Positions 1 through 42,183 of a DNA stretch of 42,183 nucleotides are shown here, in pieces. The notes beneath the pieces are model-generated. The model saw nothing but the letters and a program-made list of their open reading frames with translations, was not told the origin of the DNA and searched no databases. Source of the DNA: Oscillospiraceae bacterium (GTDB lineage: Bacteria > Bacillota > Clostridia > Oscillospirales > Oscillospiraceae); contig JAFQZI010000027.1 in assembly GCA_017406005.1 (NCBI GenBank), positions 1-42,183 of the forward strand, written 5' to 3'. A program made the translations under genes and the position numbers. How positions within the stretch are numbered: position 1 is the first letter of the stretch; the number at the start of each line of letters is the position of its first letter.

Positions 1-534
1 ACTGCTGCAGAGGCAGGTGCCTCTGCTGAGCCGTTCACAAAAGTCCGGCATGCGGAAATCACCGTAAAGGATTACGGAACCATCAAGCTCGAGCTCGATG
101 AGGGCACAGCCCCGATCACGGTTGAAAACTTTATCCGCCTTGCCAAAGACGGTTTTTACGACGGGCTCACCTTTCACCGGATTATGGACGGGTTTATGAT
201 CCAGGGCGGCGATCCGTTAGGAAACGGAACCGGCGGCTCCAAAGAGAATATCAAAGGCGAATTCTCTTCCAACGGTGTCAACAATCCCATCAGCCACGTC
301 AAGGGTGTGATCTCCATGGCCAGAGCAAACAACCCCGACAGCGCAAGCTCACAGTTCTTCATTACGGTTGCGGATTCCACCTTCCTCGACGGCAGCTATG
401 CGGCTTTCGGGCGTGTAACGGAAGGAATGGAGATTGCCGAAAAGATCGCGAAAGATGCCAAGCCTGTCGACAACAACGGCACGATTCCGGCCGCACAGCA
501 GCCGGTTATTGAGAAAATCGTGATTACAGACTGA
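1..534 (+). CDS. Peptidyl-prolyl cis-trans isomerase, cyclophilin type (5' end outside window)
   Basis: The reading frame is open from the first base to TGA at 532-534, giving 177 visible residues; the start lies upstream. The cyclophilin core is clear: the FHRIMDGFMIQGGDP motif carries the catalytic Arg, followed by GTGG, then SMARANNPDSASSQFFI and FLDGSYAAFGRV. Enzymes of this family catalyse cis-trans isomerisation of Xaa-Pro bonds. The visible N-terminus is Ala/Glu rich (AAEAGASAEPF) and looks like a linker after a signal or lipoprotein peptide, so an extracytoplasmic folding role is likely but not shown. Only the final domain and linker are visible. Family assignment is secure; location is inferred. 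Confidence 0.93.
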   Translation, partial: TAAEAGASAEPFTKVRHAEITVKDYGTIKLELDEGTAPITVENFIRLAKDGFYDGLTFHRIMDGFMIQGGDPLGNGTGGSKENIKGEFSSNGVNNPISHVKGVISMARANNPDSASSQFFITVADSTFLDGSYAAFGRVTEGMEIAEKIAKDAKPVDNNGTIPAAQQPVIEKIVITD

Positions 535-603
535 ACAGGTCATATTTTTTACTGTGGAGTTAATGCAAAGATAGAACAATTCCGACAACAGAGGAGGGCA
601 AAA

Positions 604-1311
604 ATGAATCCGTTACCTGCACAGATTCTGCACTGTCTCGGCGTGCTCGCAGCGTATATTGTTCCTTGTCTGTTGATCCTTGTCCCTATGCGTTTTCTTA
701 CCAAAGTACCATCGTTTGTTTTTCGCAAACTGCTTCATTTTCTTGCTTTTACCTGTATTTCTCTTATGATTCTTGCAGCCAGAAGCTGGCAGGCTGCCGC
801 ACTGACTTCCATACTTCTCGCTGTCATCATTTATCCTGTCCTGGCCTTGCTGGAAGACAAACCGTGGTTTGCAAACCTGTTTGTTCAGAAATCCCCGGGA
901 GAGATCAAGAGAAGCGCTTTGCTGCTGTTCTTCATGTTCGCTGCGCTTATCTCTGTTTCCTGGGGAATATTCGGCCAGCCGCATCTTGCCGCTGCAGCAA
1001 TCCTGATGTGGGGTACCGGCGATGCTGCAGCTGCCTTGATCGGAATTCCTTTCGGCAGGCACAAAGTGCATTCACGGTTTACAGACGGCAGGAAATCGTG
1101 GGAAGGCACCCTGGCTATGCTTCTGGTTTCTTTCATCAGCGGTATGAGCATCTTACTGCTGGCACAGAGAATGACCTTCTCTCAGGCGCTTCCCGCTGCA
1201 GGCATCGGGGCTGTGCTCGGAGCCGCAACAGAATTATTCTCACCGAGCGAATATGACACAGTGACCGTACCTGTTGTTATTTTAGCCGTATTGTTAGTGA
1301 TTGTCCTTTGA
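604..1311 (+). CDS. Polytopic CTP-dependent lipid kinase-like protein (phytol/dolichol kinase, CdsA-related)
   Basis: A 235-residue protein with about seven hydrophobic segments. FRKLLHFLAF near residue 40, then WGTGDAAAALIGIPFGRHK and DGRKSWEGTLAML around residues 138-175, match the conserved block of the SEC59/VTE5 phytol-dolichol kinase and phosphatidate cytidylyltransferase superfamily, which uses CTP to phosphorylate or activate membrane lipids. The start ATG follows an AGAGGAGG ribosome binding site with ideal spacing. The stop is 11 bases before the ATG of the next membrane protein gene, so the two are probably co-transcribed. The precise lipid substrate (undecaprenol, another polyprenol or a diacylglycerol) cannot be read from the sequence. 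Confidence 0.72.
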   Translation: MNPLPAQILHCLGVLAAYIVPCLLILVPMRFLTKVPSFVFRKLLHFLAFTCISLMILAARSWQAAALTSILLAVIIYPVLALLEDKPWFANLFVQKSPGEIKRSALLLFFMFAALISVSWGIFGQPHLAAAAILMWGTGDAAAALIGIPFGRHKVHSRFTDGRKSWEGTLAMLLVSFISGMSILLLAQRMTFSQALPAAGIGAVLGAATELFSPSEYDTVTVPVVILAVLLVIVL

Positions 1312-1322
1312 TTGGAGAAGCC

Positions 1323-1937
1323 ATGGATCAGGAAAAGAAAAAAGGCTATCGGACGCTTCTGCTTTCCGTTTTGATGAGCGCCTACGGCCCTGTGATTCTG
1401 GGTCTGGGGCTGCGGGTAGGGCACAGCTCCACGCAGATTTCGGATTTCACCAGAAGGACCGCGGAACTGCTTGCGCTGATCGTTGCCTTTGTCGTCTATG
1501 CCGTGACGAACAGGCACCGGGACATGGATGAAGCAAGAAAGAAGGGGCTGGAGCGAAAGGGAAACCTGTTTACAGGCATTATTATGTGCATCAGCGGATT
1601 GAGTATGCTTGTGATCAGCTTCCTTTCAACGGAAACGGATAAGGGCAATGTTGTTCCCGCGCTGGTGATTGCATTTCTCGGTGTGGTGGCAAACACAATT
1701 TTCTGGCGAAGATATACATCTCTCTACCGAAAGCAGAACAATGCGATTCTCGGTGTGCAGGCAAGGCTTTACGGTGCAAAGTCCGCTGTGGACATCTGTG
1801 TTACAGTCGCTCTGGCCGCAGTGCTGGCTTTCCCGGGGACAAAGATCTCCTACTGGGTAGACTGGATTGGTTCTGTGCTTGTTTCCCTGTATATGCTCCG
1901 CTGCGGGATCAAGACAATTCTAGAGCAAAGATCCTGA
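1323..1937 (+). CDS. Degenerate cation diffusion facilitator-like membrane protein
   Basis: A 204-residue polytopic membrane protein. The last third, with AKSAVDICVTVALAAVL followed by WVDWIGSVLVSLYMLRCGIK, resembles TM5-TM6 of cation diffusion facilitators, where the family has a HxxxD pair and a WLDPxxxLLV stretch. DFTRRTAELLALIVAF resembles the TM2 region. The metal-binding His residues expected in TM2 and TM5 are not visible, and the usual cytoplasmic C-terminal domain is absent, so metal transport is doubtful. The ATG at 1323 was chosen because GGAG at 1314-1317 is well placed; a TTG at 1308 in the same frame has no ribosome binding site. Strong terminator downstream. Confidence 0.6.
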   Translation: MDQEKKKGYRTLLLSVLMSAYGPVILGLGLRVGHSSTQISDFTRRTAELLALIVAFVVYAVTNRHRDMDEARKKGLERKGNLFTGIIMCISGLSMLVISFLSTETDKGNVVPALVIAFLGVVANTIFWRRYTSLYRKQNNAILGVQARLYGAKSAVDICVTVALAAVLAFPGTKISYWVDWIGSVLVSLYMLRCGIKTILEQRS

Positions 1938-1968
1938 TCCCTTCCCCATGTCTTTTTTCATTCATACG

Positions 1969-2010
1969 AGCCGTTGAGGATCTTTATCCTCCGCGGCTTT
2001 TTCTTTTTTC
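1969..2010 (+). terminator. Intrinsic terminator
   Basis: The arms AGCCG and CGGCT, with inner GAGGAT/ATCCTC, form a hairpin at 1969-1998, followed by a T-rich run to 2010. It ends the transcript of the two membrane protein genes. Confidence 0.85.
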
Positions 2011-2036
2011 GTGTGACAGTTCTGTGAAGATTGACG

Positions 2037-2045
2037 TGCTATACT
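2037..2045 (+). promoter_or_regulatory. Extended -10 promoter candidate
   Basis: TGCTATACT forms an extended -10 element about 60 bases before the small gene at 2107. No good -35 lies at the standard distance, so this is a weaker call. Confidence 0.4.
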
Positions 2046-2106
2046 GTGCCCGTAAACAAAAAACAGAGGCCTGATGGCCTTAGAAATAAAAAAGAAGGTG
2101 TATAGA

Positions 2107-2256
2107 ATGAATATGTTGTTTGTTTTAGGATTTGATCTTCTGGTGGCAGTAGCGGTTACTGCAGCAGGATTTGCAAGGAAAGTGCTTTATGCGGAAGGCG
2201 CGCAGAACGAAAATGAGCTCCTTTATCTGTATAACTCCATGGATGACTGGAATTAA
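2107..2256 (+). CDS. Small single-pass membrane protein, unknown function
   Basis: A 49-residue protein. Residues 2-20 (NMLFVLGFDLLVAVAVTAA) form one hydrophobic segment, followed by a short polar tail ending in NSMDDWN. The ATG at 2107 is chosen because AAGAAGG lies 8 bases upstream; an ATG at 2074 in the same frame adds 11 residues but has a poorer ribosome binding site. It sits alone between two intrinsic terminators, with its own candidate promoter, which supports it being a real monocistronic gene. I do not recognise the family. Confidence 0.5.
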   Translation: MNMLFVLGFDLLVAVAVTAAGFARKVLYAEGAQNENELLYLYNSMDDWN

Positions 2257-2273
2257 GGAAAACATACATATAA

Positions 2274-2318
2274 CCGGCCTGAGGTGAGACATGATTTTGC
2301 TTCAGGCCTCTGGTTTTT
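2274..2318 (+). terminator. Intrinsic terminator
   Basis: GGCCTGA (2276-2282) pairs with TCAGGCC (2302-2308), followed by a T-run. It ends the small membrane protein transcript. Confidence 0.8.
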
Positions 2319-2366
2319 CTGTGATACCCATATGGATTTTATCTCCTTTACGGATTCCGGGATGGA

Positions 2367-2375
2367 TGTTATAAT
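2367..2375 (+). promoter_or_regulatory. Extended -10 promoter
   Basis: TGTTATAAT is a perfect extended -10 (TGn plus TATAAT at 2370-2375), with TTTACG as a weak -35 at 17-base spacing. It lies 34 bases before the ATG of the P-loop gene. Confidence 0.6.
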
Positions 2376-2408
2376 CAGTCAGACAAAACCTGATCTGATG
2401 AGGGAAAA

Positions 2409-2981
2409 ATGATCATTATAATAACAGGCGCAGGCCATACGGGCAAAACACTATTGGCGCAGAGGATGCTTAAGAAATATAACTATCCTTATCTTTCTAT
2501 CGACCATCTCAAAATGGGGTTAATCCGCAGCAAAAAGACGGAACTGACGCCGGAGGATGATGAAGCACTTACAGACTATCTTTGGCCTATCGTCCGAGAG
2601 ATGATAAAAACTGCAGTCGAGAATCGGCAAAACCTCATTGTAGAGGGCTGTTATATTCCGTTTTGCTGGAGAAAAGACTTTGACGAAGATTATCTGCCAT
2701 ACATCCAGTTCATATGCCTTGCTTTTTCCGAAGAATACATAGAAAACCATTTCAAGGAGATCGTGGAACACGAGTCAGATATAGAACACAGAGTATTCGA
2801 CGCTGATTGTACCGTTGCCGGCCTGAAAGAAGACAACCGGAAATATATAACCGGTTTTCAGAATGCCTGCGAAAACGTTACTATCATTGACTCCGACTAT
2901 GAACAGACAATAACCGGACTTGTCAACCCCAATATTTCAGGATTTACAGGAGTGAACGAACATGGATTCCATTCTGATTAA
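2409..2981 (+). CDS. P-loop NTPase, small kinase-like
   Basis: A 190-residue soluble protein. A Walker A motif, GAGHTGKT, lies at residues 7-14 after a hydrophobic beta strand, and DHLKMG follows near residue 33, as in nucleoside or small-molecule kinases of the adenylate kinase/zeta-like fold. LIVEGCYIPF near residue 80 is the typical second strand with an acidic residue. It probably phosphorylates a small molecule, but the substrate cannot be told. It has its own extended -10 promoter, and its 3' end overlaps the next small gene by 20 bases, so the following genes are translationally linked. The last 20 residues have low conservation character and may be a nonessential tail. Confidence 0.7.
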   Translation: MIIIITGAGHTGKTLLAQRMLKKYNYPYLSIDHLKMGLIRSKKTELTPEDDEALTDYLWPIVREMIKTAVENRQNLIVEGCYIPFCWRKDFDEDYLPYIQFICLAFSEEYIENHFKEIVEHESDIEHRVFDADCTVAGLKEDNRKYITGFQNACENVTIIDSDYEQTITGLVNPNISGFTGVNEHGFHSD

Positions 2982-3198
2982 GGATACCACCAGGGAAGAA
3001 CGTGAACGCATCGTTGCGGAATCTATCGGGAATATCTACGGTGCCTGTGACGGCTGCGCAACCGGGCTTGCGGATATGTACCAGGATTACATAGACGGCA
3101 AGACGGAAATCCGCGAGATCAATATGGCATTTTCTGCCCGATATGTATCCGGGGCTGACGGCCCGGTGAAGAGTGAATGCGGATACGTTAAGGGATGA
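2962..3198 (+). CDS. Small conserved protein (78 aa), unknown function
   Basis: A 78-residue soluble protein that begins with acidic/basic helices (REERERIVAESIGNIYG), then ACDGCATGLADMYQDYIDG, and ends in a Gly-rich tail with a third Cys (ECGYVKG). The CDGC pair suggests metal or redox chemistry, but this is not established. Similar short proteins occur in Clostridia, sometimes misnamed as PurH-related. GGAG at 2949-2952 precedes the ATG, which lies inside the end of the upstream P-loop gene. The GNAT gene follows after 33 bases. Confidence 0.65.
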   Translation: MDSILIKDTTREERERIVAESIGNIYGACDGCATGLADMYQDYIDGKTEIREINMAFSARYVSGADGPVKSECGYVKG

Positions 3199-3231
3199 TT
3201 GTATAAATTTCAACTATGGAGTTAAAGAAAG

Positions 3232-3684
3232 ATGGAAAAGTATGCCTATATTACTTTGAGAGACAAACCTGACCTGAAAGAAGCTGCTGCCGAATGGTTC
3301 CACAGCAAATTCGGTGTTCCAACCGAAGCATATCTGGAGTGTATGGAAGCATATCTCGATCAGGAGACGGAATACGGGTGGTATCTCTGTCTGGACGGCG
3401 ATAAGATCGTCGGCGGTATGGGTGTCATTGAAAACGACTTCCATGACCGAAAAGATCTCACCCCAAATGTCTGCGCCGTCTTTACCGAAGATGATTACCG
3501 CTGCAAAGGTATTGCCGGAAATCTGCTGAATATGGTCGTTGAGGATCTGCGCAGCAAAGGCATCTCGCCGGTTTATCTGGTTACAGACCACACAGGATTC
3601 TACGAGAGATACGGCTGGGAATTTCTCTGCATGGTTCAGGGTGACGGCGAACCGGATATGACCCGCATGTACATTCATCGGTAA
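3232..3684 (+). CDS. GNAT family N-acetyltransferase
   Basis: A 150-residue single-domain GNAT protein. The acetyl-CoA pyrophosphate-binding loop is seen as YRCKGIAGNLLNMV near residue 92, preceded by a beta strand with PNVCAVFTEDD, and followed by GISPVYLVTDHTGFYERYGWEF, the motif B region. It transfers an acetyl group from acetyl-CoA to an amine on an unidentified substrate. A ribosome binding site (GGAG) lies 10 bases before the ATG. It is the last gene of the small operon that starts at 2409; a hairpin at 3763-3791 may terminate it. Confidence 0.85.
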   Translation: MEKYAYITLRDKPDLKEAAAEWFHSKFGVPTEAYLECMEAYLDQETEYGWYLCLDGDKIVGGMGVIENDFHDRKDLTPNVCAVFTEDDYRCKGIAGNLLNMVVEDLRSKGISPVYLVTDHTGFYERYGWEFLCMVQGDGEPDMTRMYIHR

Positions 3685-3762
3685 TTCAAGCCTTCGGTAA
3701 TTGAAAAACAATGTGTCCAGGTTTTTTAGGATGCTGAATATCGCCCTCTGCGTAATCGTTTT

Positions 3763-3800
3763 GTGTGCCGAATGTCACTCGTTTGGCACACATTAATTTT
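3763..3800 (+). terminator. Possible intrinsic terminator after the GNAT gene
   Basis: GTGTGCC (3763-3769) pairs with GGCACAC (3785-3791), followed by an AT-rich stretch with a T-run. The 348-base gap between the GNAT gene and 4033 holds this hairpin, a perfect promoter, and a candidate small RNA. Confidence 0.55.
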
Positions 3801-3824
3801 TGTAAAAAATATCTAAAAAAACTC

Positions 3825-3853
3825 TTGACAAAGCAGGAAATTTAGGATATATT
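3825..3853 (+). promoter_or_regulatory. Strong sigma-A promoter
   Basis: TTGACA (3825-3830) and TATATT (3848-3853) are separated by exactly 17 bases. The predicted start is near 3860, which is 173 bases before the next gene and just before a small-RNA-like sequence. Confidence 0.8.
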
Positions 3854-3859
3854 ACCAAT

Positions 3860-3959
3860 ACCTGTTAGACAACGTTTGTTGGAAACTTTTTCATTTTACC
3901 TCCTTATTTATATACCCCTCAGCAAAGGGAAAGCCGCTGAATCGGGACGGCGGCTTTTT
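3860..3959 (+). ncRNA. Candidate small regulatory RNA or attenuated leader, about 100 nt
   Basis: This is the stretch between a perfect promoter and an intrinsic terminator. It begins with a small hairpin (CAAC/GTTG, 3870-3881), then a long pyrimidine-rich unstructured part with TTTTACCTCCTTATTT (around 3895-3910), then a short CCCT/AGGG hairpin. It ends with the terminator AAGCCGC/GCGGCTT plus T5. ACCTCCTT is complementary to Shine-Dalgarno sequences, as in many Gram-positive trans-acting RNAs. It could equally be the attenuated leader of the gene at 4033. No known RNA family is recognised. Confidence 0.45.
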
Positions 3960-3960
3960 C
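3931..3960 (+). terminator. Intrinsic terminator of the small RNA or leader
   Basis: AAGCCGC (3931-3937) pairs with GCGGCTT (3950-3956), with T residues at 3955-3959. Confidence 0.75.
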
Positions 3961-4032
3961 CACGCACGGAAGAAATAGGATTACAGAGTTGGAAGAAGAT
4001 ACAGGAATAAGAAAGAAAGGAACAGACAAAGA

Positions 4033-4350
4033 ATGGATCTTGCAACGACGATTCAGAACAAGGTATCTCTCAGCAATATCTTGAAGAATGTGGAATCCAA
4101 AATCGGAGAGCGATGTATCCGCAAAACGATTGACGGGGAGAGCTGGTTTATCGTAGACGATAACCATCTGGTCCAATTAAAGTGTTTGTGGGATGAACAT
4201 AAGAGCTGCCTGGTGGTAAGACGTGCAAAATCGGCAGAAGAGACACAGTCCGCAGAAGACGGTGAACACTTTTATCCGGCAGACTATCAGACGGTTGATA
4301 GTTTGATTCAAGCAATATTGAAGGAAGTCTGGAATATAAAAACCGCATAG
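4033..4350 (+). CDS. Hypothetical protein (105 aa)
   Basis: A 105-residue soluble protein with alternating charged and hydrophobic residues and no signal peptide or membrane segment. The middle, with SWFIVDDNHLVQLKCLW and SCLVVRRAKS, reads as beta strands, and the C-terminus (VDSLIQAILKEVW) as a helix. I do not recognise the family. AGAAAGG lies about 12 bases upstream of the ATG. It may be expressed by readthrough of the terminator at 3931 from the promoter at 3825. A strong terminator follows 10 bases after the stop. Confidence 0.6.
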   Translation: MDLATTIQNKVSLSNILKNVESKIGERCIRKTIDGESWFIVDDNHLVQLKCLWDEHKSCLVVRRAKSAEETQSAEDGEHFYPADYQTVDSLIQAILKEVWNIKTA

Positions 4351-4360
4351 TACGTTTTTT

Positions 4361-4391
4361 ACCGCTGTTTCGCAGCGGTTTTCTTTTTTTT
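4361..4391 (+). terminator. Intrinsic terminator
   Basis: CCGCTG and CAGCGG form a hairpin with loop TTTCG, followed by TTTTCTTTTTTT. It ends the 4033-4350 transcript. Confidence 0.9.
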
Positions 4392-4416
4392 GCATTACTG
4401 GGCAAAAACTGTTCAG

Positions 4417-4490
4417 CCGCTTCGTAACAAGTGCATTCTATGGCTCGCGAAGAGAAAGTTATACCTTGATTTCAGTGCTCCGTCGCGAGC
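4417..4490 (+). repeat. Dispersed palindromic repeat, copy A
   Basis: One of four similar intergenic copies (4417, 6276, 29117, 30131). It has a left box CCGCTTCGTAACAAGTGC, a variable spacer, then a hairpin whose arms are GCTCGCGA (4443-4450) and TCGCGAGC (4483-4490) around a conserved interior. It lies between a terminator and the guanine deaminase promoter. The rest of the gap 4351-4652 holds an inverted repeat CAGGAT/ATCCTG (4523-4538) and the promoter. Confidence 0.75.
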
Positions 4491-4571
4491 AAAACTTAGA
4501 TCGTTGCATATTTCCCATAAGTCAGGATCAGTATCCTGTCGTTAATACGGCTTCCCTGCAGCCGGGTTATG

Positions 4572-4580
4572 TGTTATAAT
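4572..4580 (+). promoter_or_regulatory. Extended -10 promoter of guanine deaminase
   Basis: TGTTATAAT gives a perfect -10 hexamer (4575-4580) with an extended TGn. The -35 region is weak. A short inverted repeat at 4523-4538 just upstream could be an operator. Confidence 0.55.
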
Positions 4581-4652
4581 ATTTTTGACAGCATATCTCC
4601 GGATTCTGATGAATCAGAAGCGAAAATGCACTTATCCGACGGGGGTGAATTA

Positions 4653-5939
4653 GTGAGCGACTGTTTTGCTCTGAAAGGAAACATTTGTTTTTCCTCCGGA
4701 AAAGAAAAACTGAATACTTTCCCGGATGCAACCGTCATTTGTGAAGACGGCCTGTGCAAAGGCGTGTATCCCGAATTGCCGGATTCTTACAAAGGAATCC
4801 CGATCATCGATTACAAAGACTGCCTGATTCTCCCCGGTATGGTGGATCTGCATATCCATGCTCCTCAATTCACATTTCGAAGTATCGGAATGGATTGCGA
4901 GCTGATGGAATGGCTGAAAAAATACACTTTTCCGGAAGAAGCCCTCTATGCAGACACGGGATATGCAGAGCGCGCCTATGGACTGTTCGCAGACAGCATG
5001 AAGCACAGCGCGACAACAAGGGCTGTTATCTTCGGGACGATCCATCGTGATTCCACACTGATTCTGATGGATCTGATGGAACGATCCGGCCTGATCAGCT
5101 ATGTGGGAAAGGTCAACATGGACCGGGCCGCGCCATCGGAGCTCAGGGAAGAATCGCCGGATGCATCGGCTTTTGACACCTTCGGCTTTGTCAATGCAGC
5201 GGAAAAACGGGGTTACAAACGAACAAAGCCCATCCTGACGCCCCGGTTTATTCCCTCCTGCAGCGATGCTTTGCTGAACGAACTGTCCGAAGTGCGCAGA
5301 GCGTATGATCTGCCGGTGCAGTCCCATCTCTCGGAAAACCCCGGAGAAGTGGAGCTTGTTAAAAAGCTGGTTCCGGACGCTGCTTTTTACGGTGACGGTT
5401 ACGACAGATACGGGCTGTTCGGCAGGGACGCAAAGACCGTCATGGCGCATTGCGTTTACTCCACAGATGAAGAGGTTGAGCGGATACGAAAAAACGGCGT
5501 CTGGGTTGCGCATTGCCCGAACTCCAATATGAATCTGTCTTCAGGGATCGCGCCGATCCGCCGGTACCTGAACTGCGGAATCCGCGTCGGGCTCGGAAGC
5601 GATGTGGCAGCCGGCCAGTCGGAATCCATATTCCGGGCCATAACAGATGCCATTCAGGTTTCCAAACTGTACTGGCGGTATATTGACAATGAAGCAGAGC
5701 CGCTGTCTTTCGCGGAGAGCTTCTATCTCGCGACGGAAGGCGGAGGGTCGTTTTTCGGGAAGGTCGGTTCTTTCCGGGAAGGATATGAATTTGACGCTGT
5801 TGTGGTCGACGATTCCAGTTTCCCGCATCCGCGGCCTCTTTCCCTGGCGGAGAGGCTGGAGAGGGCTGTTTATCTCGGGACAGATCAATCAGGATTACAG
5901 GCAAAATATGTCTGCGGTGAAAGGGTTTATGAAAAATGA
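4653..5939 (+). CDS. guaD: Guanine deaminase
   Basis: A 428-residue amidohydrolase that hydrolyses guanine to xanthine and ammonia in purine salvage. The family marks are all visible: PGMVDLHIHAPQF (first zinc His pair and guanine-type HAPQ), CELMEWLKKYTFPEE, QSHLSENPGE (zinc His), MAHCVY (His), HCPNSNMNLSSG, and GLGSDVAAG (catalytic Asp). The GTG at 4653 is preferred because GGGGG lies 7 bases upstream and the resulting N-terminus, SDCFALKGNICFS, fits the family start. An upstream ATG at 4569 in the same frame sits within the promoter. The stop overlaps the start of the truncated HAD gene (ATGA). Confidence 0.93.
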   Translation: MSDCFALKGNICFSSGKEKLNTFPDATVICEDGLCKGVYPELPDSYKGIPIIDYKDCLILPGMVDLHIHAPQFTFRSIGMDCELMEWLKKYTFPEEALYADTGYAERAYGLFADSMKHSATTRAVIFGTIHRDSTLILMDLMERSGLISYVGKVNMDRAAPSELREESPDASAFDTFGFVNAAEKRGYKRTKPILTPRFIPSCSDALLNELSEVRRAYDLPVQSHLSENPGEVELVKKLVPDAAFYGDGYDRYGLFGRDAKTVMAHCVYSTDEEVERIRKNGVWVAHCPNSNMNLSSGIAPIRRYLNCGIRVGLGSDVAAGQSESIFRAITDAIQVSKLYWRYIDNEAEPLSFAESFYLATEGGGSFFGKVGSFREGYEFDAVVVDDSSFPHPRPLSLAERLERAVYLGTDQSGLQAKYVCGERVYEK

Positions 5940-6281
5940 GTAAAGAGCAGGAATTCAGCGAAGTCTTCAGAAGGAAGATCAGAGAGATCCTGGACGAACA
6001 GGTCGATGAAAACATCAATGCTGAAGACCTGATGTTCGATCTCGGCATGCGCTATTTGAGAATGATGGCCGCCGAAAAGAAAAAGCAGATCAGCAATAAG
6101 GCAAATCAGCTCTCGCTCTGGGTTGAAGATGCTGCTTCCAAAAAGGCACTGGTCGACTACGTCAACACCGTGACTGACAAACACAGCCCGGATTTTATCC
6201 CGACAAATGACCGCATTGCGGTATTCGATCTTGACGGTACCGTTTATTGCGAGTCGGATCCGAAATTGGTCAGATACCTCG
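5936..6281 (+). pseudogene. Truncated HAD-family phosphatase, C-terminus replaced by a repeat
   Basis: The frame starts with an ATGA overlap with guanine deaminase and encodes about 115 residues of a HAD-like hydrolase. A helical N-terminal region is followed by FDLDGTVYCESDP, the HAD motif I with nucleophile Asp and acid/base Asp. Normal members continue for about 200 further residues with motifs II-IV; here none remain. From about 6276 the sequence is a copy of the dispersed repeat, and the frame runs through it to a stop at 6416-6418, adding about 45 unrelated residues rich in Arg and Ser. The product cannot be a complete phosphatase. Whether the fragment is expressed is unknown. Confidence 0.75.
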
Positions 6282-6387
6282 TGATTAGTGCAAACCCGGC
6301 GAGACAAGGAACGTCGCACGTCAGGTCGCGCGTCGTGATGCTCGCGAAGGCAACATTGTACCTCGAATTCGGTGCTCCGTCGCGAGC
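6276..6387 (+). repeat. Dispersed palindromic repeat, copy B, inside the truncated HAD frame
   Basis: The left box CCTCGTGATTAGTGCAAAC matches copy C closely. The hairpin arms GCTCGCGA (6340-6347) and TCGCGAGC (6380-6387) match copy A. The spacer is about 40 bases longer than in other copies and is itself rich in GTCGCGC/CGTCGTG words, as if a second partial unit had inserted. Confidence 0.75.
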
Positions 6388-6466
6388 AATAAAGGGAGAG
6401 AAATGCAGAACTGAATAATTTCCGAAATTGTAAAGCTTTCTATGAAGCTTGAAAGAATTGTAAACA

Positions 6467-6500
6467 CCCCTGTTTCGTTGATGAGACAGGGGTGTGTGTG
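6467..6500 (-). terminator. Possible terminator between convergent genes
   Basis: ACACCCCTGT and ACAGGGGTGT form a 10-base-pair hairpin just after the LCP gene end. T-runs are short on both strands, so efficiency is uncertain. Confidence 0.5.
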
Positions 6501-6522
6501 TTATGGCCTTTTCAGAGGCTGA

Positions 6523-7431
6523 TCAGTCGTTTATGAATTTGCGGATTCTTTCGGCCTGTTCGGGGAAGTTGCAGGTGATGGAGCCATCGGGATTCTGGTT
6601 CTTTTCCGGAACCTGAAGCTGTGTGATTTCTCCGTTGAGAAATCTCTTCGCATGAAGCACAATGGAAGCGCAGGCAGAGGCGGAAAGGTTTGTATGAACC
6701 AGCGGGACGATCTGATCCATCACGGAAACAGCCTCTCTCAGGCTGAGCGTCTTCAGCTTTTCAATCACAGCCAGGACGGTTTTTCTCTGTCGCTCCTGGC
6801 GAGCCCAGTCATCATCCGGAGAGCGGAGGCGGCAGTAAACCATGGCATCATGCCCGTCAAGATGGTTTTTCCCGAGAAGCATGTGGGCGTTTGTTGTGAC
6901 AGGCTCCCCATGATTCATCATAATGGCTTCCATATACTCGATATCCATATCAATGCCGCCGATGGCGTCGATCACATCGATGAATTCATAGAAGTCCACC
7001 TGTGCATATCCGTCAATCGGCACACCGAACAGTTTTTCAATGGTTTCCACCATAAAGTCGGCTCCGCACCAGCGATAGGCGTGGGTCAGGAGATCCTCCG
7101 TGCGGCCTTCCGCGAGCTCCGGAGGGACATCCACCATAATACCGCGCTCGAAGGAGATGAGCTTCATGTCTCCGGTTTTGTGGTTGAGAGAAACCAGCAT
7201 CACGCAGTCGGACCGGCCGATATCATGGGTATAGGCGAGCTTTTCATCCGTCCCCAGGAGGAGGATATTCATGATGTTTTTGTCTTTCGGAAGCGATTCT
7301 GCAGCTGAAAGGTCGATGTTTTCAAGCTCCAGATCTTCTGCGATCAGCTCCTCCCCTTCTTCGGCAAATGCTGCCGGGAGAGCCTGAAAGAGCAGAATGA
7401 TGCAAAGGACAACAATAAAGTATTTTTTCAT
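6523..7431 (-). CDS. LCP (LytR-CpsA-Psr) family protein
   Basis: A 302-residue extracytoplasmic protein. The N-terminus MKKYFIVVLCIILLFQALPA is a signal peptide or anchor. The LCP domain spans about residues 50-280: NILLLGTDEK, RSDCVMLVSLN, then MVYCRLRSPDDDWARQERQR. LCP enzymes transfer teichoic acid or polysaccharide chains from a lipid carrier to peptidoglycan. The usual IPRD motif after the second strand reads SFERG here, so one conserved acidic residue is missing. The ATG at 7431 follows GGAGGA; a TTG 12 bases upstream also lies in frame. It is the last gene of a minus-strand cluster with the secreted protein (18-base gap) and the brkB-like gene. Confidence 0.85.
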   Translation of the reverse strand: MKKYFIVVLCIILLFQALPAAFAEEGEELIAEDLELENIDLSAAESLPKDKNIMNILLLGTDEKLAYTHDIGRSDCVMLVSLNHKTGDMKLISFERGIMVDVPPELAEGRTEDLLTHAYRWCGADFMVETIEKLFGVPIDGYAQVDFYEFIDVIDAIGGIDMDIEYMEAIMMNHGEPVTTNAHMLLGKNHLDGHDAMVYCRLRSPDDDWARQERQRKTVLAVIEKLKTLSLREAVSVMDQIVPLVHTNLSASACASIVLHAKRFLNGEITQLQVPEKNQNPDGSITCNFPEQAERIRKFIND

Positions 7432-7449
7432 AAGCTCCTCCAATAATGA

Positions 7450-8502
7450 TCAGGCGACGGCGGAAAGCGGGGTGTAGTCAAAGCGGAGATAGTCTTCAAA
7501 CGTGGCTTTCCGCTCATTAAACTTCTCCTCGGTTACATTCTCCCACACGTTGTTTTCGATGTCGATCCCGTAGGCGATGAACCAGGGCTGGTCGGCATTC
7601 TCATACCCGTCATACTTGAAAGCAACCTGCGGGTAGAGTTCCGTGGAATTGGGAACAAGGTCATACAGCGTCCAGCCGCTCAGGGCAGCCCCGCCCGACC
7701 ATTCATTGCAGAGGAAGGAATACTCATAGGCGTAGTAACGGTTTCTGGCCCAGCCGCTGACGACATGGGCAGGCTCGCGGTTGACCATGGTATAGACATC
7801 ATAGATAACGCCTTTCCAGTCCCCTTCCGCAATCTCGCCGATCAGGAGTTCCTCAATACCGTCGCTGTTGACATCGTGATAGGCAAAGCCGATCTGTTCA
7901 AGCGGATCGCCCTCCGAATTCATGCGGATCTGGTAGTACATCGAGCTCATATCCTCTGCTTCCAGGCGCTCGGGATCCCATTCTTCCGTGATTGCCTGAA
8001 CGTATTTTGCGAGGACATCCCCGTACAGGTCAGCACCTTTTGTACCGCCGCCGTAAACGAAAACTCCGCCGTCGGTGCTCTTCATGGACTGTAAAATTTC
8101 TTCATCGGCTCCATAGAGCTTGCGGTAGGACTCCGTGCTTTCTTCACTCATAAAGTCATACTGGACGTCGGTGGGATGATCGAGATAGACATTGTAGAGC
8201 GTGCCGTCACCGGATGTCAGCTCGCCGACTTTCCTTCCGCCCGGCAGATAAGAATACTGAGAGGGATCGTCAGACACAAAGACCCCGAAGGTGAAGCCTC
8301 CGCAATTGGCCTCTCTGGAGGCTTTATGATAGACGTCAATTTCCAGATCCCTTACTTCCACCTCATAGAGGCCGGCATACTCCGTGGGAATGGTGAGGGA
8401 GAAGAGCGCATTGGAGAATACTTCCCCATCGTCGGCAAAAGAGGCAGGGATCAGGGTGGCAAGCATCAGAACTGCCAATAGAAGTGCGATCAGTTTTTTC
8501 AT
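7450..8502 (-). CDS. Secreted hypothetical protein with a Ca-binding-like repeat
   Basis: A 350-residue protein with a clear signal peptide (MKKLIALLLAVLMLATLIP, cleavage after SFA). Residues near 210-225 read YHDVNSDGIEELLIGE, a DxNxDGxxE loop typical of FG-GAP/VCBS-like or EF-hand-like calcium-binding repeats in secreted clostridial proteins. The N-terminal half contains beta-rich segments without a recognised enzyme motif. The start follows a GGAAAGGA ribosome binding site. It probably acts at the cell surface, possibly with the LCP protein encoded 18 bases downstream. Function is not known. Confidence 0.75.
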   Translation of the reverse strand: MKKLIALLLAVLMLATLIPASFADDGEVFSNALFSLTIPTEYAGLYEVEVRDLEIDVYHKASREANCGGFTFGVFVSDDPSQYSYLPGGRKVGELTSGDGTLYNVYLDHPTDVQYDFMSEESTESYRKLYGADEEILQSMKSTDGGVFVYGGGTKGADLYGDVLAKYVQAITEEWDPERLEAEDMSSMYYQIRMNSEGDPLEQIGFAYHDVNSDGIEELLIGEIAEGDWKGVIYDVYTMVNREPAHVVSGWARNRYYAYEYSFLCNEWSGGAALSGWTLYDLVPNSTELYPQVAFKYDGYENADQPWFIAYGIDIENNVWENVTEEKFNERKATFEDYLRFDYTPLSAVA

Positions 8503-8537
8503 TGTTTTTTTCCTTTCCTATATATTGATTTCATTTT

Positions 8538-9422
8538 CTAGTAGGGTAAGGCATTTTCATCTTCGGCGGCTTCGGCGAGAGCACGTTTTTCTGCCCGTAC
8601 ATCCCGCAGGGCGATATTAAAGACTGCGCCGGAATAGATTGCAAGACAACAGCAGTACAGCCAGAACATGATCAGAATCAGCGCGGCCATAGAACTGTAG
8701 ATCAGCGGATATTTGATGGATTCATTGATAAACCGGGAGAACAGAGCGCTCACGCCGACAAGGGCCAGGGTGGAAATCAGTGCACCCAGCGCAATGGAGT
8801 AATGATCACCCCGGGTTCTGCAGACAAGGTACATCAGATAATTCAGGATAAAGGCCAGCACAAAAAGAAGCGGATAGCGCAGTTCGAGCCACATATTGTC
8901 CGCATGCAAAAACGGGAGGACAATGCTTACGTGGGAAAGGACCGTCTCTCCCATGAACATGGCGAGGATGGCAAAAAAGATCAGGAACAGAAATGCAAGA
9001 GAGAGGGTAATGCTGAAAAAGAACGAAAAAACACCCTCATACCGGCGCCTTCCCTGCATCTGGCCGATCGCCGCTTCCAGAGAGCGAATGCCTGCGGAAG
9101 CCGTGATCAGAATGACCGACAGAGAGAAGATCATCATCGGTATACTGTAATTTTCGGAAATGTACTCCATAAACCACGATACCGTGTCATAACCCTTTTC
9201 CGGGAGAAAGGGCTGCAGAAATTCAAGCACACGCAGCGTCAGCTCATAATTGTTGCCGAGGAGCGTATAAATGCAGATAATCAGCGGGAAAAACGTCATG
9301 GTAATATAGTAAGAGAGGCCGGCAGCGGACGTCGTTATGCGGTGCTGAATAAAAAGGCTGCAAAAGCGCTTCAAAAACTTTCCGATTGCCGCTCCCCCCT
9401 CTCTGACAGAAAAGGCTCCCAT
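8538..9422 (-). CDS. YihY/BrkB family membrane protein
   Basis: A protein of up to 294 residues with six hydrophobic segments. AAGLSYYITMTFFPLIICIY near residue 33 is the family signature, followed by typical helices and NYLMYLVCRTRG; the C-terminus is charged. This family is widely conserved, with no settled molecular function. The ATG at 9422 gives the longest product but has no ribosome binding site and lies inside a hairpin (9414-9443). A start further inside, near residue 17, would still leave the conserved domain whole. It is the first gene of the cluster with the secreted protein (35-base gap) and the LCP gene. Confidence 0.85.
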   Translation of the reverse strand: MGAFSVREGGAAIGKFLKRFCSLFIQHRITTSAAGLSYYITMTFFPLIICIYTLLGNNYELTLRVLEFLQPFLPEKGYDTVSWFMEYISENYSIPMMIFSLSVILITASAGIRSLEAAIGQMQGRRRYEGVFSFFFSITLSLAFLFLIFFAILAMFMGETVLSHVSIVLPFLHADNMWLELRYPLLFVLAFILNYLMYLVCRTRGDHYSIALGALISTLALVGVSALFSRFINESIKYPLIYSSMAALILIMFWLYCCCLAIYSGAVFNIALRDVRAEKRALAEAAEDENALPY

Positions 9423-9443
9423 CGGCCATTGCCAGTGGGAGCC
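9414..9443 (-). terminator. Hairpin with short T-run; ftsZ terminator or leader hairpin
   Basis: GGCTCCCA and TGGGAGCC form an 8-base-pair stem, and on the minus strand TTTTCT follows. It lies downstream of ftsZ, but also directly after a promoter and over the presumed brkB-like start codon. Confidence 0.5.
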
Positions 9444-9457
9444 AAAATGGTTAACAT

Positions 9458-9486
9458 ATTATAACATGCATTGAACGAGGTTGCAA
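9458..9486 (-). promoter_or_regulatory. Promoter of the brkB-like gene cluster
   Basis: On the minus strand TTGCAA (9481-9486) and TATAAT (9458-9463) are separated by 17 bases. The predicted start near 9450 is only a few bases before the hairpin 9414-9443. Confidence 0.7.
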
Positions 9487-9556
9487 GTTCGGATTTAAAC
9501 CTGTAATGATTCAGTTCTTATGCTTTTGCTGCAGAGCTATCTGCTGTCGTACAGCG

Positions 9557-10738
9557 TTATTTGGTATTGAAGATTTTAAAGATGCTGTCGAAAGGATCTT
9601 CCCCTGCCTGTTCAGCTTCCTTTTCTGCCTTTGCGGAATCTGCCTCGGCGATTGCCTGCTCAGACATCACCGGCATAATCGGGGTAACAGGCTCTTCTTC
9701 GGCTTTCGGTGTGAAAACCGGCATCGCCGTTGCGGGGCGGGAAGAACGATAGGAGGGCTTTGCGACAGAACCGGCTGTCGGAGCCATTTCGGAGAAGCCC
9801 GTTGCAATAACCGTAACACGCATCTCATCCTGCAGCTCTGGATCGAAGCTTGCACCGAAGATGATGTTGGCTTCGGGATGTGCGGCTTCCTGAACAAGAT
9901 TTGCTGCCGCTTCAACGTCTTCGAGCGTCATATCCTCGGAACCGGAGATATTGATCAGCACACCGCGTGCACCGTTGATGGACGTCTCCATCAGGGGGCT
10001 GGACACTGCCATGCGGGCTGCATCTTCCGCCTTGCCCTTTCCGCCTGCGTGGCCGACACCCATGTGGGCAAAACCGGCATCTTTCATGATGCAGGTGACA
10101 TCGGCAAAGTCGAGGTTGATAAAGCCGGTATTCTTAATCAGATCGGAGATGCTGGCAACTGCCTGCTGAAGCACATCATCGGCAATTTCAAAGGCATTGG
10201 CGAGGGTGATCTTCTGATCGGTAGCAAACTTGAGACGATCATTCGGGATAATCAGAAGAGAGTCAACCTTTGCAAGGAGCTCCTGGATGCCCTGATTGGC
10301 CTGATCCATACGGCGCTTGCCTTCGAACTTGAAAGGCTTCGTCACAACACCGACGGTGAGGCAGCCGGCTTCGTGAGCGATTTCAGCGACCGTCGGGCCT
10401 GCACCCGTTCCCGTTCCGCCACCCATACCGGCAGTGATGAACACCATATCTGCATTTTCAAGTGCAGTGGAGATGCTGTTTCTGCTCTCTTCCGCAGCAC
10501 GCTTGCCGATTTCAGGATCGGAGCCTGCTCCCTGTCCATGAGTTATTTTTTCACCGATCTGGATTTTCTGATCGGCATTGGAAACGGAAAGCGCCTGCTT
10601 ATCCGTATTGACAGCAATAAACTCAACACCCTCTGTTCCGGCTTTCACCATCCGGTTGACAACGTTATTTCCTGCACCACCTACGCCAACAACTTTAATG
10701 GTGACAACATTCTCCGGACCCGCCTCTTTAATATCCAT
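9557..10738 (-). CDS. ftsZ: Cell division protein FtsZ
   Basis: A 393-residue tubulin-like GTPase that forms the Z ring. [15 protein letters not shown] is seen near residue 15, the tubulin signature [10 protein letters not shown] near residue 103, and NDRL plus the T7-loop [10 protein letters not shown] near residue 205. The C-terminal tail after about residue 320 is Ala/Pro/Glu rich and ends in [13 protein letters not shown], a plausible membrane-adaptor binding peptide. The ATG at 10738 is 9 bases after a perfect AGGAGG; a TTG six bases upstream is too close. It follows murG and ftsQ, but a separate promoter (10825-10853) also drives it. No ftsA is present in this cluster. Confidence 0.98.
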
Positions 10739-10824
10739 AGTCAATAGCCTCCTGCGTTATAATCAATACGAAAGATCAATAGGTAATAAGGTGAAAACAG
10801 AAACACTACTTTCACGTGAACACT

Positions 10825-10853
10825 ATATTATTACAAAATTGAAAAAAGGTCAA
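10825..10853 (-). promoter_or_regulatory. ftsZ promoter
   Basis: On the minus strand TTGACC (10848-10853) and TAATAT (10825-10830) are separated by 17 bases, in the AT-rich gap between ftsQ and ftsZ. Confidence 0.7.
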
Positions 10854-10895
10854 TATATTTTTTATCTTTTTTGTAAATAATTTGTAATTCAGGAA

Positions 10896-11669
10896 TTAAT
10901 ACGGTTTAAAATGAACCGTGGAAGCGTCGGTCACATCGATAATACCGATGTCGCCCTCTTTGAGCTGGCTGATCGCATCCAGAACCATGGAAAACTTATG
11001 CTCCGTGGCATACGGGTCGCCCAGGCGGACGATATACTTCCCGCCGTAGTACAGAATGACATTGTTGGTGTTGGAGAAGTCGATTTTGGTAACCTGAAAG
11101 GCAATCCCGCGCTCCACACACTGGTACAGGATGGAACGGAGATAGTTGATGGTGCGCTGGTCTGCGTCCGCCGTCTGGAGAGGTTCATTGATGAAAATCG
11201 TACCCGGGTTGAGCCCGACGACCGGGATCAGGCCTTGCTCTTCCCCTTCAGCTGCCTTGCCGAGCACCTTGCATTTTTCATCGAACGTCCAAAGTTCAAG
11301 GCCGACCTTGATATAGGCAACGGCGTTGCTTTCCGTGACGCGGATGGTTACTCTGTTCGGCAGGGCACGTTCCAGGGAGACCTCCTGCACATACGGGAGC
11401 TTTGCAAAGACACGCGTGATGGCCGCAAAACGGTCAAAGAAGAAGAGGTTGTCGCCTTCCTCAATGTCGATGGCGTTGATGATCTCGTCCACAGTATAGT
11501 GGTTGTTTCCGATCACCTGGATTTTTTCCACGCGGAAGGAGACCGACATGACAAAGATCGCCGCGACGACGATAATGACAAACATCAGTGCCCCGCTCAG
11601 CCCGCCGCGTTTCTTCTTTGCCTCCATGTATTCAACTGTCCCGCCCCTGTCGGGCTGTTGTGTGCTCAT
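10896..11669 (-). CDS. ftsQ: Cell division protein FtsQ/DivIB
   Basis: A 257-residue bitopic membrane protein. Residues 1-25 are cytoplasmic and charged, and LMFVIIVVAAIFVMSVSF is the transmembrane helix. A POTRA domain follows: VEKIQVIGNNHYTVDEIINA, then VFAKLPYVQEVSLERALPNRVTIRVTE. The beta domain ends in VDVTDASTVHFKPY-like sequence near the C-terminus. It links the divisome to peptidoglycan synthesis. AGAGGAGAGG precedes the ATG, which directly abuts the murG stop (TAA then ATG), so both are translated as one unit. Confidence 0.92.
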   Translation of the reverse strand: MSTQQPDRGGTVEYMEAKKKRGGLSGALMFVIIVVAAIFVMSVSFRVEKIQVIGNNHYTVDEIINAIDIEEGDNLFFFDRFAAITRVFAKLPYVQEVSLERALPNRVTIRVTESNAVAYIKVGLELWTFDEKCKVLGKAAEGEEQGLIPVVGLNPGTIFINEPLQTADADQRTINYLRSILYQCVERGIAFQVTKIDFSNTNNVILYYGGKYIVRLGDPYATEHKFSMVLDAISQLKEGDIGIIDVTDASTVHFKPY

Positions 11670-12791
11670 TTACCTCTCCTCTATCAAGCTCAGAATGGAG
11701 TCACAGATTCTGGTACAGGCATCGGAAAAAGCGAGAGATGCAGCTTTCTCCGCCATGGTGTTCAGGCCGCCCTGATCCGCAAGGATGGAACGGATTTCTT
11801 CCAGAAGGCTTTGTGCGGAAAACTCGCCTTCCAGCAGGACCTTCGCTCCGCCGGAAGCTTCCACCAGACGCGCATTTTTCTCCTGATGGTTTGCCGTGAC
11901 ATTCGGAGACGGAACGAGAATCGCCGGCTTGCCCATAAAGGCCAGTTCCGAGAGAGTGGATGCTCCCGCACGGCAGAGGATCAGGTCCGCAGCAGACATC
12001 ACACGGGGCATATCATGCAGGTATTCAACAACTTCCACCCCGTAATCCGCATAATCTGGCTTAGCCTGCCGTAGCCTTTCCATAAAACCGTCATGATACT
12101 GCCTGCCGGTGACATGAATCAGGCGAAACTCCCGTTCCCGCAGGAGCGGAATCATCTCGAGCATGATCTCGTTCATGTGCCCTGCTCCGAGAGAACCCCA
12201 GACAGAGAGGATCACCTTTTCCTCCCCGGGGATGCCGAGTTCCTCACGCGCAGAGGCTTTGGTATAGCGGGAAAACGCACTGCGCACCGGCGTGCCGGTG
12301 ACTTCCACACGGGAAGGATCGTCATAAGCCTGCCGGCAGCCTTCCATACCGACCATGATCTTATCCACGTTGCGAGAGAGCAGCTTTGTAGTGAGACCGG
12401 GGCTTGCATTGCTCTCATGGATGACCGTCGGGATATGCAGCTTATTGGCAGCCGAAAGCACCGGAAAACAGACATAACCGCCAGTTCCGATGACGACGTC
12501 CGGCTTGAATTCCAGGATAATTCTGCGCGCTTCCGCCGAAGACCGGAAGACATTCTTTACCGTGTCGATGTTGTGTGAAATATCAGAGAGAGAATGGCCT
12601 CTGCTGATGTTTGTGATTTTGACGGGGCGGATCTCATAGCCCTCTTTCGGAACAAGCTCCATCTCCATCTTTCCCTCGGCGCCGATGAAAAGCACTTCGC
12701 TGCCGGGGCAGCGCTCCTGCAATGCAGAAGCCACTGCAACCGCCGGGTTGATATGGCCTGCCGTTCCGCCACAGGTAAAAAGAAATCTCAT
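11670..12791 (-). CDS. murG: UDP-N-acetylglucosamine:lipid I transferase MurG
   Basis: A 373-residue peripheral membrane glycosyltransferase that converts lipid I to lipid II in peptidoglycan synthesis. It begins FTCGGTAGHINPAVAVA, the family G-loop 1. GTGGYVCFPVLSAA, the HESNASPGLTTKLLS motif, WGSLGAGHMNE, and CRAGASTLSELAFMGKPAI with VPSPNVTANHQEKNA follow. In most MurG the loop 3 reads GGSQGA; here it reads WGSLGAGH, a modest variation. GGAG lies 8 bases before the ATG. It is the first gene of the murG-ftsQ-ftsZ cluster, with its own promoter at 12828-12856. Confidence 0.97.
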   Translation of the reverse strand: MRFLFTCGGTAGHINPAVAVASALQERCPGSEVLFIGAEGKMEMELVPKEGYEIRPVKITNISRGHSLSDISHNIDTVKNVFRSSAEARRIILEFKPDVVIGTGGYVCFPVLSAANKLHIPTVIHESNASPGLTTKLLSRNVDKIMVGMEGCRQAYDDPSRVEVTGTPVRSAFSRYTKASAREELGIPGEEKVILSVWGSLGAGHMNEIMLEMIPLLREREFRLIHVTGRQYHDGFMERLRQAKPDYADYGVEVVEYLHDMPRVMSAADLILCRAGASTLSELAFMGKPAILVPSPNVTANHQEKNARLVEASGGAKVLLEGEFSAQSLLEEIRSILADQGGLNTMAEKAASLAFSDACTRICDSILSLIEER

Positions 12792-12827
12792 GCCGGTTTC
12801 TCCAATTGGTATATTCTCAGAAATAGT

Positions 12828-12856
12828 ATTATACCGTAAAGGGAAAGAAACGGCAA
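12828..12856 (-). promoter_or_regulatory. murG-ftsQ promoter
   Basis: On the minus strand TTGCCG (12851-12856) and TATAAT (12828-12833) are separated by 17 bases, 37 bases before the murG ATG. Confidence 0.7.
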
Positions 12857-12943
12857 GAACTTCTTTCTCTTCCCGTCAGAGCTCCGCATTTTCGGTTTCT
12901 TTTACTAATCTTTCAAAACTTTCAGATATTTTGCCTGAGTTTG

Positions 12944-12972
12944 TTGACAGTTTTTGTGCAAAGTGCTAAAAT
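12944..12972 (+). promoter_or_regulatory. Promoter of the binding-protein/permease operon
   Basis: TTGACA (12944-12949) and TAAAAT (12967-12972) are separated by 17 bases. The -10 is also extended (TGC before it). The start is near 12979. Confidence 0.8.
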
Positions 12973-13015
12973 ACACTCAGAGCAAAACTCAAAAACTGTT
13001 TTCAGGAGGACTATT

Positions 13016-14278
13016 ATGAAAAAATTGCTCGCACTATGCCTGGCCATGCTTCTGACGCTCAGCCTGTTCGTCGGAGCGTATGCCGATGAAAAGGTCACAC
13101 TGACCTTCGCAGAAACCATGACCAGCCCGGAAAGAACCCTTGTGCTGGAAGATGCCATCAAAGCTTACGAGGCGGATCACCCGAATGTGACGATTGAACT
13201 TGTCTCTCCCCCGTATGAATCGGCTGAGACAAAGGTCGCATCCATGCTCGCAGCAGGGCAGGAAGTTGACATCGTTGAAATCCGTGACAACTCGGTAGGC
13301 GCATGGATCAACAACGGCTTCCTCTACAAACTGGATGACCTCGTAGCTGACTGGGACGGAAAGGATCAGCTTGTTGACGCAGCCCTGCTTGCCGGTGCAT
13401 CCATGGGTGATGCCACGTTCTTCATCCCGCAGTATCTGTATGTTAAGGCTCTGATGGTCAGAACGGACATTCTGGATAAGCTCGGTGTGACGGAAATGCC
13501 CACTACGACGGATGAATTTCTCGCTGTTTGCAAGCAGATCACGGATCCGTCCAAGGGGCAGTACGCCTTTGCCCTGAGAGGCATCGGCTCCCCGTGCAAG
13601 ACCACCGATATCATGTTCGCAACAGAAGTTCCCAACCTGCGCCTGGATAACTTCTATCTGACGGAAGACGGTACCTTCTACATGGACACGGACGGCGGAC
13701 GCAAGGCGCTTGCAAACTATCTTGACCTCTTCCAGAACTGCTGCCCGCCCGACTCCGTCAACTGGGGCTACAACGATCAGATCAACGGCTTTGTCTCCGG
13801 CACAACGCCGTTCCTCGTACAGGATCCTGACGCAGTCGGCTCTGTTTCCGGTTCCCTTTCTCCGGACCAGTACACGGCAATTCCGATGCCTCTCGGCGAT
13901 TCCGGAACCCGTTATCTGGACTACGGATTTGCCGGCCTTGCCGTTGCAGCAAACTCCGAGCATCCGGCAGAAGCCTTTGACTTTGTAAAGTACATGATCT
14001 CCGCAGAAGTGAATGCCTCCATCTGTGAGTTCTACGGCGCTCTGCCTGTAAACAAGGGTGCTTATGAGGCTTCCGCAATGTTCGAACTGCCTGTCTACAA
14101 AGCATGGGCTGATGAAATGGCAGACGAGCACACGGTATTTACAAAGTTCCCACTTGAAGACCCGAGATTCACAGAATATGCCTCCACCGTGCATCTGGCA
14201 GCCATCCAGAGCTATCTGCTCGGCCAGTCCACCGCGGAAGACATGATCAAGACCTGCAAGGACTTCTGGGGATACTGA
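13016..14278 (+). CDS. Extracellular solute-binding protein, family 1 (CUT1-type ABC importer)
   Basis: A 420-residue protein. The signal peptide MKKLLALCLAMLLTLSLFV ends near AYA, with no lipobox cysteine. The mature part starts KVTLTFAETMTSPERT. It contains AYEADHPNVTIELV and ASMLAAGQEVDIVEI, typical of family 1 sugar-binding proteins, then HPAEAFDFVKYMIS near the C-terminus. It should bind a sugar or related compound and hand it to the permeases downstream. The ATG at 13016 has AGGAGG 8 bases upstream. The missing lipid anchor is unusual for a Gram-positive binding protein. The substrate is unknown. Confidence 0.88.
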   Translation: MKKLLALCLAMLLTLSLFVGAYADEKVTLTFAETMTSPERTLVLEDAIKAYEADHPNVTIELVSPPYESAETKVASMLAAGQEVDIVEIRDNSVGAWINNGFLYKLDDLVADWDGKDQLVDAALLAGASMGDATFFIPQYLYVKALMVRTDILDKLGVTEMPTTTDEFLAVCKQITDPSKGQYAFALRGIGSPCKTTDIMFATEVPNLRLDNFYLTEDGTFYMDTDGGRKALANYLDLFQNCCPPDSVNWGYNDQINGFVSGTTPFLVQDPDAVGSVSGSLSPDQYTAIPMPLGDSGTRYLDYGFAGLAVAANSEHPAEAFDFVKYMISAEVNASICEFYGALPVNKGAYEASAMFELPVYKAWADEMADEHTVFTKFPLEDPRFTEYASTVHLAAIQSYLLGQSTAEDMIKTCKDFWGY

Positions 14279-14328
14279 GTTTAACCTGCTTTGCTTCTGA
14301 CAGAAGCTGAACGGGACAAATGAACCTT

Positions 14329-14361
14329 CAGGGGCTACGGACAACCCGCAGCCCCTGTTTT
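14329..14361 (+). terminator. Intercistronic hairpin between binding protein and permeases
   Basis: CAGGGGCT (14329-14336) and AGCCCCTG (14350-14357) form an 8-base-pair stem, followed by TTTT. A partial terminator or mRNA-stabilising hairpin here would give more binding protein than permease. Confidence 0.65.
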
Positions 14362-14400
14362 ATCCGGAAAGGCAGTTCCGGCCGTGAGAAAGGAGGCGCA

Positions 14401-15282
14401 ATGAAAACTGACAGATGGTATCTGCTGATGATACTGCCTGCGCTCGCTTTTATCTGTTTTTTCATTTTTTACCCGCTGTTTCAGGGCGGGGTCATGGCTT
14501 TCCAGAATTATAATCTCTTCAACCTGAAGGACATCCGCTTTATCGGGCTGGAAAACTTCAAATCCATTATCTTCAACAAAAATGTCAGCTTCGGCCTGAT
14601 CCTGTTCAACACTTTAAAGTGGACTTTGCTGTCGCTTGCATTGCAGTTCCTGCTGGGGTTTCTGCTGGCAATGATGCTGCGCAAACCCTTCCGTGGCAGA
14701 AGCCTTTACTGCGGTTTCGTCTTTTATCCGTGGGCTCTGTGCGGTTTCGCCATCGGCCTGATCTGGACGTGGCTATTCAACGGGCAGTTCGGCGTAATCA
14801 ATGACCTGCTGATGAAGGTTGGACTGATCAAGGAGAATATTGGCTGGCTTTCCAACCCGAAAATCGCCATGTACAGTGTTGTGATCTCCAACGTATGGTA
14901 TGGCGTGCCCTACTTCGGCATTATGCTGCTGGCTGCACTGCAGTCGGTCCCAAGCGAGCTGTATGAAGCCGCCACACTGGACGGGTGTACCGGGATTCAG
15001 CAGCTTTTCCACGTCACCATCCCCTATATCAAGCCGACGATTATCAGCACGGTTCTGCTGAGAAGCATGTGGATTGTGAACTTCCCGGATCTGATCTATG
15101 CCATGACAAACGGCGGGCCAGTCAACAGCACGCATATCCTCGGAACGATGATGATCAACAAAGTATACAAGGAGTTTGACTACGGGCAGGGCTCTGCCTA
15201 CGGGGTGATCATCATGGTGCTTCTGCTGGCTTATGCCATGATGTACCTCAGGCTGACAAAGGCGAGTGAGGAGGATATGTGA
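14401..15282 (+). CDS. ABC sugar-type importer permease, MalF-like
   Basis: A 293-residue inner membrane permease with six hydrophobic segments. LYEAATLDGCTGIQQLFHVTIPYIKP is present in two parts near residues 188-213; this is the EAA loop that contacts the ATPase. It begins MKTDRWYLLMILPALAF, the usual MalF-type N-terminus. AGGAGG lies at 14391-14396. The start at 14401 gives a full-length protein; an open frame upstream has no ribosome binding site. The stop overlaps the next gene's ATG (ATGTGATG). No ATPase gene is present, so a shared MsiK-type ATPase elsewhere is expected. Confidence 0.93.
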   Translation: MKTDRWYLLMILPALAFICFFIFYPLFQGGVMAFQNYNLFNLKDIRFIGLENFKSIIFNKNVSFGLILFNTLKWTLLSLALQFLLGFLLAMMLRKPFRGRSLYCGFVFYPWALCGFAIGLIWTWLFNGQFGVINDLLMKVGLIKENIGWLSNPKIAMYSVVISNVWYGVPYFGIMLLAALQSVPSELYEAATLDGCTGIQQLFHVTIPYIKPTIISTVLLRSMWIVNFPDLIYAMTNGGPVNSTHILGTMMINKVYKEFDYGQGSAYGVIIMVLLLAYAMMYLRLTKASEEDM

Positions 15283-16127
15283 TGAGCACAAGAAAAGTGA
15301 AAAAGACACTCGGCACGGGCGTCCGGGTGATCATCCTCTGCTGCTTCCTGCTTTCAGCCACGCTCCCCCTTTTCTGGATCTTTATCACAAGCATCAAAAG
15401 CGGAACGGAGCTTTATTCAATCCCGCTCATCTATTGGCCGAAAGAACCGACGATCGCCGCTTACCAAAGGCTTTTTACCTACAGCAACTTCGGGAGATAC
15501 TTCCGTAACTCCCTGTTTGTTACGCTGACGTCTTCCGTGGTGGCGATGATCCTCTCGGTGATGAGCGGATTTGCGCTTTCCCGCTTCCGTCGGAAGAGGC
15601 TGAAAGGGATTCTGGAGATCCTGCTGTACTTTACACAGACGATCCCCTCGTTTATGATTATGCTGCCTCTTTTCATGTTCTTCTCCAAGCTGAAGCTTGT
15701 CGACAATCTTCCGATCCTGGCTGTGATTTATGTGGCGACAGTTATCGCTTTCTGCACCATCATGTCCAGAAGCTTCTTTGACAGGATCCCTGTAAGCCTG
15801 GAGGAAGCCGCCAAAATCGACGGATGTACCCTTGCGCAGTCGATCATCCATGTGGTGCTGCCGCTCACCCTGCCCGGCATTGCAGCGATTTTCTGCTTTG
15901 CCTTTGTCAACATCTGGAATGAACTGTTCATTGCAGTGATGATGATCAACAAAGCTTCGAAGTATACCGTTCCGGTGGCATTGAACTCTTTCATTTCGAA
16001 GGCAGGCGTCAGCTGGGATCTGATGAGTGCCGGAATTGTGGTTTCCCTGCTACCCACGATGATTGTATTCGGTATCGGGCAGAAATACATTGTTGCCGGC
16101 CTGACAGAAGGCGGCGTAAAAGGATAA
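15282..16127 (+). CDS. ABC sugar-type importer permease, MalG-like
   Basis: A 281-residue permease of the MalG type, with six hydrophobic segments. The EAA loop reads SLEEAAKIDGCTLAQSIIHV near residue 170, followed by LPLTLPGIAAIFCFAFVNIWNE. It pairs with the upstream permease to form the translocation channel. GAGGAGG lies 7 bases before the ATG at 15282, which overlaps the stop of the first permease. The PLP enzyme gene follows after 21 bases and is probably in the same transcript. Confidence 0.93.
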   Translation: MSTRKVKKTLGTGVRVIILCCFLLSATLPLFWIFITSIKSGTELYSIPLIYWPKEPTIAAYQRLFTYSNFGRYFRNSLFVTLTSSVVAMILSVMSGFALSRFRRKRLKGILEILLYFTQTIPSFMIMLPLFMFFSKLKLVDNLPILAVIYVATVIAFCTIMSRSFFDRIPVSLEEAAKIDGCTLAQSIIHVVLPLTLPGIAAIFCFAFVNIWNELFIAVMMINKASKYTVPVALNSFISKAGVSWDLMSAGIVVSLLPTMIVFGIGQKYIVAGLTEGGVKG

Positions 16128-16148
16128 AACGATAGGAGAAATCAAACC

Positions 16149-17327
16149 ATGTCAAAAGAATATACACAACCGGAAATCACGGAAATCCTGCACCACATGG
16201 GCGAACACAGTCTCCCGGAAAATGCCGTTGCCCCACCGATTTTTCAAAGCTCCATTTTCTGTTTCGAGAGCTTTGAGGCATTTCAGGAAGCGCTCAAGAA
16301 CGAATCGGAACACTATATTTATTCCCGCGGTAACAATCCGACCGTCAACCTCTGTGAAGAAAAAATCGCCGCCCTGGAGCATACGGAGCGCGCGAAACTG
16401 GTCTCTTCCGGAGTGGCAGCCATCTCCTGTGCCATTATGGCCTACATGAAACAGGGCGACCACGCTATCTGCATCAGAAGCTCCTATGACTGGACGGGAT
16501 ATATCTTCCACACCTATCTGAAGCGCTTCGGTGTGGACGTCACGTTTGTGGACGGCAATACTGTGGAGGAATTTGAACAGGCCATCCGCCCCAATACCAG
16601 GGTAATCTATCTGGAGAGCCCGGCAACCTTTACCTTTACCCTGCAGCCGCTGCGTCAGATCGCCGAACTGGCAAAAAAGCACAACATCAAGACGATCATC
16701 GACAACACCTGGGCAACTCCGATTTTCCAGAATCCGGCCGATCTCGGCATTGACCTGGTAGTGCATTCGGCTTCCAAATATTTTGGGGGAAATTCGGACG
16801 TCGTCGCCGGCGTGATCTGCGGAAGCAATGAAGATATCACCCACATCTTCCGGACGGAGTTCCTGCCGATGGGGCCTGTGCCCGATCCGTTTATGGCATG
16901 GCTCATCCTCCGGAACCTCAGGACGCTGCATCTGAGAATGCCTGTGCACTATCGCAATGCGCTCGGCCTTGCAGAATTTCTGGAAGCAAGAGATGACGTG
17001 GAGTGCGTGAACTATCCGCTTCTCCCCTCTTTCCCGCAGTATGAACTGGCAAAAGAACAGATGCGCGGCGGAAGCGGGCTTTTCTCATTCCGCCTGAAGA
17101 CAAGAGACCGGCAAAAAGTGAAAGATATCACCAATCATGTCCGGTTTTTCAAACTGGCTGTGAGCTGGGGAGGCTATGAAAGCTTATTCGATCCGAGCCT
17201 TCTCAAATATACGGACGATGAAGAAGCCCCGGATGACAGGATCTCTCTGATCCGCGTGCATGCAGGGCTGGAAGAACTGGAACTGCTGAAAGACGATCTC
17301 GCACAAGCGCTGGACAGTGTGAAGTAA
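16149..17327 (+). CDS. Cys/Met metabolism PLP-dependent enzyme (cystathionine gamma-synthase/lyase family)
   Basis: A 392-residue fold-type I PLP enzyme. YSRGNNPTVNLCEEKIAALE near residue 57, LVSSGVAAISCAIMAYM, IIDNTWATPIFQNP (PLP-binding Asp) and HSASKYFGGNSDVVAG (PLP Lys) are the family marks. Members perform beta- or gamma-elimination or replacement on sulfur amino acids; which reaction applies cannot be decided here. AGGAG lies 10 bases upstream of the ATG. It is 21 bases downstream of two sugar-type permeases, an unexpected partner. A bidirectional terminator follows immediately. Confidence 0.85.
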   Translation: MSKEYTQPEITEILHHMGEHSLPENAVAPPIFQSSIFCFESFEAFQEALKNESEHYIYSRGNNPTVNLCEEKIAALEHTERAKLVSSGVAAISCAIMAYMKQGDHAICIRSSYDWTGYIFHTYLKRFGVDVTFVDGNTVEEFEQAIRPNTRVIYLESPATFTFTLQPLRQIAELAKKHNIKTIIDNTWATPIFQNPADLGIDLVVHSASKYFGGNSDVVAGVICGSNEDITHIFRTEFLPMGPVPDPFMAWLILRNLRTLHLRMPVHYRNALGLAEFLEARDDVECVNYPLLPSFPQYELAKEQMRGGSGLFSFRLKTRDRQKVKDITNHVRFFKLAVSWGGYESLFDPSLLKYTDDEEAPDDRISLIRVHAGLEELELLKDDLAQALDSVK

Positions 17328-17333
17328 AAAGAA

Positions 17334-17362
17334 CAGCCGCCCGATTGGGCGGCTGCTTTCGT
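17334..17362. terminator. Bidirectional intrinsic terminator
   Basis: CAGCCGCCC (17334-17342) and GGGCGGCTG (17347-17355) form a 9-base-pair hairpin with a 4-base loop. T-rich tails occur on both strands, fitting its place between the convergent PLP enzyme and hydrogenase genes. Confidence 0.9.
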
Positions 17363-17375
17363 TTTCCTGACGGAA

Positions 17376-19067
17376 TTAATGCTGATGATGAAGCGGATAG
17401 TGGATATGGAGCAACTCGTGGGCACGGCCCTTGAGGAGCTCATCATAGATGTATCCGAGAGCAGGATTCTGCTGCGGGATCTTGAGCTCGCACTCTTCAT
17501 CTTCTTTGAAGATAGCCTGAACACGCTCTTTCTTGCGGGCGTTGCTGGCAGGCGGCTGACCGCCACCGCCGATGCACCCGTTCGGGCAGGCCATGACTTC
17601 GATGAAGTCAAAGTACTCTTCGCCACTTTCGACCTTTTCGATCAGCTTGTCTGCATTGCCGAGGCCGTTGGCCACTGCGATGCGGAGGCTGAGATCGCCT
17701 GCGGTAACAGTGAATGCCTTGATGCCATCGAGCCCGCGGACGCCGCATTCGGCAATCGTCTTAAGGGTATTGGGAGAGGCATCATCCAGCACACGGCGGA
17801 TAACGGCTTCCGTTACGCCGCCCGTGACACCGAAGATGACACCGGCACCGGTGTAATCGCCGAGAGGATCGTCCGGCTCGGAATCGGGCAGATTTGCAAA
17901 GTCGATACCGGCAGCCTTGATGAGGCGGCCGAGCTCATCCGTTGTGAGGACGAGGTCAACCAGGCGCTTGCCGTCTTTCTCCAGCTCGGGACGCTGTGCC
18001 TCGAACTTCTTGGCAGTACAGGGCATGATGGCTACAGAGTAGACATCCTCATCCTTGAACTGCTGGCGAATCAGTGCACCGAGCATTTCCATCGGGCTGC
18101 CTGCAGTGGAAACCTGAGGCATCAGATTCGGGTGAGCCTTTTCAACATGCTGGATCCAGCCCGGGCAGCAGGAAGTGAACATCGGGAGCTTTGCTCCGGA
18201 TTTCAACTTCTCGAAGAATTCCGCACTCTCTTCCATAATGGTAAGGTCAGCAGAGAGGTTGGTGTCGTACACGACATCGACGCCGAGGCGCTTGAGAGCT
18301 GTGACGAGCTTGCCGGTGACTGCCTCATTGGCAGGCATACCGAACTGCTCTGCCAGACCGACACGGACGGACGGTGCATACTGGACAACAACGCGCTTGT
18401 TCGGATCGTTGAGCATCTTCCACATCTCGGGGATCTGACGGTTGATGGTGAGAGCACCCGTCGGGCAGACTGCTGCACACTGGCCGCAGCCTACGCAGCC
18501 GGTCTCGATGAGGGACTTGCCAAAGCCCGGAGCGACCGTTGCCTTCTTGCCGCGCTTTGTAAAGTCAATCGCGCCGATGTTCTGAACTTCAGCGCACATA
18601 CGGACACAGAGGCCGCAGAGGATGCACTTGGAAGGATCTCTGACGATACAGGGAGAAGATTCATCCATGGGTGCACGGGAATAGGTATTCTCTTTGAAAC
18701 GGGGCTCCTCGACGTTGTAACGGTGAGCATAGTCCTGCAGTTTGCAGCTTCCGCTCTGCTCACAGGTGAGGCATTCGGCACGGTGGCTGCTCATGAGGAG
18801 CTGCAGCGTGGTGCGGCGGCTTTCCAGAACCTTCTTGGAGTGCGTGTAAACCACGAGGCCGTTTCTCGGCTGCATGGAGCAGGCAGCATCCAAAGCACCG
18901 CGTTCATTCTCTACCAGGCACAGACGGCAGCCGCCGTAGATGGAGAGGTTTTCGCAATAGCACAGGGAAGGAATATCAATGCCGTTATGGCGTGCAACTT
19001 CAAGGACATTGCGCTCATCGGTAAACGGGCATTCAATCCCGTCAATGATCATTTTCTTTTCTGACAT
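17376..19067 (-). CDS. hydA: [FeFe] hydrogenase catalytic subunit HydA/HndD
   Basis: A 563-residue catalytic subunit of a multimeric [FeFe] hydrogenase. An N-terminal 2Fe-2S domain carries C36, C47, C50 and C63; a His-Cys3 cluster motif (HRAECLTCEQSGSCKLQ) follows. Then come two 4Fe-4S motifs (CILCGLCVRMC and CVGCGQCAAVCP). The H-cluster domain has all three signatures: TSCCPGW, MPCTAKKFEAQ and MACPNGCIGGGGQP. The small-subunit domain forms the C-terminus, which is His rich (LLHIHYPLHHQH). The gene is last in hydC-hydB-hydA with a 3-base gap. It reduces protons to H2 or works in reverse, coupled with NAD(P)H and ferredoxin. Maturases are not in this window. Confidence 0.96.
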   Translation of the reverse strand: MSEKKMIIDGIECPFTDERNVLEVARHNGIDIPSLCYCENLSIYGGCRLCLVENERGALDAACSMQPRNGLVVYTHSKKVLESRRTTLQLLMSSHRAECLTCEQSGSCKLQDYAHRYNVEEPRFKENTYSRAPMDESSPCIVRDPSKCILCGLCVRMCAEVQNIGAIDFTKRGKKATVAPGFGKSLIETGCVGCGQCAAVCPTGALTINRQIPEMWKMLNDPNKRVVVQYAPSVRVGLAEQFGMPANEAVTGKLVTALKRLGVDVVYDTNLSADLTIMEESAEFFEKLKSGAKLPMFTSCCPGWIQHVEKAHPNLMPQVSTAGSPMEMLGALIRQQFKDEDVYSVAIMPCTAKKFEAQRPELEKDGKRLVDLVLTTDELGRLIKAAGIDFANLPDSEPDDPLGDYTGAGVIFGVTGGVTEAVIRRVLDDASPNTLKTIAECGVRGLDGIKAFTVTAGDLSLRIAVANGLGNADKLIEKVESGEEYFDFIEVMACPNGCIGGGGQPPASNARKKERVQAIFKEDEECELKIPQQNPALGYIYDELLKGRAHELLHIHYPLHHQH

Positions 19068-19070
19068 GGC

Positions 19071-20954
19071 TTAACCCTCCTTGATTGCGCCGACCGGGCA
19101 GTTAGCTTTACAGGTACCGCACTTGATGCACTTCGCCGTATCGATGACATGCTGGTGTTTGACAGTGCCTGTGATGGCATTGACCGGGCAGTTGCGTGCA
19201 CACTTGGTGCAGCCGATGCATTTGTCGGTAATGTAGAAGTTTGCAAGTGCTTTGCAGGTGCCGCAGCGGCAACGCTTGTCGCGGATATGCTCGACATATT
19301 CATCTTCAAAGTTCTGCAGGGTGGAGAGAACGGGGTTCGGAGCCGTCTTTCCGAGGCCGCAGAGAGAGGAGACCTGGATCATCTTGGCAAGGCTCTTGAG
19401 CTCGCCGATGTCGCTCATCTCGCCCTGGCCCTTTGTAATGCGGGTTAGGATCTCATTCATGCGGGTGGTGCCTTCACGACACGGTGTGCACTTGCCGCAG
19501 GACTCTTCGCAGATGAAGTTCATGAAGAACTGAGCAATGTTGACCATGCAGCTGTCTTCATCCATGACGACAAGACCGCCGGAACCGATGATCGCGCCGA
19601 CTTTCTTCAGAGAGTCAAAGTCCATCGGGAGATCGAGATGCTCTTCCGTCAGGCATCCGCCGGACGGGCCGCCGATCTGGACAGCTTTGAACTTCTTGCC
19701 GTTCTTGATGCCGCCGCCGATGTCATAGACGACTTCACGGAGCGTCGTGCCCATCGGGACTTCGATCAGGCCGGTGTTGACCACGTTGCCCGTGAGAGCA
19801 AATGCTTTGGTTCCCGGGCTGGTTTCCGTACCGAGGGAGCGGAACCATGCAGCACCCTTCTTGATGATGTCCGGCACGTTTGCAAAGGTCTCAACGTTGT
19901 TGAGGCAGGTAGGACGCTCAAAGAGGCCCTTGTCCACAGAGCGGGGAGGCTTGGTACGGGGCATACCGCGGTTGCCTTCGATAGAAGCCGTCATTGCGGA
20001 TCCTTCACCACAGACGAATGCGCCAGCACCCTTGTTGATGTGCATATGGAAGCTCTTTCCGCTGCCGAGAATATTATCACCAATGAGACCGAGCTCTTTA
20101 GCCTGGTCGATAGCGATTCTCAGACGGGAAACTGCCAGAGGATACTCGGCACGAACGTAGATGTAGCCTTCCGTGGAATTGGTGGCAACACCTGCGATGA
20201 TCATGCCTTCAAGGATTTTGTGCGGGTCGCCTTCCATGCAGGAACGGTCCATAAAGGCACCGGGGTCACCTTCGTCACCGTTGCAGACGATGAATTTGAG
20301 GCCCTCTTCCTTGTGGGCAGCAACCTGCTCCCACTTCTTACCAGTCGGGAAGCCTGCACCACCTCTTCCGCGAAGGCCGGAATCGGAGACTTCTTTAATG
20401 ATCTCTTCTCCGGTCATCTCAAAGAGGCACTTCGTCAGAGCGGAATAGCCGCCGATGGAGAGATATTCTTCAATGCTCTCTGCATCGATATGGCCGCAAT
20501 GCTCGAGGACACGGCGGGTCTGCTTCTTATAGAAAGGAATGTCCTCCTGGCGCTTGTAAACTTCGCCATTCTGGTGGTAGCCGAGACGCTCGATGAATCT
20601 GCCTTCAATCAGAGTCTCTTCAACGATCTCTTTTACGTCTGCCGGCTTGACCTTGCAGTAAAGCCATCCTTCGGGTTCAATGCGAACCAGCGGACCCATT
20701 TCGCAGAAGCCGTGGCAGCCGGACTTCTTGAGACCGGTGACAGGCTCACAGGAAGTGACATTCAGTGCCACTTCAAATGCCTCGCCATGGAGGGACATCT
20801 GAGTCTTCAGTTCTTCAAATACTTCCAGGTTGCCGCCGGCCGTACAGCCGGTACCACAGCAGACCAGAACCTTGCGCTTTTCAGAGTTGCGCGCTGCAAT
20901 ACACTTTTCCTGCAGAGCCTTGAACTCTTCGAGATTATTCAGTCTTTCCCGCAT
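19071..20954 (-). CDS. hydB: Hydrogenase NADH-binding subunit HydB/HndC (NuoF-like)
   Basis: A 627-residue flavo-iron-sulfur protein. Residues about 1-120 form a thioredoxin-like 2Fe-2S domain (CCGTGCTAGG, then CHGFCEMGP). The NuoF core has GRGGAGFPTGKKW (FMN/NADH) and CNGDEGDPGAFMDR. The 4Fe-4S motif ESCGKCTPCREG lies near residue 480. The C-terminus adds two 4Fe-4S motifs (CIGCTKCARNCPVNAI and CIKCGTCKANCPVGAI). This layout fits electron-bifurcating or NAD(P)-linked hydrogenases. AAAGGAGG precedes the ATG. The gene is 4 bases after hydC and 3 before hydA. Confidence 0.96.
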   Translation of the reverse strand: MRERLNNLEEFKALQEKCIAARNSEKRKVLVCCGTGCTAGGNLEVFEELKTQMSLHGEAFEVALNVTSCEPVTGLKKSGCHGFCEMGPLVRIEPEGWLYCKVKPADVKEIVEETLIEGRFIERLGYHQNGEVYKRQEDIPFYKKQTRRVLEHCGHIDAESIEEYLSIGGYSALTKCLFEMTGEEIIKEVSDSGLRGRGGAGFPTGKKWEQVAAHKEEGLKFIVCNGDEGDPGAFMDRSCMEGDPHKILEGMIIAGVATNSTEGYIYVRAEYPLAVSRLRIAIDQAKELGLIGDNILGSGKSFHMHINKGAGAFVCGEGSAMTASIEGNRGMPRTKPPRSVDKGLFERPTCLNNVETFANVPDIIKKGAAWFRSLGTETSPGTKAFALTGNVVNTGLIEVPMGTTLREVVYDIGGGIKNGKKFKAVQIGGPSGGCLTEEHLDLPMDFDSLKKVGAIIGSGGLVVMDEDSCMVNIAQFFMNFICEESCGKCTPCREGTTRMNEILTRITKGQGEMSDIGELKSLAKMIQVSSLCGLGKTAPNPVLSTLQNFEDEYVEHIRDKRCRCGTCKALANFYITDKCIGCTKCARNCPVNAITGTVKHQHVIDTAKCIKCGTCKANCPVGAIKEG

Positions 20955-20958
20955 TTCT

Positions 20959-21432
20959 TCAGGCCTCCTTTCTCAGCTCTTCCACCAGAGCCTTTGCCTT
21001 GTCCGGATTCATGGCTGCATGAACCGTGTCATTCACCATAACAACAGGGCTCAGGCCGCAGGCACCGAGGCAGGACACGATTTCAATTGTGAACAGCCCG
21101 TCATCCGAGGAGGGCTTGCTCTCGCTCGTGCCGGTGGCTTCGTACAGGGCCTTCAGCACATCGCTGCTCTTACGGACATGGCAGGCAGTACCACGGCAGC
21201 ACTTCAGAACATACTTGCCCTTCGCGTCGAGCGAGAAGTTGCCGTAGAACGTTGCAACACCGTAAAGCTTTGATTCGCTGATCCCTACTTTTTTTGCGAT
21301 GTACTCAAGCGCATCCTTCGGCAGATACCGATAACGCTCCTGCACATCCTGCATGATGGCAATGATTCTTGCCTTGTCATTGCCATACCTCTCCAGAACC
21401 AAATCAATGAAATTCAGATCTGTCTTTTCCAA
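20959..21432 (-). CDS. hydC: Hydrogenase subunit HydC/HndA (NuoE-like)
   Basis: A 157-residue thioredoxin-like 2Fe-2S protein of the NuoE family. A helical N-terminal half (FIDLVLERYGNDKARIIAIM) is followed by CCRGTACHVRKS and CLGACGLSPVV, which supply the four cluster Cys. It passes electrons between HydB and HydA. The TTG at 21432 is chosen because AGAAGGAG lies about 9 bases upstream and the promoter at 21495-21523 predicts a transcript start near 21488. An in-frame ATG at 21486 would therefore have almost no leader. The longer form adds 18 residues not typical of the family. Confidence 0.92.
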   Translation of the reverse strand: MEKTDLNFIDLVLERYGNDKARIIAIMQDVQERYRYLPKDALEYIAKKVGISESKLYGVATFYGNFSLDAKGKYVLKCCRGTACHVRKSSDVLKALYEATGTSESKPSSDDGLFTIEIVSCLGACGLSPVVMVNDTVHAAMNPDKAKALVEELRKEA

Positions 21433-21494
21433 GGTGATCGATCTCCTTCTCCATGAAATATTCGATGTTTTGCTATTGGTAGACATCTTTAGTT

Positions 21495-21523
21495 ATATTA
21501 CCAAAACGATAGAAAAATGGCAA
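21495..21523 (-). promoter_or_regulatory. Promoter of the hydrogenase operon
   Basis: On the minus strand TTGCCA (21518-21523) and TAATAT (21495-21500) are separated by 17 bases. The predicted start is near 21488. Confidence 0.65.
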
Positions 21524-21642
21524 GAGTAAAGTTAGGATGAACGGACAACTTTCCAATCTTTTCCCTAAATTTGTTGAAATTGACGAAATTGCTTTTGAAA
21601 CACGCCTGAAACACTGCGTCCGCAAAAAGTTCTGTCCGGGGA

Positions 21643-21671
21643 TTGCAGGGATTCGGAAAAGGGTGTAAAAT
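21643..21671 (+). promoter_or_regulatory. Promoter of the cysteine hydrolase/bofA-like genes
   Basis: TTGCAG (21643-21648) and TAAAAT (21666-21671) are separated by 17 bases; the predicted start is about 25 bases before the ATG at 21704. Confidence 0.65.
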
Positions 21672-21703
21672 ACATAAAATCATACTCTGAGGAGGCTGAT
21701 GAT

Positions 21704-22228
21704 ATGAATCATTTTCTTGTTGTTGTGGACATGCAGAGAGACTTTGTAAACGGTTCTCTCGGCACAGCGGAAGCCGAAAGCATCATCCCGCATGCGGTGG
21801 AGAAAATCCGTGGTTTTGAAGGCGAGATTTTCGTAACCTATGACACACATTTTGAAGACTATCTGGAAAGTGCTGAGGGCAAAAAGCTGCCCGTTCCGCA
21901 TTGCATCCAATATACGCCCGGATGGGAACTGGATGACAGGATTGCCGAAGCACTGGAAGGCAAGCCGGTCACACGGGTTGAAAAGCATACCTTCGGGTCG
22001 GATGAGCTGCCGGGCCTGATCTTCAGCAAATCCCCTTATGACGACTTTTCCGTGGAGCTGATCGGCCTGTGCACGGACATCTGCGTCATCAGCAACGCAC
22101 TGCTTCTGAAGGCAAGCTTTCCGGAAATGCCGATTTCTGTAGATGCAAAGTGCTGTGCAGGGGTGACGCCGGAACTGCATGAGGCAGCACTGAAGGTTAT
22201 GAAGAGCTGCCAGATTGATATCCCATAA
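21704..22228 (+). CDS. Cysteine hydrolase of the isochorismatase/nicotinamidase family
   Basis: A 174-residue hydrolase. FLVVVDMQRDFVNGSLG supplies the catalytic Asp, YDTHFEDYLESAEGKKLPVPHC the metal-site Asp/His and a Lys region, and LIGLCTDICVISNALL the nucleophilic Cys. This set matches nicotinamidase-related cysteine hydrolases, which convert nicotinamide to nicotinate or act on related amides. GW and the PVPHC segment favour the nicotinamidase branch, but the substrate is not proven. AGGAGG precedes the ATG. A bofA-like gene follows after 23 bases. Confidence 0.85.
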   Translation: MNHFLVVVDMQRDFVNGSLGTAEAESIIPHAVEKIRGFEGEIFVTYDTHFEDYLESAEGKKLPVPHCIQYTPGWELDDRIAEALEGKPVTRVEKHTFGSDELPGLIFSKSPYDDFSVELIGLCTDICVISNALLLKASFPEMPISVDAKCCAGVTPELHEAALKVMKSCQIDIP

Positions 22229-22251
22229 AAACGGACGGAAGGAATCTGAAA

Positions 22252-22515
22252 ATGGAAACATTAAACACTGTTTTACTGCTGGCACTGGCTGTTATTGTTG
22301 TGATTGTGCTGGTCAGAATCATCTCGGCACCGATCAAACTGATCTTCAAACTGCTGATCAACACGGCAATCGGGTTTGGGATTCTCTTCCTGATCAATCT
22401 GATCGGGCAGAACTTCGGCTTCACGCTTGAAATGAACCTGCTGCATGCCCTGATCGTCGGCATCTTCGGCATCCCCGGCGTTGTTGTGCTGATTCTGCTG
22501 CAGTTTCTGCTGTAA
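22252..22515 (+). CDS. BofA-like membrane protein (pro-sigma-K processing inhibitor family)
   Basis: An 87-residue, almost entirely hydrophobic protein with two to three membrane helices. The pattern ISAPIKLIFKLLINTAIGFG followed by LIGQNFGF and a C-terminal NLLHALIVGIFGIPGVVVL is that of the BofA family. In spore formers BofA holds the SpoIVFB protease inactive in the mother cell. The gene suggests a sporulating ancestry, but in non-sporulating relatives the protein may persist with other roles. AAGGAA lies upstream of the ATG. Confidence 0.85.
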   Translation: METLNTVLLLALAVIVVIVLVRIISAPIKLIFKLLINTAIGFGILFLINLIGQNFGFTLEMNLLHALIVGIFGIPGVVVLILLQFLL

Positions 22516-22529
22516 ATTTTCTTTAATTA

Positions 22530-22624
22530 ACAGAATATTATTAACAGAAATGCATAGACGTATTTTAGTCTACGCATTTCTATTTACTATAATTATCTTA
22601 TGTTCTTTATATTATGTTAATTAT
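22530..22624 (+). repeat. AT-rich hairpin repeat, upstream copy
   Basis: About 95 bases nearly identical to 28110-28204, in the same orientation. The core at 22541-22586 forms a hairpin around AACAGAAATGC and GCATTTCT with a shared loop containing GACGTATTTTAG. The two copies bracket the ABC exporter and phosphatase genes. It may also act as a terminator or processing site for the bofA-like transcript. Confidence 0.75.
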
Positions 22625-22644
22625 CAGTTTTCTTTTCCTTCAGC

Positions 22645-22673
22645 TTTACAGCATTCCGTTCGAATGATATAAT
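22645..22673 (+). promoter_or_regulatory. Promoter of the exporter/phosphatase operon
   Basis: TTTACA (22645-22650) and TATAAT (22668-22673) are separated by 17 bases, with an extended TGA before the -10. The start is near 22680. Confidence 0.7.
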
Positions 22674-22709
22674 TGCATTCATTATAACGAAACAGGCAGA
22701 GAGAACCAT

Positions 22710-22853
22710 ATGGAACAGAAAAATTTGGAAAACAGCAACTGCATCCGCATTTTCTGTAAAGAAGATATTGCAAACGCACATGCCTTTGCGGAAAAAGCCC
22801 TTGCTGGACGCATTAAGAATCCGGAAGAACTGGTAACCTGCCAGCTGGTCTGA
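22710..22853 (+). pseudogene. N-terminal fragment of the ABC exporter, separated by a frameshift
   Basis: Translation from the ATG at 22710 gives 47 residues (MEQKNLENSNCIRIFCKEDI at the start, ending ELVTCQLV) before TGA at 22851-22853. Removing one T at 22851 joins this frame to the exporter frame and yields QLVEELLLYLL without interruption. The joined segment of about 120 residues before the membrane domain resembles a degenerate RsbW/SpoIIAB-type HATPase: a helix with VEELLLYL in the N-box position, LEIRAPGPQADL in the lid position and FRYSRGVNRFRIYP at the end. Either a real mutation or a sequence error explains the break. Confidence 0.65.
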
Positions 22854-22998
22854 AGAGCTGCTGCTGTATCTCCTGCAAACCGGGCACAGTGACCTCTCCG
22901 TCTCCGCCGGAGGTATTCTGCCGCCTTATCTGGAGATCCGCGCTCCCGGGCCCCAGGCAGATCTGAATACGCCGGTATCGGAAGAGTCTTCCGAAGAA

Positions 22999-24867
22999 AT
23001 GGAAACGGAAATCCGCAGTGCAATTCTGGAACAGTACGGCGCCGATATCGATTTTCGCTACTCCCGCGGTGTAAACCGTTTCCGGATTTACCCGTCCGGA
23101 AATTCCGGGGTGGAGATCCAGCAGGAACTGTCTGCCTATTATGAAGAGTCCGGGGCAGATGCCATGCAGAAACCGCTGGCAGTCCTGTGGTTTCTCGTAA
23201 AAAAGCATCCCGCGATGATGGTTCTGACTTTCCTGAACCGTACCGTCAAGCACTTGTGTGCACTCCTGCTCCCGGTGTTTGCCTCCAACATTATCGAGGC
23301 GATGTCGGACTGCACCTCCTTTTTTGACAGTCGGATCATATTGAATGTTATCTGTTCTGTTCTGTCTTTGTCAGTGAACCTGATCTGTGCCACGGTGGAC
23401 ACCAGAGTCTACCTGCGGTTTGTACGCCAGGTAGAATCCGGGTTTAAGCTGGCACTTATCGCCAAGCTGCAGATTCTGTCGATCCGGTTTTATAATGACA
23501 CGCCCAGCGGTAAAGTTCTTTCAAAGCTGGTGTCCGATGCGCAGTTCATCAAGCTTCTGCTGCACGAGGAGATGACGGTGATTCTTCATCTTCTCATCGA
23601 CATCGTCTTTGTCGTCGTTGTCTCGCTGAGAAAAATGCCCGTTATGCTTCTCTTTTATGCAATCGTGATCCCGATGGCGGCAAAAATCATCTCCCACTAC
23701 ATGCCTCCCATCCGTGAGAGCAAAACGGCCATGAGGAAGAAGACGGAAGTGTCCAATGCAGCCTTCAAGGAAATGCTCGCAATGGAACGCCTGACCCGCT
23801 CCCACGGCGTGCAGAGGACGGAATATCAGAATATATCCGCCAAAGTGCGGGCAGTGCAGCGATCTGCAATCGTTCAGGACAGGCTGCAGATCCGCCTCAA
23901 CAACGCGGGTTACGGCACCACTCAGGGCTTCCGCCTGCTATGTCTCTGCGTTGCGGTCTATCTGGCCATTAAGGGCAGAATCACAGTCGGTGCTGTTGTC
24001 CTCTTCCAGTCTCTTTTTGATGCGCTGATCAACAGCGTCCAGAAAACGCTGGACGAAATGCCACAGATCACGCAGGGGCTGGACAGCCTGACCAGCGTGA
24101 GCGAGCTGCTCACCGAGCCGGACGTTGAAAAGAACGGGAGCCTGCGTTTGCCCCATCCGGTTCGCGGTGAGATCGAATTTGAAAATGTCGTCTTCCGGTA
24201 TTCTCCCGATCGCCCGCCGATCCTCAACGGGATCAGCTTCCGTGTGCCTGCCGGAAAGAGTGCAGCTTTCACCGGCCGGTCGGGAATTGGGAAGAGCACA
24301 ATCCTGAATCTTCTCCTCGGGCTCTATACTGCGGAAAGCGGCAGAATCACGATTGACGGGATGGATGTGGATGAGCTGGACAAGACCAGCTACCGGCATG
24401 CGATCGCCGTTGTTCCGCAAAGCCCTGTTTTGTTCTCCGGCACGCTGTGGGATAATCTCATTTACGGGCTGAAATATGTGTCGGCGGAGCAGGTTCTGGA
24501 GGTGCTGAAAAGTGTCGGACTGGAAAATCTGGTGACGAGGCACCCGGATGGGCTGTGGCGCCCGATCTACGAGGGCGGAGAAAACCTCTCCGGCGGGCAG
24601 CGCCAGCGCATTGCCATTGCACGTGCCCTGCTCCGCAACCCGCGCATCATCCTGTTTGACGAAGCCACCAGCGCGCTTGACTATGAAAGCGAACGGGAGG
24701 TGCAGGCAGCCATCGATGCGATCATGGGCAAATGCACGATCCTGATGGTCGCCCACCGCCTGAACACGCTCCGCCATGTTGACACGATATTCCGCCTTGA
24801 AGAGGGTCGCGCAGTCAAAGTTGATAAAAGCACACTGTTCGAAGATGCTGACTCACTTGCGACATGA
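22999..24867 (+). CDS. ABC exporter (fused membrane and ATPase domains), 5' part frameshifted
   Basis: The open frame from ATG 22999 encodes 622 residues. The frame is open from 22837, but no good start or ribosome binding site is seen there; the natural start is probably 22710. After about 60 residues of the N-terminal domain come six membrane helices (about 65-330), then the ATPase with GRSGIGKST (Walker A), NLSGGQRQRIAIARALL (signature) and IILFDEATSALD (Walker B), and AHRLNT. It should export an unknown substrate as a dimer. The stop overlaps the start region of the phosphatase gene. If the frameshift is real, the protein is probably not made at normal levels. Confidence 0.85.
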   Translation: METEIRSAILEQYGADIDFRYSRGVNRFRIYPSGNSGVEIQQELSAYYEESGADAMQKPLAVLWFLVKKHPAMMVLTFLNRTVKHLCALLLPVFASNIIEAMSDCTSFFDSRIILNVICSVLSLSVNLICATVDTRVYLRFVRQVESGFKLALIAKLQILSIRFYNDTPSGKVLSKLVSDAQFIKLLLHEEMTVILHLLIDIVFVVVVSLRKMPVMLLFYAIVIPMAAKIISHYMPPIRESKTAMRKKTEVSNAAFKEMLAMERLTRSHGVQRTEYQNISAKVRAVQRSAIVQDRLQIRLNNAGYGTTQGFRLLCLCVAVYLAIKGRITVGAVVLFQSLFDALINSVQKTLDEMPQITQGLDSLTSVSELLTEPDVEKNGSLRLPHPVRGEIEFENVVFRYSPDRPPILNGISFRVPAGKSAAFTGRSGIGKSTILNLLLGLYTAESGRITIDGMDVDELDKTSYRHAIAVVPQSPVLFSGTLWDNLIYGLKYVSAEQVLEVLKSVGLENLVTRHPDGLWRPIYEGGENLSGGQRQRIAIARALLRNPRIILFDEATSALDYESEREVQAAIDAIMGKCTILMVAHRLNTLRHVDTIFRLEEGRAVKVDKSTLFEDADSLAT

Positions 24868-24875
24868 GGTATCTT

Positions 24876-27800
24876 ATGAAAAAATGTTTGGTCGGTATAA
24901 TACTGCTCCTCATCCTGATACAGTTTTCTTCTGTAGCCTGCGGAGAAACAGTATCCGTGAATTCGGCCGGTATTCTGAACCGGTCTCTCAGCATAGATCC
25001 TGCAGGCAGGAGTGAGGGCTTTTCCGCAGTATTGTACAACAACGCCAACGGCCTTCCGACATCCGAGGCAAACGCGATTACAGAGACTGATGATGGGTTT
25101 ATCTGGATCGGAAGCTATGCAGGCCTGATCCGTTACGATGGGAATACTTTTGAGCGGATTGACGCGGATACGGGCATTTCCAATGTCAGAAGCCTTTATA
25201 CTGACAGCTGGGGCCGCTTGTGGATCGGCACCAACGATGCAGGCTTTCTGATGATGGAGAACGGCCGGTTCCGGAGATGGAGCAAAGCAGACGGGCTGGA
25301 ATCCGCCACCATCCGCAACTTCGCGGAAGATGCAGACGGCTATATTTATGTTGGTTCAGCTTCCGGTATCGCAATTATCGATCCCGGGATGGATCTTACG
25401 GTTATAGAGGATGAACAGATCTCGGGTTCGATCCAGGATCTTCGCCGGAGCAGTGACGGCCTGGTATACGTGCTGACGCGGAATGGTGATCTGGCAGGTT
25501 ACAGCAAGGGAGAACAGGTCAGCCTTGTGCGCCATGAAGACTGTCCTGTCACAGCCATCAGCTGCATTCTCCCGGACCCGGAAAACCCGGGATGGTTCTG
25601 GCTTGGCGCAACAGGCTCCAGCGTTTACTACGGGGAAGCAGCAAAAAGCTTTCAGGATTTGGAGATACTTGACCTCGGAGTACTGGCGGATCCGGAGAGG
25701 CTGGAAGAGATTGACGGCAGGATCTGGGTCTGTGCAAGGAATGGCATCGGTAGGCTGGACGATAACGGCATCATCCTTCTGGAGAATGTCCCGATGGACA
25801 ATTCTGTCCAGCATGTGATGACAGACTATCAGGGAAACCTGTGGTTCACATCATCCAGGCAGGGTGTTATGAAAGTAGTGCCCAATCAATTCTCGGACCT
25901 GTCCGCACGTTGGGAACTGCCTTCGGAAGTTATCAATTCTACCTGCCTGTACGATTCAATGCTTTTTCTCGCAGCCGACGAAGGACTGATCGCAGTTCGG
26001 GAAGGGAAAAAGGTAGAAAGCATCCCGCTGGCAAAGGCTGTGACAGCTTCCGGAAAGGATCTGGAAGCAACGGATCTTCTTGCTTATCTGGATAAAACCC
26101 GTATCCGTTCCGTTCTCCGCGACAGTAGGGGCAACCTTTGGATTTCCCCGTGGAACGGCGACGGCCTGGTCCGCTATTCGAAAGGAGAAATGACCGTCTT
26201 CACGATGGAGGACGGTATGATTTCCGAGAAGTGCCGTGCAATCAGTGAATGTAAAGATGGAAGCATCCTTGTGGCTCAGAGCGGCGGGCTCAGCGTAATT
26301 CGGGACGACCGCGTGGCCGAAGTCTATGGGAAAGAGCAAGGGATTTCGAACCTCGGGATCCTTACCGTAACGGAAGGCTTCGATGGGGAGTATATCCTTG
26401 GCACAGACGGCGGAGGACTTTTCATTGTTCAGTCAAACGGAGTCACACAGATTGATACAGAGAGCGGGCTTGGATCGGATGTGGTTATGCGCGTCTCCCG
26501 CAGCCGTACAGAGAACGTAATCTGGATTGTTACCGGCAACTCCCTGGCCTACCTGACGCCGGACTACCAGGTAACCACAATCCGAAAATTCCCATACGCC
26601 AACAACTACGATCTGTATGAAAACAGTAAAGGCGAACTTTGGGTTCTGTCCAGCAGCGGCATCTATGTGGTGCCAGTGAATCAGCTTCTTGCAAATGGCG
26701 CGATCGAAGCCGTGCATTATAACATCAACAACGGCCTGCCTTATATTGCTACCGCCAACTCCTACAGTGAACTGACAGACGACGGTGATCTGTTCATCGC
26801 CGGTACAGGCGGTGTGGCAAAAGTGAATATCGAAACACCCTTTAAGGATGCGGTCGACCTGAAGATGGCCATACCCTTCGTGGAAGCGGACGGCTTGCGG
26901 ATCTGGCCTGATGCCGCGGGCGGTTTTACAATTCCTTCTGGTACGCGCAAGCTGACTATCTATAGTTTCGTATTCAATTACTCGCCCGTGAATCCGCAGG
27001 TATCCTATTATCTGGAAGGCTTTGACTACGCGCCTGTCACAGTGAAATGCAGCGACCTGATACCCGCAGACTACACCAACCTGCGTGGCGGAGACTATCG
27101 CTTTATCATGAACCTTAAGGGCTCAGCAGAAAACGGGGAACTTTCCGTGCCTATCCGGAAAGAATTGGCCTTCTATGAACAACCGTTGTTCTGGGTGATC
27201 GTTGTGACGTCTTCTTTGCTGATTAACATATGGCTGATACGTTTTATCATGAAACGGCAAGCCAGAATAATCGAGAAGAGGAAAGATCAGGAACGCATTA
27301 CGGATGAGCTCCGCTTTGCTTCCGAAATCCAGACATCCGCACTTCCGAACATCTTCCCGCCATTCCCTGAGAGAAAGGAATTCGATCTTTTCGCAAGTAT
27401 GACTCCGGCCAAAGAAATCGGCGGTGACTTCTACGATTTCTTCCTGATCGACGACGATCACTTTGCAATGGTCATAGCAGATGTCTCCGGCAAGGGTATT
27501 CCTGCTGCGCTGTTCATGATGGTCGCCAAGGCACTGATCCAGAACCAGCTGATGAGCGGATGCGATCCCGCGCAGGCGCTGCAGCGCGTGAACATGCAGC
27601 TCTGCGAAAGGAACGACACCAAAATGTTCGTTACGGTATGGGCGGCGGTACTGGAGATCTCCACCGGTAAGGGTCTGGCATGCAACGCCGGGCATGAGAA
27701 TCCCGCCTTATGGCATGAAGGCGGACGTTTTGAACTGCTTGCCTACAAGCATAACATATTCCTCGGCGTATCCAAGAAAGCCAAATATGTGAACCGGCCT

Positions 27801-28076
27801 TTCCGGATGGATCGTGGAGACAGCCTGTTTGTCTATACGGATGGAGTACCGGAAGCGAACAATCAGAACAAGGAAATGTTCGGCGAAGAAAGGCTTGTAA
27901 AAGTGCTGAATCTGGAGTGCAGTGCAAAGCCGGAGAAGTTGATCGGGAATGTCCAGGCTGCTTTGAGCGACTTTGTTCAGGACGCTCCGCAATTCGATGA
28001 TATCACAATGCTCGCCATGAAATATTACGGCGTTGAAGATACGGAGAATAATACGATGAATACCTCTTTGTGCTGA
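24876..28076 (+). CDS. Sensor serine phosphatase: beta-propeller, Y_Y_Y domain, SpoIIE-type PP2C
   Basis: A 1066-residue membrane protein. A signal peptide (MKKCLVGIILLLILIQFSSV) leads to about 650 extracellular residues of propeller blades of the type DGFIWIGSYAGLIRYDG, GRLWIGTNDAGFLMMENG and GNLWFTSSRQGVMKV. A Y_Y_Y-like domain (QVSYYLEGFDYAPV, TNLRGGDYRFIMNL) and one membrane helix (WVIVVTSSLLINIWLIRFI) follow. The cytoplasmic end is a SpoIIE/RsbU phosphatase with EIGGDFYDFF, VIADVSGKGIPAALFM, NAGHENPALW, FVYTDGVPEA and FDDITMLAMKY, retaining the metal-binding Asp residues. It should dephosphorylate a STAS anti-sigma antagonist on sensing an external ligand. The ATG at 24876 has an AGG upstream; another at 24864 overlaps the exporter stop. 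Confidence 0.92.
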   Translation: MKKCLVGIILLLILIQFSSVACGETVSVNSAGILNRSLSIDPAGRSEGFSAVLYNNANGLPTSEANAITETDDGFIWIGSYAGLIRYDGNTFERIDADTGISNVRSLYTDSWGRLWIGTNDAGFLMMENGRFRRWSKADGLESATIRNFAEDADGYIYVGSASGIAIIDPGMDLTVIEDEQISGSIQDLRRSSDGLVYVLTRNGDLAGYSKGEQVSLVRHEDCPVTAISCILPDPENPGWFWLGATGSSVYYGEAAKSFQDLEILDLGVLADPERLEEIDGRIWVCARNGIGRLDDNGIILLENVPMDNSVQHVMTDYQGNLWFTSSRQGVMKVVPNQFSDLSARWELPSEVINSTCLYDSMLFLAADEGLIAVREGKKVESIPLAKAVTASGKDLEATDLLAYLDKTRIRSVLRDSRGNLWISPWNGDGLVRYSKGEMTVFTMEDGMISEKCRAISECKDGSILVAQSGGLSVIRDDRVAEVYGKEQGISNLGILTVTEGFDGEYILGTDGGGLFIVQSNGVTQIDTESGLGSDVVMRVSRSRTENVIWIVTGNSLAYLTPDYQVTTIRKFPYANNYDLYENSKGELWVLSSSGIYVVPVNQLLANGAIEAVHYNINNGLPYIATANSYSELTDDGDLFIAGTGGVAKVNIETPFKDAVDLKMAIPFVEADGLRIWPDAAGGFTIPSGTRKLTIYSFVFNYSPVNPQVSYYLEGFDYAPVTVKCSDLIPADYTNLRGGDYRFIMNLKGSAENGELSVPIRKELAFYEQPLFWVIVVTSSLLINIWLIRFIMKRQARIIEKRKDQERITDELRFASEIQTSALPNIFPPFPERKEFDLFASMTPAKEIGGDFYDFFLIDDDHFAMVIADVSGKGIPAALFMMVAKALIQNQLMSGCDPAQALQRVNMQLCERNDTKMFVTVWAAVLEISTGKGLACNAGHENPALWHEGGRFELLAYKHNIFLGVSKKAKYVNRPFRMDRGDSLFVYTDGVPEANNQNKEMFGEERLVKVLNLECSAKPEKLIGNVQAALSDFVQDAPQFDDITMLAMKYYGVEDTENNTMNTSLC

Positions 28077-28109
28077 CACAGGAGATAGATCCATTAGCTC
28101 AATCTGATA

Positions 28110-28204
28110 ACATATTATAATTAACAGAAATGCGTAGACGTATTTTAGTTTACGCATTTCTGTTAACGATAAAAAATATTATGTTTTTTATGTTATGTTA
28201 ATTT
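28110..28204 (+). repeat. AT-rich hairpin repeat, downstream copy
   Basis: This is the second copy of the repeat at 22530. TTAACAGAAATGCGTA (28121-28136) and TACGCATTTCTGTTAA (28151-28166) form a perfect 16-base-pair hairpin. It lies 40 bases after the phosphatase gene. The remaining part of the gap 28077-28447 holds a kinase remnant on the minus strand and a promoter. Confidence 0.75.
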
Positions 28205-28309
28205 TTGTGATGATGGTAGCGGGATTTCGGCAATAAAAGAAAGCGTACCATTCTGATACTGCATGGCGGATTCTCCATGCCACTTTTCCAGAATTCGGCT
28301 GATTACCAG
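28193..28309 (-). pseudogene. Remnant of a GHKL histidine kinase C-terminus
   Basis: On the minus strand an open stretch reads LVISRILEKWHGESAMQYQN, then GTLSFIAEIPLPSSQKLT and a stop at 28193-28195. This resembles the last helix and strands of GHKL sensor kinases (pattern G-L-xxI-xx-IVEKxHGxxxxxYxxGxFxxxVxLP). The ATP-binding G boxes and everything upstream are gone; upstream sequence is AT-rich and non-coding. The end of the hairpin repeat provides the stop. It is likely a leftover of a deleted gene. The similarity rests on about 38 residues. Confidence 0.42.
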
Positions 28310-28348
28310 AAAGATAAATATGCGCAGCCAGGGAAAAAAGTTTTTTTC

Positions 28349-28377
28349 TTGACGAAAGCCATAATTAATGACATAAT
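28349..28377 (+). promoter_or_regulatory. Promoter candidate for the YhhN-like gene
   Basis: TTGACG (28349-28354) and CATAAT (28372-28377) are separated by 17 bases. The predicted leader is about 65 bases. Confidence 0.55.
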
Positions 28378-28447
28378 TGATAATGTAGATAAATGGTGCT
28401 TTTCTATACGGACTCTATCACGAGACAGTGAAGTAAGGAGAAGACTC

Positions 28448-29131
28448 ATGGAAAACAGTTTGCGGAATAAAAGTATTATACGTGTTTTTCTTGTGATCGA
28501 AGGCATCCTGCTGGTATTGATTAAAGTGTGCGAATTGCTTGCTCTCGGAAGGCTTACGAATGTCATTATGTACCTGGCTGTTCTTGGGAACGGTGCGGTA
28601 ACGTTCTTTTTCTGGTACCTTTACGGCAGAAACTCACAATCGAAACGTGCCAATAAAATCGCTCTCGGTATGGCGGTTACCATGGTGGCAGATCTTTTTC
28701 TTACTCTTATAGATACGAACTGGTCCCTATTGCCCGGTTTTATCCTGTTCTGCATAGTGCAGGTCATCTATGCCATGTATCTGGGGATGGGTAAACGCGG
28801 TGCTATCGTACGTATTGTCCTCTGTATTGCTGTTCCGATTGCACTTTACTTTGCAGGTGTGACGGATCCGGTGACAGTCATTGGCGTAATAGATCTTGTC
28901 CTGCTGCTCTGCAATGCGGTTATGGCATGGTTTTCTGCCAGGGACAAGGTTTCCCTGTTGTTCAAAATCGGAATCACGCTTTTCCTGGGCTGTGATGTTT
29001 CCATAGCACTGCGCACACTGACGACTGGAGCTATCCACGATGTCGCAAAATTCATGGTCTGGATCTTTTACGTTCCCGCTCTGGTCTTCATCACCCTCTC
29101 TTATGCAATTGTGCAGTCGCCTCGTAATTAG
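28448..29131 (+). CDS. YhhN/TMEM86-like membrane protein (lysoplasmalogenase family)
   Basis: A 227-residue protein with seven to eight membrane helices. MAVTMVADLFLTLIDTNW and GFILFCIVQVIYAMYLG match the first conserved region of the YhhN family, and GITLFLGCDVSIALRTL the second, each keeping the Asp. The family includes enzymes that hydrolyse the vinyl ether of lysoplasmalogens; anaerobes of this type do make plasmalogens, so the role is plausible. The ATG at 28448 has AGGAG 8 bases upstream. The last residues (SPRN) and the TAG stop are supplied by repeat copy C, so the original C-terminus may have been slightly different. Confidence 0.72.
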   Translation: MENSLRNKSIIRVFLVIEGILLVLIKVCELLALGRLTNVIMYLAVLGNGAVTFFFWYLYGRNSQSKRANKIALGMAVTMVADLFLTLIDTNWSLLPGFILFCIVQVIYAMYLGMGKRGAIVRIVLCIAVPIALYFAGVTDPVTVIGVIDLVLLLCNAVMAWFSARDKVSLLFKIGITLFLGCDVSIALRTLTTGAIHDVAKFMVWIFYVPALVFITLSYAIVQSPRN

Positions 29132-29192
29132 TGCAAACAAGCTGCTCGCGAAGAAAACATTGTGCCACTTTTATGGTGCAATGTCGCGAGCT
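29117..29192 (+). repeat. Dispersed palindromic repeat, copy C
   Basis: The left box CGCCTCGTAATTAGTGCAAAC overlaps the end of the YhhN-like gene, supplying its TAG stop (29129-29131). Hairpin arms are GCTCGCGA (29144-29151) and TCGCGAGC (29184-29191). The interior AACATTGTGCCACTTTTATG is shared with copies B and D. Confidence 0.78.
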
Positions 29193-29239
29193 CAGTTTGA
29201 GGGGAAAGAAAGAACTTAACGAATATAATAATAATGGGG

Positions 29240-29268
29240 TTGCAATTGTAGAATCAGAGTGCTATAAT
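29240..29268 (+). promoter_or_regulatory. Promoter of the FMN riboswitch transcript
   Basis: TTGCAA (29240-29245) and TATAAT (29263-29268) are separated by 17 bases. The start falls at the 5' edge of the riboswitch. Confidence 0.8.
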
Positions 29269-29274
29269 CAGGGC

Positions 29275-29380
29275 GTCTTCAGGGCAGGGTGAAATTCCCG
29301 ACCGGCGGTAAAAAGTCCGCGAGCCGAAAGGCATGATCCGGTGTGATTCCGGGACCGACAGTAAAGTCTGGATGGAAGAA
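29275..29380 (+). promoter_or_regulatory. FMN riboswitch (RFN element)
   Basis: The conserved blocks are all present in order: AGGGCAGGGTGAAATTCCCG, ACCGGCGGTA, AGTCCGCGAGCC, GATCCGGTGTGATTCCGG and ACCGACAGTAAAGTCTGGATG. P1 is closed by TCTTC (29276-29280) and GAAGA (29375-29379). FMN binding should favour the terminator at 29417 and so shut off riboflavin uptake. Confidence 0.97.
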
Positions 29381-29416
29381 GATGGAGGATTCAATTCCAT
29401 ACTGTCTTCCTGCCTG

Positions 29417-29450
29417 CCTGAAGAGATTCTCTTCAGGACTTTTTATTTTT
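29417..29450 (+). terminator. Riboswitch-controlled terminator
   Basis: CCTGAAGAG (29417-29425) and CTCTTCAGG (29429-29437) form a 9-base-pair stem with a 3-base loop, followed by a long T-run. It lies between the FMN aptamer and the ribU start. Confidence 0.92.
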
Positions 29451-29465
29451 CAGGAGGAAAAAACC

Positions 29466-30128
29466 ATGAAAGAAAACAAGTTTTCCACCAGGTACATGGC
29501 TGCAGCGGCTATGTTCTCGGCACTGTCGTTCGTTGCGGTTTTGCTGGCCAAGGTCATCCCCAATGTTGCGGGATTTCTGAGCTACGAGCCAAAGGATGCG
29601 GTGATTGTGATCGCCGGGCTTTTATACGGGCCTCTGACGAGCGTGCTCATCTCGGTGATCGTATCCTTTATCGAGATGATCACCATCAGCACCACAGGCC
29701 CTTACGGATTGCTGATGAATGTGGTATCCACCTGTGCGTTTGCTGTGCCTGCTGCCTGGTTTTACCAGAAGCACCGCACCCAGAAAGGTGCAGTGATCGG
29801 GCTTGCAATCGGCGTCATCACGATGGTTGTGGCCATGCTTCTCTGGAACTACATCATCACACCGTTTTATATGGGAGTTCCACGGTCGACGGTTGCAGGG
29901 ATGCTGATGAGTGTGTTTCTCCCCTTCAACCTCATCAAGGGAGGGATCAATGCAGCACTGACGCTTCTGCTGTACAAACCTGTGGTCGGGGCCCTGCGCA
30001 AGGCCGGGCTTGCAAAGCCGAGCAGCAGCGGGACGAAAAGCAGCTTCAGCCTCGGATTCACGCTGTTTGCGCTCGCGGTCCTGATCACATTCGTACTGCT
30101 GTTCCTTGTGATGATCGGGGTTCTGTAA
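29466..30128 (+). CDS. ribU: Riboflavin transporter RibU (ECF S component)
   Basis: A 220-residue membrane protein with about six helices. The N-terminus KFSTRYMAAAAMFSALSFVA carries the AxxxA helix used by ECF S components to bind the shared transport module. FLSYEPKDAVIVIAGLLYGP is the RibU ligand region, and ISTTGPYGLLMNVVSTCAF follows. It brings riboflavin into the cell using the common EcfAAT energy module encoded elsewhere. The FMN riboswitch upstream supports the substrate. AGGAGG at 29452-29457 is well placed before the ATG at 29466. Confidence 0.95.
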   Translation: MKENKFSTRYMAAAAMFSALSFVAVLLAKVIPNVAGFLSYEPKDAVIVIAGLLYGPLTSVLISVIVSFIEMITISTTGPYGLLMNVVSTCAFAVPAAWFYQKHRTQKGAVIGLAIGVITMVVAMLLWNYIITPFYMGVPRSTVAGMLMSVFLPFNLIKGGINAALTLLLYKPVVGALRKAGLAKPSSSGTKSSFSLGFTLFALAVLITFVLLFLVMIGVL

Positions 30129-30130
30129 AG

Positions 30131-30205
30131 GCGCTTCGTTATAAGTGCTTCCTGATACTCGCGAAGACCACATTGTACCTCGCCTTTAATGCTCTGTCGC
30201 GAGTT
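30131..30205 (+). repeat. Dispersed palindromic repeat, copy D
   Basis: The left box GCGCTTCGTTATAAGTGC starts 3 bases after the ribU stop. The hairpin arms are ACTCGCGA (30157-30164) and TCGCGAGT (30197-30204). Compared with copies A-C the terminal G-C pair has become A-T, a compensatory change that keeps the stem. Confidence 0.78.
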
Positions 30206-30298
30206 ATACTAAAGAGTAAACAGTCATTCTTGACAGGAATGAACAGTTTTCATAAAAACAGAAAGATTTTCCGGGATATTTCCGTTTGTTTTTTCATC

Positions 30299-30327
30299 TT
30301 GACAAAAAAACGGGATTGGGTTATAGT
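30299..30327 (+). promoter_or_regulatory. Promoter of the aromatic amino acid operon
   Basis: TTGACA (30299-30304) and TATAGT (30322-30327) are separated by exactly 17 bases. The start is near 30334, about 26 bases before the leader peptide. Just upstream (30218-30249) lies an imperfect inverted repeat that could be an operator. Confidence 0.85.
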
Positions 30328-30359
30328 TTGACCAATCTGAAAAAGTTGGAGATTCCGTG

Positions 30360-30419
30360 ATGAATTCCGTATTCTTTTTTGCATCCTATTATTATTACTT
30401 TACCAGCTCCCGCGGGTAA
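30360..30419 (+). CDS. Phe/Tyr leader peptide of the aro operon attenuator
   Basis: A 19-codon frame, MNSVFFFASYYYYFTSSRG, ends in TAA. It contains three Phe in a row, four Tyr in a row and one more Phe; eight of 19 residues are aromatic and none is Trp. A GTTGGAG ribosome binding site lies about 9 bases upstream. It sits between a strong promoter and an intrinsic terminator, directly ahead of DAHP synthase, in an operon that holds both tyrA and pheA. Ribosome stalling at these codons when charged tRNA-Phe or tRNA-Tyr is short should allow antitermination. The composition and position together make chance very unlikely. Confidence 0.9.
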   Translation: MNSVFFFASYYYYFTSSRG

Positions 30420-30481
30420 GGATAATTTGTGGTGCAAAAAAGAGAAATTAAGTCTTTTGCCGCACAGGTTATCCTGTGCGG
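30410..30481 (+). promoter_or_regulatory. Antiterminator candidates of the aro attenuator
   Basis: GGATAA (30420-30425), overlapping just after the leader stop, can pair with TTATCC (30469-30474) in the terminator loop and 3' arm, and CCGC (30410-30413) with GCGG (30478-30481). A second option pairs GCAAAA (30434-30439) with TTTTGC (30455-30460). A ribosome that reaches the stop codon would cover the first element; one stalled on the aromatic codons would leave it free. Confidence 0.6.
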
Positions 30482-30492
30482 TTTTTGTTTTT
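30460..30492 (+). terminator. Attenuator terminator of the aro operon
   Basis: CCGCACAGG (30460-30468) and CCTGTGCGG (30473-30481) form a perfect 9-base-pair stem with a 4-base loop, followed by TTTTTGTTTTT. It lies 41 bases after the leader stop and immediately before the aroF ribosome binding site. Confidence 0.93.
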
Positions 30493-30508
30493 GAGGAGGG
30501 CAAACAAA

Positions 30509-31510
30509 ATGATCGTAGTTTTAAAGCATGGTGTATCCGCCGAAAAGGTTTCGCAACTGATTGCATGGCTTGAGGCTCTGGGGCTCAAGATCCACATTTC
30601 CAACGGAGAATTCCAGACGGTTCTCGGGCTTGTCGGCGACACGTCGTCGGTTGATATTGACCTTGTGGAGAGCCTGGAAATGGTGGACAGCGTCAAACGC
30701 GTCACGGAACCGTTTAAGATGTGCAACCGGAAATTTCACCCCGAATCGATGGTGGTGGAAGTCGGCGATGTAAAAATCGGCGCGGGCAATTTCGTGATGA
30801 TCGCAGGTCCATGCTCGGTAGAGTCCGAAGAGCAGATCGTGACGGTGGCAAAAGCGGTGAAAGCAGCCGGTGCCAGCATGATGCGTGGCGGAGCTTTCAA
30901 ACCACGCACCTCCCCTTATGATTTTGCCGGCCTCAAGGCAGAAGGGTTGGAACTTCTCAAAATTGCACGCCGTGAAACCGGCCTGCCCATTGTAACGGAA
31001 CTGATGAATATCAATGACCTGCCCCTGTTTGACGATGTGGATGTGATCCAGATTGGGGCACGCAACATGCAGAACTTTGACCTTCTGCGCGAGCTCGGCC
31101 ATGTGAACAAGCCGATCCTCCTCAAGCGCGGGCTGGCAAACACCCTGAAAGAACTGCTGATGAGCGCAGAATACATCATGGCAAATGGCAATGAGCGCGT
31201 TATGCTCTGCGAGCGCGGGATCCGCACTTTCTCCGACTATACGCGCAATACGCTCGACCTCTCGGCTGTGCCGATGCTGCATGAACTGACACATCTGCCG
31301 ATTATTGTAGATCCGAGCCATGCGACCGGCATTGCAAGGATTGTGCCCCCGATGGCGCTCGCTGCCACAGCCAGCGGAGCAGACGGCCTGATCATTGAAG
31401 TGCATAATGATCCCATCCATGCCCTCTGCGACGGGGCACAGAGCCTTCGCCCCGAAGAGTTTGCAGACCTGGCCAAAAAGGTATTCGCCATCAGGGAGGT
31501 TGTGCAATGA
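30509..31510 (+). CDS. aroF: 3-deoxy-7-phosphoheptulonate synthase (DAHP synthase, type I beta)
   Basis: A 333-residue cytosolic enzyme that condenses phosphoenolpyruvate and erythrose 4-phosphate, the first step of the shikimate pathway. Residues 1-70 form the ferredoxin-like regulatory domain of the I-beta subgroup. The barrel has [53 protein letters not shown] and EVHNDP, covering the metal and substrate sites. GAGGAGGG lies 8 bases before the ATG at 30509. It is the first structural gene after the Phe/Tyr attenuator, and its stop overlaps tyrA (ATGA). Confidence 0.96.
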
Positions 31511-32349
31511 AAACCGGAACTGTCGGAATTGTGGGTCTGGGCCTGATCGGCGGAAGCTTTGCTAAAGCCTATCATGTGGCCGGCTGGAAAGTGCTTGCCA
31601 GCAACCGTACCGAACGCGTGCTGGAATTTGCCAAAATCGGCGGCGATGTGGATGACACTCTCACCAATGACAACATCGGAACCTGTGACCTTGTACTGCT
31701 GACGATCTTCCCTGAGGCGTCGATCCAGGCACTGAAGGGATTTGCGCCGTATATCGGGAAAAAGCCCCTGGTGATGGATTGCTGCGGTACCAAGCGGGTG
31801 GTCTGCGAAGCCGCCTTCCCGATGGCGGAAGAATACGGCTTCACCTTTGTCGGCGGGCACCCGATGGCAGGCACGCAGTATTCCGGATACAAGTATTCCC
31901 TGGTCGACATGTACAGAGACCAGCCGATGGTAATTGTGCCTCCCCGATTCGATGATATCTTTCTGCTTGACCGGGTGAAAGAGCTGCTTTCACCGGCAGG
32001 CTTTTCCCACTTCTCCGTGACGACTGCCGAAGCGCACGACAGGATGATCGCCTTTACTTCCCAGCTTGCCCATGTAGTTTCGTCCTCGTATGTCAAAAGC
32101 CCGACTGCCAGACAACACCACGGATTCTCTGCCGGGAGCTACAAGGATCTCACACGTGTGGCAAGGCTGAACCCTACGATGTGGGCAGAGCTGTTTCTGG
32201 AGAACAAGGATAACCTGATTTATGAGGTAGACACGCTGATTTCGCACCTCGCTGCCGTGCGGGACGCTATGGAAGAGAATGACAAGGAAAAGCTGATTGA
32301 TCTGCTGGAAGAAGGCAGACGGATCAAAGTGGAGATTGACGGAAGATGA
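31507..32349 (+). CDS. tyrA: Prephenate dehydrogenase
   Basis: A 280-residue enzyme that oxidises prephenate to 4-hydroxyphenylpyruvate for tyrosine synthesis. [17 protein letters not shown] is the NAD(P) fold, [13 protein letters not shown] the substrate motif with catalytic His, and [14 protein letters not shown] plus [19 protein letters not shown] follow in the helical domain. There is no C-terminal ACT domain, so feedback inhibition by Tyr may be weaker and the leader peptide may carry the regulation. The start overlaps the aroF stop, and the stop overlaps the aroB start. Confidence 0.95.
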
Positions 32350-33395
32350 GATGCGTACCGGTAAATGCCCCCTCCGGGCAGTATCAGGTGAAGATCGGCG
32401 CCGGGCTGCTGCCTTCTGTCGGAAGAGAAGTTACAGCATGCACCAAAGCCAGACGCTGTGCCGTGGTTGCAGGGGAAAACGTCTTCCCTCTTTACGGTGA
32501 AACCGTTCTGGAAAGCCTCCGCAGTGCCGGGCTGGAAGCCATGCCGATGGTCATCCCTGCGGGAGAGCAGACCAAGTGCCTTCAGCGCTACGGAGAACTG
32601 CTCACCTTCCTGGCGGAAAACCGTTTTACCCGCAGCGACTGTATTGTGGCACTCGGCGGAGGTGTAACGGGAGATCTCTCCGGCTTCACGGCAGCAACCT
32701 ATCAGCGGGGTATCCCGTATGTGCAGGTGCCGACGACACTTCTGGCAGCCGTGGATTCCTCCGTGGGAGGTAAAACGGCCATTGACCTGCCGCAGGGAAA
32801 AAACCAGGTGGGAGCGTTCTACCAACCTGCGCTCGTTCTTTGCGACACGGATACCCTATCCACGCTCCCCGAACGGGAACTGAAGGCAGGGTATGCGGAA
32901 GTGATCAAATATGCCGTGCTTGGAGATCCGGCGCTGTTTAAAACGCTGCAACGCGGAAATGCGGATCTGCCCGCTGTTATTGAGACCTGCGTGCGCTGCA
33001 AGGCGGACATCGTTGCAGAAGACGAACAGGACCTCGGCAGGAGAAGGCTGCTGAACCTCGGCCATACCTTCGGCCATGCAGTGGAAAGCAGAAGTGCCTA
33101 TTCCCTGCTTCACGGGGAAGCTGTTGCCATTGGGATGGCAATGATCTGCCGGGCCGCGGAGAAAAACGGGATGCTCTCCGCTTCCGACCGGGATGCCGTG
33201 ATCAGCCTGCTCCATGCAACCGGCCTGCCGACGGAAACGGACTTTTCTGCCGTAGAACTGTATGACACACTGCTGCTGGACAAGAAGTATTCGGGCGGAA
33301 AGCTGCATTTGATCGTCCCCTGTGCCATTGGGGAATGCAGGATCGTTCCTGTCTCTCCGGACGAACTGCGCGGATGGCTGGAGAAAGGGTTTTGA
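32346..33395 (+). CDS. aroB: 3-dehydroquinate synthase
   Basis: A 349-residue NAD- and zinc-dependent enzyme that makes 3-dehydroquinate from DAHP. VALGGGVTGDLSGFTAATY, VPTTLLAAVDSSVGGKTAID and GKNQVGAFYQP form the NAD and phosphate sites. LNLGHTFGHAVE and LLHGEAVAIGM supply zinc His residues. Length is normal. It starts in an ATGA overlap with tyrA. A half-copy-like palindrome (33400-33407) lies directly after the stop, in the only real gap (61 bases) of the operon. Confidence 0.96.
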   Translation: MRCVPVNAPSGQYQVKIGAGLLPSVGREVTACTKARRCAVVAGENVFPLYGETVLESLRSAGLEAMPMVIPAGEQTKCLQRYGELLTFLAENRFTRSDCIVALGGGVTGDLSGFTAATYQRGIPYVQVPTTLLAAVDSSVGGKTAIDLPQGKNQVGAFYQPALVLCDTDTLSTLPERELKAGYAEVIKYAVLGDPALFKTLQRGNADLPAVIETCVRCKADIVAEDEQDLGRRRLLNLGHTFGHAVESRSAYSLLHGEAVAIGMAMICRAAEKNGMLSASDRDAVISLLHATGLPTETDFSAVELYDTLLLDKKYSGGKLHLIVPCAIGECRIVPVSPDELRGWLEKGF

Positions 33396-33399
33396 GAGT

Positions 33400-33407
33400 C
33401 GCGAGCT
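33400..33407 (+). repeat. Half-site of the dispersed palindrome (GTCGCGAGC end)
   Basis: GAGAGTCGCGAGCTCT right after the aroB stop contains the TCGCGAGC right arm seen in copies A-C, but no left arm. It may be a decayed copy. Confidence 0.35.
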
Positions 33408-33456
33408 CTAAAGAGGGAAAAATATAGACTGGATTACTGTTGTAGGGTGAAGTATT

Positions 33457-34716
33457 ATGGCGATTAAAATTATTCCTCCCGGAAAACGGATGGGGACGGT
33501 GAAGATTCCGTCTTCCAAGTCGGTTGTGCATCGGCTGCTGATCTGCGCCGCTTTGGGAAGCAGCCCCGTACGCATCGGCTTTGACGGGCTGTCGAAGGAT
33601 ATCGCCGCCACGGCTTCCTGTCTGCAGGCACTGGGAACGGGGATTACTGTGGAAAAATCCGCCATCACTGTGCAGCCGAACAGCATTGCAGCAGGAGACG
33701 TGCTTCTCCCCTGCGGAGAAAGCGGTTCCACCCTGCGATTTCTCCTGCCGGTAGCCGGCGTGCTGGGAGCGAAGGGCTGCTTTCATATGGAAGGCCGCCT
33801 CCCGGAGCGCCCGATGCACCCTTTTGAGGAGCTTCTGCGGCTGCATGGGATGGAGGTAACCAGGGAAGGTTCTGCCCTGCATTTCGGTGGAAAGCTTCGC
33901 AGCGGAGACTATCCTCTCGCAGGGGATATCTCGTCCCAGTACTTTTCCGGGCTTCTGATGGCGCTTCCTCTTGCGGAGGGAGGCAGCCGAGTCCTGCCGG
34001 AAGGCAGGCTGGAATCCGAAGGATATATCCAAATGACGGAGGATGCTCTTGCGCTCGCAGGCATCAAGTTTTCCAAACCGGCAGAAACAGCCTGGGAGAT
34101 CCCGGGCAGGCAGCAGTTTGCACTCCCCTCTTCGCTCTCCGCAGAGGGTGACTGGTCCAACGCGGCTTTCTTCCTCTGTATGGGGGCGCTTTCGGAAAAA
34201 GGCGTTTCCGTCTGCGGGCTGAACCCCTCTTCTTCGCAGGGAGACCGGGCAGTCCTTGAGATTCTGCGCTGCTTCGGGGCAGAGATCATCGAATCTTCTT
34301 CGGAAGCGGGAGTTGTGACTGCCCGGCGCGGAGCACTTCGCCCCACCGTGATCGACGCCTCTTCCGTGCCGGACCTGGTGCCTGTGCTGGCTATCCTCTC
34401 CTGCGGAGCCGTCGGAGAGACGCGGATCACCCATGCGCAAAGACTCCGCATGAAGGAATCCGACCGGCTTGCAGCAACGGCAAAACTGATCTCCGATCTC
34501 GGAGGAAACGCCGAAGAGCTGCCTGACGGGCTGGTCATTCACGGCACGGGTTCGCTTCTCGGCGGTATGGCAGAAACCTGCAACGACCACCGCATCGCCA
34601 TGAGTGCAGCTGTAGCTGCCTGTCTCTGCCGGGAACCGGTGACCGTGCAGGGAGCACAATGTGTGGAAAAATCCTATCCCGCTTTCTGGGATGATTTTGA
34701 GAGGTGTACAGGATGA
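33457..34716 (+). CDS. aroA: 3-phosphoshikimate 1-carboxyvinyltransferase (EPSP synthase)
   Basis: A 419-residue enzyme that adds the enolpyruvyl group to shikimate 3-phosphate. SSKSVVHRLLICAALG, CGESGSTLRFLLPVAG, GRLPERPMHPFEELL and SSQYFSGLLMALPLAEG are the substrate-binding loops. ESDRLAATA and CNDHRIAMSAAVAAC lie in the C-terminal half. The CGESGSTLRF loop keeps the residues common in sensitive enzymes, though class cannot be settled by eye. An AGGGTGAAG region precedes the ATG. Its stop overlaps aroC. Confidence 0.96.
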   Translation: MAIKIIPPGKRMGTVKIPSSKSVVHRLLICAALGSSPVRIGFDGLSKDIAATASCLQALGTGITVEKSAITVQPNSIAAGDVLLPCGESGSTLRFLLPVAGVLGAKGCFHMEGRLPERPMHPFEELLRLHGMEVTREGSALHFGGKLRSGDYPLAGDISSQYFSGLLMALPLAEGGSRVLPEGRLESEGYIQMTEDALALAGIKFSKPAETAWEIPGRQQFALPSSLSAEGDWSNAAFFLCMGALSEKGVSVCGLNPSSSQGDRAVLEILRCFGAEIIESSSEAGVVTARRGALRPTVIDASSVPDLVPVLAILSCGAVGETRITHAQRLRMKESDRLAATAKLISDLGGNAEELPDGLVIHGTGSLLGGMAETCNDHRIAMSAAVAACLCREPVTVQGAQCVEKSYPAFWDDFERCTG

Positions 34717-35783
34717 GCAGTACCTTTATCGGTCGCAGCCTTCGGCTTTCGATTTTCGGGCAGAGCCATTCCGAAGCCATCGGCATGACGCTGGACGGCC
34801 TGCCTGCAGGCATCCCGGTGGACAGAGACGCGCTGCAGGTCTTTCTGAACCGGCGTGCCCCGGGCCGGGCAAAATGGTCAACATCGCGCCGGGAGGAGGA
34901 TAAACCGGAGTTCCTGTGCGGGCTGAAGGATGACTGCACCTGCGGAGCTCCGCTCACAGCCGTTATCCGCAATACCAACATAAGAAGTGCGGACTACTCT
35001 GCGCTCAAGGTTCTGCCGAGGCCGGGCCATGCGGATTATACCGCCGAGCAGAAGTACGGCGGATATCAGGACTACAGCGGGGGCGGGCACTTTTCCGGCC
35101 GGCTGACGGCACCGCTGTGCATTGCCGGCGGCATTCTCCTGCAGGAGCTGGACCGGCACGGCATCACGGTTGATGCGAGAATATGCTCGGTTGCAGGCAT
35201 ACGCGATGAAAGCCCGTTTCTCTCCCCTGTGAAAGACAAGGCTTTTCCGGTTTCCGATGATGAGATCGGAGAGCGCATGCAGCAGGCCATTGAAGAAGCC
35301 CGTACGGAAGGAGACTCCGTCGGAGGGGTAGTCGAATGCGTCATACGCGGTCTCCCCTGCGGAATCGGCGATCCGCTTTTTGACGGGCTGGAGAACCAGA
35401 TTGCACGGCTCATCTTTGCGGTGCCGGCCGTAAAGGGCATTGAATTCGGTGCCGGATTTTCGTCTGCCGAGATGCGAGGCAGCGAGAATAACGATCCTTT
35501 CTGCGTCAGAAACGGCAAAGTGGAAACTGTGACCAACCATTGCGGCGGAATTCTCGGCGGCATTTCGAACGGGATGCCCGTGCTATTCCGTGCAGCTTTT
35601 AAACCGACACCTTCAATTGCAAAACCGCAGCAGACCGTCAATCTCCGGACAATGGAAGAGGAAACGCTTTGCATTACCGGCCGCCATGATCCCTGCATCG
35701 TTCCGCGGGCAGTGCCCGTTGTGGAAGCCGCTGCAGCAGTGGCAGTTTATGATCTGATTCTGGGGGAACAGCTATGGAATTAA
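34713..35783 (+). CDS. aroC: Chorismate synthase
   Basis: A 356-residue FMN-dependent enzyme that converts EPSP to chorismate. IFGQSHSEAIGMTLDGLPAG, RPGHADYTAEQKYGGYQDYS, GGHFSGRLTAPLCIAGGI and RHDPCIVPRAVPVVEA are conserved. The ATG at 34713 overlaps the aroA stop (ATGA) and has GAGAGG 8 bases upstream; a GTG at 34704 in frame is less likely. The 3' end overlaps pheA by 10 bases. It needs reduced FMN, which links this pathway loosely with the nearby riboflavin uptake gene. Confidence 0.96.
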   Translation: MSSTFIGRSLRLSIFGQSHSEAIGMTLDGLPAGIPVDRDALQVFLNRRAPGRAKWSTSRREEDKPEFLCGLKDDCTCGAPLTAVIRNTNIRSADYSALKVLPRPGHADYTAEQKYGGYQDYSGGGHFSGRLTAPLCIAGGILLQELDRHGITVDARICSVAGIRDESPFLSPVKDKAFPVSDDEIGERMQQAIEEARTEGDSVGGVVECVIRGLPCGIGDPLFDGLENQIARLIFAVPAVKGIEFGAGFSSAEMRGSENNDPFCVRNGKVETVTNHCGGILGGISNGMPVLFRAAFKPTPSIAKPQQTVNLRTMEEETLCITGRHDPCIVPRAVPVVEAAAAVAVYDLILGEQLWN

Positions 35784-36916
35784 AGAACTATCGCGACCAG
35801 CTTGACCGGATTGACAGCCAGATCCTCTCTCTCTTTTCGGAGCGCATGGCTATCTCCGGAGAAATTGCTCAGTGGAAACAGGAAAACGGCATGCCCGTGC
35901 TGGATGTGAGGCGTGAAAAGGAAAAGCTCCGCACAATGGAAGAGAAGAGCCCGGAAGATCTCGGAGAATATTCGGTATCCCTCTTTTCCCTGATCATGGA
36001 GCTTTCCCGCAGCTATCAGAACCGGATTCTCCATCCTGCCAGCCCGGAGACCGCTGCAATTGAAAAAGCGCTGAAAGAAACGCCTCAGCTCTTCCCGGAG
36101 ACAGCGTTTGTCGCCTGCCAGGGGGTGGAAGGGGCGTATTCCGGAATCGCCTGTGAAAAGCTCTTCAAGCGGCCGAACATTTTTTATTTTTCGACTTTTG
36201 ACGCGGTTTTCTCCGCCATTGAAAAGGGGCTTTGCCGATACGGTGTCATCCCGGTGGAAAATAGCACGGCTGGCACGGTCAACGCGGTTTATGACCTGAT
36301 GCGGAAGCACGACTTTCGCATTGTGCGTTCGGTGCGCGTAAAGGTTGACCACAACCTGCTCGTACGCCCCGGCACAAAGCTCGAGGATATCCGTGAAATC
36401 TATTCCCATGCGCAGGCTATTGCGCAGTGCTCTGCTTTTGTGCAGAGCCTGCCGAACGTCAAGGTTATCCCCTGTGAAAACACGGCAACTGCGGCTAAGA
36501 TGGTTGCCGAGTCGAACGACCCGGGCATCGCCGCACTTTCCTCTCGCGCATGCAGCAAGCTGTACAATCTGGAAATCCTGAAAGCTGACGTGCAGGATTC
36601 CGGCAACAACCACACGCGTTTTATCTGCATTTCCAAGGATCTGGAAATCTATCCGGGAGCCGACCGCACCAGTTTGATGATGGTGCTTCCGCACGAGCAG
36701 GGCTCTCTATACAAACTTCTCTCCCGCTTTAATGCGCTCGGGATCAACCTAACCAAGCTGGAAAGCCGCCCGATGCCGGAAAGAAGCTTTGAATTTATGT
36801 TTTATTTCGATCTCGACACTTCCGTTTATTCTCCGCGCTTTATCCAGCTGATGGGAGAACTGGGAGACATTTCGGAAGAACACGAATATCTCGGCAGTTA
36901 CAGTGAGGTGATCTGA
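35774..36916 (+). CDS. pheA: Bifunctional chorismate mutase/prephenate dehydratase (P-protein)
   Basis: A 380-residue bifunctional enzyme that turns chorismate into prephenate and then phenylpyruvate. Residues 1-90 are an AroQ-type mutase (YRDQLDRIDSQILSLFSERM). Residues about 105-285 are the dehydratase with GVEGAYSGIACEKLF, PVENSTAGTVNAVYDLM and NNHTRFICIS, including the catalytic Thr. An ACT domain follows (about 300-375; EQGSLYKLLSRFNALGINLT, KLESRP), the site of Phe feedback. The start lies within the end of aroC. aroEK begins one base after the stop. Confidence 0.96.
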   Translation: MELKNYRDQLDRIDSQILSLFSERMAISGEIAQWKQENGMPVLDVRREKEKLRTMEEKSPEDLGEYSVSLFSLIMELSRSYQNRILHPASPETAAIEKALKETPQLFPETAFVACQGVEGAYSGIACEKLFKRPNIFYFSTFDAVFSAIEKGLCRYGVIPVENSTAGTVNAVYDLMRKHDFRIVRSVRVKVDHNLLVRPGTKLEDIREIYSHAQAIAQCSAFVQSLPNVKVIPCENTATAAKMVAESNDPGIAALSSRACSKLYNLEILKADVQDSGNNHTRFICISKDLEIYPGADRTSLMMVLPHEQGSLYKLLSRFNALGINLTKLESRPMPERSFEFMFYFDLDTSVYSPRFIQLMGELGDISEEHEYLGSYSEVI

Positions 36917-36917
36917 C

Positions 36918-38138
36918 GTGCGATGCGGACTGCTCGGAGAAAAACTCGGGCACAGCTATTCCCCTCAAATCCATGCCGAACTGGCGGATTACGAATATCT
37001 CCTCTATGAAAAAGCCCCGGAAGAAGTGGAAGAATTCGTCCTGCGGGGAGACTGGCACGGGCTGAATGTAACCATCCCTTACAAGAAAACCGTAGTGCCC
37101 TTCTGTGATGAACTCTCGGAGACGGCAGAAGTCGTAGGAAGTGTGAACACGCTTCTCCGCCGGGAGGACGGCACGATCTTCGGGGACAACACCGACGCCT
37201 TCGGCTTTGAAACACTGCTGCGGAGGACATTCCCGGCTGATCTGTCCGGAAAAAAAGCCCTGGTGCTGGGCACGGGCGGAGCTTCGGTAACGGTCTGTGC
37301 CGTGCTGAGGAAACACGGAGCAGACGTGATCTCCGTATCCCGCAGCGGTGAAAACAACTACGGCAATCTTGAACGGCATGCAGATGTATCTCTGCTTGTC
37401 AATACCACGCCGCTCGGGATGTATCCCAACAACGGTACGAAAGCCGTGGATCTGGCAGCCTTCCCCACGCTGGAAGCCGTGCTGGACGTTGTTTACAACC
37501 CGGCACGCACCGCGCTGCTGCTCCAGGCGGAGGAGCTTGGCATCCCCTGTGCAGGCGGGCTGACAATGCTCGTCGCCCAGGCAAAACGAAGCGCCGAGAT
37601 CTTCCTAGGGCGGGAACTGCCGGACAGCGAGCTTGTACGCATCACAAAACTGCTCTCACAAACCATGCAGAATATCATCCTGATCGGTATGCCGGGTTCG
37701 GGGAAATCCTGCATTGCGAATCTGCTTGCCGATCGCCTCGGCAGACCCTGCATGGAAGCCGATGCCGAACTGGAGAAGGCAGCCGGAAAATCCATCCCCG
37801 AAATCTTCGAGCAGGAGGGAGAAGCCGGATTCCGTGCAAGGGAAACCGAAATTCTTGCCGCCCTCGGCAAGCTCTCCGGCATCGTCCTTTCGACCGGAGG
37901 CGGCTGTGTGACCCGGCCGGAAAACTATCCCCTGCTGCACCAGAACGGCACCATCTTCCGGCTGGACCGCGAGCTGGACCACCTCGCCAGAGAGGGCAGA
38001 CCGCTTTCACGCAACGCAGACCTGAAGCAGATGTTTGCCGTCCGCGATCCTCTCTATGAACGTTTCGCCGACTACACCGTCGACAACAACGGCGAACCCG
38101 AACAAACCGTGCAGACCATTCTGGAGGTCCTCCAATGA
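36918..38138 (+). CDS. Shikimate dehydrogenase-shikimate kinase fusion
   Basis: A 406-residue fusion of two consecutive pathway enzymes. Residues 1-250 are AroE: MRCGLLGEKLGHSYSPQIHA, NVTIPYKKTVVPF with catalytic Lys, DNTDAFGFETLL with catalytic Asp, LGTGGASVTVCAVL for NADPH, and NTTPLGMYP. Residues about 252-406 are AroK: IILIGMPGSGKSCIANLLA (Walker A), FRARETEILAAL, LSTGGGCVTRPEN and REGRPLSRN. It reduces 3-dehydroshikimate and phosphorylates shikimate. GTG start with GAGGTG about 10 bases upstream. The stop overlaps aroQ. Domain boundary has no long linker. Confidence 0.95.
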   Translation: MRCGLLGEKLGHSYSPQIHAELADYEYLLYEKAPEEVEEFVLRGDWHGLNVTIPYKKTVVPFCDELSETAEVVGSVNTLLRREDGTIFGDNTDAFGFETLLRRTFPADLSGKKALVLGTGGASVTVCAVLRKHGADVISVSRSGENNYGNLERHADVSLLVNTTPLGMYPNNGTKAVDLAAFPTLEAVLDVVYNPARTALLLQAEELGIPCAGGLTMLVAQAKRSAEIFLGRELPDSELVRITKLLSQTMQNIILIGMPGSGKSCIANLLADRLGRPCMEADAELEKAAGKSIPEIFEQEGEAGFRARETEILAALGKLSGIVLSTGGGCVTRPENYPLLHQNGTIFRLDRELDHLAREGRPLSRNADLKQMFAVRDPLYERFADYTVDNNGEPEQTVQTILEVLQ

Positions 38139-38575
38139 AATTTCTGATCATCAACGGCCCCAACCTCAATATGCTCGGCCTCCGGGAACCGGACATTTAC
38201 GGTAAGCAGGATTTTGCCGCCCTGGAGGAATTTATCCGCGAAACCTGCCGTGCAGAGGGAGTCGAGCCGGTTCTCTTCCAGTCCAATCACGAGGGGGCCA
38301 TCGTCGATGCCATTCAGGCAGCCTACGGAGAGGTCGACGGCATCGTGATCAATCCGGCTGCCTATACGCACACCAGTGTGGCCATCCTCGATGCGCTCAA
38401 AGCTGTGAGGATCCCCGCAGTTGAGGTTCACCTCTCCGATATTTCCAAGCGTGAAAGCTTCCGGCAGATCTCCTACGCAGGCATGGCATGCATCAAAAGC
38501 TTTGTGGGCCTCGGATTTGAAGGCTACCGCCAAGCGATCCTGTACCTGAAAGAATACCTGTCCGATAAGACTTGA
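38135..38575 (+). CDS. aroQ: 3-dehydroquinate dehydratase, type II
   Basis: A 146-residue type II dehydroquinase that makes 3-dehydroshikimate by trans elimination. INGPNLNMLGLREPDIYG contains the catalytic Tyr loop, QSNHEGAIVDAIQAAY follows, NPAAYTHTSVAILDAL has the substrate Asn and His region, and EVHLSDISKRESFR supplies the catalytic His. Length is typical. It starts in an overlap with the AroEK stop and is the last gene of the operon. A long hairpin (38604-38650) follows. Confidence 0.97.
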   Translation: MKFLIINGPNLNMLGLREPDIYGKQDFAALEEFIRETCRAEGVEPVLFQSNHEGAIVDAIQAAYGEVDGIVINPAAYTHTSVAILDALKAVRIPAVEVHLSDISKRESFRQISYAGMACIKSFVGLGFEGYRQAILYLKEYLSDKT

Positions 38576-38603
38576 AGACATTGATTCACTTTTCCATTAC
38601 AGA

Positions 38604-38650
38604 GCTCGCGAAGGAGAATTAAAATCGTAGCAGTTCTCCCCTTCGCGAGC
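38604..38650 (+). repeat. Long hairpin related to the dispersed palindrome; possible aro operon end
   Basis: GCTCGCGAAGGAGAA (38604-38618) and TTCTCCCCTTCGCGAGC (38634-38650) form about 15 base pairs with a 2-base bulge. The outer GCTCGCGAAG is the same as in copies A-C, but the interior differs. There is no T-run. It lies between the convergent aro operon and aldolase gene. Confidence 0.65.
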
Positions 38651-38689
38651 AGAAAATCCTGCAGCCCGAGCGAAACATCAAAATCATTC

Positions 38690-38737
38690 CTGACAAAAAT
38701 CACCGGGAACGGCTCCGAATCGGAACTGTTCCCGGTG
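38690..38737 (-). terminator. Terminator of the class II aldolase gene
   Basis: CACCGGGAAC (38701-38710) and GTTCCCGGTG (38728-38737) form a 10-base-pair stem. On the minus strand ATTTTTGT follows. It is 21 bases past the stop codon. Confidence 0.88.
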
Positions 38738-38757
38738 TGATATTAATTGGGACAAAA

Positions 38758-40050
38758 TCAGTCTTCGAAGTTGAAGGCCACTTTCAGATCTTCGATCTCC
38801 TTGTCACTGATGTGGACGATATCCCCGAGGTCGCAGGTGTTGAGGATGGAGTTTGCGGTGGATTCCATCACTTCCAGACGGTCAAACGCATTCAGGAGGT
38901 TGGAACCCGTGACGATCACGCAGTCATTTTCCACAATGGCAGCGGGATGCGTCGGCGTGAACTCGTTGATAATGGCGTCCGGATTCTTATAAATGTCCTC
39001 ATACGGAAGCTTTTTGACATTGCGGAGCTGGATATAGGATTCCGGAATGGTGCGGGCGTCAAACTTTGCATCGGTAACCGCGAAAGCCATCGCGTGAACC
39101 GGCTGAGCCAGCAGAATGGCATTGACGTCCGGATGTACTTCATAGATCTTCTGATGCATACCGACAGCGCGGGACGGCTCCTTGCCGACTTCCTTCATGC
39201 CGGCCTTGATGCGGACGAGATCTTCCTCCCGCAGGTAGGCTCTGTCAAGCCCGTAGGGAGTGATCAGGATGCTTCCGTCGGAAAGGCGGACGGAATACGT
39301 GCCGTGTGTGGCGGTGAAGAGCCCCATCTGGTAGGAGCGGTGGATCAGGGTGATCATGTCTCGGCGGGCAGCCAGCTCTTCCGACGTATAGGAGTGCGGG
39401 ATGAAATCATCCATCCTTACGCGGAAATTGGCTTCTCCGCTGAGATAGGCATCTTCCGGCAGCGCCTGGATCTTACCGAGCTTGCTGGCAAGAATCTCAA
39501 GCTGAGCAGTGTAGTTGAGCGTCTCAAAGCGCTGGAAAGCAGTAAACATATCCGGAGCCCCGACGCATACACCGTGATTTTCCAGAATGGCAATGTCGCA
39601 TCCGCGGGCAAAAACCTTGCCGATCTGATCTGCAAGCGCCTCGCTGCCGGGAACATCGTACGTAGCGATCTGCGCATCCTTGCAGATCTGGCGGACGGTC
39701 GGGAGGAGATCCAGATTCGGCGTCTTGCGCACGACGGAAAACGCAACCAGTGCAGGCGGATGGGCATGCAGAACAGCGCTCAGATCGGGGCGCATCTTGT
39801 AAACGGAGAGGTGGAAAGGCAGCTCGGAAGAAGGCTTGTGGGGGCCTTCCATCGTCCCGTCCGGATGGACGCAGATAATATCCTTTCTCGTCAGTGTGCC
39901 TTTGTCAACAGAGCCCGGCGTGATCCAGACATTGCCGTCAGAATCCTTAATGGAAAGGTTGCCGCCAGACATGGTCGTCATGCCCTTGTCGTAGATACGC
40001 TGCATGAACATAACGAGCTGATCTGCAGGATGGATGTATTGGATGTTCAT
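38758..40050 (-). CDS. Tandem class II aldolase/adducin-family protein, second domain degenerate
   Basis: A 430-residue protein made of two class II aldolase/adducin domains. Domain 1 (about 1-215) has MSGGNLSIKD, VLHAHPPALVAFS with the zinc HxH, and AILENHGVCVGAP with the third His. Domain 2 (about 220-430) follows the same order with THGTYSVRL, ILLAQPVHAMAF and AIVENDCVIVTG, but lacks the HxH and the ENHG His, so it should not bind zinc in the usual way. The family includes sugar-phosphate aldolases and epimerases. The substrate is unknown. AGGAGAG precedes the ATG. It is a single gene with its own promoter and terminator. Confidence 0.88.
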   Translation of the reverse strand: MNIQYIHPADQLVMFMQRIYDKGMTTMSGGNLSIKDSDGNVWITPGSVDKGTLTRKDIICVHPDGTMEGPHKPSSELPFHLSVYKMRPDLSAVLHAHPPALVAFSVVRKTPNLDLLPTVRQICKDAQIATYDVPGSEALADQIGKVFARGCDIAILENHGVCVGAPDMFTAFQRFETLNYTAQLEILASKLGKIQALPEDAYLSGEANFRVRMDDFIPHSYTSEELAARRDMITLIHRSYQMGLFTATHGTYSVRLSDGSILITPYGLDRAYLREEDLVRIKAGMKEVGKEPSRAVGMHQKIYEVHPDVNAILLAQPVHAMAFAVTDAKFDARTIPESYIQLRNVKKLPYEDIYKNPDAIINEFTPTHPAAIVENDCVIVTGSNLLNAFDRLEVMESTANSILNTCDLGDIVHISDKEIEDLKVAFNFED

Positions 40051-40116
40051 TTATTCTCTCCTTTAAAGTATTATTCCGTAAATATTCTCCCTGCCGGTAC
40101 AATACCGGCCAACAAC

Positions 40117-40145
40117 AGTTTACAATGCCGCCCCTGCAAAGTCAA
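40117..40145 (-). promoter_or_regulatory. Promoter of the class II aldolase gene
   Basis: On the minus strand TTGACT (40140-40145) and TAAACT (40117-40122) are separated by 17 bases. The transcript would begin near 40110 with a stem-loop, GCCGGTA/TACCGGC (40093-40109), at its very 5' end. Confidence 0.6.
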
Positions 40146-40194
40146 CAGCTTTTTCGAGACATCTCCGGCTATCACTAAGACGCAGAACTTTTTC

Positions 40195-40223
40195 TTGCAA
40201 CCAAGCAATGCAGCATGTAAAAT
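40195..40223 (+). promoter_or_regulatory. Promoter of the flavin reductase-like gene
   Basis: TTGCAA (40195-40200) and TAAAAT (40218-40223) are separated by 17 bases, about 100 bases before the ATG. Confidence 0.7.
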
Positions 40224-40323
40224 ACAGGTACAGAAGCATTTATATGTCAGAGATTCAATAATGCGACAATCACCGAGGGCAGAAACGAGAACGATTTTAA
40301 CGAAGAAACAGGAGGAACTGACA

Positions 40324-40869
40324 ATGGCTGAGTTAACCAAACAGAAAATCAACCCCTTTGAATATGCCCGGGAAATTACTTCCGCCTTGTCGGGCGGGAT
40401 CCTGCTCAACACGAACGGAGATAAATTCAACGCTATGGTGATCGGCTGGGGCGGGCTCGGCACCTGCTGGGGCAAGCCCGTATTCACGGTTTATGTAAGA
40501 GAACACCGTTATACAAAAGCACAGCTCGACAAGACAGGCGAATTCACTCTCAGTATCCCTCTGAACGGGCCGGTTGCGGAAATCGTGAAAACCTGCGGAT
40601 GGAAATCCGGAAGGGACATTGATAAGGCCACGGAAGCAGGCCTCACTCTCGTAGAACCGAACACAAACGGCGTGCCTGGTGTGAAAGAATATGCTCTTAC
40701 ACTGGAATGCAAAGTGCTCTATTCTCAAAAGCAGGAGCTTAATTCGATCCCGGAAGGAATCCGTGCAAAGAGCTACCCTCAGGACGTGGACGGAACCTAT
40801 CCGATGGCCAACAGGGATGCTCACACAGCCTATATCGGGGAGATTATAGACTCCTATATCATTCTGTAA
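40324..40869 (+). CDS. Flavin reductase-like FMN-binding split-barrel protein
   Basis: A 181-residue protein of the flavin reductase/FMN-binding split barrel family. GDKFNAMVIGWGGLGTCWGKP near residues 32-52 and VFTVYVREHRYTKAQLDKTGEFTLS (in two parts) are typical of clostridial members, as is VKTCGWKSGRDIDKATEAGL. It probably binds FMN and moves electrons between NAD(P)H, flavin and an unknown acceptor. AGGAGG at 40310-40315 precedes the ATG. A much longer open frame upstream in the same frame is antisense to the aldolase gene and is ignored. A CCGGCA/TGCCGG hairpin (40894-40911) follows without a T-run. Confidence 0.85.
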   Translation: MAELTKQKINPFEYAREITSALSGGILLNTNGDKFNAMVIGWGGLGTCWGKPVFTVYVREHRYTKAQLDKTGEFTLSIPLNGPVAEIVKTCGWKSGRDIDKATEAGLTLVEPNTNGVPGVKEYALTLECKVLYSQKQELNSIPEGIRAKSYPQDVDGTYPMANRDAHTAYIGEIIDSYIIL

Positions 40870-40923
40870 TCCCTGGTTTTTCCACTGACAGCCCCGGCAA
40901 ATAACTGCCGGCAGAGAAGGGCT

Positions 40924-41769
40924 CTACAGATAGCGCCAGTGATATCCCCCGCAGGTAGCTTGTATACCGCTGCAGGCTTTATGGACACCCGCATAACCTG
41001 TTGCCCTCTCTGCAGCTCTCCTGGAAGGGAAAACCGTCTCCATTTCTACACAGATTACCGGTTTCGGCTTTTTGGGGCTATCAGCAAACTGACGATTTTC
41101 CGGTTTGGATGTATACTCTTTCATTTGCCTGCTGATTTCCTCCCGTCTTTCCGGATGCTTTTCATAATACTTTTTCCCTTTTGAACTCATTATGCTTGCC
41201 AGCTCCGTGTTTTCATATGCTTTTCTGGTCCCGGAGACAACCTTCTCCCGATAAACCGGATCCTGCCAGTTCTCTTTGGCGGTGCGGCTAATCTTCTCCC
41301 TGTAGGAAGGGTCACGATCATAGGCATCTTTTATTCCCCTGCTGACTCTCTCCCGATAACCCGGATCCTCTTCATAAAGCGATCTTATACTCCGGCTGCA
41401 GGCTTCTTTTGATGCTTCGCTCAAACGAAATCCTCTTACCAGTCCGCCGAGCGCTCTGTTATATCCTTTTTCCGGATTGGCACTGTCATAATACGCTATA
41501 AACCATTTCTCCAGTTTTTCCGCCCCTTCTCTGGTCAGCTTTTCACAAAGAATTTTCTTTTCAAAATTCTCCCAACCGATTGCCCTGATCGCCTTGGCAA
41601 TCTGTGAAGAGGCATTGTAATTCCAGCCATTTCCCCATCTCTCCTTAACAGACTTGCCGGTACAGCCGACATATTTTTTCCCATCCGGATCGATAAGGCA
41701 ATACACCGTATAATGCGCCTCCGCCGGCGGCGAAGGCAAACCGTAATGATTCGTATTATTGCTTTCCAT
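40924..41769 (-). CDS. Freestanding GIY-YIG endonuclease with NUMOD-type DNA-binding repeats
   Basis: A 281-residue homing-type nuclease. The GIY-YIG domain spans about residues 15-100: YTVYCLIDPDGKKYVGCTGK replaces the GIY and YIG strands with VYC and YVG, and ERWGNGWNYN holds the catalytic Arg region; a Glu/Asn segment follows. Residues 110-230 contain several copies of a NUMOD3-like unit: SEASKEACSRSIRSLYEEDP, RERVSRGIKDAYDRDPSYRE, KISRTAKENWQDPVYRE. The C-terminal 45 residues (VFPSRRAAERATGYAGVHK and HWRYL) look like a NUMOD1-type helix-turn-helix. The ATG at 41769 follows GGGAGG. An open frame continues upstream to 42000 but crosses terminator hairpins and is not coding. Confidence 0.85.
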   Translation of the reverse strand: MESNNTNHYGLPSPPAEAHYTVYCLIDPDGKKYVGCTGKSVKERWGNGWNYNASSQIAKAIRAIGWENFEKKILCEKLTREGAEKLEKWFIAYYDSANPEKGYNRALGGLVRGFRLSEASKEACSRSIRSLYEEDPGYRERVSRGIKDAYDRDPSYREKISRTAKENWQDPVYREKVVSGTRKAYENTELASIMSSKGKKYYEKHPERREEISRQMKEYTSKPENRQFADSPKKPKPVICVEMETVFPSRRAAERATGYAGVHKACSGIQATCGGYHWRYL

Positions 41770-41828
41770 GCAAACCTCCCAAATAAAAAAACAGGCGGAG
41801 ATGAATCCTCTCCCCCTCAGCCACATTG

Positions 41829-41866
41829 GTACACAGGCTATGATACAATAGCCTGTGTACTTTTTT
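41829..41866 (+). terminator. Perfect 12-bp intrinsic terminator
   Basis: GTACACAGGCTA (41829-41840) and TAGCCTGTGTAC (41849-41860), loop of 8, then TTTTTT. It points on the plus strand, downstream of the nuclease start. The gap 41770-42183 has no gene; it holds this and three further inverted repeats plus a promoter. Confidence 0.9.
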
Positions 41867-41901
41867 GCGTTTATACCCGAGAAAACCCTTGAAACAAGGG
41901 C

Positions 41902-41955
41902 AAAGCGAGACAGGTGGGTGCAACCATGCATCTGCCCGTCTCGCTTTTTCTCTTT
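41902..41955 (+). terminator. Second terminator-like hairpin
   Basis: AAAGCGAGAC (41902-41911) and GTCTCGCTTT (41938-41947) form a 10-base-pair stem, followed by TTCTCTTTTTC. Its loop contains GGTGGGTGCAA (41913-41923), which is perfectly complementary to TTGCACCCACC at 41991-42001. A small CCCTT/AAGGG hairpin precedes it at 41886-41900. Confidence 0.75.
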
Positions 41956-42010
41956 TTCTGTTTTCTTTGTGGGTTGGCGCAATTGTAAATTTGCACCCAC
42001 CCCCTATACT

Positions 42011-42038
42011 TTTTGGCGTTTCTCGAGATTCGCCAAAA
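42011..42038. repeat. Inverted repeat, possible operator
   Basis: TTTTGGCG (42011-42018) and CGCCAAAA (42031-42038) are perfect inverted arms around CTCGAG (42022-42027). There is no T-run on the plus strand. It lies 28 bases before the promoter at 42066, so an operator is possible. Confidence 0.45.
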
Positions 42039-42065
42039 TGTTCTATACATGATTAATCGTATGCC

Positions 42066-42094
42066 TTGACCGGAAATCGGTTTTTTGTTATAGT
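42066..42094 (+). promoter_or_regulatory. Promoter for a transcript leaving the window
   Basis: TTGACC (42066-42071) and TATAGT (42089-42094) are separated by 17 bases, much like the aro operon promoter. The following GC-rich leader (42100-42183) holds no start codon with a ribosome binding site within the window. Confidence 0.75.
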
Positions 42095-42183
42095 TTATAC
42101 ACTGGATCCATGGATACGCCGTCCGGAAGCGGAACGCGGGCGGGCGTGGCCACCGGAGAAAAACAGCAGTCAGACGACATAAG

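Follow-up and report, generated by a model that had tools for sequence, protein, structure and literature searches.

The region 30299-30511 is very probably a ribosome-mediated transcription attenuator of the aro operon. It lies in the window, which is the whole stretch of 42,183 nt analysed from Oscillospiraceae bacterium GCA_017406005.1 (contig JAFQZI010000027.1, forward strand). At the level of sequence, the parts of the attenuator, their conservation in relatives and the co-variation of its helices are apparent.

Layout of the leader and the aro operon

The features of the leader and operon are collected in Table 1. The earlier note had described a perfect promoter, a ribosome binding site, a leader peptide with a stop codon and a 9-base-pair terminator with a T-run. 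The promoter is present, and with 11 of 12 consensus matches it is strong rather than perfect. The ribosome binding site, leader peptide and stop codon were recovered by direct reading of 30348-30419, as was the terminator with its 9 Watson-Crick pairs plus one G-U. The leader includes 8 aromatic codons and is predicted to be translated, being by the criterion used for attenuators a Shine-Dalgarno (SD)-preceded ORF rich in codons for the products. Strand 2 begins immediately after the leader stop and approximately 16 nt separate the terminator from the aroF start codon (30509).

Table 1. Features of the attenuator and the downstream genes, numbered by position in the window
Feature	Detail	Position	Strand	Basis
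Sigma-70-type promoter	TTGACA-17-TATAGT; -35 TTGACA at 30299-30304, -10 TATAGT at 30322-30327, spacer 17 nt	30299..30327	+	consensus match 11/12, direct reading
Leader ribosome-binding site (SD)	GGAG, 8 nt 5' of ATG	30348..30351	+	direct reading
Leader peptide ORF	MNSVFFFASYYYYFTSSRG; 19 codons, ATG 30360, TAA stop 30417-30419	30360..30419	+	direct reading, relatives
Strand 1 (1:2, anti-antiterminator)	partners strand 2 and stop region; Phe codons 30372-30380, Tyr codons 30387-30398, further Phe codon 30399-30401	30372..30404	+	fold, native vs cross-species pairing
Strand 2	GGATAATTTGTGGTGCAA, near-invariant within genus	30420..30437	+	genus comparison
Strand 3	TTGCCGCACAGGTTATCC; antiterminator partner of strand 2, also terminator 5' arm and loop	30457..30474	+	pairing, co-variation
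Intrinsic terminator (3:4) with T tract	CCGCACAGG-TTAT-CCTGTGCGG, then TTTTTGTTTTT	30459..30492	+	direct reading, co-variation
aroF	DAHP synthase, ferredoxin-like N-domain	30509..31510	+	Pfam
tyrA	prephenate dehydrogenase	31507..32349	+	Pfam
aroB	3-dehydroquinate synthase	32346..33395	+	Pfam
aroA	EPSP synthase	33457..34716	+	Pfam
aroC	chorismate synthase	34704..35783	+	Pfam
pheA	chorismate mutase-prephenate dehydratase	35774..36916	+	Pfam
aroE-aroK fusion	shikimate dehydrogenase-shikimate kinase	36918..38138	+	Pfam
aroQ	type II dehydroquinase	38135..38575	+	Pfam

Eight shikimate/Phe/Tyr genes follow the leader with aroF first, as the earlier note had stated and Pfam bore out. Their spacing suggests that the eight would form one transcript. 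A + strand scan running from the terminator through aroQ returned no promoter-like sites, and 11 terminator-like sites, attenuator included, were counted in 8.5 kb compared to 9.0 (sd 3.1) in shuffles. Gene order was counted in the 37 leader-bearing named loci for which 4.8 kb or more of sequence from the start of aroF was available: aroB followed in 31, aroA in 30, aroC in 28, tyrA in 26 and pheA in 6, with later genes mostly beyond the stretch covered.

Alternative helices and ribosome-masked folding

The window leader folded at -54.6 kcal/mol compared to -38.2 kcal/mol for shuffles (z -4.2), and none of 200 shuffles were as good. The arrangement of helices 1:2, 2:3 and 3:4 is the classical attenuator scheme. 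In the fold, 1:2 pairs strand 2 with the leader coding region (CTTTTTTGCATCC with GGTGCAAAAAAG; CTTTACC with GGTAAGG). Two antiterminator options had been proposed in the earlier note; the positions of GGATAA (30420-30425) and TTATCC (30469-30474) were correct, but there is one long helix, with the GGATAA/TTATCC pairing lengthened by GCAA/TTGC. This single 18-nt helix joins GGATAATTTGTGgtGCAA (30420-30437) with TTGCcgCACAGGTTATCC (30457-30474) and pairs at 16 of 18 positions, G-U counted.

Transcription would start near 30333 and the leader peptide would be translated immediately. With both Phe-tRNA and Tyr-tRNA charged, the ribosome would reach the stop at 30417 and cover strand 2, upon which strand 3 would fold with strand 4 into the terminator and the aro operon would be off. 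A ribosome waiting at Phe or Tyr codons would cover strand 1 and leave strand 2 free to form the 18-nt antiterminator with strand 3, in which case the terminator would be blocked and all eight genes transcribed. When no ribosome is present, 1:2 would form and lead to termination. In the cell, the attenuator would presumably be driven by tRNA charging.

Co-variation was examined in 77 sequences (76 plus L176), of which 55 had all parts by pattern and 22 were dropped because they lacked strand 2 or had it in diverged form or beyond the stretch examined, or because the terminator was off pattern. Strand 2 and the terminator loop changed together across the 55 genus sequences (GGATAA/TTATCC, GGTCAA/TTGATCC, GGCTGA/TTCGGCC, GGCGAA/TTGCGCC, GGGTAA/TTACGCC), with poor pairing in L020, L021, L064, L067, L069 and L070. 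Native duplex energies were compared to those of permuted cross-species duplexes and the permutations that were as good were counted. Native and permuted energies were -16.5 and -14.6 kcal/mol for helix 2:3, -18.3 and -15.4 kcal/mol for helix 3:4, and -15.5 and -13.0 kcal/mol for helix 1:2, with 0 of 5000 permutations as good in each case. The compensatory changes that the earlier note had named as a check were present in the genus for all three helices. The lower 12-13 nt of helix 2:3 were without co-variation signal (2311/5000 permutations). Pairing strand 4 with the non-partner strands 2 (1534/3000) and 1 (2720/3000) as controls had no effect, while strand 1 with strand 3 was 0.5 kcal/mol better than permutation (12/3000; 11/3000 with the loop added). 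As this last control was weakly positive, relatedness gives a little of the co-variation signal, a share smaller than the effect at helices 1:2, 2:3 and 3:4. RNAalifold applied to 21 sequences returned a CTTTAC/GTAAGG stem, a small hairpin within strand 2 and the terminator, with double changes at 4 of 21 pairs.

The folding switch was computed for the 55 genus sequences with equilibrium models in which a ribosome footprint, 15 nt each side of the P-site base, was masked codon by codon. When the A site occupied offsets -15 to -6 relative to the stop, which is the Phe/Tyr stretch, pre-strand-4 antiterminator pairing was 0.70-0.74, and it was still 0.72-0.73 at offsets -5 and -4 past the aromatic run, so this profile alone does not single out the Phe/Tyr codons. 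Antiterminator pairing was 0.05 with the ribosome at the stop codon and 0.24 with no ribosome, where 1:2 formed (0.53). For the full transcript, terminator probability dropped from 0.83 with the ribosome at the stop to 0.54-0.64 across offsets -10 to -6, positions at which Phe/Tyr occurred in 0.58-0.85 of leaders, and the Spearman coefficient between the profile of this dip and that of Phe/Tyr was 0.69 over 16 positions. The window sequence itself had a terminator probability of 0.04-0.32 on YYYYF. Full-transcript terminator loss exceeded 0.2 in 36 of the 55 genus sequences, and the codon of strongest loss in those 36 was Phe in 11, Tyr in 15 and neither in 10. The full terminator still wins at equilibrium in many relatives, therefore the switch must be partly kinetic. 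In these models, as the earlier note had expected of folding with a ribosome-covered segment, a stall on Phe/Tyr favours the antiterminator and a ribosome at the stop favours the terminator.

Beyond the genus, pairing of strand 3 with upstream sequence rose under a stall in 34 of 60 order, 24 of 43 named and 23 of 39 class sequences, compared to 16, 8 and 15, respectively, with strand 2 shuffled. Full-transcript terminator loss above 0.2 was seen in 4/60, 7/43 and 9/39 of these sets and in 4, 1 and 3 of the shuffled controls. Outside the genus such a loss is rare, and the computed switch is weaker than within it. The leader often extends into strand 2 there, and such cases are not handled by the simple masked test.

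Phe/Tyr leaders in the genus, order and class

AroF was matched in 82 of 102 genus genomes and 76 were used, six with a cut or weak match being omitted, with up to 350 nt before aroF examined. By eye, the leader ORF and/or the strand-2 element was kept in 67 of the 76 members and no leader was found in the other 9 (L019, L023, L076-L082). Genus leaders include MKNFAFAAYYYYFTAKLR, MRAYFFTAYYYFTVSTR, MKAFAFASNYYYFFTGSLR and MNFFRFSAYYYYYYFTDSQ; those of L008 (four aromatic residues), L068 and L070 were poor in aromatic codons. The exact strand-2 pattern AAGGNNRATTTGTGRYGCAA occurred once each in 44 of 102 genus genomes and its reversed control in none of the 102. All 44 matches were located 67-339 nt 5' of aroF on the same strand, which indicates an element dedicated to the aro operon where present.

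A fixed leader rule, requiring an SD, a length of 10-45 codons and 6 or more Phe/Tyr within 12 residues, was applied to the regions before aroF. Leaders passed in 44/76 genus regions, 63/94 regions from other genera and families of the order, 44/80 named loci, 20/29 nearest class hits and 21/39 of a wider class sample. The reverse-complement controls of these sets gave 0, 1, 0, 0 and 0, respectively, shuffle controls gave at most 0.9%, and no Phe/Tyr leader was found upstream of trpE at 29 loci. Conservation of Phe/Tyr-rich leaders in close relatives, a further check from the earlier note, was thus observed in 44 of 76 genus regions under this rule. The rule misses some leaders, with L022, L032 and L033 failing the SD pattern and L008 falling short in aromatic residues. 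At least 6 Phe/Tyr were also present in 12 of 800 stretches drawn at random from the named loci; this control was not used, since a draw may overlap the aroF leader and overlapping draws were counted with the rest.

The order set consisted of 80 of 155 matched genomes (without the window's own), mostly the top listed matches with families spread, and 14 others. The class sets were 29 best hits and 40 chosen by family, including L349 which was cut short. Fewer than 350 nt upstream were covered in L008, L198, L206, L232, L253, L263, L320 and L349, and the sets partly overlap (e.g., L175 is G010 and L279 is G131).

Phe plus Tyr ranked above all 189 other amino acid pairs (151 of 250 regions compared to 81 for the next pair), and its fraction in 176 unique leaders was 0.322 in frame compared to 0.110 and 0.144 when the same DNA was read in its two remaining frames. 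Every one of the 187 unique leaders that reached 6 Phe/Tyr in 12 contained both residues, although the rule demands their sum only, and the order of Phe and Tyr differed between families (YFYFYFYF, FFFASYYYYF, FSFSF). A terminator followed the leader in 44/44 genus, 60/63 order, 43/44 named and 39/41 class regions, and 92 of 93 such terminators checked reached -10 kcal/mol compared to 2 when shuffled. Of the 54 families sampled outside the genus, 39 had one or more genomes with a leader. Examples from the order and class were MKNLMFAAFEYFYFYFYFYFTSKNRVKQFVLQTF, MTKNFAFAYFYFYFYFGK and MKNVLFAGTYYYFYFFKSEVKAIYAAKSVHS, together with those of Angelakisella massiliensis (L186; Clostridia, Oscillospiraceae; MNKFAFAAEYYFTFIFTFAYFSKGSLRLAAKGASC) and Bittarella massiliensis (L207; MNNAVSLSSVSYYGYRYLGYFYGAGVLSYGKVKRGRG). 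Leader sequence changes fast outside the genus. Second aroF copies, considered and rejected as candidate Trp-regulated paralogues, had a Phe/Tyr leader in 6 of 20 cases, and two Trp in 12 occurred among them only in an ORF of L323, where they were not tandem.

Amino acid signals, T-boxes and known attenuators

The earlier note held that Clostridia mostly use T-boxes for amino acid genes. This did not apply at aroF, where 1 of 39 regions in the wider class sample had a T-box over the strict Rfam threshold. Across the whole window only an FMN riboswitch (29271-29387) was over threshold in Rfam, and no T-box (RF00230) was found in 30200-30700 even at E up to 5. Phe_leader (RF01859) scored 16.8 bits (E 3.8) on the window leader, below its 55-bit threshold, and no Rfam 15 family was over threshold on the leader in the window or in 21 leader-bearing class-sample regions. 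The window's genome has four T-box matches, only one of which was over the strict threshold; the gene after it was taken for valS. Of the matches below the threshold, one adjoins a TrpB-like gene (TIGR01415 over cut-off) and another a gene for a TrpX-like binding protein that scored under its own cut-off. In relatives with trpE, T-boxes over threshold were located upstream of that gene at 6 of 20 loci searched, of 29, which suggests that some genomes combine T-boxes at Trp genes with a leader peptide at the Phe/Tyr operon. Short ORFs preceded by an SD and containing two Trp within 12 residues were found before trpE at 4 of 29 loci, and in L299 the ORF MLYTKRWWRPKRRLLKLNHPKK has tandem Trp directly before trpE with no terminator in view after it.

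A search with trpE (TIGR00564), which recovered 14 of 14 known genomes, had no match in the genome of the window and a single weak partial one among 101 genus genomes. Judged by trpE, the aro operon would therefore feed Phe and Tyr and not Trp. The earlier remark that the lack of Trp codons matches the lack of trp genes fits to that extent, and the class-level association agrees. A first test on 80 order genomes (threshold 5 Phe/Tyr), with Trp in the leader of 4/17 trpE-positive genomes compared to 4/41 others, was not significant or convincing by itself. After 69 class genomes were added and trpE was defined as any match at E 0.001 or better, Trp was found in the leader of 10/32 trpE genomes compared to 5/60 without (Fisher p 0.007), or 11/36 compared to 7/63 at threshold 5 (p 0.03), with phylogeny ignored in both. 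Trp within two residues of Phe/Tyr, a definition picked after inspecting the peptides, occurred in 10/32 compared to 2/60 genomes (p 0.0003) and Trp beside the aromatic run in 8/17 compared to 2/28 families (p 0.003), again ignoring phylogeny. G482 (trpE in fragments) was omitted from the Trp tests and L349 from the family-level test.

The E. coli pheL-pheA and pheST attenuators respond to Phe only and have the same helix scheme as proposed here. The AroR leader before aroF in Corynebacterium glutamicum was reportedly described by Neshat et al. in 2014. In passages of the literature, leader-peptide attenuation is best known in Proteobacteria and T-boxes in Firmicutes (PMC2965389, PMC9413887), the AroR leader before aroF contains Phe-Tyr-Phe (PMC4046766, PMC11802643, PMC3890552, PMC6892785), and a review has this attenuator answering Phe limitation only and not Tyr (PMC11802643). 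Set beside AroR by these descriptions, the window likewise has Phe and Tyr leader codons before a DAHP synthase operon and probable ribosome-mediated attenuation. AroR, however, is from Actinobacteria with three aromatic residues, whereas the window has its 8 aromatic codons and eight genes, pheA and tyrA among them, and leaders of this kind occur in many Clostridia families. The uORFC-13-1 motif, also a predicted uORF attenuator with a terminator before aroF, is described from Acholeplasma and environmental sequences only (24 sequences) with at least one Phe residue and Tyr unmentioned in that description (PMC8632094); no match so named was among the Rfam matches of 30200-30700. An E. coli aroF attenuator sensing Tyr-tRNA has been hypothesised and an RNA motif predicted in Shewanella (PMC2659441, PMC8632094); it likewise places attenuation at aroF but in Proteobacteria, and the passages on it show no Phe/Tyr leader (PMC2659441). 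According to the review, E. coli aroF is repressed by TyrR and the pheL-pheA and pheST leader peptides read charged Phe-tRNA availability (PMC11802643); these attenuators (Rfam Phe_leader RF01859) share the logic of the window for one branch only. His leader attenuators are given for Bacillus, Peptostreptococcaceae, Lutispora and Erysipelotrichales (PMC9413887, PMC2965389) and resemble the attenuator proposed here in relying on a leader peptide within Firmicutes, a group that usually has T-boxes, but differ in reading histidine, in few species and before other genes. For Actinobacteria, a passage from 2005 has no Phe or Tyr attenuator seen (PMC1262725). No report of Phe/Tyr attenuators in Clostridia was found in open-access full texts, most subscription papers being outside the search. 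The mechanism was already known. As far as searched, its occurrence with Phe/Tyr codons in the present order and class and its breadth are new, as is the hint that codon content follows the products made.

A T-box or another tRNA- or metabolite-binding leader with an ORF present by chance has next to no probability, even with T-box matches at four places in the genome and before trpE in relatives, as Rfam finds only the FMN riboswitch in the window and the ORF and its Phe/Tyr content are conserved. At the sensitivity that Rfam offers, a T-box is refuted in the window, and Phe_leader and other Rfam families were likewise below threshold. It is extremely improbable that the hairpin is a plain terminator of an upstream transporter transcript with aroF expressed from its own promoter further down. 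The promoter and leader intervene between the terminator and the transporter-like ORF that ends at 30128, strand 2 and the terminator loop co-vary, and the scan gave no + strand promoter-like site between terminator and aroF start, common as inter-operon terminators are. An arrest peptide, of which TnaC is an example, or a small protein would depend on amino acid sequence and not on codon supply, and this we consider very unlikely. A common C-terminal motif, for example [ST]xG[YF]F(C)C, is present in some families, but across families Phe/Tyr content is kept while order, length and C-terminus are not, and the genus-conserved YFT and final R fall where codons pair around the stop (CTTTACY/GGTAAGG). 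Ten leaders had no match in Pfam and none convincing in NCBIfam, and an arrest peptide or known small protein was rejected on that ground.

It is possible, if rather doubtful, that the same attenuator senses one amino acid (Phe as in AroR, or Tyr) and that the other codons reflect strand-2 pairing or descent. AroR, with both residues in its leader, is the precedent for a response to Phe and not Tyr (PMC11802643), the Tyr run TATTATTATTAC has complementarity to a portion of strand 2, and terminator loss in the full-transcript model was 0.23 at Tyr stalls compared to 0.11 at Phe stalls. The pre-strand-4 antiterminator gain, however, was about equal for Phe (0.72) and Tyr (0.71), and both residues occur in every unique leader with orders that change between families. 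In an attenuator reading both amino acids, Tyr would count as a signal as well as Phe.

The chances appear about even that Phe/Tyr leader attenuation, and not a T-box, is the predominant and ancient means by which class Clostridia control the shikimate-to-Phe/Tyr operon, with a codon set that follows the aromatics the host makes (Trp codons in Trp makers and none in trpE-less lineages such as this genus) while T-boxes are retained at the Trp genes of those genomes. With a Phe/Tyr attenuator before aroF, the map of leader peptides and T-boxes would be redrawn for a pathway central to gut and rumen Clostridia. One RNA may integrate two amino acids, and the 187 unique natural leader peptides are material for testing how codons are tuned to the products of the cell.

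Altered and missing leaders within the genus

The attenuator, the predicted Phe/Tyr-rich leader ORF and terminator before aroF, varied among members of the genus. In L034, L042, L044 and L048 it was retained approximately 260-340 nt 5' of aroF with additional sequence intervening. The leader peptides of L055, L068 and L070 had drifted to Cys-rich (MAFMSCCYCYCLTVFVR, MTSVCCVDKYYYACCLFVR) or almost non-aromatic (MKCPFDRCRFILAAWMR) forms. Despite this drift the terminator was retained in all three, and strand 2, the element directly following the leader stop predicted to pair with strand 3 as an antiterminator, was recognisable in two of them.

Among the genus upstream regions read, the leader peptide was absent before aroF in L023, L076, L077, L078, L019 and L079, and in each the gene preceding aroF differed from that in the window. 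The first four of these loci retained a promoter together with a bare T-tract hairpin (e.g. CTGCACGGGCCTTTCCTGTGCAG), and before aroF in L019 and L079 the terminator was also not clearly seen.

Leaders in other families and at second aroF copies

A C-terminal motif resembling SxGYF(C)C was common to leaders from several families (L202, L229, L348, L353, L357 and L359) and may originate from an RNA hairpin rather than from the peptide. Phe/Tyr leaders also preceded second aroF copies in some genomes (six of the twenty read; L317, L319, L320, L321, L324 and L328). An aroF 58-70% identical to that of the window was also present in L208, L209, L217, L219, L221, L242 and L247, records whose titles name Verrucomicrobia, Treponema, Kiritimatiellae or Planctomycetaceae; wrong bin names or transfer would account for this.

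Neighboring and tryptophan-related regulatory elements

Upstream of the attenuator, the window contains a riboswitch followed by a transporter-like ORF, which from its sequence we take to be probably a riboflavin ECF S component.

Features upstream of the attenuator in the window
Feature	Start	End	Basis
FMN riboswitch	29271	29387	Rfam RF00050, 114.6 bits
Transporter-like ORF downstream of the riboswitch		30128	

At L299, a trpE locus from a relative, tandem Trp codons occurred in a short ORF (MLYTKRWWRPKRRLLKLNHPKK) immediately upstream of trpE, and no terminator was in view after this ORF, a possible Trp leader of a different type. In the window's own genome, T-box matches (L091, L092 and L093) were located upstream of genes resembling valS and TrpB, the latter by TIGR01415, and of a gene for a TrpX-like binding protein; only the match at the valS-like gene exceeded the Rfam threshold. 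These matches may represent a Trp salvage regulon in a genome that gave no trpE match.
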